Part shown: positions 1 to 39,537 of the stretch, one piece after another
Position numbering within the stretch: the first letter of the stretch is position 1
Layout: each line of letters opens with the position of its first letter
DNA from: Bacteroidota bacterium
GTDB taxonomy: Bacteria > Bacteroidota > Bacteroidia > Bacteroidales > F082
Length of the DNA stretch: 39,537 bases
NCBI GenBank assembly: GCA_003650425.1
Contig: QMPP01000003.1
Span: 1 to 39,537, forward strand
Direction: 5' to 3'
The notes under the pieces: model-generated
Told to the model about the DNA's origin: nothing
Database searches by the model: none
What the model saw: only the letters and a program-made list of their open reading frames with translations
Made by a program: the position numbers and the translations under genes

Positions 1-52
1 AAACAATGTTACGAAAAAAAATTAACAGGTGTTTTTTAAACTGAAAAATCCC

Positions 53-112
53 AGCCTCAATTTTGTCCATTAGCAGCTTTTTACTCAAAATTAGCCTCAA
101 TTTTGTCCATTA
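53..112. repeat. pair of 20-nt direct repeats, possible IS end
   Basis: The string AGCCTCAATTTTGTCCATTA occurs identically at 53-72 and 93-112, a 40-nt period. Read on the minus strand this is TAATGGACAAAATTGAGGCT. Multiple short terminal repeats of this sort are known at the ends of IS21-family elements, and from memory some Bacteroidota IS21-like elements have GGACAAAATTGAGGC-type ends. No transposase gene is visible because the window begins here. The IS assignment is an inference; the repeat itself is seen directly. The rest of 1-224 is AT-rich and holds no gene I can support. Confidence 0.5.
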
Positions 113-224
113 CTCCAAAGATATTTGTTTTCTGATTTTCAATATCTTATTGTTAATAATAAAATTAACTTTAAACAAGTTCATTAAATAATGAAAACAA
201 TAGCGGTACATGGGAGGTTTTGTT

Positions 225-2444
225 TCACCCTTGCTTTCTAAAATAAGGCTCCGCGATAAGCCAGGCTATCAGGTAGGTAATATTGCTTTCGGCACCCTGG
301 TTTAAATTTACTTCAAACTCCTCCATGCCGTCGTACACGCCTTTGTTTTGAGAGTCGTACAAAGGAATATTTAAGTCGTTTTCGCCAAAGAACCATAAAA
401 AGGATTTTTTAAGTAATTCGATTGATCGATTCTTTTTCAGGGTTTTATATTGGGTGTCGTAAAGTATTACCATGGCTGTTGCATCAAGGGGTTGTTGCCC
501 TACTTCCGATTTGTGCTTTGTGCTGTTACTCCAGGTTGTGTTGCCCACCAACGAAAGATGGTCGCTGTCGAAACAGATATCTTCAATAAAAGCGGTTGCC
601 TCGTTGGCAATGGCAAGGTAGCGGTCGTTGTGTGTAACCTGATAGGCTATGTATAGCGCTGCGGGCAACAGTCCATTGTCGTAAGTAATTTCTGCGTCAA
701 ACCAGTTCCAGCGTGAGATGCTGTGCGATTCGTAATGTTGGCAAAGCTTGTCTGCAAGCAGGGTCAGTTTGTCGATTTGCTCTATTTGATCAGGAAACTT
801 TCGGATGTAGTGAAATAGTCCAAAAATGGTGTTGGCAAGACCTCTGGAGTGGTTGAGGTGTTCAATATTTTGTATCGATGAGTGATACAGACTGTGCGCA
901 ATTCTGAAAATACTGTCGTTTCTGGCGGTATGTACCAAGTATCCTAGTGCCCAGAGTGAGCGACCAAAGGTGTCTTCCGATAGTTTTGCTTCGGTAATCT
1001 GGTTGTAATACGAAAGCATATTGTTAACCATGCCATCTTCCCGGTGCATCAGCAGCATAAACGACAGGTATTTTGTCAGGTAAGCTTGGTATTTCTCTTT
1101 ATGAAAGCGGTCGAATGCCATCTGTGAAACCAAAATGGCTCGGACATTATCGTCGAGGCTGTAGCCCTCTTTGTAAAAGGGAACGATTCCCTGGGCATGT
1201 TGCAAAATACCCATCTGTGTGGTTAATCGTCCGATAGCCTTAAACGAGAAGGGGGGGATTTTAGGTGCAGTATTAACCTCCAGCATATACTGGATGGCGT
1301 TTTTTGTTACGTTAATTATCAATTGGCGATATTTGTTGCCAACGAGAGGCCAACTGTACCGGCTTTCATGGTTTTTGGCTCTTTCCTTAAGCTCTTTAAT
1401 AGTGCCTTCATCATCAAGCAACGAATTCAGTACAGAGGCCAGTTGTTGATAATCGTAAAAATCAAAAAACCTGCCCAGTCCATTTGAAAGTACCTCCTCT
1501 GCATGCCAGTAAGGGGTTGAAACTACTGCTAGTCCTGCTCCCATTGCATACGAAAGTGTTCCACTTGTAATTTGCTCTTTATTAAGATACGGAGTTATAT
1601 AAATATCGGCAAGCGACAGGATTGAAGCAAGATCTTTTTCGCTCACATACTGATCCAAAAATTCAACATGGTTTTCCAGATTCAACTGTTTTGTAATCTT
1701 TGCTAAACTTTTCCGGTACTCTTCGCCATGCTCTTTAACCACGTTTGGGTGGGTTTTTCCCAAAACCACGTATAAAACTTCAGGATGTTTTTCAACAACC
1801 ATCGGCAATGCTCTTAACACGGTTTCAATGCCTTTGTTTCGATTTAAGAGTCCGAAGGTGATGATAACTTTTTTGTTAGCCCATTTTTTGGGTTTGATGG
1901 GCTCGGGTTTTAAAAGTTCTTCAAAATCGGGAACACCGTGTTCGATAACATTTATTTTTTTTGCATCTACATCAAAAATGTTTTTAAGCATCGGTACGGC
2001 CTTACTACACATAACTACAATCCTGGATGAGTGTGAAGCAATAGATTTCATCACCTCTTGCTGATGGAAATTGGGATGCTCGAGTACCGTGTGAAAAGTT
2101 GAAACTAATGGAATCTTTAATGCTTTGATAAGGCCGAGAAGCAGTATGCCGCTATTTCCTCCAAAAATTCCATATTCATGCTGCAGTAAGCAAAGCGTGG
2201 CACCCGATTCGTTGATGTAGTCGGCAGCTTTAAAATAGGACTTTTTATCGTTTTCGTTAATTATTCGTTTTACAATTTCGGGGTAATTGTAATGCTGGTT
2301 GGTATCATTCATAGCAATCACCTCAATTTCAATGTTATCCTTTCCTTCCTGATTGCCCAGCAAAATAGCATTAACCAAATTCTCAGTAAAGGTTGCAATG
2401 CCACATTTTCGGGGAGGGTAATTTCCAACTATCACTATTTTCAT
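225..2444 (-). CDS. GT4-type glycosyltransferase fused to a C-terminal helical-barrel domain
   Basis: A 739-residue protein. Residues 1 to about 385 form a GT-B glycosyltransferase of the GT4 kind. It opens with MKIVIVGNYPPRKCGIATFT and continues with the second-lobe start GLLNRNKGIETVLRALP. The nucleotide-sugar loop region reads ITSGTLSYAMGAGLAVVSTP, followed by a Glu-rich stretch (HAEEVLSNG). The remaining ~350 residues are mostly helical, with repeated W/Y/H-rich hairpins (SRWNWFDAEITYDNGLLPAAL), resembling the alpha/alpha-barrel fold of glycosidases or epimerases. There is no signal peptide, so it is probably cytosolic. The GT4 family uses nucleotide sugars to build polysaccharides or glycoconjugates; donor and acceptor cannot be read from sequence. 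The gene is single, divergent from the C45-type gene, and has no neighbouring polysaccharide cluster in the window. Confidence 0.85.
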   Translation of the reverse strand: MKIVIVGNYPPRKCGIATFTENLVNAILLGNQEGKDNIEIEVIAMNDTNQHYNYPEIVKRIINENDKKSYFKAADYINESGATLCLLQHEYGIFGGNSGILLLGLIKALKIPLVSTFHTVLEHPNFHQQEVMKSIASHSSRIVVMCSKAVPMLKNIFDVDAKKINVIEHGVPDFEELLKPEPIKPKKWANKKVIITFGLLNRNKGIETVLRALPMVVEKHPEVLYVVLGKTHPNVVKEHGEEYRKSLAKITKQLNLENHVEFLDQYVSEKDLASILSLADIYITPYLNKEQITSGTLSYAMGAGLAVVSTPYWHAEEVLSNGLGRFFDFYDYQQLASVLNSLLDDEGTIKELKERAKNHESRYSWPLVGNKYRQLIINVTKNAIQYMLEVNTAPKIPPFSFKAIGRLTTQMGILQHAQGIVPFYKEGYSLDDNVRAILVSQMAFDRFHKEKYQAYLTKYLSFMLLMHREDGMVNNMLSYYNQITEAKLSEDTFGRSLWALGYLVHTARNDSIFRIAHSLYHSSIQNIEHLNHSRGLANTIFGLFHYIRKFPDQIEQIDKLTLLADKLCQHYESHSISRWNWFDAEITYDNGLLPAALYIAYQVTHNDRYLAIANEATAFIEDICFDSDHLSLVGNTTWSNSTKHKSEVGQQPLDATAMVILYDTQYKTLKKNRSIELLKKSFLWFFGENDLNIPLYDSQNKGVYDGMEEFEVNLNQGAESNITYLIAWLIAEPYFRKQG

Positions 2445-2491
2445 ATTCTGCTGTTTACGATTTATTTGGAAACTAAGATAAGAAAAAAAGC

Positions 2492-2520
2492 ATTGTAGCG
2501 TTATAATTCACCTACTTTTG
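2492..2520 (+). promoter_or_regulatory. Bacteroidota-type promoter for the C45-type hydrolase gene
   Basis: ATTG at 2492-2495 and TACTTTTG at 2513-2520 are separated by 17 nt, matching the Bacteroidota sigma-ABfr pattern (-33 TTG, -7 TAnnTTTG). The -7 box ends 22 nt before the ATG at 2543, so the 5' leader would be short. Confidence 0.6.
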
Positions 2521-2542
2521 TAGCCAATTATTTTTTTATAGG

Positions 2543-4255
2543 ATGAAAAAAAACAGAATAACACAGTTTTTTAAATGGTTAGTTGTTATACTTATTATTG
2601 TATTTGTGCTGCTGGCCATTGCCTTTGATTTTTCAACACGAATTGATGAGCCGGTTATCAAAGACCGGACGGCTTTAAAGCTGCAAAGGGTAAAAAAGGA
2701 CAACAATTTTTATCTTGTAGATAATAATATGCTTCGTAAAAACAGGTATGGCTTGTGGGAGATGTATTTAGAGGGGAAACCTTTTGATATGGGAGTGGCA
2801 AGTGGAAAACTCACGAAGGAGCTTATCGATATTCAAGAGCATGCGTTCGTGGAACAGATTAACAAAATGATTCCTTCAAAGTTCTACCTTCACTTTTTAA
2901 AATATTTTATTGCCTGGTTCGACCGCGATATTGACGAGTATATTCCTGAGTCTTATAAAGAAGAGATTTATGGCATTTCACTCTCCTGTTCTGACGAGTA
3001 CAATTTTATTGCCCCGCCTTATCAGCGAATGCTTAATTACCATGGAGCTCACGATATTGGCCATGCTCTTACCGATTTGGCTATGGTGGGATGCACTTCC
3101 TTTGGTGTAAACAAGGGGCAGCATAGTGATGACCTGATTGTTGGAAGGAACTTTGACTTTTACGTGAACGACGATTTTGCTAAAAATAAGATAGTGGCTT
3201 TTGTAAACCCTGATGAAGGATACAAATTTGCGTATGTTACCTGGGCAAGCATGATTGGCGTTGTTTCGGGAATGAACGAAAAGGGGTTGACGGTAACCAT
3301 TAATGCGGCAAAGTCTGATATTCCAACCAAAGCAGCTATGCCGATATCCATCCTTGCCAGATATATTTTACAACATGCTCAAAACATTGCCGAAGCCCGA
3401 AAGATTACCAATCATGCTCAAACATTTGTTTCCGAATCTATATTAATTGGCTCGGCACAGGACGACGACGTTGCCATCATTGAAAAGTCACCTGTTAAAA
3501 CCGGTTTTTTCACCACCGATACCAATTTTATTGTTTGTGCTAACCACTATCAGAGTGCTGCCTTTGCCAACAATCCCAAGAATTTGGAGAATATAAAAAC
3601 ATCGCCATCTATGTATCGTGAAAATCGGTGCAAACAACTTATTCGTGAGGCTGAAAAACAAGGCGACTTTGAACAGGAGCAGGCAGCGGAAGTGCTGCGT
3701 GATAAAGCCGGACTAAACGATAAAAACATCGGATTGGGAAACGAGAAAGCCATGTGTCAGCTAATATCGCATCATAGTGTTATTTTTAAGCCAAAGCAGC
3801 TTAAAATGTGGGTATCCACTAGCTCCTGGCAGCTGGGTAATTATGTTTGCTACGATTTGAACAAGGTGTTTACTCATGTAAAATCGCTTACTCCGGGTCA
3901 GCCTCTGGACGAACCCGGTCAGGTTATTAACAAAGATCCCTTTTTGGATAGCAGACCTTATTTTGGGTTTTTGAAGTTTAAAAAACTAAAGGATTTGGTA
4001 AAGCAAGCCATTCACTCAAAAGAAAAATTGACCGATGAACAAAATATTATTTTTGGAATGCTTAATGCCAATCCCGATTATTACTACGGATATAAACTGG
4101 CAGGTGATTACTACAGCATCTTTGGAAATAATAAAAAAGCCTTGAGCTTTTACCAAATGTCGCTTACCAAAGAGTACGAGAATACGATTTTAAAAGAGGA
4201 GGTTTTAAGTCTGATTGAAAAGTTGGAGAAAGAGTCTGCGATGGAAAAGAAATAG
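2543..4255 (+). CDS. C45-family (acyl-CoA:6-APA acyltransferase-like) Ntn hydrolase, membrane-anchored
   Basis: A 570-residue protein. One hydrophobic segment at about residues 12-29 serves as an uncleaved anchor or signal, so the body should face the periplasm. The likely N-terminal nucleophile is Cys184 in VGCTSFGVN, exposed by autocatalytic cleavage in this family. It is followed by the family blocks GRNFDFY, GMNEKGLTVTINAAKS and CANHYQS. The C45/phospholipase-B-like fold hydrolyses amide bonds of acylated substrates; the substrate here is unknown. The last ~80 residues (about 490-570) look like TPR helices (KLAGDYYSIFGNNKKALSFYQMSL in part), unusual for plain C45 enzymes. The gene is convergent with the WbqC-like gene and has its own promoter. 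Family call is firm, substrate is not. Confidence 0.82.
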   Translation: MKKNRITQFFKWLVVILIIVFVLLAIAFDFSTRIDEPVIKDRTALKLQRVKKDNNFYLVDNNMLRKNRYGLWEMYLEGKPFDMGVASGKLTKELIDIQEHAFVEQINKMIPSKFYLHFLKYFIAWFDRDIDEYIPESYKEEIYGISLSCSDEYNFIAPPYQRMLNYHGAHDIGHALTDLAMVGCTSFGVNKGQHSDDLIVGRNFDFYVNDDFAKNKIVAFVNPDEGYKFAYVTWASMIGVVSGMNEKGLTVTINAAKSDIPTKAAMPISILARYILQHAQNIAEARKITNHAQTFVSESILIGSAQDDDVAIIEKSPVKTGFFTTDTNFIVCANHYQSAAFANNPKNLENIKTSPSMYRENRCKQLIREAEKQGDFEQEQAAEVLRDKAGLNDKNIGLGNEKAMCQLISHHSVIFKPKQLKMWVSTSSWQLGNYVCYDLNKVFTHVKSLTPGQPLDEPGQVINKDPFLDSRPYFGFLKFKKLKDLVKQAIHSKEKLTDEQNIIFGMLNANPDYYYGYKLAGDYYSIFGNNKKALSFYQMSLTKEYENTILKEEVLSLIEKLEKESAMEKK

Positions 4256-4266
4256 AGCAAACAGCA

Positions 4267-4908
4267 TTATTGTTGCTTTAATCTTTTCAGATAATCTTTA
4301 CTTTCGGGACCCAGGCAAAAAAGCAAATCTAAAATACTCGCATTGGGTATAAAGGGCTGTTTGTCGAAAAATACCTCAGTATATTCGGGAAATGTAATAA
4401 TAGTTGGTGGTTGCTTTGGGGATAGCTTAAAGCGTAAGTCAATAACATTGCCTGCCGGCGATTTTACAAACTTACTGTTTAGGCGAATATCAGTTTTAAT
4501 TCCAATCATTTCGCAAACGGCTTTTGTTAGAGCGGTGTTTAACTCAACGAGGTTTTGTGTGTTGGAAAAGAGCAGCTCTTTTATTTGGTCGGAATAGTAT
4601 AGGAAGTAGGGAGAGTTTTGATATGCTGTTTCTATGGATCGCCAATGTTTAACAGGCCAATTTTCGCGGAACGAAACAACCATATCTTTTGTTTTAGTAT
4701 GATTGCCATTAATTTTGGTAACAGGTATAGTGAGTGGCAGCGTGCCTTTATCGGTAACAATTATTGTACGGTTGCGATAGGTTTGTTTGAGCCAGGTTTC
4801 GTGTTGCTCAACAATTACCTTGTCAGCAAGGTTTAAATAATAAAAATATTCGATGGGACCCAAAAAGGTGGTAGAAAGTAAAAAGGTGGTATGGCGTTCG
4901 GTTGTCAT
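4267..4908 (-). CDS. WbqC-like family protein
   Basis: A 213-residue protein when started at the second Met (MTTERHTTF, 4908). The ORF-track start at 4947 lies inside a terminator hairpin (4923-4957) and is rejected. Family signatures are the N-terminal stretch GPIEYFYYLNLADKVIV, then a conserved NR and TLPLTIPV, and a tryptophan pair (WPVKHWRSIETAYQNSPYF). WbqC proteins were first noted in O-antigen loci, where they are thought to modify nucleotide-linked sugars or transfer aminoacyl groups; the chemistry is not established. It lies downstream of two thioredoxin genes but is separated from them by a strong hairpin, so it may be transcribed only by read-through or from a weak promoter. Confidence 0.8.
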   Translation of the reverse strand: MTTERHTTFLLSTTFLGPIEYFYYLNLADKVIVEQHETWLKQTYRNRTIIVTDKGTLPLTIPVTKINGNHTKTKDMVVSFRENWPVKHWRSIETAYQNSPYFLYYSDQIKELLFSNTQNLVELNTALTKAVCEMIGIKTDIRLNSKFVKSPAGNVIDLRFKLSPKQPPTIITFPEYTEVFFDKQPFIPNASILDLLFCLGPESKDYLKRLKQQ

Positions 4909-4922
4909 GTTTTGCAAAAATA

Positions 4923-4957
4923 AAAAAAGGCCGTGATTTATCATCACAGCCTTTTTT
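4923..4957. terminator. bidirectional intrinsic terminator after the thioredoxin pair
   Basis: AAAAAAGGC and GTGAT pair with ATCAC and GCCTTTTTT around the five-base loop TTATC, with one mismatch. The A-tract and T-tract flank the stem on both sides, so it can work in either direction. It lies just after the thioredoxin stop (4974, minus strand) and before the WbqC-like start. Confidence 0.8.
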
Positions 4958-4973
4958 GTTTTACCGAGGTTGT

Positions 4974-5324
4974 TTATTTTAGCAACACATCGTTGATAGC
5001 TTGAATAAGGGTTTCTTTAGGTAAAGCACCAACTGCCATCTGTGGTTGACCCTCTTTAGGGCAAAATAGCATGGATGGTATACTTTTGATACCAAAGGCA
5101 CCGGCTAATTCAACTTCAGCTTCCGTATCGATTTTGTAGATGTTGATTTTGCCTTCGTATTCGCCGGCAAGCTCTTCCAAAATAGGAGCTACAATTTTAC
5201 AAGGCTGACACCAATCAGCGTAAAAATCAATAATACAAGGTAATTCGCCTTCAAATTTCCATTCCTGGTTTTTTTCAAAGTTGAATACCTTTTCAAAAAA
5301 TGTTTGTTTCGTTAAATGTTCCAT
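4974..5324 (-). CDS. cytosolic thioredoxin
   Basis: A 116-residue thioredoxin with no signal peptide. The active site is DFYADWCQPCKIVAPI, with Gln in place of the usual Gly in the CxPC motif. The cis-Pro is in KSIPSMLF. It reduces disulfides in cytosolic proteins using thioredoxin reductase. An N-terminal extension of about 25 residues (KVFNFEKNQEWKFEGELP) is shared with the lipoprotein thioredoxin encoded 37 nt upstream, and the two proteins align along almost their whole length, so they are a recent duplicate pair in one transcription unit ending at the 4923-4957 hairpin. Confidence 0.92.
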   Translation of the reverse strand: MEHLTKQTFFEKVFNFEKNQEWKFEGELPCIIDFYADWCQPCKIVAPILEELAGEYEGKINIYKIDTEAEVELAGAFGIKSIPSMLFCPKEGQPQMAVGALPKETLIQAINDVLLK

Positions 5325-5361
5325 TTCTAATATTTGTTATCTGTAATTTGGTTATTTTCTA

Positions 5362-5871
5362 TTATTTATTATCGCTTTTTTCACCAAGCAATTGTTCTTT
5401 TACCACTTTAAAATAGGCATCACGTGGCATGGCACCGGTTTGCATTTGCGGTTTGCCTTTTTTAGGAATAAACAGCACGGAAGGGATACTTCTAACTCTG
5501 AAAACCGAGGCAAGTTGCTTTTCCTGATCCACATCAATTTTGTAAACTTTTATTTTCCCATCGTACTTTTTAGCGAGTTCTTCCATGATTGGCGCCACTC
5601 TTTTACAAGGCCCACACCAAGTAGCGTAAAAATCAATTACGCAAGGTACATCACCTTCGTAAACCCACTCTTGTGGATTGGTTTCAAAGTTCCATACCTT
5701 TTTTAAAAAGGTGTCGTAGGTGAGATGTTCGGGAGCGGCATTAGTAGTGTTGTTATCTTTCGATACTTCTGTTTTAGCCTGATTATGCTCTTTCTCGCTT
5801 CCTTTGCTGTTGGAACAAGCCATTAAATTGGCGGCAAAAAAGAGAACTATTAGAATACTTAAATTCTTCAT
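5362..5871 (-). CDS. thioredoxin-domain lipoprotein
   Basis: A 169-residue protein. A type II signal peptide ends with the lipobox LMAC at Cys19, followed by a polar linker to about residue 50 and then a thioredoxin fold with DFYATWCGPCKRVAPI and the cis-Pro motif RSIPSVLF. It should be tethered to the envelope and act on periplasmic disulfides. It is the first gene of a two-gene unit with the cytosolic paralogue. A -7-like box in reverse (CAAAGATA at 5911-5918, TATCTTTG on the minus strand) lies 40 nt upstream. Such lipoproteins can serve in cytochrome maturation or oxidative-stress repair; nothing nearby decides between these. Confidence 0.9.
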   Translation of the reverse strand: MKNLSILIVLFFAANLMACSNSKGSEKEHNQAKTEVSKDNNTTNAAPEHLTYDTFLKKVWNFETNPQEWVYEGDVPCVIDFYATWCGPCKRVAPIMEELAKKYDGKIKVYKIDVDQEKQLASVFRVRSIPSVLFIPKKGKPQMQTGAMPRDAYFKVVKEQLLGEKSDNK

Positions 5872-5964
5872 ATTGAGATATTTGTTTAAATTTTCGCTTT
5901 AAAACGGGGGCAAAGATACATATTATTTTTATATAGCGCTTTAATATCACTATGACATTTTGTG

Positions 5965-5972
5965 TATTTTTG
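5965..5972 (+). promoter_or_regulatory. -7 element of the zinc-ribbon gene
   Basis: TATTTTTG matches TAnnTTTG and ends 16 nt before the ATG at 5989. No good -33 box is visible. If real, it places transcription start downstream of the ORF-track ATG at 5962 and supports the start at 5989. Confidence 0.4.
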
Positions 5973-5988
5973 CCAAAACTTATTTTGC

Positions 5989-6408
5989 ATGGCGGACATT
6001 AAGGTAGATTATGAGGATTTGGTGCTTAATCTTCGAAAGCGGTTTAAGGATGAAGAGACTTGTTTAAAGTTTCTTGCTGACTTAAAGTGGAAAGACGGGT
6101 TTGTTTGCAAAAAATGTGGCCATACCAATTATTGTAAAGGAAAGACACCCTATTCACGAAGATGTACCCGTTGTAAGAAAGAGGAGTCAGCCACGGCAAA
6201 CACAGCGTTTCATCGCTGTAAAATTCCCATGATTCAGGCATTCGAGATGGCTTTGCTTGTTTGTAAGCTTCCGGGCTACTCGTCGTATCAGATTAGTAAA
6301 AAAATGAACATTCGGCAAATGACCTGTTATAATTTCCAAAAGAAAGTTCAGTTGTGCATGACCGATCCCGAAAAAGAGCCTGTGCTGGCGGCCTTGAGTC
6401 AAATTTAA
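5989..6408 (+). CDS. stand-alone IS1595-type zinc-ribbon/HTH protein (no transposase core)
   Basis: A 139-residue protein starting MADIKVDYEDL; the ORF-track start nine codons upstream overlaps the likely promoter. A zinc ribbon is formed by Cys40, Cys43, Cys59 and Cys62 (VCKKCG, CTRCKK), preceded by the FLADLKWKDGF pattern and followed by SATANTAF, all typical of the N-terminal part of IS1595-family transposases. Residues about 80-120 look like a helix-turn-helix (SSYQISKKMNIRQMTCYNF). The DDE/DDN catalytic domain is absent: a stop codon follows and the next gene is convergent. No inverted repeats flank it. It may be a domesticated DNA-binding protein or a remnant. Confidence 0.75.
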   Translation: MADIKVDYEDLVLNLRKRFKDEETCLKFLADLKWKDGFVCKKCGHTNYCKGKTPYSRRCTRCKKEESATANTAFHRCKIPMIQAFEMALLVCKLPGYSSYQISKKMNIRQMTCYNFQKKVQLCMTDPEKEPVLAALSQI

Positions 6409-6415
6409 CAACAGA

Positions 6416-7720
6416 CTAAACTACTTCTTTTTGTAAAACCCCGCGTTTTGCATAAAACCACATGCCAATTCCTCTGGCAATCATAAACATATCGAAGGCA
6501 AACCAAAGTCCATGATTACCCCAAATCGTGTGTGTAAGATAATAGGCTGGCAGAAATACCAGCAACGAAACAATGATGCTGATGTTTCGCATGGCACGAG
6601 AGGCCGTAGCGCCGATAAAGATTCCATCCCAGTTAAAGGCTGCAATGCTGATAAGGGGCATGATGATGATCCAAAAATAATAGGGTTTCGCCATGCTGAG
6701 AATAAGTTGATTATCGGATAATATTTTCATAATTGGATTCAGCCCGAAACCGTATATTAGGGTAAAGCTCAGGGCGATTACCCATCCCCAGCGGAAAACA
6801 CTTTTAATAACGGCTTTCATTTCGTCGAGTTTGTGAGCCCCCTTGGCTTTGCCTGTTAGGGCTTCGGCAGCATAGGCAAAACCGTCGGCAAAATAGCTAA
6901 AAAAATAGAATAGTTGGAACAACAGCGTGTTTACAGCCAGAATATTGTTGCCTGCTTTGGCAGAACGGCTGGTAAAAAAAGCAAGTACAAACCATAGCAT
7001 AATGGTTCGAATAAAAATATCGCCGTTCACCCCAAAAAACCGTTTCAGGGCACGCGTTTCAACAATTCGATTAAAAGAAAAACGGATATGATACTGCTTA
7101 TATCTCATAAGAAAGAAAAATCCTGCCAACAATAGGCCGCTGTACTGGGCAATAACGCTGGCCCAGGCTACGCCATCCGACGTCATCCCGAACCCATGGA
7201 CAAACAAAAAGTTTAATGCAATATTTACCACGTTAACCACAATGGCTAATATCATTGGAATTACTGCATTTTGTACCCCTAAGTACCAGCCGTAAAAGGC
7301 GTACAATCCCAGCGTAGCCGGGGCAGCCAGAATTCGAATATAAAAATATTGCCGTGCCAACAGCTTAACATTGTGGCTTCCGTCAAGCAATTTAAATGCG
7401 GCCCATTGGATAGGATATTGTAGTAGAATAATTGCTAAAGCTAATGCTAAACCGAGCAAGAGCGATCGTTGCAAAACCAATGATACTTCCTCTCTTTTAT
7501 CAGCGCCGTAAGCCTGTGAGGTCATGCCGCTGCTGCCCATTCTTAGAAATGAAAAACCGGAATAGATAACGTTAAAGATGGTGCTGCCAAGGGCGATAGC
7601 ACCTATATAAACGGGGTCATCGAGGTGTCCCATAAGGGCTAAATCAACAATACCTAAAAGGGGAACCGTAATGTTGGTAACGATGTTTGGTAAAGCCAGA
7701 CGGACTATTTGCCGGTTCAT
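6416..7720 (-). CDS. MATE family efflux transporter (DinF-like)
   Basis: A 434-residue polytopic membrane protein with about twelve hydrophobic helices arranged as two similar halves, the size and pattern of MATE transporters. The start MNRQIVRLALPNIVTNITVP is characteristic of the DinF branch. MATE proteins exchange Na+ or H+ for drugs or metabolites across the inner membrane; the substrate cannot be read here. The gene begins 3 nt after the histidine kinase stop and is the last member of the GTPase operon, so it is presumably co-expressed with it. It converges with the zinc-ribbon gene, with 7 nt between stops. Confidence 0.9.
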   Translation of the reverse strand: MNRQIVRLALPNIVTNITVPLLGIVDLALMGHLDDPVYIGAIALGSTIFNVIYSGFSFLRMGSSGMTSQAYGADKREEVSLVLQRSLLLGLALALAIILLQYPIQWAAFKLLDGSHNVKLLARQYFYIRILAAPATLGLYAFYGWYLGVQNAVIPMILAIVVNVVNIALNFLFVHGFGMTSDGVAWASVIAQYSGLLLAGFFFLMRYKQYHIRFSFNRIVETRALKRFFGVNGDIFIRTIMLWFVLAFFTSRSAKAGNNILAVNTLLFQLFYFFSYFADGFAYAAEALTGKAKGAHKLDEMKAVIKSVFRWGWVIALSFTLIYGFGLNPIMKILSDNQLILSMAKPYYFWIIIMPLISIAAFNWDGIFIGATASRAMRNISIIVSLLVFLPAYYLTHTIWGNHGLWFAFDMFMIARGIGMWFYAKRGVLQKEVV

Positions 7721-7723
7721 GGA

Positions 7724-9244
7724 TTATGCCAGGTTTGATTCCGGTATTTCGATGGTAAAAACAGTTCCCTTTCCTGGTACTGACTTTACAGTAATTTTGA
7801 ATTTATGTGCCTCGATAATTTTTTTAATGATTCCCAAACCAAGACCGGTTCCTTTTTCGCCGGAAGTGCCTTGCGTAGTGTTGTTGGTCGATTCTTTAAA
7901 AAGATTTTTTACCATGTCGTCGTTCATGCCAATGCCTGTATCGACAACAGAAATAAAGGCTTTATCGTCATCTTTTTTTGCAGTTATTTTGATGGAATTA
8001 CTTATTGGTGTAAATTTAATGGCATTGGAAAGCAGGTTGTTTAAGGCTTGCAGGAACAGCGTTTTGTCAACCCGGACTTTTAAGCCGGCTTCCACGTTAA
8101 TAGTCAGAGCAATATTTTTTTCATTACATTTCTCGCGGGCTGTTTCGGTAGCAATTTTAATAATCTCATCGAGCGAAATCGTTTCAAACTCCAGTTTAAA
8201 GTTTCCAAGTTCCAGGTTAGCCCAATGGTATAACTTGTTGTTGTAATCGAGCAACCGGTTCATCTCATCTTTAATGCCATAGATGAGCTCTTGATAATCT
8301 TCGTTGAGTTTTCCTATCTCTTCTTCGTCGGTGGTTAAAACATTTACTACCCCGAGTACAGCAGCAATAGGAGCTCTTAAATCGTGCGAAATAATCGAGT
8401 TGAACTTATTTTTATATACCAAAAGCTCTTTCAGTTTTTTTTCAGTTTTGGCAAGTTTGTCAAAGGCCAGGCTGCTATCGCGAAAGGCCTGCAACAGATT
8501 TTGTTCTTCAACACCTTCGCGGATAAACGATTTAAGGAACAGATAGTTGCTGTTGTTGAGGTTGGTGGCGTAGGCTCGTAAATAGTGATCTTTTCCGGCG
8601 AATGTTTCACTCCAGGTTTCTGAAACAACATAGCTCTCCTTATTTTCTTTCCAAAATTCCTCCACTTCCAGAATAAAGATTTCAAGAAACGGAAAAGTGG
8701 ATATAGGATCAATGCTTCCTGATGCCTTATTATAAAAAGCGTGCTTTTTTATCCACCCCGGGGTGTTAGGCTGCAGACTAAAAGAACCATCATCTTTTCG
8801 CAAAAAGGTGGCAAAATTGAGTTTGTCAAGATGCCGAAAAGGCATCTCTTTGGAGTTAGTTTTGTTGCCTCTACCTTTCAGCTGCTCTTCATTCATGTTT
8901 TGTAGCAGGCTTTTAAGGCTGTCAACCTCGCGGGTTTGATCGATAAAGATTATCCAGTAGTGTCCATTTTCCTTAACAACATGAATATCACAATATTTAT
9001 TTTTAAGCTGTAATTTCGTAAGTTTAACTGATCCTTTGTCAAAAGGACAAATGCCATTTAGTGCGGGAACAAGTTCTTCAATACTTTCATTTTCAGTCAG
9101 TTTGCCTCCGAGATATTCTTTTGGGTTTCCTTTCCAGTTTTTAACAACGCCTCGGTTATCAACTTTTATCATAAGTAAACCGCTGTATGGTGGAATTTCT
9201 TCTACCAGATATTCAACAATCTTTAGTGGTAAATCTTTTAGCAT
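7724..9244 (-). CDS. soluble PAS-like sensor histidine kinase of the GTPase operon
   Basis: A 506-residue protein without membrane segments. Residues about 1-105 look PAS-like (IPPYSGLLMIKVDNRGVVKNW in part), ending at FIDQTRE. A second possible sensory region covers 135-245, then a coiled linker at 245-280. The HisKA box is FNSIISHDLRAP with phospho-acceptor His287. The ATPase domain has the N box (NNLLSNAIKF, ~402-411), G1 (VVDTGIGM) and G2 (GTGLGLGII). It should autophosphorylate in the cytoplasm and pass phosphate to a response regulator, but none is encoded in the window. It lies 6 nt after the GTPase gene, so the GTPase or its membrane partner may be its input. That link is inference. 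Confidence 0.9.
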   Translation of the reverse strand: MLKDLPLKIVEYLVEEIPPYSGLLMIKVDNRGVVKNWKGNPKEYLGGKLTENESIEELVPALNGICPFDKGSVKLTKLQLKNKYCDIHVVKENGHYWIIFIDQTREVDSLKSLLQNMNEEQLKGRGNKTNSKEMPFRHLDKLNFATFLRKDDGSFSLQPNTPGWIKKHAFYNKASGSIDPISTFPFLEIFILEVEEFWKENKESYVVSETWSETFAGKDHYLRAYATNLNNSNYLFLKSFIREGVEEQNLLQAFRDSSLAFDKLAKTEKKLKELLVYKNKFNSIISHDLRAPIAAVLGVVNVLTTDEEEIGKLNEDYQELIYGIKDEMNRLLDYNNKLYHWANLELGNFKLEFETISLDEIIKIATETAREKCNEKNIALTINVEAGLKVRVDKTLFLQALNNLLSNAIKFTPISNSIKITAKKDDDKAFISVVDTGIGMNDDMVKNLFKESTNNTTQGTSGEKGTGLGLGIIKKIIEAHKFKITVKSVPGKGTVFTIEIPESNLA

Positions 9245-9250
9245 GGGAGT

Positions 9251-9751
9251 CTATTTATTTATCATTAATTCAGTTAACCTCGAAAAGGCCTCTTCCACAC
9301 CGGTTCCCTCTTTTGCACTGGTGAGGATTATCTCAAGACCTTTATCTTTGAGTTCGTTTATGGATGTCTCGCTAATATACCATTCCGATTGGGGTAAATC
9401 GGTTTTGTTTATGAGCACGATAAAAGGAGCACCTTTGCTCATCTCGTTAGCCATCTTCTGTAGATTTAATCCTACCCCAAGGGTTTCCTCGCGTGTAACA
9501 TCCACCACCACAAAATAACCCGATGCACCCATTATGTAGGAGGGCTTAACTTTTTGATAGTTGTCTTCTCCATGGATATCCCAAAGCATTAAGTTAACTT
9601 CTGTATCTCCTGTCTGAACCAACTTTTGGTCGATTTTAACGCCGATGGTTGTTTGATACTTTTCCGAGAAAATACTATTAACAAAACGTTGAACCAAACT
9701 GGTTTTGCCAACGGCAAAAGCCCCCAACATGCATATCTTCTTTTTTATCAT
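9251..9751 (-). CDS. Rab/Ras-like small GTPase
   Basis: A 166-residue protein made of a single Ras-superfamily G domain. The P-loop is GAFAVGKTS (10-18). Switch I is YQTTIGVKI with Thr35, close to the eukaryotic Rab YxxTIGVDF pattern. G3 is WDIHGED (57-63), G4 is NKTD (115-118) and G5 is TSAK (144-147). Glu62 stands where Ras has catalytic Gln61, so intrinsic GTP hydrolysis may be slow or helped by a partner. There is no C-terminal lipidation cysteine. The start overlaps the stop of the upstream membrane protein by 4 nt, implying translational coupling. It is not MglA, and no Roadblock/MglB gene is nearby. Prokaryotic relatives of unknown function have been grouped as Rup GTPases. Confidence 0.93.
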   Translation of the reverse strand: MIKKKICMLGAFAVGKTSLVQRFVNSIFSEKYQTTIGVKIDQKLVQTGDTEVNLMLWDIHGEDNYQKVKPSYIMGASGYFVVVDVTREETLGVGLNLQKMANEMSKGAPFIVLINKTDLPQSEWYISETSINELKDKGLEIILTSAKEGTGVEEAFSRLTELMINK

Positions 9752-11478
9752 AACTCTTCCGGTTTAACAAATTTAACTTTAAACGATACCGACCTGAGCG
9801 GGTATGCATCTTTCTCCTCTTCTTTATAACTAACTGTTGGAACGAGTGTTTCCATTGGTATTCCGGCTGCTACCATTAAATCGATAAATTGCTTGGCTCT
9901 GTTAAAAGCTACAATTTTATTGCCCTCGGCGTTTCCGGCTCTACTAGTGTGGGCTATAACAACAATTACCGGTATTGAATCGTTTTTGAAATTAAAATCA
10001 TAAACATTTTTAATGTTCTTGATAAGTTTGGTAAATTTTATTTTTTGAGATGAATCAAGTTTGAACGTATTGTACTTGAAAACAAAATAATACTTTTCAA
10101 TATTAAAAACACTTTTGTTGATTACTGCGCGGAACGGTTGGTTTTTTACGATGCTATCGAAATTAATACTATCAATTCCGGGAAGATGCATGAGTAATGC
10201 TTTCATTGAATCGGCTTCTGTTTGCCGGAAGTTTCCTTTTAAATAGATGATGCCGTTTGATAAATGAATACTTTCATTATTAAAAGCTTGCAATAGGATA
10301 GAAGATCTCTTTAAAATGATTTCTTTCTCCAGCGATAGGTACGACTTAAACTTAAACTGCAGGTTCGACGAGTCGAAACCAAACTGTCCGGAATAGTTGT
10401 ACGGGTTTTCGGATAAAGGGTCTTTCAGCGCGTAAACAACATGTTTCCCATTTTGTTTTTCCAGTTTATTAATAACAATACCTGGTTGATTTTCAGCATA
10501 TTTAACAAAATGATTAAACCTGATGTTGCTGTCAACAGAAGTGTAAATCCAATAACCCAAAGCGCTTAACAGAATCAATAAAAGCAATGTTGAGGCGATA
10601 GGTTTCTTTTTTTTCTGCTCTTTTTCCTGCTGCTTGATGCATGATTGAAGAAATCGTTCACTCTTTTTAAAAGTATCGGTATCACCGTCGAAGGTTTTAA
10701 GTTCATGATCAAAGTTAACATGAACAGCCTCAATGGCTTCTTTAAGAATAACTTTTAGCTCTTCGGGTGGGCGTCCTTCAATAATGGCGGCAACAATGGC
10801 GTAGGGGCCCGGCTCAATCCAAATGGTATATTCACCCATTTGAATGGTGTTCAGGTCGCTTTTTGAGCGGTCAACATTGAGCGAATCCTGAGCAAAATCT
10901 TTAATGGCAGTCAGCATCGACGAAACCATGTCGGCATTGTTCGACAAGCCGCCTCTTTCGTCGGTTATATCCAAAAGCAACAATCCGGTTTCGGTGTGAA
11001 TTAGAAAGACTTCACGAACGCGGTAGATAAAGGCGTGCGAGAGGACAATTTCGCCATAGCTTTTTCCTGAAAAGATGGATTGTAGTCGCCACCCGATTCT
11101 TTTTACTGAAAAACTGTTATCAACTGACGAGCTAACACTATCGAGCATGCGCTTAATATCCTCTGCCACCGCTTTTCTGATAGCAGGAACCATAACCGGA
11201 TAGAGGATATTGGCAAATTTTTGTGGGTTGGCTTTAATGCTGGCTTGTATGGCCTGTTCAATAAATGGGGTTATCTCGTCGAGGGTAACCTGATGACTGG
11301 AAATAAGTTTTTTTATAGAGAGAGGAAGAAACTCTATAATATGATCGGAAAAGGCATCAGGATCTTTGATGAGGTTATTTAGTCTGGACAGATCTTCTTC
11401 ATCCAAACCGGTAATGATTCTTCTCAGTTCTGATAATTGAGCCTTGTTGAGTACGTTTATAAAATCCTTGTCGCTCAT
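9748..11478 (-). CDS. membrane protein with cytosolic GTPase-partner-like region and periplasmic OmpA-like end
   Basis: A 576-residue protein. Residues 1-290 are predicted cytosolic: helices at the N-terminus (LSELRRIITG), a conserved-looking segment (NILYPVMVPAIRKAV), and an alpha/beta region (VFLIHTETGLLLLDI) that could be a small sensor or adaptor fold. One transmembrane helix spans about 293-312 (preceded by KEQKKKK, positive-inside). The periplasmic part has a BON-like stretch (~325-440) and an OmpA/MotB-like C-terminal domain (~450-570) with EGNKIVAFNRAKQFIDLM, where family members bind peptidoglycan. From memory, similar proteins sit beside small GTPases in proteobacteria. It may anchor the GTPase to the cell wall. 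Function is not established. Confidence 0.8.
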   Translation of the reverse strand: MSDKDFINVLNKAQLSELRRIITGLDEEDLSRLNNLIKDPDAFSDHIIEFLPLSIKKLISSHQVTLDEITPFIEQAIQASIKANPQKFANILYPVMVPAIRKAVAEDIKRMLDSVSSSVDNSFSVKRIGWRLQSIFSGKSYGEIVLSHAFIYRVREVFLIHTETGLLLLDITDERGGLSNNADMVSSMLTAIKDFAQDSLNVDRSKSDLNTIQMGEYTIWIEPGPYAIVAAIIEGRPPEELKVILKEAIEAVHVNFDHELKTFDGDTDTFKKSERFLQSCIKQQEKEQKKKKPIASTLLLLILLSALGYWIYTSVDSNIRFNHFVKYAENQPGIVINKLEKQNGKHVVYALKDPLSENPYNYSGQFGFDSSNLQFKFKSYLSLEKEIILKRSSILLQAFNNESIHLSNGIIYLKGNFRQTEADSMKALLMHLPGIDSINFDSIVKNQPFRAVINKSVFNIEKYYFVFKYNTFKLDSSQKIKFTKLIKNIKNVYDFNFKNDSIPVIVVIAHTSRAGNAEGNKIVAFNRAKQFIDLMVAAGIPMETLVPTVSYKEEEKDAYPLRSVSFKVKFVKPEEL

Positions 11479-11496
11479 AAAATGAATCTATAAAGA

Positions 11497-11805
11497 TTAG
11501 TCTTGATTGTCAAATGAGTTGGCCAGATTTCGGAGCGTTTCCGCCAATTTTTTACGGTCGGCTTTGGTTTTTTCCAGCTTCTGAAGCTGTTGTTCAAAAG
11601 CTTCCTTTTGCTCTTGCATTAGCGTGTTAAAGTGATCTTCTTTTTCATCCAACAAACGAGTAAACTCGTTCGAAAGTCGTTCAAAATTAATTTTACTGTC
11701 GGATGAAAGATTTTTAATCTCTTCTTCCAGCTTTGTCATTTGCTCACCAAAAATAATTTCCCGCAGTCTTGATAAACTCTCTAAATCGTTGTTTCTATCA
11801 CTCAT
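11497..11805 (-). CDS. small coiled-coil protein, first gene of the GTPase operon
   Basis: A 102-residue soluble protein, strongly charged and almost wholly helical, with heptad-like spacing from about residue 20 to 95 (KLEEEIKNL, EAFEQQLQKLEKTK). It ends KADRKKLAETLRNLANSF. Its start, LSRLREIIFG, matches LSELRRIITG near the N-terminus of the next protein. No enzyme motif is present. It sits 18 nt upstream of the OmpA-like protein gene and is probably a scaffold or adaptor of the same complex. I do not recognise a named family. Confidence 0.8.
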   Translation of the reverse strand: MSDRNNDLESLSRLREIIFGEQMTKLEEEIKNLSSDSKINFERLSNEFTRLLDEKEDHFNTLMQEQKEAFEQQLQKLEKTKADRKKLAETLRNLANSFDNQD

Positions 11806-11828
11806 AATTGAGACCTTTTATTAATAGG

Positions 11829-11857
11829 TAAAAGTATAAAAAATTGTAATATTCAAT
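11829..11857 (-). promoter_or_regulatory. promoter of the GTPase operon
   Basis: On the minus strand, ATTG (11857-11854) and TACTTTTA (11836-11829) are separated by 17 nt, the same layout as the promoter at 2492-2520, with one change from TAnnTTTG. It lies 24 nt upstream of the ATG at 11805 and is the only good candidate in the 155-bp divergent gap with miaB. Confidence 0.5.
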
Positions 11858-11960
11858 TTGAAATTATTCTAAACAGGATGAATTACCTATTTTTGCCCTC
11901 TCAAATAATTAACACTATCTTTCAATTGTTTGAAAATGAATTTGTAATAAGACATTATTT

Positions 11961-13397
11961 ATGAAATACTATATATTGCAACTGGGTTGCCAGATGAATA
12001 TTTCGGATGGCGAGCGGGTGCAGAAGGTATTGGAAGGGTTGGGTTACGAGGCAACGGAAGATGAAAACGAAGCAAACATCGTGGGAATTATTGCTTGCTC
12101 GGTACGCCAAAAAGCCATTGATAAAGTTTATACACGCATCATAAAGTGGAACAAGCTGAAGGACAAAAAAAACATACTCACTTTTGTTACCGGTTGTGTT
12201 TTGCCGGCCGATGAGCAAAAGTTTTTGAAGTTGTTCGATTTGGTGTTCACCATGAGTGAGCTTCCGGAGCTGCCCAACATGATTCGACAGTATGGTGTGG
12301 TTACGCCGGTAGGAACCCAAACGCTCGATAGCGAATTTGAAACAATACTGAATCTTCCTGAAGAAAAACCAAAGGAGCATGCTGTTCCATTTAAAGTGGT
12401 TAATGCTTCCGGTGTGAAAAAGAAAAAAGTGCTGCCACGCCCTGATAAGGGGATTGAGGAGTTTTGGCATATCAAACCAAAATATGGTTCAGGGTTTGAG
12501 GCTTATGTGCCCATCCAAAATGGTTGTAACAAGTTTTGTACTTATTGTGCGGTTCCATACACCCGTGGCAGAGAGGTCTCCAGACCTTCGCGAGACATCC
12601 TTCGCGAGGTGAAAAATTTGGTTGACAGCGGGTATAAGTCTATTACTCTTTTAGGACAAAATGTAAACTCGTACGGGCTGGATAAAAAAGGGGAGGAGAT
12701 AAGCTTTCCGGAGCTGCTTAATAGCATTGGCGAAATTGGAAACAAGAGTCCCAATAACTTTTGGCTCTATTTTACTTCACCCCACCCGCAGGATATGACT
12801 GATGAAGTTATTGAAGTGATTTCAAAATACAAATGTCTGGCCAAACAGATTCACCTGCCGGTACAGTCGGGTGATGATGCTATGCTGAAACGTATGCACC
12901 GCAGCCACGATTTGGCACAATATCGTCATATTGTTCAAACCATTCGGAGGTTGATACCCGAAGCTACTTTGTTTACCGATATCATCGTTGGCTTTACCGG
13001 AGAAACGGAAGAGGAGTTTGAAAATACCCGCAAAGCCATGGAGGAGTTTAAATATAACATGGCGTACATTGCGCAGTATTCGCCCCGTCCGGGAGCGGCC
13101 AGCCATGAGTGGCCTGATGATATTCCTGTTCAGGTAAAAAAAGAGCGTTACCACAAACTTACCGATGAGTTAATGAAACACTCGTTGGAATACAACAAGG
13201 GTATGGCTGGTAAAACCTTCAAGGTGCTGGTGCGTGGAAAAGATCGTAAACCGGGCTTTCTTTCGGCCTTAACCGAAGGAAAAATTATCGTCAGGTTTGC
13301 CTCCGACGATGAAGGCCTGATTGGTCAATATGTAAATGTTAGAGTTACTTCCGCTGCTCCTTTTTCCACAGAAGGGGAAATTGTTGTTCGTAGTTAA
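11961..13397 (+). CDS. miaB: MiaB-type tRNA (i6A37) methylthiotransferase
   Basis: A 478-residue radical-SAM methylthiotransferase. The N-terminal UPF0004 domain has the three cluster cysteines Cys10 (LGCQMN), Cys46 (CSVRQKA) and Cys79 (TGCVLP). The radical-SAM motif is Cys189, Cys193, Cys196 (NGCNKFCTYCAVPYTRGRE), and a C-terminal TRAM domain follows. MiaB adds a methylthio group to N6-isopentenyl-adenosine at tRNA position 37. The N-terminal half (VGIIACSVRQKAIDKVYTRI in part) and a roughly 40-residue lysine-rich linker before the radical-SAM domain depart from the usual Bacteroidota MiaB and remind me of candidate-phyla versions, so transfer or a paralogue is possible. It is followed 13 nt later by mtaB. 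A -7-like TATTTTTG is at 11888-11895. Confidence 0.85.
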   Translation: MKYYILQLGCQMNISDGERVQKVLEGLGYEATEDENEANIVGIIACSVRQKAIDKVYTRIIKWNKLKDKKNILTFVTGCVLPADEQKFLKLFDLVFTMSELPELPNMIRQYGVVTPVGTQTLDSEFETILNLPEEKPKEHAVPFKVVNASGVKKKKVLPRPDKGIEEFWHIKPKYGSGFEAYVPIQNGCNKFCTYCAVPYTRGREVSRPSRDILREVKNLVDSGYKSITLLGQNVNSYGLDKKGEEISFPELLNSIGEIGNKSPNNFWLYFTSPHPQDMTDEVIEVISKYKCLAKQIHLPVQSGDDAMLKRMHRSHDLAQYRHIVQTIRRLIPEATLFTDIIVGFTGETEEEFENTRKAMEEFKYNMAYIAQYSPRPGAASHEWPDDIPVQVKKERYHKLTDELMKHSLEYNKGMAGKTFKVLVRGKDRKPGFLSALTEGKIIVRFASDDEGLIGQYVNVRVTSAAPFSTEGEIVVRS

Positions 13398-13410
13398 TAC
13401 CTGTTAGCGC

Positions 13411-14715
13411 ATGACAAAAATAGCTTTTAAAACACTGGGGTGCAGGCTTAACCTGTTTGAAACTGATTCGCTGATGTCGGAATTTTCTGCCAAAGGATAC
13501 GAGGTTACCGATGACGTGAATGCCGAAGCTGATGTGTATATTATCAACACCTGTACGGTTACCAACCAGAGCGACCAAAAGTCGAAAAGGGTGATGAACC
13601 GCACCAAACGATTACACGACAATTCGGTGAAGATAGTAACCGGTTGCATGGCTACCAATTACAAAGAACAACTACAGGAGAGCGACAAGGTGGATTACGT
13701 GGTTGACAACGATCATAAAACCTCTATTGTTGAGTTGGTGGAAGCACATTTTGCCGGTGAAACCGCCGATCCTGATCTTTTTGAAAAAGATGTGTTTAAT
13801 TACGAACCTGCTAAAACCACGGCTCATACCCGTGCGCTAATCAAAATTCAGGATGGTTGTAACAACTTCTGTACCTATTGTATTATTCCCAAGGTACGTG
13901 GAAGAGCCATTAGCCGTCCGGTGGAGGAGGTGTTGGAAAACATTCGCAAGGTGGTTAGCTACGGGTTTAAAGAGGTCGTCCTCACAGGGGTTAACTTGGG
14001 AACCTATCAATATGATGATGTCGATTTTGAGGAGCTGGTTAAACGGATTCTGACTATTCCGGGCAACTTCAGGGTTCGTATCTCCAGTATGGAACCCGAT
14101 GGTTTTACCGATAGTTTTTTCAAACTGTTTCATCATCATAAACTCACGCCACATATACACCTCTGCTTGCAAAGTGGATCGGAAACCATTTTAAAAAAAA
14201 TGCGCCGTATGTACACCGGTGAGCTGTTCGAGTTGATGACCATGAAATTGCGCGAGGAGGTGCCGGGTTTTAACATCACTACCGATATTATTGTGGGCTT
14301 TCCCGGTGAAACCGAGCAGGATATCGAAGACACCTTAGCCATGTCGGAGCGAATAAATTTCGGACATATCCATACCTTTAAGTATTCTGTGCGTAAGGGA
14401 ACACGTGCCGAGCGTTTGCCGGAACAGATTCACGGTGATATTAAAACCGAACGTAGCGAAAGGGTTCGGAAGCTTTCGGAAAAGATGCGGGAAAGTTACC
14501 GTCGTAATTTTATTGGAAAAACACAAGTTGTATTGGTAGAGCGTATTAACGACGAAGGTTTTGCTACCGGCTATGGCGAAAATTATATTCCGATTGTTAT
14601 CCGTGAAAAAAACCTTCAAACAAACACTTTTTATAAAGTAGAGCTATCCGATTTGATTTATGGCAACAATGAGCCGGTACTGATTGGCAAAAAGGCAACG
14701 GCTTTTGTTTATTAA
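13411..14715 (+). CDS. mtaB: tRNA (t6A37) methylthiotransferase MtaB
   Basis: A 434-residue methylthiotransferase of the MtaB/YqeV branch. UPF0004 cysteines are Cys11 (LGCRLN), Cys48 (INTCTVT) and Cys79 (TGCMA). The radical-SAM cluster uses Cys150, Cys154 and Cys157 (DGCNNFCTYCIIPKVRGR). The LGCRLN and NTCTVT patterns separate MtaB from MiaB and RimO. A shorter TRAM-like end follows. MtaB converts t6A to ms2t6A at tRNA position 37, improving decoding of ANN codons. It begins 13 nt after the miaB-type gene, so two different position-37 modifications are produced from one operon. Confidence 0.9.
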   Translation: MTKIAFKTLGCRLNLFETDSLMSEFSAKGYEVTDDVNAEADVYIINTCTVTNQSDQKSKRVMNRTKRLHDNSVKIVTGCMATNYKEQLQESDKVDYVVDNDHKTSIVELVEAHFAGETADPDLFEKDVFNYEPAKTTAHTRALIKIQDGCNNFCTYCIIPKVRGRAISRPVEEVLENIRKVVSYGFKEVVLTGVNLGTYQYDDVDFEELVKRILTIPGNFRVRISSMEPDGFTDSFFKLFHHHKLTPHIHLCLQSGSETILKKMRRMYTGELFELMTMKLREEVPGFNITTDIIVGFPGETEQDIEDTLAMSERINFGHIHTFKYSVRKGTRAERLPEQIHGDIKTERSERVRKLSEKMRESYRRNFIGKTQVVLVERINDEGFATGYGENYIPIVIREKNLQTNTFYKVELSDLIYGNNEPVLIGKKATAFVY

Positions 14716-14723
14716 CATAAATA

Positions 14724-15944
14724 CTATAGTTTCTTTACTATGAGGGTGCTGTTGGTTCCTCCAAAGCCAAAGGAGTTTGATATGAAGGTGTCGATTGTTG
14801 CTTCCCGGGTTTTGGTTACTATGTTTAGTTTTGCCGAGTGTTCGTCAGGGTTTTCGAAGTTTATATTAGGGGCGATAAAATTGTTTTGAGCCATCAGCAT
14901 GGAGTAAATTACTTCCGATGCACCACCCATCCACATTTCGTGTCCGGTCATCCCTTTGGTGGAACTGACAGGGACATTGGTTCCCTTAAAAACCTGATGA
15001 ATGGCTTGCGCCTCGTTGCTATCACCAACAGGGGTTGAGGTGGCATGGGCGTTAAGGTAGTCGATCTCTTCCGGTTTCAGGCCGGCTTGCTCCAACGATC
15101 TTTTAATGGATCGGACAGGCCCATCCACATTGGGAACGGAAATATGCTCGCCGTTGGAGGAGAATCCGTATCCCAAAATTTCGGCAATAATGGGAGCACC
15201 ACGTTTTACAGCCGATTCGTAGCTTTCGATGATAATGGTGGCAGCTCCTCCGCTCGGAATTAAACCATCACGGTCGCGGTCAAAAGGGCGGGAAGCTTTG
15301 GTGGGTTCGTCGTGGTGTGTTGAAAAGGCGGCAATAGCATCGAAACTTCCCATCGACAGCGCATTTACTTCTTGTGCGCCACCACATACAATCATATCTT
15401 GCAACCCCTGTTTAATAAACATGTATCCTACTCCAATGGCATGAGAGCCGCTGGCACAGGCACCGCTCAGGGTAAAGTTAACACCCTTCAGCTTTAAAAT
15501 AACCGACAGGTTCATGCTAACTGTCGAGTTCATCGATTGGAAGATGGAGCCGGAGCCTATCAGGGCAGTTTCTTTGCGGGCACGTAAAATGTCAGCAGCT
15601 TCGATAATCGGAACAGCTGAGCTGTCGTTTCCGTATAAAATGCCTGCTTCATGATCCTGAAACCACGATACATCAAGTCCTGCATTGCCGACTGCTTCCA
15701 TCGTGGCGAGATAAGCATATTTTCCCTGTTCGGCCAGGCCAATCCGTTGCCGGCGGGGTAATATCCCTTTTAAGGTGGGCTTTTCTATTAGTCCGGTAAG
15801 ATACGACCGGAAACCCATGGCTTCACGTTCGGGGTCAATGCCAATGCCCGATTTCCCCTGATACAATGAATCTTTTACCTCCTGTAGGTTTTTTCCGATA
15901 ACAGAATAAACTCCCATGCCCGTAATGACTACTCTTCGTTCCAT
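14724..15944 (-). CDS. beta-ketoacyl-ACP synthase, flexirubin/aryl-polyene type
   Basis: A 406-residue thiolase-fold condensing enzyme of the FabB/FabF class. The catalytic triad is Cys163 (GACASGSH), His300 (NAHATSTPVGD) and His335 (KGMTGHEMWMGG). The enzyme joins malonyl-ACP to a growing acyl-ACP with loss of CO2. Its position behind a ketoreductase and an aromatic amino-acid ammonia-lyase suggests that it extends an aryl (coumaroyl-like) starter rather than making ordinary fatty acids; that is inference from context. It starts 83 nt after the reductase stop. No dedicated ACP, dehydratase or acyltransferase gene is in the window. Confidence 0.88.
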   Translation of the reverse strand: MERRVVITGMGVYSVIGKNLQEVKDSLYQGKSGIGIDPEREAMGFRSYLTGLIEKPTLKGILPRRQRIGLAEQGKYAYLATMEAVGNAGLDVSWFQDHEAGILYGNDSSAVPIIEAADILRARKETALIGSGSIFQSMNSTVSMNLSVILKLKGVNFTLSGACASGSHAIGVGYMFIKQGLQDMIVCGGAQEVNALSMGSFDAIAAFSTHHDEPTKASRPFDRDRDGLIPSGGAATIIIESYESAVKRGAPIIAEILGYGFSSNGEHISVPNVDGPVRSIKRSLEQAGLKPEEIDYLNAHATSTPVGDSNEAQAIHQVFKGTNVPVSSTKGMTGHEMWMGGASEVIYSMLMAQNNFIAPNINFENPDEHSAKLNIVTKTREATIDTFISNSFGFGGTNSTLIVKKL

Positions 15945-16027
15945 ATTTTTATAAAACTTGTCCTAATTTCAACCTTAATTTTATCCCAATTTTCCACTCC
16001 ACTCTTTCACTCTACACTCCAAACTCC

Positions 16028-16756
16028 TTAAGTGTACAATCCCCCGTTAATATTTATCACCTCACCGGTAATGTATCCTGCTTTTTCCGATGCCAGAAAT
16101 GCTACCAAATCAGCAACTTCCACGGCGTAGCCAAAGCGGTTAACAGGTATTAATTTCTTTAGTTGCTTTTCATCCAGCGATTTCGTCATCTCCGAACGAA
16201 TGTAACCGGGGGCTACCGCATTGACGGTAACCTTTTTACGTCCCATCTCCTGTGCCAGAGCCTTCGTGGCTCCGATAATACCTGCTTTGGCTGCCGAATA
16301 ATTGGTTTGTCCCGGAAGTCCCTTTACCCCTGACAAGGATACCACGTTGATAATTCTTCCAAATTTGTTTAAGGCCATATCCTTTAACAGACCTGAGGTT
16401 ACGTTAAAAAAACCGTTCAGATTGGTATTGATAACGCTGTCCCACTCCTCATTTTCCATCCACAACATTAGGTTGTCCTTGTTGATACCGGCATTGTTAA
16501 CCAACACGGAAATATAGGAATCAGGATGTTGCTTTTTCCAGCTTTCAATGTTGTTTGATGCGGCTTGACGGTCGGAAACGTCAAATTGAATAATCTCGCC
16601 GCTGCCTCCATTGGCTACCAGACTTTCGAGGGTTTTTAACGCGTTATCTTTATTGCTGTTATAGTTGATGAGCACATAATAACTCATCGCGGCAAGCTTT
16701 TCACAGATGGCTTTCCCTATTTCTCCTGATCCTCCTGTTACTAGTGCATATTTCAT
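16028..16756 (-). CDS. 3-oxoacyl-ACP reductase (FabG-like SDR)
   Basis: A 242-residue short-chain dehydrogenase/reductase. The cofactor loop is TGGSGEIGKAI, followed by NNAG, a catalytic Ser in VSLSGVKG and the YSAAKAG motif, ending with ITGEVININGGLYT as in FabG proteins. It reduces beta-ketoacyl-ACP with NADPH. The start codon overlaps the stop of the ammonia-lyase gene by 4 nt, so the two are translationally coupled and probably serve the same pathway with the following ketoacyl synthase. Many Bacteroidota flexirubin clusters contain such a dedicated FabG paralogue. Confidence 0.88.
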   Translation of the reverse strand: MKYALVTGGSGEIGKAICEKLAAMSYYVLINYNSNKDNALKTLESLVANGGSGEIIQFDVSDRQAASNNIESWKKQHPDSYISVLVNNAGINKDNLMLWMENEEWDSVINTNLNGFFNVTSGLLKDMALNKFGRIINVVSLSGVKGLPGQTNYSAAKAGIIGATKALAQEMGRKKVTVNAVAPGYIRSEMTKSLDEKQLKKLIPVNRFGYAVEVADLVAFLASEKAGYITGEVININGGLYT

Positions 16757-18297
16757 AATTCAACAAGTTGGATATCGTTGTTTTTTAAATAGTCGGTAAG
16801 CTTGGCAATTTGTCGGTACAAGGTACTATCCTCTTTAAATACCGGCAATATGGAGCGTATTTTGTCAAGGATGTTACGGGTGCGGGTGGATGCTTTTTCT
16901 TCCAGCTCAAGTTTGGCAAATCCCTGTGAGAGTGTCATTAATTCAATGGCCAGCACTTCAAACGTGTTGTTAATTACCTTGTCGGCAATTAAGGCCGAAT
17001 TGGTACCCATGCTAACAACATCCTGGTTGTCGTTGTTGTTGGGAATACTGTGGACATAGTTTGGAAATGATAAACTCTGGTTTTCGGCAACGGTGGAGGT
17101 AGCCGTAAACTGTGCTCCCTGCATGCCCAGATTTAGCCCAAGAGTTCCAAGGTTTACAAAGGGAGGCAATATTTCGTTGAGCTTGCTGTTTAACAGGAAA
17201 TTCAACTGCCTCTCGGCCAGTATGGAGAGTTTGGTGATGGCTGTTTTTACTTTATCCATTTCAAACGAAACGTAATCGCCATGGAAATTTCCACCATGGT
17301 AAACTGTTCCTTTTTCAAAATTGATGATGGGATTATCGTTTACCGAGTTTATTTCTCCTTCGAGAATGGTTTTGGCATAGGTAAGTGTGTCGATAACCGG
17401 ACCCAAAATTTGGGGAACACACCGTAATGAGTAATACTCCTGCACTTTTTGTTTGATTACCTTTTCGCTGTGACGGCCGTTGTACAGATGGTCTTCGCGC
17501 TTGCGAATCAGCTTGCTATCATTTAAAAAGACTCGTAACCCTTCGGCAATAACCTGTTGTCCTTTATGTTTTTTGGTTCCGTTCAGCTCCTCCGAAAAAT
17601 GATCGTCGAACGATTCTACCAGCTCATTAATCATGGCGGAGGCTGCCAGCGACCAATTTACGAGATGTTTTGCTTTAAAGAGATTGACAAACCCAATGCC
17701 GGTCATAACCGAAGTGCCGTTAATCAAAGCCAGTCCTTCGCGTAAATGGACTTGCAGAGGGCGTATATTAAGTGCCTTAAAAACATCCTCCGTTTTAAGG
17801 CGCTCATTTTGGTAAAAAACTTCTCCTTCGCCAATAATGACCAGCGCCAGTTGCGCGAGTTGTACTAAATCGCCGCTGGCACCCACGCCTCCATGCTCAG
17901 GAATAAAGGGCGTTATGTTGTTGTTAATAAGTTGCTCCAAAACAATGGCCGCATCCTTATGAATGCCTGAATAGCCCAACGACAACGTTTTGAGCCGGGC
18001 AATCATGGCTGCCTTAACCTGGATGGGGTTCAAGGGTTTTCCGCTCCCTGCCGCATGACTGCGTATCAGGTTATATTGCAGCCTGATTAAATCTTCCTGC
18101 TCCACCCGATACTGTGCCATGGGGCCAAAACCGGTATTGATTCCATATATAATTTTGTCTTTGGAAAAGTCGATTAAAAAACGGAAACTTCTGTCAATCC
18201 TCTCCAGCGTTGTCTTGTCGATTGAAATCTTACCTTCATTAAAAAGTAACGCCTGCATATCTACACATGTAAGTGCTTCCCGCGAAATAGTTATCAT
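16753..18297 (-). CDS. aromatic amino acid ammonia-lyase (probable tyrosine ammonia-lyase)
   Basis: A 514-residue MIO-dependent lyase. The MIO cofactor forms from Ala140-Ser141-Gly142 in GGVGASGDLVQLAQLAL. Tyr51 in IYGINTGFGPM is the catalytic base. The selectivity loop reads QYNLIRSHAAG. This and other blocks (KREDHLYNG, YYSLRCVPQILGPV, SIPNNNDNQDVVSMGTNSA) match what I remember of the flexirubin-cluster tyrosine ammonia-lyase of Flavobacterium johnsoniae better than degradative HutH, and no other hut gene is near. It would deaminate tyrosine to p-coumarate as a starter. Start chosen at MITISREAL (18297), because the ORF-track start (18351) precedes a likely -7 box. Histidine as substrate is not excluded. 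Confidence 0.85.
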   Translation of the reverse strand: MITISREALTCVDMQALLFNEGKISIDKTTLERIDRSFRFLIDFSKDKIIYGINTGFGPMAQYRVEQEDLIRLQYNLIRSHAAGSGKPLNPIQVKAAMIARLKTLSLGYSGIHKDAAIVLEQLINNNITPFIPEHGGVGASGDLVQLAQLALVIIGEGEVFYQNERLKTEDVFKALNIRPLQVHLREGLALINGTSVMTGIGFVNLFKAKHLVNWSLAASAMINELVESFDDHFSEELNGTKKHKGQQVIAEGLRVFLNDSKLIRKREDHLYNGRHSEKVIKQKVQEYYSLRCVPQILGPVIDTLTYAKTILEGEINSVNDNPIINFEKGTVYHGGNFHGDYVSFEMDKVKTAITKLSILAERQLNFLLNSKLNEILPPFVNLGTLGLNLGMQGAQFTATSTVAENQSLSFPNYVHSIPNNNDNQDVVSMGTNSALIADKVINNTFEVLAIELMTLSQGFAKLELEEKASTRTRNILDKIRSILPVFKEDSTLYRQIAKLTDYLKNNDIQLVEL

Positions 18298-18332
18298 GTT
18301 TGTAACTTTTTTGTCAAAAAAATTTAAGCTGA

Positions 18333-18340
18333 CAAAAGTA
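18333..18340 (-). promoter_or_regulatory. -7 element upstream of the ammonia-lyase operon
   Basis: TACTTTTG on the minus strand, 36 nt before the start at 18297 and downstream of the ORF-track ATG (18351). A second -7-like box, TATCTTTG, lies at 18377-18384. Neither has a convincing -33 partner. Confidence 0.35.
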
Positions 18341-18459
18341 GTAACAATCATCGGATTTTCCTATTTACTGATTTTGCAAAGATAGCACATGAATTTCTGA
18401 ATTTTATCAGGTTTGACATGAAAGAACCTTTTATTTAGGTAGTGTATTTATAATATTTA

Positions 18460-18467
18460 TATATTTG
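18460..18467 (+). promoter_or_regulatory. -7 element upstream of idi
   Basis: TATATTTG fits TAnnTTTG and ends 24 nt before the idi ATG at 18492, in very AT-rich sequence. The -33 region has only a weak TTTA. Confidence 0.35.
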
Positions 18468-18491
18468 TTGAATTAAATTAAATAGGAATAA

Positions 18492-19019
18492 ATGCCAGTA
18501 GAATACGTAGTACTTGTTAATAAAAATAATCAACCTCTTGGGACTATGGAAAAGATGGAAGCCCATGAGAGAGGAGAACTTCATCGGGCTTTTTCTGTTT
18601 TCATTTTCAATTCTGAAGGACAGATGATGTTGCAGCGTCGTGCTGAAGAAAAATATCATTCGCCTGGTTTGTGGACAAACACTACCTGCAGTCACCCGCG
18701 TACCGGTGAAAAAATTACTGAGGCTGCTCATCGAAGATTGATGGAAGAGATGGGGTTTGATTGTGAATTGGAGGAGGCCTTTTCGTTTATCTATAAAGCC
18801 GATGTGGGCGGAGGATTGACCGAGCATGAGTTCGATCAGGTTTTTATCGGAACCTGCGATAAAAAGCCAACACCAAATCCTGATGAAGTGGGTGATTGGA
18901 AATATATATGGCCGGGGGAGCTTTATGCCGATATCGAAAAAAATCCGGCCAACTACACCGTTTGGTTTAAAATTGCTATTAAACGGCTAAAGGATTACCT
19001 GAAAAAAAATAAACTTTAA
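18492..19019 (+). CDS. idi: isopentenyl-diphosphate delta-isomerase, type I
   Basis: A 175-residue Nudix-fold isomerase. Catalytic Cys66 is in NTTCSHPR and the acidic pair Glu111/Glu113 is in GLTEHEFDQVF, matching the Cys67 and Glu116 pair of the E. coli enzyme. The Nudix-like helix is HRRLMEEMGFD. It interconverts IPP and DMAPP in the cytosol, a step needed by organisms that make only IPP from mevalonate; a mevalonate decarboxylase (mvaD) is also present in the window. It is the first gene of a unit with a Dabb protein (5-nt gap) and rnz. Confidence 0.95.
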   Translation: MPVEYVVLVNKNNQPLGTMEKMEAHERGELHRAFSVFIFNSEGQMMLQRRAEEKYHSPGLWTNTTCSHPRTGEKITEAAHRRLMEEMGFDCELEEAFSFIYKADVGGGLTEHEFDQVFIGTCDKKPTPNPDEVGDWKYIWPGELYADIEKNPANYTVWFKIAIKRLKDYLKKNKL

Positions 19020-19024
19020 TTTTT

Positions 19025-19318
19025 ATGTTGCGTCATATTGTAATGGTGAAGTTTAAAGACAGGGAATCTGTTTCTGAAACTTCCGATAAATTGAAAAAAA
19101 TACTTGTTGCTCTTGAAAAATCGGTGGATTCACTAAAACGCATGGAAGTAGGAATCAACATAAATACACGCCTTTCCGCTTTCGATGTGGTACTTATTGC
19201 CGATTTTGATGATGAGGCCGGTTTGAACAGTTACCGCATCCATCCTGAGCACGTTAAGGTGCTTGACTTTCTGAAAGATACCATGGAAAAGTCAGCTGCC
19301 GTTGATTATTGGGTGTAG
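19025..19318 (+). CDS. Dabb (stress-responsive A/B barrel) domain protein
   Basis: A 97-residue single-domain ferredoxin-like alpha/beta barrel protein. It begins MLRHIVMVKFKDRES and has the typical late segment YRIHPEHVKVLDFL and the strand VDYWV at the end. Proteins of this family dimerise into a barrel; their role in bacteria is mostly unknown, and some are enzymes acting on small hydrophobic compounds. Located 5 nt after idi and 42 nt before rnz, so co-transcription with both is likely. Confidence 0.88.
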   Translation: MLRHIVMVKFKDRESVSETSDKLKKILVALEKSVDSLKRMEVGININTRLSAFDVVLIADFDDEAGLNSYRIHPEHVKVLDFLKDTMEKSAAVDYWV

Positions 19319-19360
19319 GCGCTTTTCTGTTATAAATTTTCTTTCAAATAGTATAATTTC

Positions 19361-20275
19361 ATGAATCCTTTTACCGTAACAGTTTTAGGCAATGGCTCGG
19401 CTGTTCCCACCTCTTTTCAAAATCCTTCGGCACAGCTTGTAACTTACGGAAGCAAAAGGTTTTTGGTTGATTGTGGTGAGGGTACCCAAATGCGGATGAT
19501 TGATTTTAAAACGGGTCACCGACACTTGAACCATATTTTTATCAGCCATCTGCATGGCGACCATTTTTTTGGGTTGATAGGGTTGCTAAACACGCTGCAT
19601 CTGTACGGTAGAAAACAGCCGCTAAATATTTATGCACCTGAAGATTTAAAGCAGGTAATTGAAATACAACTGGAGGTTTCAAAAAGCAATTTGTCTTATT
19701 CGCTGCTGTTTCATAATCTGGGACAAAACTTTAGCGAGCCACTCTATACCGATAAAAACCTTGAAGTATTTCATTTTTCATTAAAACACAGGATTCCAAC
19801 CTTTGGGTTTATCTTTAAAGAAAAGCTTGGGGATAGAAAACTAAAAAGGTCATTTATCGATGAGTTTAACCCCTCCATCGAGCAAATGCACGTAGTGAAA
19901 AGTGGTGCCGATTACGAAGCGGAGGATGGCCGGCGTATTTCAAATATGGAAGTTACCAATGATCCCTACCCTCCTCGCTCGTATGCCTATTGCTCCGATA
20001 CGGCCTATTTCGAAAAAGTTATCCCGTTTATTCAGGGTGTAGATTTGCTGTACCATGAGGCTACTTTCGATAACGAACAGGAACAAAAGGCTATGGATAA
20101 ATTTCATTCAACAGCAGCACAGGCGGCGTTAATTGCCAAAAAGGCTCATGCCGGAAAGTTAATGTTGGGGCACTTTTCGGCTCGTTTTAAAGAAAAAGAT
20201 CATCTTCTTGCCGAAGCTAAAGAGGTTTTCCCCGCTACCATCCTTTCGGAAGAGGGAAAAACTTATGAAGTTTAG
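19361..20275 (+). CDS. rnz: ribonuclease Z
   Basis: A 304-residue metallo-beta-lactamase-fold endonuclease. The zinc motif is ISHLHGDHFFG (His63, His65, Asp67, His68). Further ligands are in YCSDTAY and LYHEATF, with FHSTAAQAA and LGHFSARF near the end, as in long bacterial RNase Z. Length is normal. It cleaves the 3' trailer of tRNA precursors. It ends the idi unit; a promoter-bearing gap of 170 bp separates it from sucC. Confidence 0.95.
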   Translation: MNPFTVTVLGNGSAVPTSFQNPSAQLVTYGSKRFLVDCGEGTQMRMIDFKTGHRHLNHIFISHLHGDHFFGLIGLLNTLHLYGRKQPLNIYAPEDLKQVIEIQLEVSKSNLSYSLLFHNLGQNFSEPLYTDKNLEVFHFSLKHRIPTFGFIFKEKLGDRKLKRSFIDEFNPSIEQMHVVKSGADYEAEDGRRISNMEVTNDPYPPRSYAYCSDTAYFEKVIPFIQGVDLLYHEATFDNEQEQKAMDKFHSTAAQAALIAKKAHAGKLMLGHFSARFKEKDHLLAEAKEVFPATILSEEGKTYEV

Positions 20276-20376
20276 AAAGGTATCCTTTTAAACTCAATTT
20301 TGATTAATATTCAGCTACTTCAATTTAAAACTTGTTCTAAATTGGATAAATATCAAATCTTTCGTTCTATAATAGG

Positions 20377-20405
20377 TTGAAGTCATAATAAATATTCTAA
20401 TTTTG
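20377..20405 (+). promoter_or_regulatory. promoter of sucC
   Basis: TTG at 20377-20379 and TAATTTTG at 20398-20405 are separated by 18 nt, a good match to the Bacteroidota consensus. The -7 box ends 40 nt before the ATG at 20446. Confidence 0.55.
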
Positions 20406-20445
20406 GGAGCTCGAAAAAAATAGAAAACATAAACGTTTTAATAGT

Positions 20446-21636
20446 ATGAACTTACATGAATATCAGGGTAAATCCATTTTAAAAAAATATGGAGTATCCG
20501 TTCCTTTTGGAATAGTTGCCAATAATGCAGAAGAGGCGGTTGAAGCTGCCAAAAAAATTCAAGAAGAAACCGGTTCCGATAAGTGGGCTGTTAAAGCTCA
20601 AATTCACGCCGGTGGCCGCGGAAAAGGCGGTGGCGTAAAAATTGCCAAAAGTCTTGACGAAGTTAAAATATATGCTGAGCAAATCATTGGAATGCACCTT
20701 GTAACACCTCAAACAAAAAAAGAGGGAAAACTGGTTCGTAAAGTATTGATTGAACAAAATATTTATTATCCTGGTCCTGACCCTGTTGAAGAGTATTACC
20801 TGAGTATTCTGTTGAATCGTGATGAAGGTCGTAACATGGTGATGTATTCACCTCGCGGAGGAATGAACATCGAGCAGGTTGCCAAAGAGACACCTGACGA
20901 AATTTATCACGAAATCATCGACCCGAAAGTGGGTATGACCGGTTTCCAGGCTCGCCGTATCGCCTTTAACCTGGGATTAAGTGGTACTGCTTTTAAAGAA
21001 ATGACAAAATTTGCTTTCGCCATTTACAATGCTTATACAGGTGCTGATGCAAGCCTTTTTGAAATCAACCCGGTAATTAAGGCCGCCGATGGTAAGATAT
21101 ATGCTGCTGACGCGAAAGTGGTGATTGATAACAACTCGCTGTACCGTCATAAAGATATTGCCGAGATGCGCGATATTACCGAGGAAAACCCCATGGAGGT
21201 TGAAGCCGGAAAATACGACCTTAACTTTGTAAAACTCGACGGAAACGTGGGTTGTATGGTTAACGGTGCCGGACTTGCCATGGCTACCATGGATATTATT
21301 AAAATGTCGGGTGGCGATCCTGCCAACTTCCTTGATGTGGGTGGTACTGCTGATGCTAAGCGTGTTGAACAGGCTTTTCGTATCATTTTGCAAGATCCCA
21401 ATGTAAAAGCCATTCTGGTTAATATTTTTGGCGGCATCGTTCGTTGCGACCGTGTTGCCCAAGGTATTGTTGATGCTTATACCAATATTGGCGATATTAA
21501 AGTGCCGATTATTGTAAGGCTTCAGGGAACCAATGCCGAAGAGGGTAAAAAGCTTATTGATAAATCGGGCTTGAAAGTTTATTCTGCCATCGAGCTTAGC
21601 GAAGCAGCTGACCTGGTAAATTCAATTGTAAAATAA
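20446..21636 (+). CDS. sucC: succinate--CoA ligase (ADP-forming) subunit beta
   Basis: A 396-residue ATP-grasp protein that begins [17 protein letters not shown], as SucC proteins do. The nucleotide-binding loop is [12 protein letters not shown]. Late family blocks are [27 protein letters not shown] and [11 protein letters not shown]. With SucD it converts succinyl-CoA, ADP and phosphate to succinate, CoA and ATP in the TCA cycle. The alpha-subunit gene sucD is not adjacent: a strong terminator follows directly, so it must be encoded elsewhere. It has its own promoter. Confidence 0.96.
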
Positions 21637-21674
21637 GCATTGGCTTTATTAACACTGATTCGGATTAAATAAAC

Positions 21675-21703
21675 AAAAAAAGGAGCTATTGGCTCCTTTT
21701 TTT
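21675..21703 (+). terminator. intrinsic terminator of sucC
   Basis: AAAAAAAGGAGC pairs perfectly with GCTCCTTTTTTT around the loop TATTG, ending in a seven-T tract. It lies 39 nt after the sucC stop. Confidence 0.9.
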
Positions 21704-21763
21704 GTGCCTTACTTTATCGAAAAGCTAAATTCTTTTTATCTTGCTGCCAAATAATAGCCTTTT

Positions 21764-22162
21764 ATGAAACCCCCGCGATTTTATTTTGCTGCCGGATTAA
21801 TATTGACAACAACTGTCGTGTTCTCTCAGCAATTGAAATGTGCAGACTTCAAGACCGGTACATTTAAACTTTTGGATGCAAACGCTCCTAACTACTTTAT
21901 TACTCGTAATGATACCCTTCAAACCGAAACGGCTGAAAAATCAATTATTTCAACCGATTTCTATATACGCTGGGATGATGAGTGCCATTATGAGTTAACA
22001 TTGAAAAAAATTTATCATCGTCCGGCAGGACTAAAAATGCCGGATAAAACAATCAGACTCTTTGTTCATATTTATAAGGTTTCAGGCGATACCTGTTGGG
22101 TTGAAACCCGTGCCGGCACCACTAAATATGTAAGCAAAAAACGAATGGTTAAAATTAGATAG
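21764..22162 (+). CDS. small secreted protein of unknown function
   Basis: A 132-residue protein with a Sec signal peptide (about 1-21, ending VVFSQ), so the mature part is about 110 residues in the periplasm or outside. It has three cysteines in the mature part (LKCADF, DDECHY, GDTCWVE) and alternating polar/hydrophobic strands, suggesting a compact beta-rich fold. No lipobox, no T9SS tail, no family I recognise. It stands alone between the sucC terminator and an SDR gene. Confidence 0.7.
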   Translation: MKPPRFYFAAGLILTTTVVFSQQLKCADFKTGTFKLLDANAPNYFITRNDTLQTETAEKSIISTDFYIRWDDECHYELTLKKIYHRPAGLKMPDKTIRLFVHIYKVSGDTCWVETRAGTTKYVSKKRMVKIR

Positions 22163-22232
22163 AAGAGTCAGGGATGGCAGACAGGCATAACATAAATAAC
22201 ACAGATTTAATACATAATAAAATTATAAACAC

Positions 22233-22991
22233 ATGAAATTAATCTTAATCACCGGAGCCACCAGCGGTATCGGCCTGGCCTGCGCCAAAAAATTTGCTGC
22301 CGATGGCAATAACCTTATTCTTACAGGCCGTCGTGTTGACCGGCTTGAAGAAATCTCGACATTATTACAAAAAGAGTTTGCCGTCAACGTAAAAACCATT
22401 CAAATGGATGTTCGTGATAAGGAAACGGTTTTTTCTTCATTAGCTGCCCTTTCCGGGGAATGGAGTAAAATCGACATCCTAATCAATAACGCGGGCCTTG
22501 CTGTTGGTTTGGAAACCATTCAGGATGGAGAAACCGACGATTGGGAACGAATGATTGATACCAATGTTAAAGGTTTGTTGTATGTTACAAGGGCTATCCT
22601 TCCGGGAATGGTGAAGCGAAAAAGCGGCCACGTTATTAACATTGGTTCCATCGCCGGCAAAGAGGTTTACCCCAACGGAAATGTTTATTGCGGAACCAAA
22701 TTTGCTGTTGATGCACTGACCAGGGCAATTCGTATAGACACGGTGCAGGCAGGTATCAAGGTAACGCAGATTGCCCCCGGTGCCGTAGAAACCGAGTTTT
22801 CCATCGTCAGGTTTAAGGGCGATAAGGAGAAGGCTGACAATGTTTACAAGGGTTTTGAACCACTACGCCCTGAGGATGTCGCCAATTCTGTTTTTTACGT
22901 TACAACATTACCCCCTCATGTAAATATCAACGACTTGTTGATTATGCCTACGGCTCAGGCAAGTGCTACCGTTTTGTATAAGAAAGTTTAA
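22233..22991 (+). CDS. SDR oxidoreductase, YdfG-like
   Basis: A 252-residue classical short-chain dehydrogenase. Cofactor motif TGATSGIGLACAKKF, then NNAGLAVG, catalytic Ser in NIGSIAGKEVYP and Tyr/Lys in YCGTKFAVDALT. The GRRVDRL turn after strand 2, with its arginines, suggests NADPH preference. The overall pattern, including APGAVETEFS and a late RPEDVANSVFYV, matches the E. coli YdfG group, which oxidises serine and other 3-hydroxy acids. The exact substrate here is unknown. No clear operon partner. Confidence 0.9.
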   Translation: MKLILITGATSGIGLACAKKFAADGNNLILTGRRVDRLEEISTLLQKEFAVNVKTIQMDVRDKETVFSSLAALSGEWSKIDILINNAGLAVGLETIQDGETDDWERMIDTNVKGLLYVTRAILPGMVKRKSGHVINIGSIAGKEVYPNGNVYCGTKFAVDALTRAIRIDTVQAGIKVTQIAPGAVETEFSIVRFKGDKEKADNVYKGFEPLRPEDVANSVFYVTTLPPHVNINDLLIMPTAQASATVLYKKV

Positions 22992-23128
22992 GGTGATAAA
23001 TTTAGAAGAATTCTAAATAGTGTCGTCGTATTTTTAGGTTATCTTTGAGAAGAAGTAATATAATCTCTTTTTTGTTATCTGTTTTCCCGATCAATATTGG
23101 TCACTAAATTCTCTAAAAACAATTTATC

Positions 23129-23893
23129 ATGAGAAATCTTTCTTTACTTTTGACAGCATCTTTTTTAGTGCTGAGTGTTTATGTTTCGGGGCAGCCAATA
23201 TCGATCTCTAATCTCGCAGCTCTCCGTACTCAAGTAGTGGACGGAACAACATCCTATCAGCTTACAGGTGAAGTTTTGTTAACTTTTCAGCAAAGCTATC
23301 GAAACCAAAAATTTATTCAGGATGCAACTGCTGCTATCCTGCTTGATGATAATGACGGAGTTATTACAACGTCGTATTCTATAGGTGATGGCATAACCGG
23401 AATTACAGGAGTACTAACCACCTATAAGGGAATGCTTCAATTTAAGCCATCGGCTGATCCGGGTTCTCCAACTTCAACAGGTAATGTTATTATTCCAAGT
23501 GTAATTACTGTATCTGAGTTTCTTGCACATTTTGAAGACTATGAATCACAACTAATCCAAATTAATAATTTAACTTTTACTGATGCTGGATCAACGTTTG
23601 CAAATTTTGGTATTTATCCGGTTTCTGATCCTGCTCCGGTTGTAATGAATTTTAAAGCTACTTTTTGGAACCGTGATTATATTGGAACAACAATTCCTTC
23701 AGCTCAACAGGATATTGTGGGTGTTGCCAATGAACGTGATAGTGATCCCTCTCCTGGTATTTATATTACAGCACGAAATGCTGCTGATATGACAGACTCA
23801 CCAGCTCCCGTACCATTAGGAACAACCGGGATAATAGTGGCAGTTTTGCTAATTTCAGCAGTTTTGGTAGTGCGAAAGACTCATCTTATTTGA
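23129..23893 (+). CDS. secreted DUF5689-like protein with C-terminal membrane/sorting tail
   Basis: A 254-residue protein with a Sec signal peptide (1-21, ending VYVSG). The middle resembles OB-like modules seen in Bacteroidota secreted proteins (YQLTGEVLLTF, FIQDATAAILLDD, DIVGVANERD), which may correspond to DUF5689. The C-terminus has a Pro-Leu-Gly motif, a roughly 20-residue hydrophobic helix and a basic end (VPLGTTGIIVAVLL to VVRKTHLI), the three-part layout of PEP-CTERM/IPTL-like sorting or of a simple membrane anchor. A -7-like TATCTTTG lies at 23040-23047 and a terminator follows. Function unknown. Confidence 0.7.
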   Translation: MRNLSLLLTASFLVLSVYVSGQPISISNLAALRTQVVDGTTSYQLTGEVLLTFQQSYRNQKFIQDATAAILLDDNDGVITTSYSIGDGITGITGVLTTYKGMLQFKPSADPGSPTSTGNVIIPSVITVSEFLAHFEDYESQLIQINNLTFTDAGSTFANFGIYPVSDPAPVVMNFKATFWNRDYIGTTIPSAQQDIVGVANERDSDPSPGIYITARNAADMTDSPAPVPLGTTGIIVAVLLISAVLVVRKTHLI

Positions 23894-23938
23894 AACGGGA
23901 AAGTTGTAAAAGTTGAAACTCAACGATTGATATTGTAA

Positions 23939-23967
23939 AAAAAAGCCTCCAAACCGGAGGCTTTTTT
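23939..23967 (+). terminator. intrinsic terminator after the DUF5689-like gene
   Basis: AAAAAAGCCTCC pairs with GGAGGCTTTTTT around the loop AAACC, a perfect 12-bp stem followed by T residues, 46 nt after the stop codon. Confidence 0.9.
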
Positions 23968-24038
23968 ATTGGCTGCAATAAAGAGCCTTTGATGGAGATA
24001 TTTTTATAAGTTTGCTTTTTATAATTCATCATCATAGT

Positions 24039-25406
24039 ATGGACAATCAACCTTTGAGTAAAAAATACACATCTGCATTTATTAGTTTAACCTTCCTCTT
24101 CTTTATGTGGGGGTTTATGACGGTGATGAACGATATTCTGATTCCTTATCTAAAAGATGCCTTCGACCTGAATCATACCAAAGCTATGCTGGTTCAGTTT
24201 GCCTTTTTTACGGCCTACTTCGTGGGGTCGCTTGTTTACTTTATCATCTCGTTTACCAATGGCGACCCTATCAACAGGATGGGATATAAAAAAGGAATCA
24301 TTATTGGGTTAATTGTGTCTGCTCTGGGTGCACTCCTTTTTTATCCTGCAGCGCAGTTTCATAATTACGGTTTTTTTCTTTCGGCTTTATTTGTAATGGG
24401 ACTTGGGTTTACCCTGTTACAAATTGCGGCCAATCCTTATGTTGCCATTCTCGGTTCTGAAAAATCTGCCTCTTCCAGGCTGAACCTGGCTCAGGGTTTT
24501 AATTCGCTGGGAACCACCATCGGGCCTGTAATCGGTGGCTACTTGATTTTTACCTTTTTTAAAGATGCTGTGGGTTCCGATGCTGTAAAAATTCCCTATT
24601 TGGTTTTTAGTGCGCTCTTTTTATTGATGGCGGTTTATATTTTGATAACGCCGTTGCCGCGATTTACACACAGGGAAGATGAAAAAATTGGCTTTGGCGC
24701 GTTAAAGTACCGGCAACTTGTATTTGGGATGGCTGCTATTTTTATGTACGTGGGTGGCGAGGTGAGTATCGGGAGCATGATGATCAGCTATCTCGGATTG
24801 CCTGATATTGGGGGACTGTCGGAGGTTGATGCCAGCAAAATGGTGGCTTTTTACTGGGGAGGACAAATGATTGGCCGGTTTTTGGGGGCAGTGTCGCTGA
24901 GTGATATCAAGAATAAGTTATTGAAATACCTTTACATGATTGGGATTGCGCTATTGTCGTTTGTCGTTATTGGCTTTCTTGATGGTTTTGATATCGCCTT
25001 GATTTATGGTGGTTTCCTTGTTTTAAACTTGCTTGCCTTCGCTTTAGGTAACTCTTTGCCCCATCGGACGCTGTTTGTTTTTGCCTTGGTGAATTTGGGG
25101 CTGTTAACCGTGGCGCTTACAAATTCAGGAGCCATTGCCATCTGGAGTGTTATCGGTATTGGGTTGTTTAATTCAATTATGTGGTCAAATATTTTTACAT
25201 TGGCCATCACAGGACTTGGTAAACATACAAGCCAGGGCTCTTCGCTACTGGTGATGATGATTTTGGGGGGTGCTATTTTGCCGGTAATCATGGGCGTAAT
25301 GGCCGATGGCATTGGCGTTCACCTTTCGTTAATTGTGCCACTATTTAGTTACCTCTATCTTGCCTTTTACGGGGTCAATGGCCATAAGCCCTATAAGGTG
25401 AGGTAG
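24039..25406 (+). CDS. sugar MFS transporter, FucP/GluP type
   Basis: A 455-residue membrane protein with about twelve hydrophobic helices. It starts MDNQPLSKKYTSAFISLTFL; the ORF-track start nine codons upstream is less likely because a -7-like TAAGTTTG lies close by at 24007-24014. The first loop FFMWGFMTVMNDILIPYLK and the stretch LLQIAANPYVAILG are hallmarks of the fucose/glucose/galactose:H+ symporter group. It should import a monosaccharide across the inner membrane. The next gene encodes a glycosylasparaginase, so a sugar released from glycoproteins is a plausible substrate; this is inference. Confidence 0.9.
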   Translation: MDNQPLSKKYTSAFISLTFLFFMWGFMTVMNDILIPYLKDAFDLNHTKAMLVQFAFFTAYFVGSLVYFIISFTNGDPINRMGYKKGIIIGLIVSALGALLFYPAAQFHNYGFFLSALFVMGLGFTLLQIAANPYVAILGSEKSASSRLNLAQGFNSLGTTIGPVIGGYLIFTFFKDAVGSDAVKIPYLVFSALFLLMAVYILITPLPRFTHREDEKIGFGALKYRQLVFGMAAIFMYVGGEVSIGSMMISYLGLPDIGGLSEVDASKMVAFYWGGQMIGRFLGAVSLSDIKNKLLKYLYMIGIALLSFVVIGFLDGFDIALIYGGFLVLNLLAFALGNSLPHRTLFVFALVNLGLLTVALTNSGAIAIWSVIGIGLFNSIMWSNIFTLAITGLGKHTSQGSSLLVMMILGGAILPVIMGVMADGIGVHLSLIVPLFSYLYLAFYGVNGHKPYKVR

Positions 25407-25487
25407 CAATGCCTTACTAAGATATCTCATGCTTTTAACAACTGTAAATAATTTAATTTACAATACCGAAATGGATTTGCGATATTT

Positions 25488-25516
25488 TTTGCCATACAGA
25501 TTATTTGCTACTTTTG
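25488..25516 (+). promoter_or_regulatory. promoter of the glycosylasparaginase gene
   Basis: TTTG (25488-25491) and TACTTTTG (25509-25516) are separated by 17 nt, a strong match to the Bacteroidota consensus. It lies within the 64-codon ORF at 25429-25623, which argues that this ORF is not a gene, and about 106 nt before the ATG at 25623. Confidence 0.6.
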
Positions 25517-25622
25517 TAAATAACCAAAACAATAAAAACGCTGTAAATTTTGGGATGTTGAAATCAAAAGAGGGTTATTATTTGTTTTTGAGTGGTGAAG
25601 AATTGCTATATAAAACCGGATA

Positions 25623-26609
25623 ATGATAAATAGAAGAAAATTTATAGGTGCTGCCACGGCAGCGGGAATGATGGGCATACTGCCTAAGTCGGTGCGCTCT
25701 ATGGGCAAAGGGTTGAGCGTTAGGAGAGAACTTCCTGTTATTATTTCAACCTGGCGGCATGGGTTGCCTTCCAACGATGCTGCCATGAAAGTGCTTGAAG
25801 ATGGTGGCGGCGTGCTGGATGCCGTGGAGCATGGTGTTTGGGTGCCGGAAGCGGATCCGGAAAATCGCAGCGTGGGACTGGGGGGGATGCCTGACCGAGA
25901 TGGATTTGTTACGCTGGATGCCTCTATTATGGGTCCTGATGGAAATGCTGGTTCGGTGGCATTTTTAGAACATATTGTACATCCTGTTTCGGTGGCCAGA
26001 AAGGTGATGGAAGATACACCACACGAATTGCTGGTGGGTGAAGGTGCATTACAGTTCGCTCTGGAGCAGGGCTTTAAAAAAGAGAACCTCTTAACACCCG
26101 GTGCTGAAAAAGACTGGAAGGAGTGGCTGAAAACGGCAAAATACGACCCGGTAATTAACTGGGAAAACGAACCCAATAAATATCACGATACCATCGGTTT
26201 GTTGGCGGTAAATAAAAATGGCGATGTGGCCGGGGCTTGCACTACTAGTGGGATGGGGTTTAAAATGCATGGCCGGGTAGGGGATTCTCCCATTATAGGA
26301 GCCGGTTTGTTTGTTGATAATGAAGTGGGTGCTGCCACCGCAACAGGAATGGGTGAGCTGGTGCTAAAAACTTTAGGCTCTTTTTTAGTGGTTGAGTTTA
26401 TGCGTAATGGCATGTCGCCACAACAAGCCTGCGAAGCAGCAGTACTTCGTATCGTTCACAAACTTCCCGAAAATAAAAAGTTTCAGGTAGGATACATTGC
26501 CGTAAACAAAAATGGCGAAACAGGTGGCTACAGCTTGCAACCCGGGTTTAATTATGCGCTTTATCAAAGCGGAAAAAATGTTCTACTGGATGCAAAGTCC
26601 TATTATTAA
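25623..26609 (+). CDS. N4-(beta-N-acetylglucosaminyl)-L-asparaginase, Tat-exported
   Basis: A 328-residue Ntn hydrolase. The N-terminus NRRKFIGAATAAG is a twin-arginine export signal. The nucleophile is Thr190 in KYHDTIGLLAVNKNGDVAG, exposed by self-cleavage into alpha and beta chains. Downstream blocks TTSGMGFKMHGRVGDSPIIGAG and GAATATGMGE are typical of glycosylasparaginase. It cleaves the GlcNAc-Asn bond of N-glycopeptides in the periplasm; the Elizabethkingia enzyme is the best known bacterial case. The gene has its own promoter but follows an MFS sugar transporter, consistent with glycoprotein salvage. Confidence 0.92.
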   Translation: MINRRKFIGAATAAGMMGILPKSVRSMGKGLSVRRELPVIISTWRHGLPSNDAAMKVLEDGGGVLDAVEHGVWVPEADPENRSVGLGGMPDRDGFVTLDASIMGPDGNAGSVAFLEHIVHPVSVARKVMEDTPHELLVGEGALQFALEQGFKKENLLTPGAEKDWKEWLKTAKYDPVINWENEPNKYHDTIGLLAVNKNGDVAGACTTSGMGFKMHGRVGDSPIIGAGLFVDNEVGAATATGMGELVLKTLGSFLVVEFMRNGMSPQQACEAAVLRIVHKLPENKKFQVGYIAVNKNGETGGYSLQPGFNYALYQSGKNVLLDAKSYY

Positions 26610-26756
26610 TCTTTTCATTAAAAAGCTTTCCTGTAAATGATTTTAGATAGTGAACGATCATGTTGAAAATTGTTTTGGATATAATGAAGTTTAATCATTG
26701 CAGTCTGTTTGGCTTATGGGTTGTAAACTAATCTCCGGCATTAATAATATCATAAA

Positions 26757-27734
26757 ATGAAGAAATATTTTTATATACTGCTGTTTTTATTGATGCTTAC
26801 ATCTTGCATAAAAACGCCAAAAACAGTTGAAAATGTCTGGCCTGCCGAGATTGAGCGCTATTGGGTTGGGCCGCAGTTTTTATCAATTCCGCAAATGGAC
26901 TGGAAACTGGATTCCGGTAGTCTGGTTTGTGTGAACTCCGGTACGAACAAAGGAGTAGTACTATTGACCAAAAGTATCGATCATCCCTTGGAAGGGTTTG
27001 AAATATCTTTTGAGGGCGGTTTCTCCGGAACGCGACACAATAGTACTGATAAGATTGGCTTGCTGGTAGGATTAAAGCAACCGGTACATGACAGCGATGA
27101 CCTTTCGAGAGGCCATTTTATGGGAGTTACGGCCGGTGGACAGGTGAAACTGTTAAATAAAGTTTCAAAGACAAACGTTTCTCTTGTTAATAATCAAAGA
27201 TTGATTTTTTCTATTGAAGGCATTGCTTTGGAAAACGGTAAACTTCAATTGAGTCTGAAAGTGCGGAGCGAGAAAGAGGATAATCAGTTGGATGAAGAGA
27301 TAGTTGAGATTGCTCCTGAAACAGTACAAGGCCTGGTCTCTTTTTTTGTTGCTTCAAAACGGGTGATAAGCGGAGAATCCGCCTGGTTTGAGTCATTGGA
27401 GATTACCGGAGAGGGTGTTAGTACCCATCCGGAAAATGCCAAAGGGCCGATTTTAAATATTGAAAATACTTTTCAAAATGATACTTTAAGCATGACGGTT
27501 TTCCTGACGCCATTACTTCGCGATAGCAGTAACAGGGTGGTGCTACAGACCAGAGGTGAAGGAGAATGGACGACCATTGCCAAATTACCCATACCCGACA
27601 ACAATGTTGTTACCTTTACTCTGGACAAAAGGAATGGATTGTTTCAGTCATATCGTGTTTATACACATTACATCGACTGCTACGGCTCGATCAAGTACAG
27701 CTATGTAACCGGTGAGATTGATAAAGAGAATTAA
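26757..27734 (+). CDS. lipoprotein resembling the non-catalytic N-terminal domain of PhoD-like phosphatases
   Basis: A 325-residue protein. The signal peptide ends with the lipobox LTSC (Cys17). The mature start, IERYWVGPQFLSIPQMDWKL, followed by LVCVNSGTNKGVVLLT, resembles the beta-sandwich front part of Bacteroidota alkaline phosphatase D-like proteins as I remember them. The end (QSYRVYTHYI, YSYVTGEIDKEN) resembles the Fn3-like piece that precedes the phosphatase domain there. The metallophosphatase domain itself is missing, and nothing like it follows in the remaining 106 bp before mvaD. It may bind carbohydrate or lipid. The similarity is from memory. Confidence 0.6.
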   Translation: MKKYFYILLFLLMLTSCIKTPKTVENVWPAEIERYWVGPQFLSIPQMDWKLDSGSLVCVNSGTNKGVVLLTKSIDHPLEGFEISFEGGFSGTRHNSTDKIGLLVGLKQPVHDSDDLSRGHFMGVTAGGQVKLLNKVSKTNVSLVNNQRLIFSIEGIALENGKLQLSLKVRSEKEDNQLDEEIVEIAPETVQGLVSFFVASKRVISGESAWFESLEITGEGVSTHPENAKGPILNIENTFQNDTLSMTVFLTPLLRDSSNRVVLQTRGEGEWTTIAKLPIPDNNVVTFTLDKRNGLFQSYRVYTHYIDCYGSIKYSYVTGEIDKEN

Positions 27735-27840
27735 AATTTACATACTTGTTTGAATGTCAAAAAGACTCCGATTCTACCATACAAGCTGTATTCGCCAAAC
27801 AGTAATATTTTAGCGTTGAAGTATGAAAATGAAGTTACTG

Positions 27841-28929
27841 TTATATCGATAATCTTACAGGGCCTTCTCCTACCTCGTCTTCAATAATCATTTCGTTAAA
27901 GGCAAACTGCTTTAGCTCCGAATCTATCCATGCTTTTACTTCGGATCGTACTCTGTTAGGGTAAAGAAGGTGGATGTTTGGCCCCGCATCCAGTGTGAAA
28001 GACACAGGAATACCGGTTCTTTCGCGATACTCGAAAACACGTTCGGTAATTTGTAATGTGTTGGGTTTTAAAAGAAGGTAATAGGGGTTGGAAGTCATCA
28101 TCATGGCGTGCAGGGTGAGGGCTTCCGATTCGGTAATATTGATAAATGTTTCGATGTCTCCATCTTTCATAGCCTTTATCAGTCTGATAATGTTCGATTG
28201 AGCCTGCTTAAAACGTTTGGCGGCAAAAGGGTTGCTGTTCATTAGTCCGTGACCCACCCGACTGGAGACCTTTTTTTGTGCTGCGTCAACAATGATAATT
28301 GAATCGTGATAGGATAAAAAGTCAGGATGAATATCTTTTACCTGTTGCGTTCCCCATAAGTCGGAGCTGTTATGGTTGCCATCAATTTGTCCCCAGCTTA
28401 CCACACCACCAAACAGTGAACGGGCAGCACTTCCCGAACCCAATCGTGCAACGTAGGAGGCTTTTTTGAAAAAATCTTGGTCACTACCTTCAATGCCAAA
28501 GTGCTCTTTTTCAATTGAACATAAACATAATGCAAGAGCGCTCATTCCTGAAGCCGAAGAGGCGATACCGGCCGAGTGAGGAAACGTGTTTTTCGAGCGA
28601 ATGGTAAAATCCAGCTGTTTAATAAAGGAGAAAATTGGTTCGATGGTTTCAAAATATGCCTCTATCTTTTTTTCAAAACCTTCATTAATTTTTCTATCAA
28701 GATAAAACGTAACCCATTTTTTGTTAGCAGTTGGGTGGTATTCAACCACAGTTTCGGTGTACGACGCATTAAGTGTAAAACTGATGGAGGGATTACACGG
28801 AATCTGCACCCCTTTCTTTCCCCAGTATTTTACCAGGGCTATGTTTGACGGGCTTTGCCAGCCGACAATGCCTTCTGGTATCTTTCCGCTGAATATTAAA
28901 TCAGGGTTGTTGTATGTTGTTGTTGACAC
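27841..28929 (-). CDS. mvaD: diphosphomevalonate decarboxylase
   Basis: A 362-residue GHMP-kinase-fold enzyme. Substrate and ATP motifs are PSNIALVKYWGKKG near residue 25, NPSISFTL, and the phosphate loop FPHSAGIASSASGMSALAL. The segment ARLGSGSAARSLFGGVVSW is diagnostic of mevalonate diphosphate decarboxylase. It makes isopentenyl diphosphate from mevalonate diphosphate using ATP. It is about 40 residues longer than many bacterial forms because of an N-terminal extension, common in Bacteroidota. The other mevalonate genes are not adjacent. A -7-like box (TATCTTTG on minus, 28953-28960) lies 23 nt upstream of the start codon. Confidence 0.94.
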   Translation of the reverse strand: MSTTTYNNPDLIFSGKIPEGIVGWQSPSNIALVKYWGKKGVQIPCNPSISFTLNASYTETVVEYHPTANKKWVTFYLDRKINEGFEKKIEAYFETIEPIFSFIKQLDFTIRSKNTFPHSAGIASSASGMSALALCLCSIEKEHFGIEGSDQDFFKKASYVARLGSGSAARSLFGGVVSWGQIDGNHNSSDLWGTQQVKDIHPDFLSYHDSIIIVDAAQKKVSSRVGHGLMNSNPFAAKRFKQAQSNIIRLIKAMKDGDIETFINITESEALTLHAMMMTSNPYYLLLKPNTLQITERVFEYRERTGIPVSFTLDAGPNIHLLYPNRVRSEVKAWIDSELKQFAFNEMIIEDEVGEGPVRLSI

Positions 28930-29212
28930 GGGTACTGTTTTAAAAGAAAATGCAAAGATAGAAAAACATCTTTTATCACCGAACCTGCCATTTGCCAGCT
29001 ATATTAACGGTTATTTAACGTGTTGAGAATTTTGAAAAGCGTAAAACTCAATTAATAATTCGTTTAATTCATAAAACCTGCCAGCTACAGGCCGGTTTGA
29101 TGATAATGATTTACTCATGGTTGCCGTGAGCTGAATATGAGAAAAGAGAAAATTATGGTTAATTACTTCTAAATTAAATTATTGCTTATATGGTATTTAG
29201 GTAAATATTAAT

Positions 29213-30679
29213 TTATTCCTTCACCCATTTCCCGATTTCATTAAGCCCGTTGTTGTTGGTAATGGTGTAAACATAGGTACCGGACTTAAGAAACTGCGTA
29301 TTGATTATAGCTGAAGTACCTTCTATGGTATTTTTCAGAATCATCCTGCCCGTTATGTCAAACAGTTTAACAGTACTCTGTTTGTGCTGTACCCCAACCC
29401 TAACCTTTAAATACTCTTTACCGGGATTTGGATAAACAATAGCTTCGTGTACGATAGATGATACCTTGCCATTAGAGGTTATTAATCCTTCGGAGTTTAC
29501 TTTGAGGATGTAAATATCGCGTTCGCGCACCATCGGGTGTTCTTTAAAATCAAATCTTGTTCCTGCCATGATACATCCCCCATCACTGGTAGCGATAAGT
29601 TTCGTCATGTTGTAACAGGCATCGCCACCGTAAAATCGTTCCCAACGAATGTTGAGCATGCTGTCGGTTTGGAGGAGGACATACCATGAAGGTTGTTTTC
29701 CAAACCACGGATCATAAAGAACCATGTTTTTTATTCCACCGATGTAAATAGAATCTTTGTTAGTGTAATCGAGTGCACCGAAAAAAGCAGGAAAGTCTAC
29801 GGTGTCATTGGCCTGCCAGCTATTAAAAACAATATTTGTAGAATCAAACGGGTCAAATTGATGAAAAAATCCTAAGTCATGATCAGTAAATCGAGAAAGA
29901 TTGGCAATATAATCACCCACCAAATAAAATGAAGTGTCACTGTCCCATTTAATACCATAATTGCCTTTAATCCATCTTGGTATTGCCCCTTGTGAAGATG
30001 AAATCAGATTTAGAGATGAATCAATTAAAACATATTTTGAATGATTGGCTTGAATCAGCCAATAACTTTTGTTTGATAGTTGTTTAATGTCCATGCAATA
30101 AATATTGTTGGCATTAGGGTAATAACGAGCTTTGATGCTGTCAAACTTGTAGGAAGTGTTGTATATATACATGCGTGGAGTGTAAGGATTATAATAAGCT
30201 CCTGATACTAAAATGGACGAATCTAAACTGTACCTGATAAATAAATTTACTTTACCAAAATTAGAAGGAAAAGGGAATTGTTTAATATCGGATAAAGAAA
30301 GCAATGTGTCTATCTTTTCTAAACAAAACCCTGAATTAGTATGATTGGGAGTGGTATCTGAGAATACGTAACTTAAAATTAATTTCTCGTTTTTACCATT
30401 TAAAAAGTTAGACATTAATATGGCAGTATCGGTTTTACTTAAAAATGTACTGTCAACTAATTGCCCTGATTCCGTTAGCTTATAAACAAATCCTTTTTGA
30501 TAATTACTCTCAGGAATTCTTTTCCAGCCACTAATAAACAGTTGATTATTATGATTAATAATATCTATTAAGTACAAGTCATTTGAAGTAATAAGTGAAA
30601 ACTCCCAAGTTTCCCTTGTCTGGCTAAATACAGTAAAATGGAACATGCCCAAAAATAAAAATAATTGAAAATATCTCAT
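29213..30679 (-). CDS. T9SS-exported protein with type A sorting domain
   Basis: A 488-residue secreted protein. A Sec signal peptide covers about 1-19 (ending TVFSQ). The body is beta-rich and may form a propeller, with the recurring pattern GGDACYNMTKLIATSDGG and MAGTRF. The last ~75 residues form a type A T9SS sorting domain: VYPNPGKEYLKV, then VKLFDITGRMI, then LKSGTYVYTI and a lysine-containing end. The protein should cross the outer membrane through the type IX system and lose its tail at the surface. Sequence is more AT-rich than the neighbouring housekeeping genes. Function unknown. Confidence 0.85.
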   Translation of the reverse strand: MRYFQLFLFLGMFHFTVFSQTRETWEFSLITSNDLYLIDIINHNNQLFISGWKRIPESNYQKGFVYKLTESGQLVDSTFLSKTDTAILMSNFLNGKNEKLILSYVFSDTTPNHTNSGFCLEKIDTLLSLSDIKQFPFPSNFGKVNLFIRYSLDSSILVSGAYYNPYTPRMYIYNTSYKFDSIKARYYPNANNIYCMDIKQLSNKSYWLIQANHSKYVLIDSSLNLISSSQGAIPRWIKGNYGIKWDSDTSFYLVGDYIANLSRFTDHDLGFFHQFDPFDSTNIVFNSWQANDTVDFPAFFGALDYTNKDSIYIGGIKNMVLYDPWFGKQPSWYVLLQTDSMLNIRWERFYGGDACYNMTKLIATSDGGCIMAGTRFDFKEHPMVRERDIYILKVNSEGLITSNGKVSSIVHEAIVYPNPGKEYLKVRVGVQHKQSTVKLFDITGRMILKNTIEGTSAIINTQFLKSGTYVYTITNNNGLNEIGKWVKE

Positions 30680-30802
30680 ATTTTGTTTGTGTTGAAATGA
30701 TGTAATAAAACCGATTAATCTTGGAAATAGTTTAAAAGAAGAAGAGTTACACCAAGTAAAACTTCTTCTTTCTCTTTGTGTAAGAACATTAAATGTAATA
30801 TA

Positions 30803-31774
30803 CTACTGACAATAAAATGGAATCCCATATGTAACATAATAATAATGTCTGTATGGGTATGAATATCCAACAAATACAGCATCAATTATTTGAACGCTTA
30901 AAAAACTTTTTCCATGAGGTCGTAACCCCATTGGTTGACCGGTGTTTGGGTCAATATCGTTAAAAGTATTGATAATGTCATCTGCATTAACAAGGTTATC
31001 CGTGAGTTCATTAATATCCATACAGTGAAATATATCATTTCCAACATAAAGTCTGGAACCATTTTCATCTTCAAAATCTCCAGCATCCATTTCTATGGTT
31101 TCAATATCTGTAAAACAAGGTCCGTAAGTTGCAATTGCCGGATGGTTTAGGCGATATTGAATTTCATCGGAACCATCAGATGTCAAATCAGTACCATCAC
31201 AATTACCTGAAGGGGAAGTTCCATATTCTTCACCTAGTGTACCCCATATCCAGTTGTCATCAAAAGGGTCGTATAAGCCTAGGATAAGACCTGAACCATA
31301 ACCATTATTTGATGAAATGTAAGCTGTCCCTGCTACAATAGAGTCTTGTTGAACATCGGAAAACTTTAAAAACTTATCATTATCAGCTATGCTGTTTAAC
31401 TGTGCTGTGATTGTATCAACCATTTGCTGATAAAGTGTCTGTATATCGGTTTCAGAAACCAACCCATTAATATCTACTGGTAGGGTAAAGTGTCCTGTTT
31501 TCAAAAGAAAGTTCTTTGATGCTGAATCCGGATGCCCACCGTAGTTGGTAAGCAGTGCCTCAAGATTCCAAATAGCCGTGTCAAGGGTCATCATGGTGCT
31601 GTTTTTAAGATTGTTTTCCATCTGTTGTCTGAAAGCTTCAATGCGTTTATTAATATCTTGGCTGTAATTGTTGTTTTCGGGTGCTGTTAAATTGGCATTG
31701 TTTCTTTTACACGAAACAAAGGAAAATAAAAGAGATAAGATGATAATTGTAAATAATGATAATTTAATTTTCAT
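30803..31774 (-). CDS. lipoprotein of unknown function
   Basis: A 323-residue protein. The signal peptide ends with the lipobox FVSC (Cys22). The mature part starts with a polar helical stretch of about 60 residues (EAFRQQMENNLKN), then an acidic, Asp/Asn/Gly-rich region (CDGTDLTSDGSDEIQYRL) and an aromatic C-terminus (YSYPYRHYYYVTYGIPFYC). No family is recognised. It lies upstream of the T9SS cargo gene on the same strand with a 123-bp gap and has the same AT-rich composition, so the two may form one acquired unit. Confidence 0.75.
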   Translation of the reverse strand: MKIKLSLFTIIILSLLFSFVSCKRNNANLTAPENNNYSQDINKRIEAFRQQMENNLKNSTMMTLDTAIWNLEALLTNYGGHPDSASKNFLLKTGHFTLPVDINGLVSETDIQTLYQQMVDTITAQLNSIADNDKFLKFSDVQQDSIVAGTAYISSNNGYGSGLILGLYDPFDDNWIWGTLGEEYGTSPSGNCDGTDLTSDGSDEIQYRLNHPAIATYGPCFTDIETIEMDAGDFEDENGSRLYVGNDIFHCMDINELTDNLVNADDIINTFNDIDPNTGQPMGLRPHGKSFLSVQIIDAVFVGYSYPYRHYYYVTYGIPFYCQ

Positions 31775-32222
31775 GTCTGAAATGTTTTAGTGATTAATAA
31801 AAAAGTTGCTTTGGTGCAATTTTGCACTCTGATAGAAAATCACTAAAAAGCTAAGGCGGGTGATCGTGCATGTTATTTTTGGTACTCTCTCTCTCTCTCT
31901 ACGTGGACAATAAGTTCATGTTGTTTGTCGTAATAACGTTGATTGTAAAAGAAAGGAGCCATACTAGGGTTGTTAATTATGAGTGTAAAGTAAAGAAAAA
32001 ATTAGCTTGTAAACAAAGGATAATAACGGAAATATTTTTTGTCTGCTTTTTGAGGTCGTTTCGCATTGCTACTGGTTCGACTCTGTGATGAATTGGTCGC
32101 AAACGATTAAGGTATGATATAGTCAGCATCCGTTTCAAAGTTAAGGGTAATGCTAATTGAACTAGTTGAGATTTCTTCGCGGTGGAAATCTAAACTCAAA
32201 AGTCATTCGTAATCAAATGTCA

Positions 32223-32332
32223 GGCTTTGACTCCGCTCAGTCTGACAGATTGGAGTTGAATTTTTAGACAGGGCGGAGTTGTATTGTCAGCCTTTGCGGA
32301 GTTAAATTGTCAGGCTGAGCGGAGTCGAAGCC
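32223..32332. repeat. inverted 25-nt repeats enclosing degenerate ~22-nt direct repeats
   Basis: GGCTTTGACTCCGCTCAGTC at 32223 onwards (25 nt to 32247) is the reverse complement of 32308-32332 (TGTCAGGCTGAGCGGAGTCG onwards) with two mismatches. Between and including the right arm, about four degenerate units follow the pattern (T)CAGnnTnnGCGGAGTTnAATTG. The GGCTGAGCGGAGTCGAAG core resembles short dispersed intergenic repeats found in Bacteroidota genomes. Whether it is a mobile, transcribed or structural element cannot be told from one copy. Confidence 0.65.
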
Positions 32333-32416
32333 TGTTTCTCCTTAACTTCTTTAAGAATGACACAATCAATTTTTTTCAGGTAGCTCTTTAAATATTGTAG
32401 CTGGGCGTTAATAAAA

Positions 32417-32446
32417 AAACCCCGAACTTGAAAAAGTCCGGGGTTT
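32417..32446 (-). terminator. intrinsic terminator of rho
   Basis: On the minus strand AAACCCCGGACTT pairs with AAGTTCGGGGTTT around TTTC, with one mismatch, followed by a run of T. It lies 22 nt after the rho stop. Confidence 0.85.
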
Positions 32447-32467
32447 GTCATATTATTCAATAAAGCG

Positions 32468-34366
32468 TTATCCATTCATTGATGCCAGAAACTCTTCGTT
32501 GGTGGCAGTGAATTTAATTCTGTCTTTTAAAAACTGCATGGCTTCTACCGGGTTCATGTCAGCCAGGTGATTACGTAATATCCAGATTCGTTGCAGTGTA
32601 TCTTTGTCAAGCAGCAGGTCATCACGACGGGTGCTCGAGCTAACAATGTCGATAGCAGGATAAATACGTTTGTTGGAAAGCTTACGATCAAGCTGAAGCT
32701 CCATATTGCCGGTTCCTTTAAACTCTTCAAAAATAACCTCATCCATTTTTGAACCGGTATCGGTTAGTGCTGTGGCGAGAATGGTTAGTGAGCCACCGTT
32801 TTCAATTTGGCGGGCGGCACCAAAAAATCTTTTAGGTTTTTGAAGTGCATTGGCTTCAACACCCCCTGAGAGTACTTTGCCCGATGCCGGCGATACCGTA
32901 TTGTAAGCACGTGCCAAACGGGTGATGGAGTCCAAAAGAATAACCACGTCATGCCCACTTTCAACCAGTCGTTTTGCTTTTTCCAAAACCAGGTTGGCAA
33001 TTTTTACATGCTTTTCGGCCGGTTCATCAAAGGTCGATGCAATCACTTCGGCGTTCACGCTTCGTGCCATATCGGTAACCTCCTCAGGACGTTCGTCGAT
33101 AAGCAATATAATAAGGTAAACATCGGGGTGGTTGGCGGCAATGGCGTTGGCAACCTCTTTTAACAATACCGTTTTACCGGTTTTTGGTTGCGAAACAATC
33201 AGCCCGCGCTGGCCTTTTCCAATGGGAGCAAACATATCCATGATTCGGGTCGAAATCGACTCTTTGGCATGGCCTGTCAGTTTGAATTTTTCCTGTGGGA
33301 AAAGCGGCGTTAAAAAATCGAAAGGAACACGGTCGCGAACCTCCTCGGGTGACTTACCATTGATGGAATCAACTTTAATTAACGGGAAATACTTTTCACC
33401 CTCTTTGGGAGGGCGAATTTCACCTTTAATAGTGTCGCCGGTTTTTAGGCCAAACAGTTTAATCTGCGACTGCGAAACATAAATATCGTCGGGCGAGTTC
33501 AGGTAGTTGTAATCGGAGGAGCGTAAAAAACCGTAGCGGTCGGGCATTACTTCTAAAACACCTTCGGCAGTAACCATGGCATCAAAATCATCGTTGCTAT
33601 CCTGTGGAGGGCGCTGTCTGTTTTTTTGATAGGATGGGTTTTGCATATCACGACTTGGTCTGTCGTCGTAGCGTTGTTGACTTTGGTATGGCTTTCTCTC
33701 TCTGCTGTTTTCCTTACCATTTTCTGCGGGCTTTTGAGTAGTTGATTGCGAAGGATTGATTTTCTCTTTGCTTTGTTCAGGTTGTTGAGTTTGCTTTTTG
33801 TCGGCATCAGCGGCAGGCTCGGCAGTTTGTGTTTTTCTGGGTCTTCCCCGACGCTGTTTTTTTACAGGCTCTTCCTGCTTTTTCTCAGGATTCTGCGGTG
33901 AAGCTTTTGGTTTGCTGTCGGTTTTGGTAACCGATAACTGTTCGTCAGCCAATGGTGTAAGTTTATCTTCCTGCTTTATTTGCGAAACCACCTCGCTCGA
34001 TGAAGAAGCTACAGGATCACTTTTACGAGGACGGCCTCTTCTTTTAGCGCTACTTTCGTTGCTTTGCTTTTCTGAAGGTCTAGCCGGCTTATCGGTTTTG
34101 GTTCTAATATTTTTTTTGTTTTTTTCTTTTGGCGCAGGTTTGTTTTTATCAGTAGCCTGATTTTTTTTGGGACGCCCCCTGCGAGGCTTAGCGGATGCTT
34201 TTTCTTGGTCAAGCATTTCGGAGGTGGGGTTGGCTGCTTGAAAGTCAAGAATCTTGTAAATGATTTCTTCTTTTTCCAGTTTGTCCGCTTTTGGAATGTT
34301 TAATTGTTTGGCAATGGCTTTTAGCTCGCTTGCCAACTTGGATTCCAATTCAGATTTAATATACAT
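32468..34366 (-). CDS. rho: transcription termination factor Rho with long disordered AT-hook insert
   Basis: A 632-residue Rho. The Rho_N helical domain is at 1-45. Residues about 48-260 are a low-complexity Lys/Pro/Gln/Ser insert with three AT-hook-like motifs: RRGRPKK (62-68), RRGRPRK (109-115) and RRGRPRK (172-178). The RNA-binding OB domain (~262-340) has [12 protein letters not shown]. The ATPase core has Walker [14 protein letters not shown] and [13 protein letters not shown]. Rho is a hexameric RNA helicase that ends transcription. Such inserts are known in Bacteroidota Rho, and the disordered region of the B. thetaiotaomicron protein has been reported to drive condensate formation. 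A possible -7 box (TATATTTG on minus) is at 34484-34491. Confidence 0.97.
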
Positions 34367-34538
34367 AGGTGTAATTTATTTAGAAATAAAATGTCTAATA
34401 TTTTCGATTGAAAATCAAAATTAAGAATAAATTATTGCTTGGGATTTGTGATTGTGAGCCATTAATAGGCTGAAAATGCGCTGCAAATATAATAGTTATT
34501 TTTAATTCTCATATTTATTTTAGTCTTTTATTTTATTT

Positions 34539-34546
34539 TATTTTTG
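34539..34546 (+). promoter_or_regulatory. -7 element of the DUF4293 gene
   Basis: TATTTTTG fits TAnnTTTG and overlaps the ORF-track start (34544), which supports the downstream start at 34571. No clear -33 box. Confidence 0.4.
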
Positions 34547-34570
34547 TGGCTTCATTTAAACTTTGTAATT

Positions 34571-35047
34571 ATGATTCAGCGTAAACAAACCATTTTTCTT
34601 TTTTTAGCCGCCGTTGCCATGGCACTCGATTTTATTTTTCCCATCGCTACTTTTATCGGTTCCGGCCAATATCAGCTTGAGTTTTATGTTTATCAGGTAG
34701 TTAATATGGTGCCCGATGCAACAACTCCCTTCGATGTTATGTTTGTGGCGCCTGTAACCGCCTTGACGGGATTGGTAATGTTGGGTTCTGTCATCACCAT
34801 TTTTATGTTTCGTAAGCGCGTTATGCAGGCCAAGATGGTTCGTGGTTTGGTTATTTTTACCCTTGCCGATGTTGCGCTGCTTTTCTTTTACAACATTCCG
34901 GCACTTGAAAAGTTAACCGGTTACCAGGCACAATACAATTATGTTGGTATTGCTATGCCATTGCTGGCTATGATACTTCTTATTTTGGCCATCGGGGGCA
35001 TTATGAAAGATGAAAAGCTGGTGCGTTCTGCTGACAGGCTGAGGTAG
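34571..35047 (+). CDS. DUF4293 family membrane protein
   Basis: A 158-residue protein starting MIQRKQTIFLFLAAVAMALD; the ORF-track start lies in the promoter. Four hydrophobic segments (about 8-26, 52-78, 88-108 and 124-145) give a small four-helix inner-membrane protein. The MIQRKQTIFLF start and a conserved KxVRG-like loop after helix 2 are typical of DUF4293, a family restricted to Bacteroidota with no known function. It commonly lies beside rho in these genomes, as here, where the two are divergent across about 200 bp. Confidence 0.88.
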   Translation: MIQRKQTIFLFLAAVAMALDFIFPIATFIGSGQYQLEFYVYQVVNMVPDATTPFDVMFVAPVTALTGLVMLGSVITIFMFRKRVMQAKMVRGLVIFTLADVALLFFYNIPALEKLTGYQAQYNYVGIAMPLLAMILLILAIGGIMKDEKLVRSADRLR

Positions 35048-35777
35048 AATACGGTTGCGTAATCCTTAGGTTACTTATTGCAACGTTGTCCGTTTCAAGT
35101 ATGAAGGTATGAGGCCGCATGGAAAAGTGCCTAAAGTACTTCGGATGCCTAAAACGACTGGAGTTGTCAGTAACAGTCTGATACCACGGTGATTGCTTTG
35201 GCGAGCCGGAGGCTCGTCTCGCAAATTGGTTCTCTTTTGCTTTAAGTACATGGAATTATCAGTCCTGTGCTCCAAAACGAAGCAACCCCCCCCCAATAAA
35301 CGACAAAGCAAAGGATTAAACACACCTCCCGACTGAAGTGAAGCACCAAATTACAAGCACCAAAAACCAAATAATATCAAAATACTAATATTTAAAAAAC
35401 CAAAACTGTCTCATTCAATGGGTTTGGGTTATTTTTTATTTTTTGATATTGGATTAAAATTACCTTCTGCCCCGCCCTGAAGGACGGGGCAACGAGGATA
35501 CTGCTAATTCTGCCCCGCCCTGAAGGACGGGGCAACAAGAATGCTACAAATTTTCTCCCACATTCCTCGATACAATTTCTTTTTCCTGACGTCAGAAGAA
35601 ATCACTCAGGATGAACTGGTATAGGGTTGCAGATTGGAGATTTTGTGTTCATTCGTACATCGTGAAAAAAAGAGAAAAACTTTTTCTATCGACAATCAGC
35701 AGTTAATAACTATTCTGAATTTCAAAGTTTTCAACCTTTTAACGTGATATTTTTGTGTCAGTATTTAATATAAAAGT
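35048..35777. other. 730-bp intergenic region with repeats and a C9 tract
   Basis: No gene is supported; the 82-codon minus ORF at 35075-35323 has no family match and a composition that looks like translated repeat. Visible are a hairpin GCGAGCC-GGA-GGCTCGT near 35200, a run of nine C at 35286-35294, a possible weak terminator (35398-35430 followed by T runs), twin GC hairpins at 35465-35536, and a -7-like TATTTTTG at 35748-35755 just before the next gene. The segment 35048-35330 is GC-richer than the rest and may be a decayed repeat element. Confidence 0.55.
35465..35536. repeat. two identical 29-nt units, each a GC-rich hairpin
   Basis: A 29-nt unit beginning TTCTGCCCCGCCCTGAAGGA occurs at 35465-35493 and again at 35508-35536. 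Each folds as GCCCCGCCC-TGAA-GGACGGGGC, with one G-T pair. The GC content stands out from the AT-rich surroundings. It could be a dispersed palindromic repeat or an RNA-processing or attenuator structure. Confidence 0.8.
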
Positions 35778-36656
35778 ATGTTAACAGCGTCAGGTTTAAA
35801 ATCGTTGCAGGCACTTATCAGTATGGTTGATGATCCGGATGATAGAGTTTATTCGTCACTTAAAAGCCGGTTGCTTTCGTACGAGGAAGATGCGTTACCT
35901 CCTTTGAAAGAGGCTTGGATGGCTGCTACCGACTTGCTGGTGGTTTCGCGATTGGGGGAGCTGCTGGATGAAATTAATTTCAGGCTGATTTATAATGAAT
36001 TGAAAGCGTGGCTTTTGGAAGGTTCAAAAGGGTTGACCAAAGTGATGTTTTTAGTAAACAGATTGGGTGATAAAAATTTTGATGATACGCTTTACCAGAG
36101 TAAGATAGAGCTTCTTTTTAAAGATGCCTGGCTCGAGATGAACGAGAATCTGACAGCTTTGGAGCAGATTAAGGTATTAAATCACATTTTCTTTTCCATC
36201 CATCATTACAATAGCAATCCTGATATCAACGATGTGGTGGACGATTTTTTTATCGCCCGGCTGATGGATACCAAAGAGGGCAATGCTACTTCCATGGGGC
36301 TGCTTTATCTCTCCATCGCCCGCTATCTAAAGCTTCCTGTGTACGGCGTTAACCTGCCGGGGCATCTTATTTTGGCTTACGTCGATGATCGGTTCAAGCT
36401 TAAAGATCAGGATAGCTACAGCCGGGATGATGTGTTGTTTTATATCAATCCATTTAATAGTGGTACTGTGTTTACCGAAAGCGAGATTACACTTTATATT
36501 AAACAGGTCAACTTAACAGAAAAAGAACACTATTATCTTCCTGCTAAAAACAGTTTAATTGTTCATCGTTATTTAAAAGAGCTGCAAAAAGCCTACGCCC
36601 GCCAGGACGATGACATGATGAGTGATAAGATAAAGCAGTTGCTAACCCTTTTTTAA
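35778..36656 (+). CDS. SirB1/transglutaminase-like family protein
   Basis: A 292-residue soluble protein. The N-terminal third is helical and HEAT-like (MVDDPDDRVYSSLKSRLL, EEDALPPLKEAW), followed by the SirB1-type transglutaminase-like region with EGNATSMGLLYLSIARYL and LPVYGVNLPGHLILAY. No Cys occupies the transglutaminase nucleophile position, as in most of this branch, so an enzymatic role is doubtful. Function is unknown; relatives occur widely in bacteria. A -7-like TATTTTTG lies 22 nt upstream. Convergent with holA. Confidence 0.8.
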   Translation: MLTASGLKSLQALISMVDDPDDRVYSSLKSRLLSYEEDALPPLKEAWMAATDLLVVSRLGELLDEINFRLIYNELKAWLLEGSKGLTKVMFLVNRLGDKNFDDTLYQSKIELLFKDAWLEMNENLTALEQIKVLNHIFFSIHHYNSNPDINDVVDDFFIARLMDTKEGNATSMGLLYLSIARYLKLPVYGVNLPGHLILAYVDDRFKLKDQDSYSRDDVLFYINPFNSGTVFTESEITLYIKQVNLTEKEHYYLPAKNSLIVHRYLKELQKAYARQDDDMMSDKIKQLLTLF

Positions 36657-36725
36657 TATTCCTTGTTTGTGTTAAGTTTCCGGTAAACTTATGGTTTATG
36701 CGGGATTGATAAGTAATAGGGAGGG

Positions 36726-37766
36726 CTATAAAAAAACGCCGTGAATACATTTATAAACGAATTCCGACAGGGGGCCGTAATCCTTGGCATCTATCGAGCC
36801 ATATCCCTTGCTTTTTAAATCCAGAACGCGGATTTCAGCAATGATTTTCCTGATTACGCCGGGAGGGTAGTTTCTCGCGGCAACGGCATAATCGTTAATA
36901 AAGGCCGGGTTAACACCAATGGAAGAAGCAATCTCTCTCGGATTTTCCTTTTTGAACCGATGGTATAAAAATACTTTTACAAAATAGTTGTATAACATCA
37001 CGGTAACCATCTGAAGCGGGTTGTCCTTGGGGTTGGCTTCGAAATAGTGGATAATTTGTTGAGCCTTAAAAACATTTCTGGTTCCCAATGCTTTGGTCAG
37101 CTCAAAAATATTATAATCTTTACTGATACCAATGTTGGTTTCAATGATCTGAGGGGTAATTTTTTTTGATTCGTCAGCAGTAATAAAGAGTTTGTTGATT
37201 TCGTTCACTAAGCGGCTTAAATCACTTCCCACGTAGTCGGCCAGCAGGCGGGTTGAAACAGCATCAATGCTATAGCCTTTCTCTTTTACATACCTGTCAA
37301 TCCAGCCGGGAATCTGATTATCGTAAACTTTTTTTGTTTCTAAAAAGGTAACCTTGTCCGATTTGTTCAGCTTCTTGTAAAAACTTTTTCGTTTGTCCAG
37401 TTTCTTATATTTATACCCCATTACCAGGATGGTGTTTTCCTGCGGATTTTCAATATAAGATTCCAAATCGTCGAGCTTACGGTTATTGGCAGTTAAATCC
37501 TGTGCCTCTTTTACAATGATGACTTGGTAATTTCCAAGCATTGAATAAACACGGCAACGATCGGCAATGTCGCGGGCAGTAACATCACGACCATAAACTA
37601 CGGTTTGGTTAAAAGCCTTGTCAGCCTCCTCTAACACATTGTTTTCTATGTACTTAATAACCTCATCAATATAGTAAGCCTCTTCACCGTGCAAAAGGTA
37701 AATAGGACTGTAAACTCTGTTGATTAGGTTGCGCATCAACTGCTCAAAGGAGATGTTTGCTGCCAT
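36726..37766 (-). CDS. holA: DNA polymerase III subunit delta
   Basis: A 346-residue clamp-loader subunit. It starts with a short lead and the P-loop-like strand SPIYLLHGEEAYYIDEVIKYI, followed by VYSMLGNYQVIIVKEAQDL and the HolA-type middle KVTFLETKKV. The C-terminal helical collar has NPLQMVTVMLYNYFVKVFL. Delta opens the beta sliding clamp within the clamp-loader complex. Its start codon overlaps the amn stop by 1 nt, so the pair is co-transcribed. Confidence 0.92.
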   Translation of the reverse strand: MAANISFEQLMRNLINRVYSPIYLLHGEEAYYIDEVIKYIENNVLEEADKAFNQTVVYGRDVTARDIADRCRVYSMLGNYQVIIVKEAQDLTANNRKLDDLESYIENPQENTILVMGYKYKKLDKRKSFYKKLNKSDKVTFLETKKVYDNQIPGWIDRYVKEKGYSIDAVSTRLLADYVGSDLSRLVNEINKLFITADESKKITPQIIETNIGISKDYNIFELTKALGTRNVFKAQQIIHYFEANPKDNPLQMVTVMLYNYFVKVFLYHRFKKENPREIASSIGVNPAFINDYAVAARNYPPGVIRKIIAEIRVLDLKSKGYGSIDAKDYGPLSEFVYKCIHGVFL

Positions 37767-38533
37767 TAAAAATGAAGGTGTTTAACTGTTAGTCCGTTAT
37801 TGATAAGCTGTTTTAATGATTTTATTCCAGCTTTGATATGATCGTCAACGAAAGTGTCGTTAACTTTTTTGTCGCTTTCTAAGGTTTTTATACCTTCGGG
37901 AACCATGGGTTGATCCGAAACCAGCAGAAGAGCTCCTGTTGGAATTTTGTTGTAAAATCCTACTGAGAAAATAGTAGCTGTTTCCATATCGATGGCCATG
38001 GCTCTGACTTGCCTGAGATAATCTTTGAAATCCTCGTCGTGTTCCCAAACCCTGCGGTTGGTAGTAAATACAGTACCAGTCCAATAATCACGACCCATAT
38101 CGCGGATGGTGGTCGAGATGGCTTTCTGCAAATTAAAGGCAGGTAATGCTGGTACTTCCGGGGGGAAATAGTCGTCGGACGTTCCGTCGCCGCGAATGGC
38201 CGCGATGGGTAAGATAAAATCACCCACTTCATTTTTCTTTTTCAATCCACCGCACTTTCCTAAAAACAGGGCTGCTTTTGGTTTAATGGCACTCAACAAG
38301 TCCATCACGGTAGCCGCATTGGCACTGCCCATGCCGAAGTTTATCATGGTAATGTCGTCGGCAGTAGCGCAAGGCATCGGGTTGTCTTTTCCAACTATTT
38401 CAACATTATTCCATTGTGCAAAAAGGTCGAGGTAATGTTTAAAGTTGGTAAGTAAAATATATTCGCCAAACTTTTCGAGAGGAAGTCCCGTGTATCGACA
38501 AAGCCAATTCGATACAATATCGTGCTTTTTCAT
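37766..38533 (-). CDS. amn: AMP nucleosidase
   Basis: A 255-residue nucleoside-phosphorylase-fold protein. Characteristic segments are MINFGMGSANAATVMDLL, the core LFLGKCGGLKKKNEVGDFILPIAA and the late active-site pattern AIDMETATIFSVGF, with LLLVSDQPM. The short form without the E. coli N-terminal regulatory domain is usual in Bacteroidota. It hydrolyses AMP to adenine and ribose 5-phosphate in purine salvage. It is first in a two-gene unit with holA; a -7-like box (TAAATTTG on minus) is at 38553-38560. A uridine-phosphorylase role is less likely. Confidence 0.88.
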   Translation of the reverse strand: MKKHDIVSNWLCRYTGLPLEKFGEYILLTNFKHYLDLFAQWNNVEIVGKDNPMPCATADDITMINFGMGSANAATVMDLLSAIKPKAALFLGKCGGLKKKNEVGDFILPIAAIRGDGTSDDYFPPEVPALPAFNLQKAISTTIRDMGRDYWTGTVFTTNRRVWEHDEDFKDYLRQVRAMAIDMETATIFSVGFYNKIPTGALLLVSDQPMVPEGIKTLESDKKVNDTFVDDHIKAGIKSLKQLINNGLTVKHLHF

Positions 38534-38592
38534 AGGATTGCTATTTTGGCGGCAAATTTACGATTTTTTTAACAGATACAGGAGCCATAACC

Positions 38593-39537
38593 CTACATCA
38601 AAAAGCTCATCATGATACCGGCTGCCACGGCAGATCCTATTACACCCGCCACGTTGGGAGCCATGGCATGCATTAACAGGTGATTGGTAGGGTCGTAACG
38701 AAGTCCTTCGGTTTGAACAACCCTAGCACTATCGGGTACAGCCGAAACTCCGGCGGCTCCTATTAACGGGTTAATCTGATTGTCGGCAGCTGAAAATAAG
38801 TTCATCACTTTAGCAAAAATAACTCCTCCTGCCGTGGCAACAATAAACGAGAGTGCACCCAGCACAAAAATCAAAATGGATTCTGGTGTTAAAAATACAT
38901 CGGCTTGTGTGGATGCCCCTACCGTGAGACCCAGAAGAATGGTAACAATATCGATTAAAGAGGTTCTCGCTGTGTCAGCCAACCGTTTGGTTACACCACT
39001 CTCTTTTAAAAGATTTCCAAAAAAGAGCATTCCAAGCAGGGGCAACGCACCGGGTGAGATAAAAGTGGTTAATATAAGGGCAACAATGGGAAAAATAATT
39101 TTTTCACGTTTACTTACGGCGCGTGTTGGTTTCATTCGGATTTTACGCTCTTTTTTATTGGTTAGAAGCCGCATCACCGGTGGCTGAATTACGGGAACCA
39201 GCGCCATATAGGAGTAAGCGGCAATAGCAATAGGGCCGATGAGGTTTTTGGTTTGCAGCCCGTGTATAATGCTTCCGTTGGCAAGTTTCGACGAAAGAAA
39301 AATGGCTGTAGGGCCGTCGGCGCCCCCGATAATACCGATGGCTCCTGCTTCGGGCATATTGAACCCGAGATATAAGGCTCCCAAAAAAGTAAGGAAAATG
39401 CCTACCTGAGCTGCTGCCCCTAAAAGGATAAGCCTCGGATTGGAAATAAGTGACGAAAAGTCGGTCATGGCACCTATGCCAAGAAATATCAAGGGTGGAT
39501 AAATTCCTTTTACTACACCATAGTAAAGGTAGTTAAG
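38593..39537 (-). CDS. oadB: sodium-pumping oxaloacetate decarboxylase subunit beta (partial)
   Basis: A polytopic inner-membrane protein whose 5' end lies beyond the window; the frame stays open to 39537 ([16 protein letters not shown] precedes the ORF-track start, which uses TTG). 314 residues are present, roughly three quarters of the family length. The key Na+-site motif [10 protein letters not shown] is intact, as are the late blocks [17 protein letters not shown] and [14 protein letters not shown]. The beta subunit couples decarboxylation of the biotin-bound carboxyl group to Na+ export. The alpha and gamma subunits are presumably upstream, outside the window. The stop is 59 nt before amn. 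Confidence 0.95.

Follow-up and report, generated by a model that had tools for sequence, protein, structure and literature searches.

The closest described relatives of the locus analyzed here are the Group 1 Rup neighborhoods, which were named in a survey of prokaryotic Ras-like GTPases (Wuichet and Sogaard-Andersen, 2014; PMC4316618). These neighborhoods combine a GTPase lacking the G3 Gln with a coiled-coil protein, with a second partner whose unassigned domain often continues into a transmembrane (TM) helix and an OmpA domain, and with an output protein, which is a histidine kinase (HK) or a GGDEF/EAL protein with an invariant Gln in its N-terminal region (PMC4316618). Rup proteins have been proposed to be the closest bacterial relatives of eukaryotic Rab, Ras, Rho and Ran, none had been characterized as of 2014, and the authors speculated that the N-terminus of the output protein might reset the GTPase in trans (PMC4316618). 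Our literature search returned no Rup study after 2014, no named bacterial Rab/OmpA operon, and no paper on bacterial longin domains besides PMC4316618. Dimers of Roadblock/longin domains are known to regulate small GTPases, serving as their GEFs or GAPs (PMC10933270).

The window, a stretch of 39,537 nucleotides from a Bacteroidota bacterium, carries between positions 6416 and 11857 five ORFs, all on the minus strand, in the order coiled-coil protein, 576-aa membrane protein, GTPase, HK and MATE transporter (Table 1). Both this run, with its gaps of 18, -4, 6 and 3 nt, and the calls of a Rab-like GTPase, a kinase and a MATE transporter had been made in an earlier prediction from the sequence, and ORF positions, strand and Pfam matches all agree with it. 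One promoter for the five genes is plausible, because the gaps are tiny and the sole sizeable intergenic space (~155 nt, with a divergent gene on its other side) lies upstream of the run; a scan for promoter consensus sequences was not specific. The first four genes are almost certainly a Group 1 Rup locus, and the locus itself is a new member of that published group. It shares with the group the four genes, the missing G3 Gln, the N-terminal Gln of the output protein, the HK as output and the presence of members in Bacteroidetes, and differs from it in the MATE gene that trails the run in the lineage of the window. The original prediction knew of no named system of this kind; the neighborhood had in fact been published, and the 2014 paper likewise hypothesized the predicted nucleotide-switched complex with the kinase as its reader (PMC4316618).

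Table 1. Position of the genes, domains and motifs of the five-gene run in the window.
Feature	Coordinates	Strand	Basis or remark
MATE (DinF-like) transporter	6416..7720	-	Pfam MatE, E=1.3e-34
Histidine kinase, 506 aa, two N-terminal PAS-like domains	7724..9244	-	Pfam and structure model
HisKA + HATPase_c core (aa 278-503), His287	7736..8413	-	
PAS-like D2 (aa 135-268), final helix Gln252-x-x-Arg255	8441..8842	-	
PAS-like D1 (aa 3-128), final helix Gln115-x-x-Asn118	8861..9238	-	
Rab-like small GTPase, 166 aa, Rup Group 1	9251..9751	-	Pfam Ras, E=4.8e-30
G3 motif WDIHGED (aa 57-63)	9563..9583	-	Glu62 at the position of Ras Gln61
Membrane protein, 576 aa: helical N-terminus, Roadblock/longin-like domain, TM, BON-like region, OmpA-like domain	9748..11478	-	
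OmpA/Pal-like domain (~aa 449-571)	9766..10134	-	Pfam (weak); Foldseek OmpA/Pal
BON-like periplasmic region (~aa 334-440)	10159..10479	-	Foldseek matches to BonA and DolP (dual BON)
Predicted TM helix (~aa 294-316)	10531..10599	-	Follows a KKKK stretch (positive-inside); model helix 294-329
Roadblock/longin-like cytoplasmic domain (aa 152-262), β-β-α-β-β-β-α	10693..11025	-	AF2 topology, Foldseek, hhalign
Coiled-coil protein, 102 aa	11497..11805	-	Conserved N-terminal LSRLREIIFG motif

A scan for the GTPase used patterns that were derived from members in Bacteroidota, with the G3 region among them, and therefore favors Group 1-like sequences; it returned 80 loci from many phyla, comprising Bacteroidota, Cyanobacteria, Acidobacteria, Planctomycetes, several proteobacterial groups, Nitrospirota, Chloroflexi, Deinococcota and others. 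The cytoplasmic N-terminal domain of the membrane protein (hereafter N-domain) is encoded at 77 of these loci and elsewhere in the genome for the remaining three, so that all 80 GTPase genomes carry it, and coiled-coil homologues occur at 76. Where at least 2.5 kb of upstream sequence was available (72 loci), the membrane protein was found within 4 kb in 70 cases and the coiled-coil protein likewise in 70, and 60 of the 62 loci with room downstream encode an output domain with the Gln-containing helix (D1 or D2). Whole-profile searches of genome samples are less biased than the pattern scan. In the phylum of the window, N-domain and small GTPase occur in the identical 13 of 297 genomes (naive P = 6e-23, phylogeny ignored), one further GTPase match being a domain within an 876-aa protein. 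In a cyanobacterial phylum, both occur in the identical 25 of 194 genomes (naive P = 1e-30, phylogeny again ignored); one extra genome (G556) has a small GTPase, and the remaining GTPase-profile matches lie in frames of 528-1420 aa. Three genomes of one genus (g182) encode the coiled-coil and membrane proteins at one locus and the GTPase, D1 and D2 at another, which shows that co-occurrence is independent of operon inheritance.

The four genes are a conserved unit across many phyla. The original prediction of one functional unit of GTPase, OmpA-like, coiled-coil and kinase genes is thereby supported by linkage and co-occurrence far above chance, and the gene-neighborhood search proposed along with it found GTPase and OmpA-like genes decisively together. 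The fifth gene, which had been counted as part of the same operon, was rejected as a module member, as it adjoins the module in only 3 of 80 loci (L030-L032), all of them the closest relatives of the window; we judge it to be a neighbor outside the module that is probably co-transcribed. A chance operon of unrelated genes would account for this MATE gene, but is excluded for the other four by their linkage and co-occurrence, which leaves it a negligible probability as an explanation of the run.

The GTPase is a single-domain Ras-like protein, within the 150-240 aa range of Group 1 Rup, with all of the motifs G1 to G5 present (GAFAVGKTS, TTIG, the G3 motif of Table 1, NKTD and TSAK). Its best solved relatives are a Thorarchaeota Rab and Rab35 (E ~5e-22). 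The catalytic G3 Gln is absent, and among the 80 relatives the equivalent position holds Glu (66), Asp (12) or Asn (2), and Gln in none. A lipidation Cys is missing from 78 of the relatives, with a Cys among the last six residues in the other two.

The kinase at the output end of the module matches HisKA (1.3e-9) and HATPase_c (1.9e-24) in Pfam, has no evident TM segment in its sequence, and displays two PAS-like domains in the structure model. Their final helices are strongly conserved, with Gln in 94% and Asn in 95% of D1 domains, and Gln in 68 of 68 and Arg in 99% of D2 domains. A direct comparison of the two by hhalign (P 0.004, prob 9%) suggests a common origin. The output N-terminus thus resolves into two Gln-helix domains, which goes beyond the published description of the group; both Gln115 and Gln252 are candidates for the Gln reported there. 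The conserved Gln of D1 and D2 could also be structural.

A single protein contains both D1 and D2 at 40 loci, and at 16 they are encoded by neighboring genes. The usual fusion partner of D1 in cyanobacteria and other groups is a class III cyclase-like domain, which mostly lacks the first metal-binding Asp, while the outputs on D2 across homologous loci include HK, hybrid HK, GGDEF/EAL, HD-GYP and sigma-54 activator proteins. The output domain is therefore interchangeable, and such a combination of a constant GTPase part and exchangeable enzymes is what marks an input or switch unit with varied outputs. The wiring might also run in reverse, as posited for the actinobacterial conservons, with the kinase sensing first and the GTPase being the output. 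This arrangement would suit an operon that contains no response regulator and a kinase whose PAS-like domains could bind ligands, and the 2014 authors indeed posited the GTPase as the conservon output (PMC4316618). We regard it as improbable for the present module, because the GTPase and its partners stay constant, and the kinase is replaced in homologous loci by GGDEF/EAL, HD-GYP or sigma-54 outputs, all of which are effector ends.

The Roadblock/longin fold is that of the Rab GEFs TRAPP and Mon1-Ccz1 and of MglB, the regulator of MglA. A fold of this kind is well supported for the N-domain. In the AF2 model of the membrane protein (71 homologues, mean pLDDT 79.7, pTM 0.39), the predicted elements β153-161, β167-172, α182-199, β211-214, β217-223, β227-234 and α239-261 follow the topology of the Roadblock/longin core (model residues 153-261), with a pLDDT that is uneven in this part (49-93). 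A Foldseek search of the PDB with the membrane-protein model matched the TRAPP chains 2j3t_C and 3cue_C and the AP-sigma-type chains 9ddt_B and 4p6z_S, all of which we take to be longin folds, with E-values of ~3e-4 to 2e-3; the aligned residues are absent from the output, and we infer that the matches fall on residues 152-262.

Profile comparison points in the same direction. In hhalign, 75 columns of a profile of residues 148-262, built from 114 homologues, aligned with the MglB-type Roadblock (P 1.4e-4, score 28.4, prob 52%), at a probability short of what is usually accepted as certain. Against the full Roadblock set it scored 23.8, compared with at most 16.1 for 60 column-permuted profiles; a reversed Roadblock profile gave 11.6, and other domains of the module proteins scored no higher than 22.2 when aligned with Roadblock subgroups. 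Pairwise comparisons among true Roadblock subgroups ranged from undetected to prob 94. HMMER searches of the N-domain against Pfam and PDB sequences returned no Roadblock or other match. Taken as profile evidence, this moderately supports homology of the N-domain to Roadblock/longin domains. As far as the searched literature shows, the predicted assignment is new for the constant partner of Rup. The 2014 description gave this domain of the membrane protein no assignment and counted no MglB-type partner for Rup; here the domain looks Roadblock/longin-like. If it is correct, it provides a concrete candidate for the regulator of the Rup family.

We lean slightly toward a role of this domain as regulator of the GTPase. 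Instead, it might serve only as an anchor or scaffold, with the Gln-helix domains being effectors only and nucleotide cycling being intrinsic or driven by an unlinked factor. No catalytic residue was identified in the N-domain, and small GTPases of bacteria are able to work with unlinked regulators, such as the partners of Myxococcus MglA (PMC4316618). Its presence in 80 of 80 GTPase genomes, even where it is unlinked, and its resemblance to known GTPase regulators argue against a passive role, which we consider unlikely.

Beyond the N-domain, the BON-like region of the membrane protein has no Pfam match, and the OmpA match is weak (2.7e-5; 24.9 bits, below the cut-off of 27.2 bits), the same family being matched by 58 of 71 homologues. 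In OmpA-like domains, the Asp of the HTD motif and an Arg belong to the peptidoglycan-binding pocket. In the window the Asp is replaced by Ser512 (Asp being found in 23 of 69 homologues), so that peptidoglycan binding is uncertain despite Arg527, which is invariant among homologues. The entire TM/OmpA part is missing in two loci (L093 and L137), and the OmpA domain was consequently rejected as an essential part of the module. The predicted span of the protein from cytosol to peptidoglycan is insecure in view of both the Ser512 substitution and these two loci. At its N-terminus, the membrane protein may share an LRxLLxG motif with the coiled-coil protein, for which the comparison is only suggestive (P 0.001, prob 20%).

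We posit, with a probability of about 60%, that the locus encodes a Group 1 Rup module in which the GTPase is set by a Roadblock/longin-like regulator tethered to the envelope and is read by the PAS/Gln domains, which drive interchangeable outputs. That the module proteins form one physical complex is probable. The BON/OmpA-like part may sense the state of the envelope, or a cytoplasmic cue may take its place where this part is missing, and the Roadblock/longin-like domain would change in response. This domain would bind the GTPase, which has no lipid anchor, at the membrane and set its nucleotide state, with the coiled-coil protein as a possible scaffold. The GTP-bound GTPase would then dock on D1/D2 of the output protein and switch the soluble HK. 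In a last step, the conserved Gln of the D1/D2 helices might complete the active site of the GTPase in trans and so reset the switch; such a supply of Gln by the output helix, which is proposed from residue conservation, is doubtful.

A narrower version, which we hold only tentatively, would make the module an envelope-tethered bacterial equivalent of Rab and its longin GEF, with a divergent Roadblock/longin domain regulating the Rab-like GTPase and the paired Gln-helix PAS-like domains acting as effector and Gln-supplying GAP. If it were true, both the missing regulator and the GAP of Rup would be named, and a Rab-longin pairing would be placed in a conserved bacterial operon. This would bear on the origin of Rab regulation, as the pairing of GTPase and Roadblock/longin-like domain is fixed here, whereas Asgard small GTPases are reported not to share operons with Roadblock/longin genes as a rule (PMC10933270).

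Among known systems, the eukaryotic Rabs with their longin GEFs (TRAPP, Mon1-Ccz1) resemble the module in the Rab-like GTPase and the longin-type fold, TRAPP being among the Foldseek matches. They differ in that the GTPase of the window lacks the lipid-anchoring C-terminal Cys, its putative regulator is an integral envelope protein, and no V4R/Bet3 partner is seen. MglA and MglB likewise pair a small GTPase with a regulator of Roadblock fold. An MglA-type GTPase with a canonical MglB was nevertheless rejected for the window, as Asp58 of G3 is kept (invariant in 27 of 27), whereas MglA has Thr in place of the Walker B/G3 Asp (PMC3000849), and as the genome of the window has no Robl_LC7 match and no recognizable Roadblock or canonical MglB protein. 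The conservons CvnA-D resemble the module as operons of an HK, a Roadblock protein, a small GTPase and an uncharacterized protein (PMC13343842), but they use an MglA-type GTPase, a canonical Roadblock protein (CvnB) and a kinase that is itself membrane-bound, and have no OmpA-like protein. If the constant partner in Rup does prove to be Roadblock/longin-like, Rup, MglA/MglB and the conservons would be variants of one plan, consisting of a small GTPase, a Roadblock/longin protein and a signaling output.

In the relatives, the gene after the Rab-like small GTPase gene can encode a class III cyclase-like domain fused to D1, the first of the two PAS-like Gln-helix domains of the output protein (among others in loci L071, L074-L076, L084, L087, L088 and L103). 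The first metal-binding Asp of these domains is mostly missing, with His or Lys in its place, and is kept in L086 and L098. Because of this loss, most of the fused domains look like pseudo-enzymes. In L026 and L039, from genome G103, D1 and the D2-kinase part lie on two overlapping open reading frames of 113 and 380 aa; the gene has either been split or carries a frameshift.

The membrane protein also varies. In the cyanobacterial loci L152-L175 its cytoplasmic Roadblock/longin-like N-domain belongs to a divergent subfamily, whose reading frames are longer, at 726-1271 aa, and which is linked to a small GTPase of its own that is likewise more divergent. The homologues in L093 and L137 (340 and 283 aa) are without the OmpA-like region, and judging from these sequences the module can occur with no envelope anchor. 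A similar helix motif, L-x-x-[LI]R-x-[IL][LI]-x-G, is found at the start of the coiled-coil proteins and of the membrane-protein N-termini (hhalign P 0.001, probability 20%) and may perhaps be a docking site common to both.

Genes flanking the GTPase operon in the window
Position	Feature	Remark
4974-5871	Two thioredoxin-like genes in tandem	Second with lipoprotein-like signal, MKNLSILIVLFFAANLMACS
5962-6408	148-aa protein, IS1595-type Zn-ribbon	Convergent with MATE gene
11961-14715	Two successive MiaB/MtaB-like methylthiotransferase genes, assigned by eye	Divergent from GTPase operon
14724-18351	Row of ketoacyl synthase, short-chain reductase and aromatic amino-acid lyase genes	

The Zn-ribbon protein beside the MATE gene lacks the transposase core; it may be a transposase that has been truncated, or else a relic resembling a transcription factor. 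On the other side of the operon, the row that starts at 14724 resembles aryl-polyene/flexirubin pigment clusters in its combination of genes.
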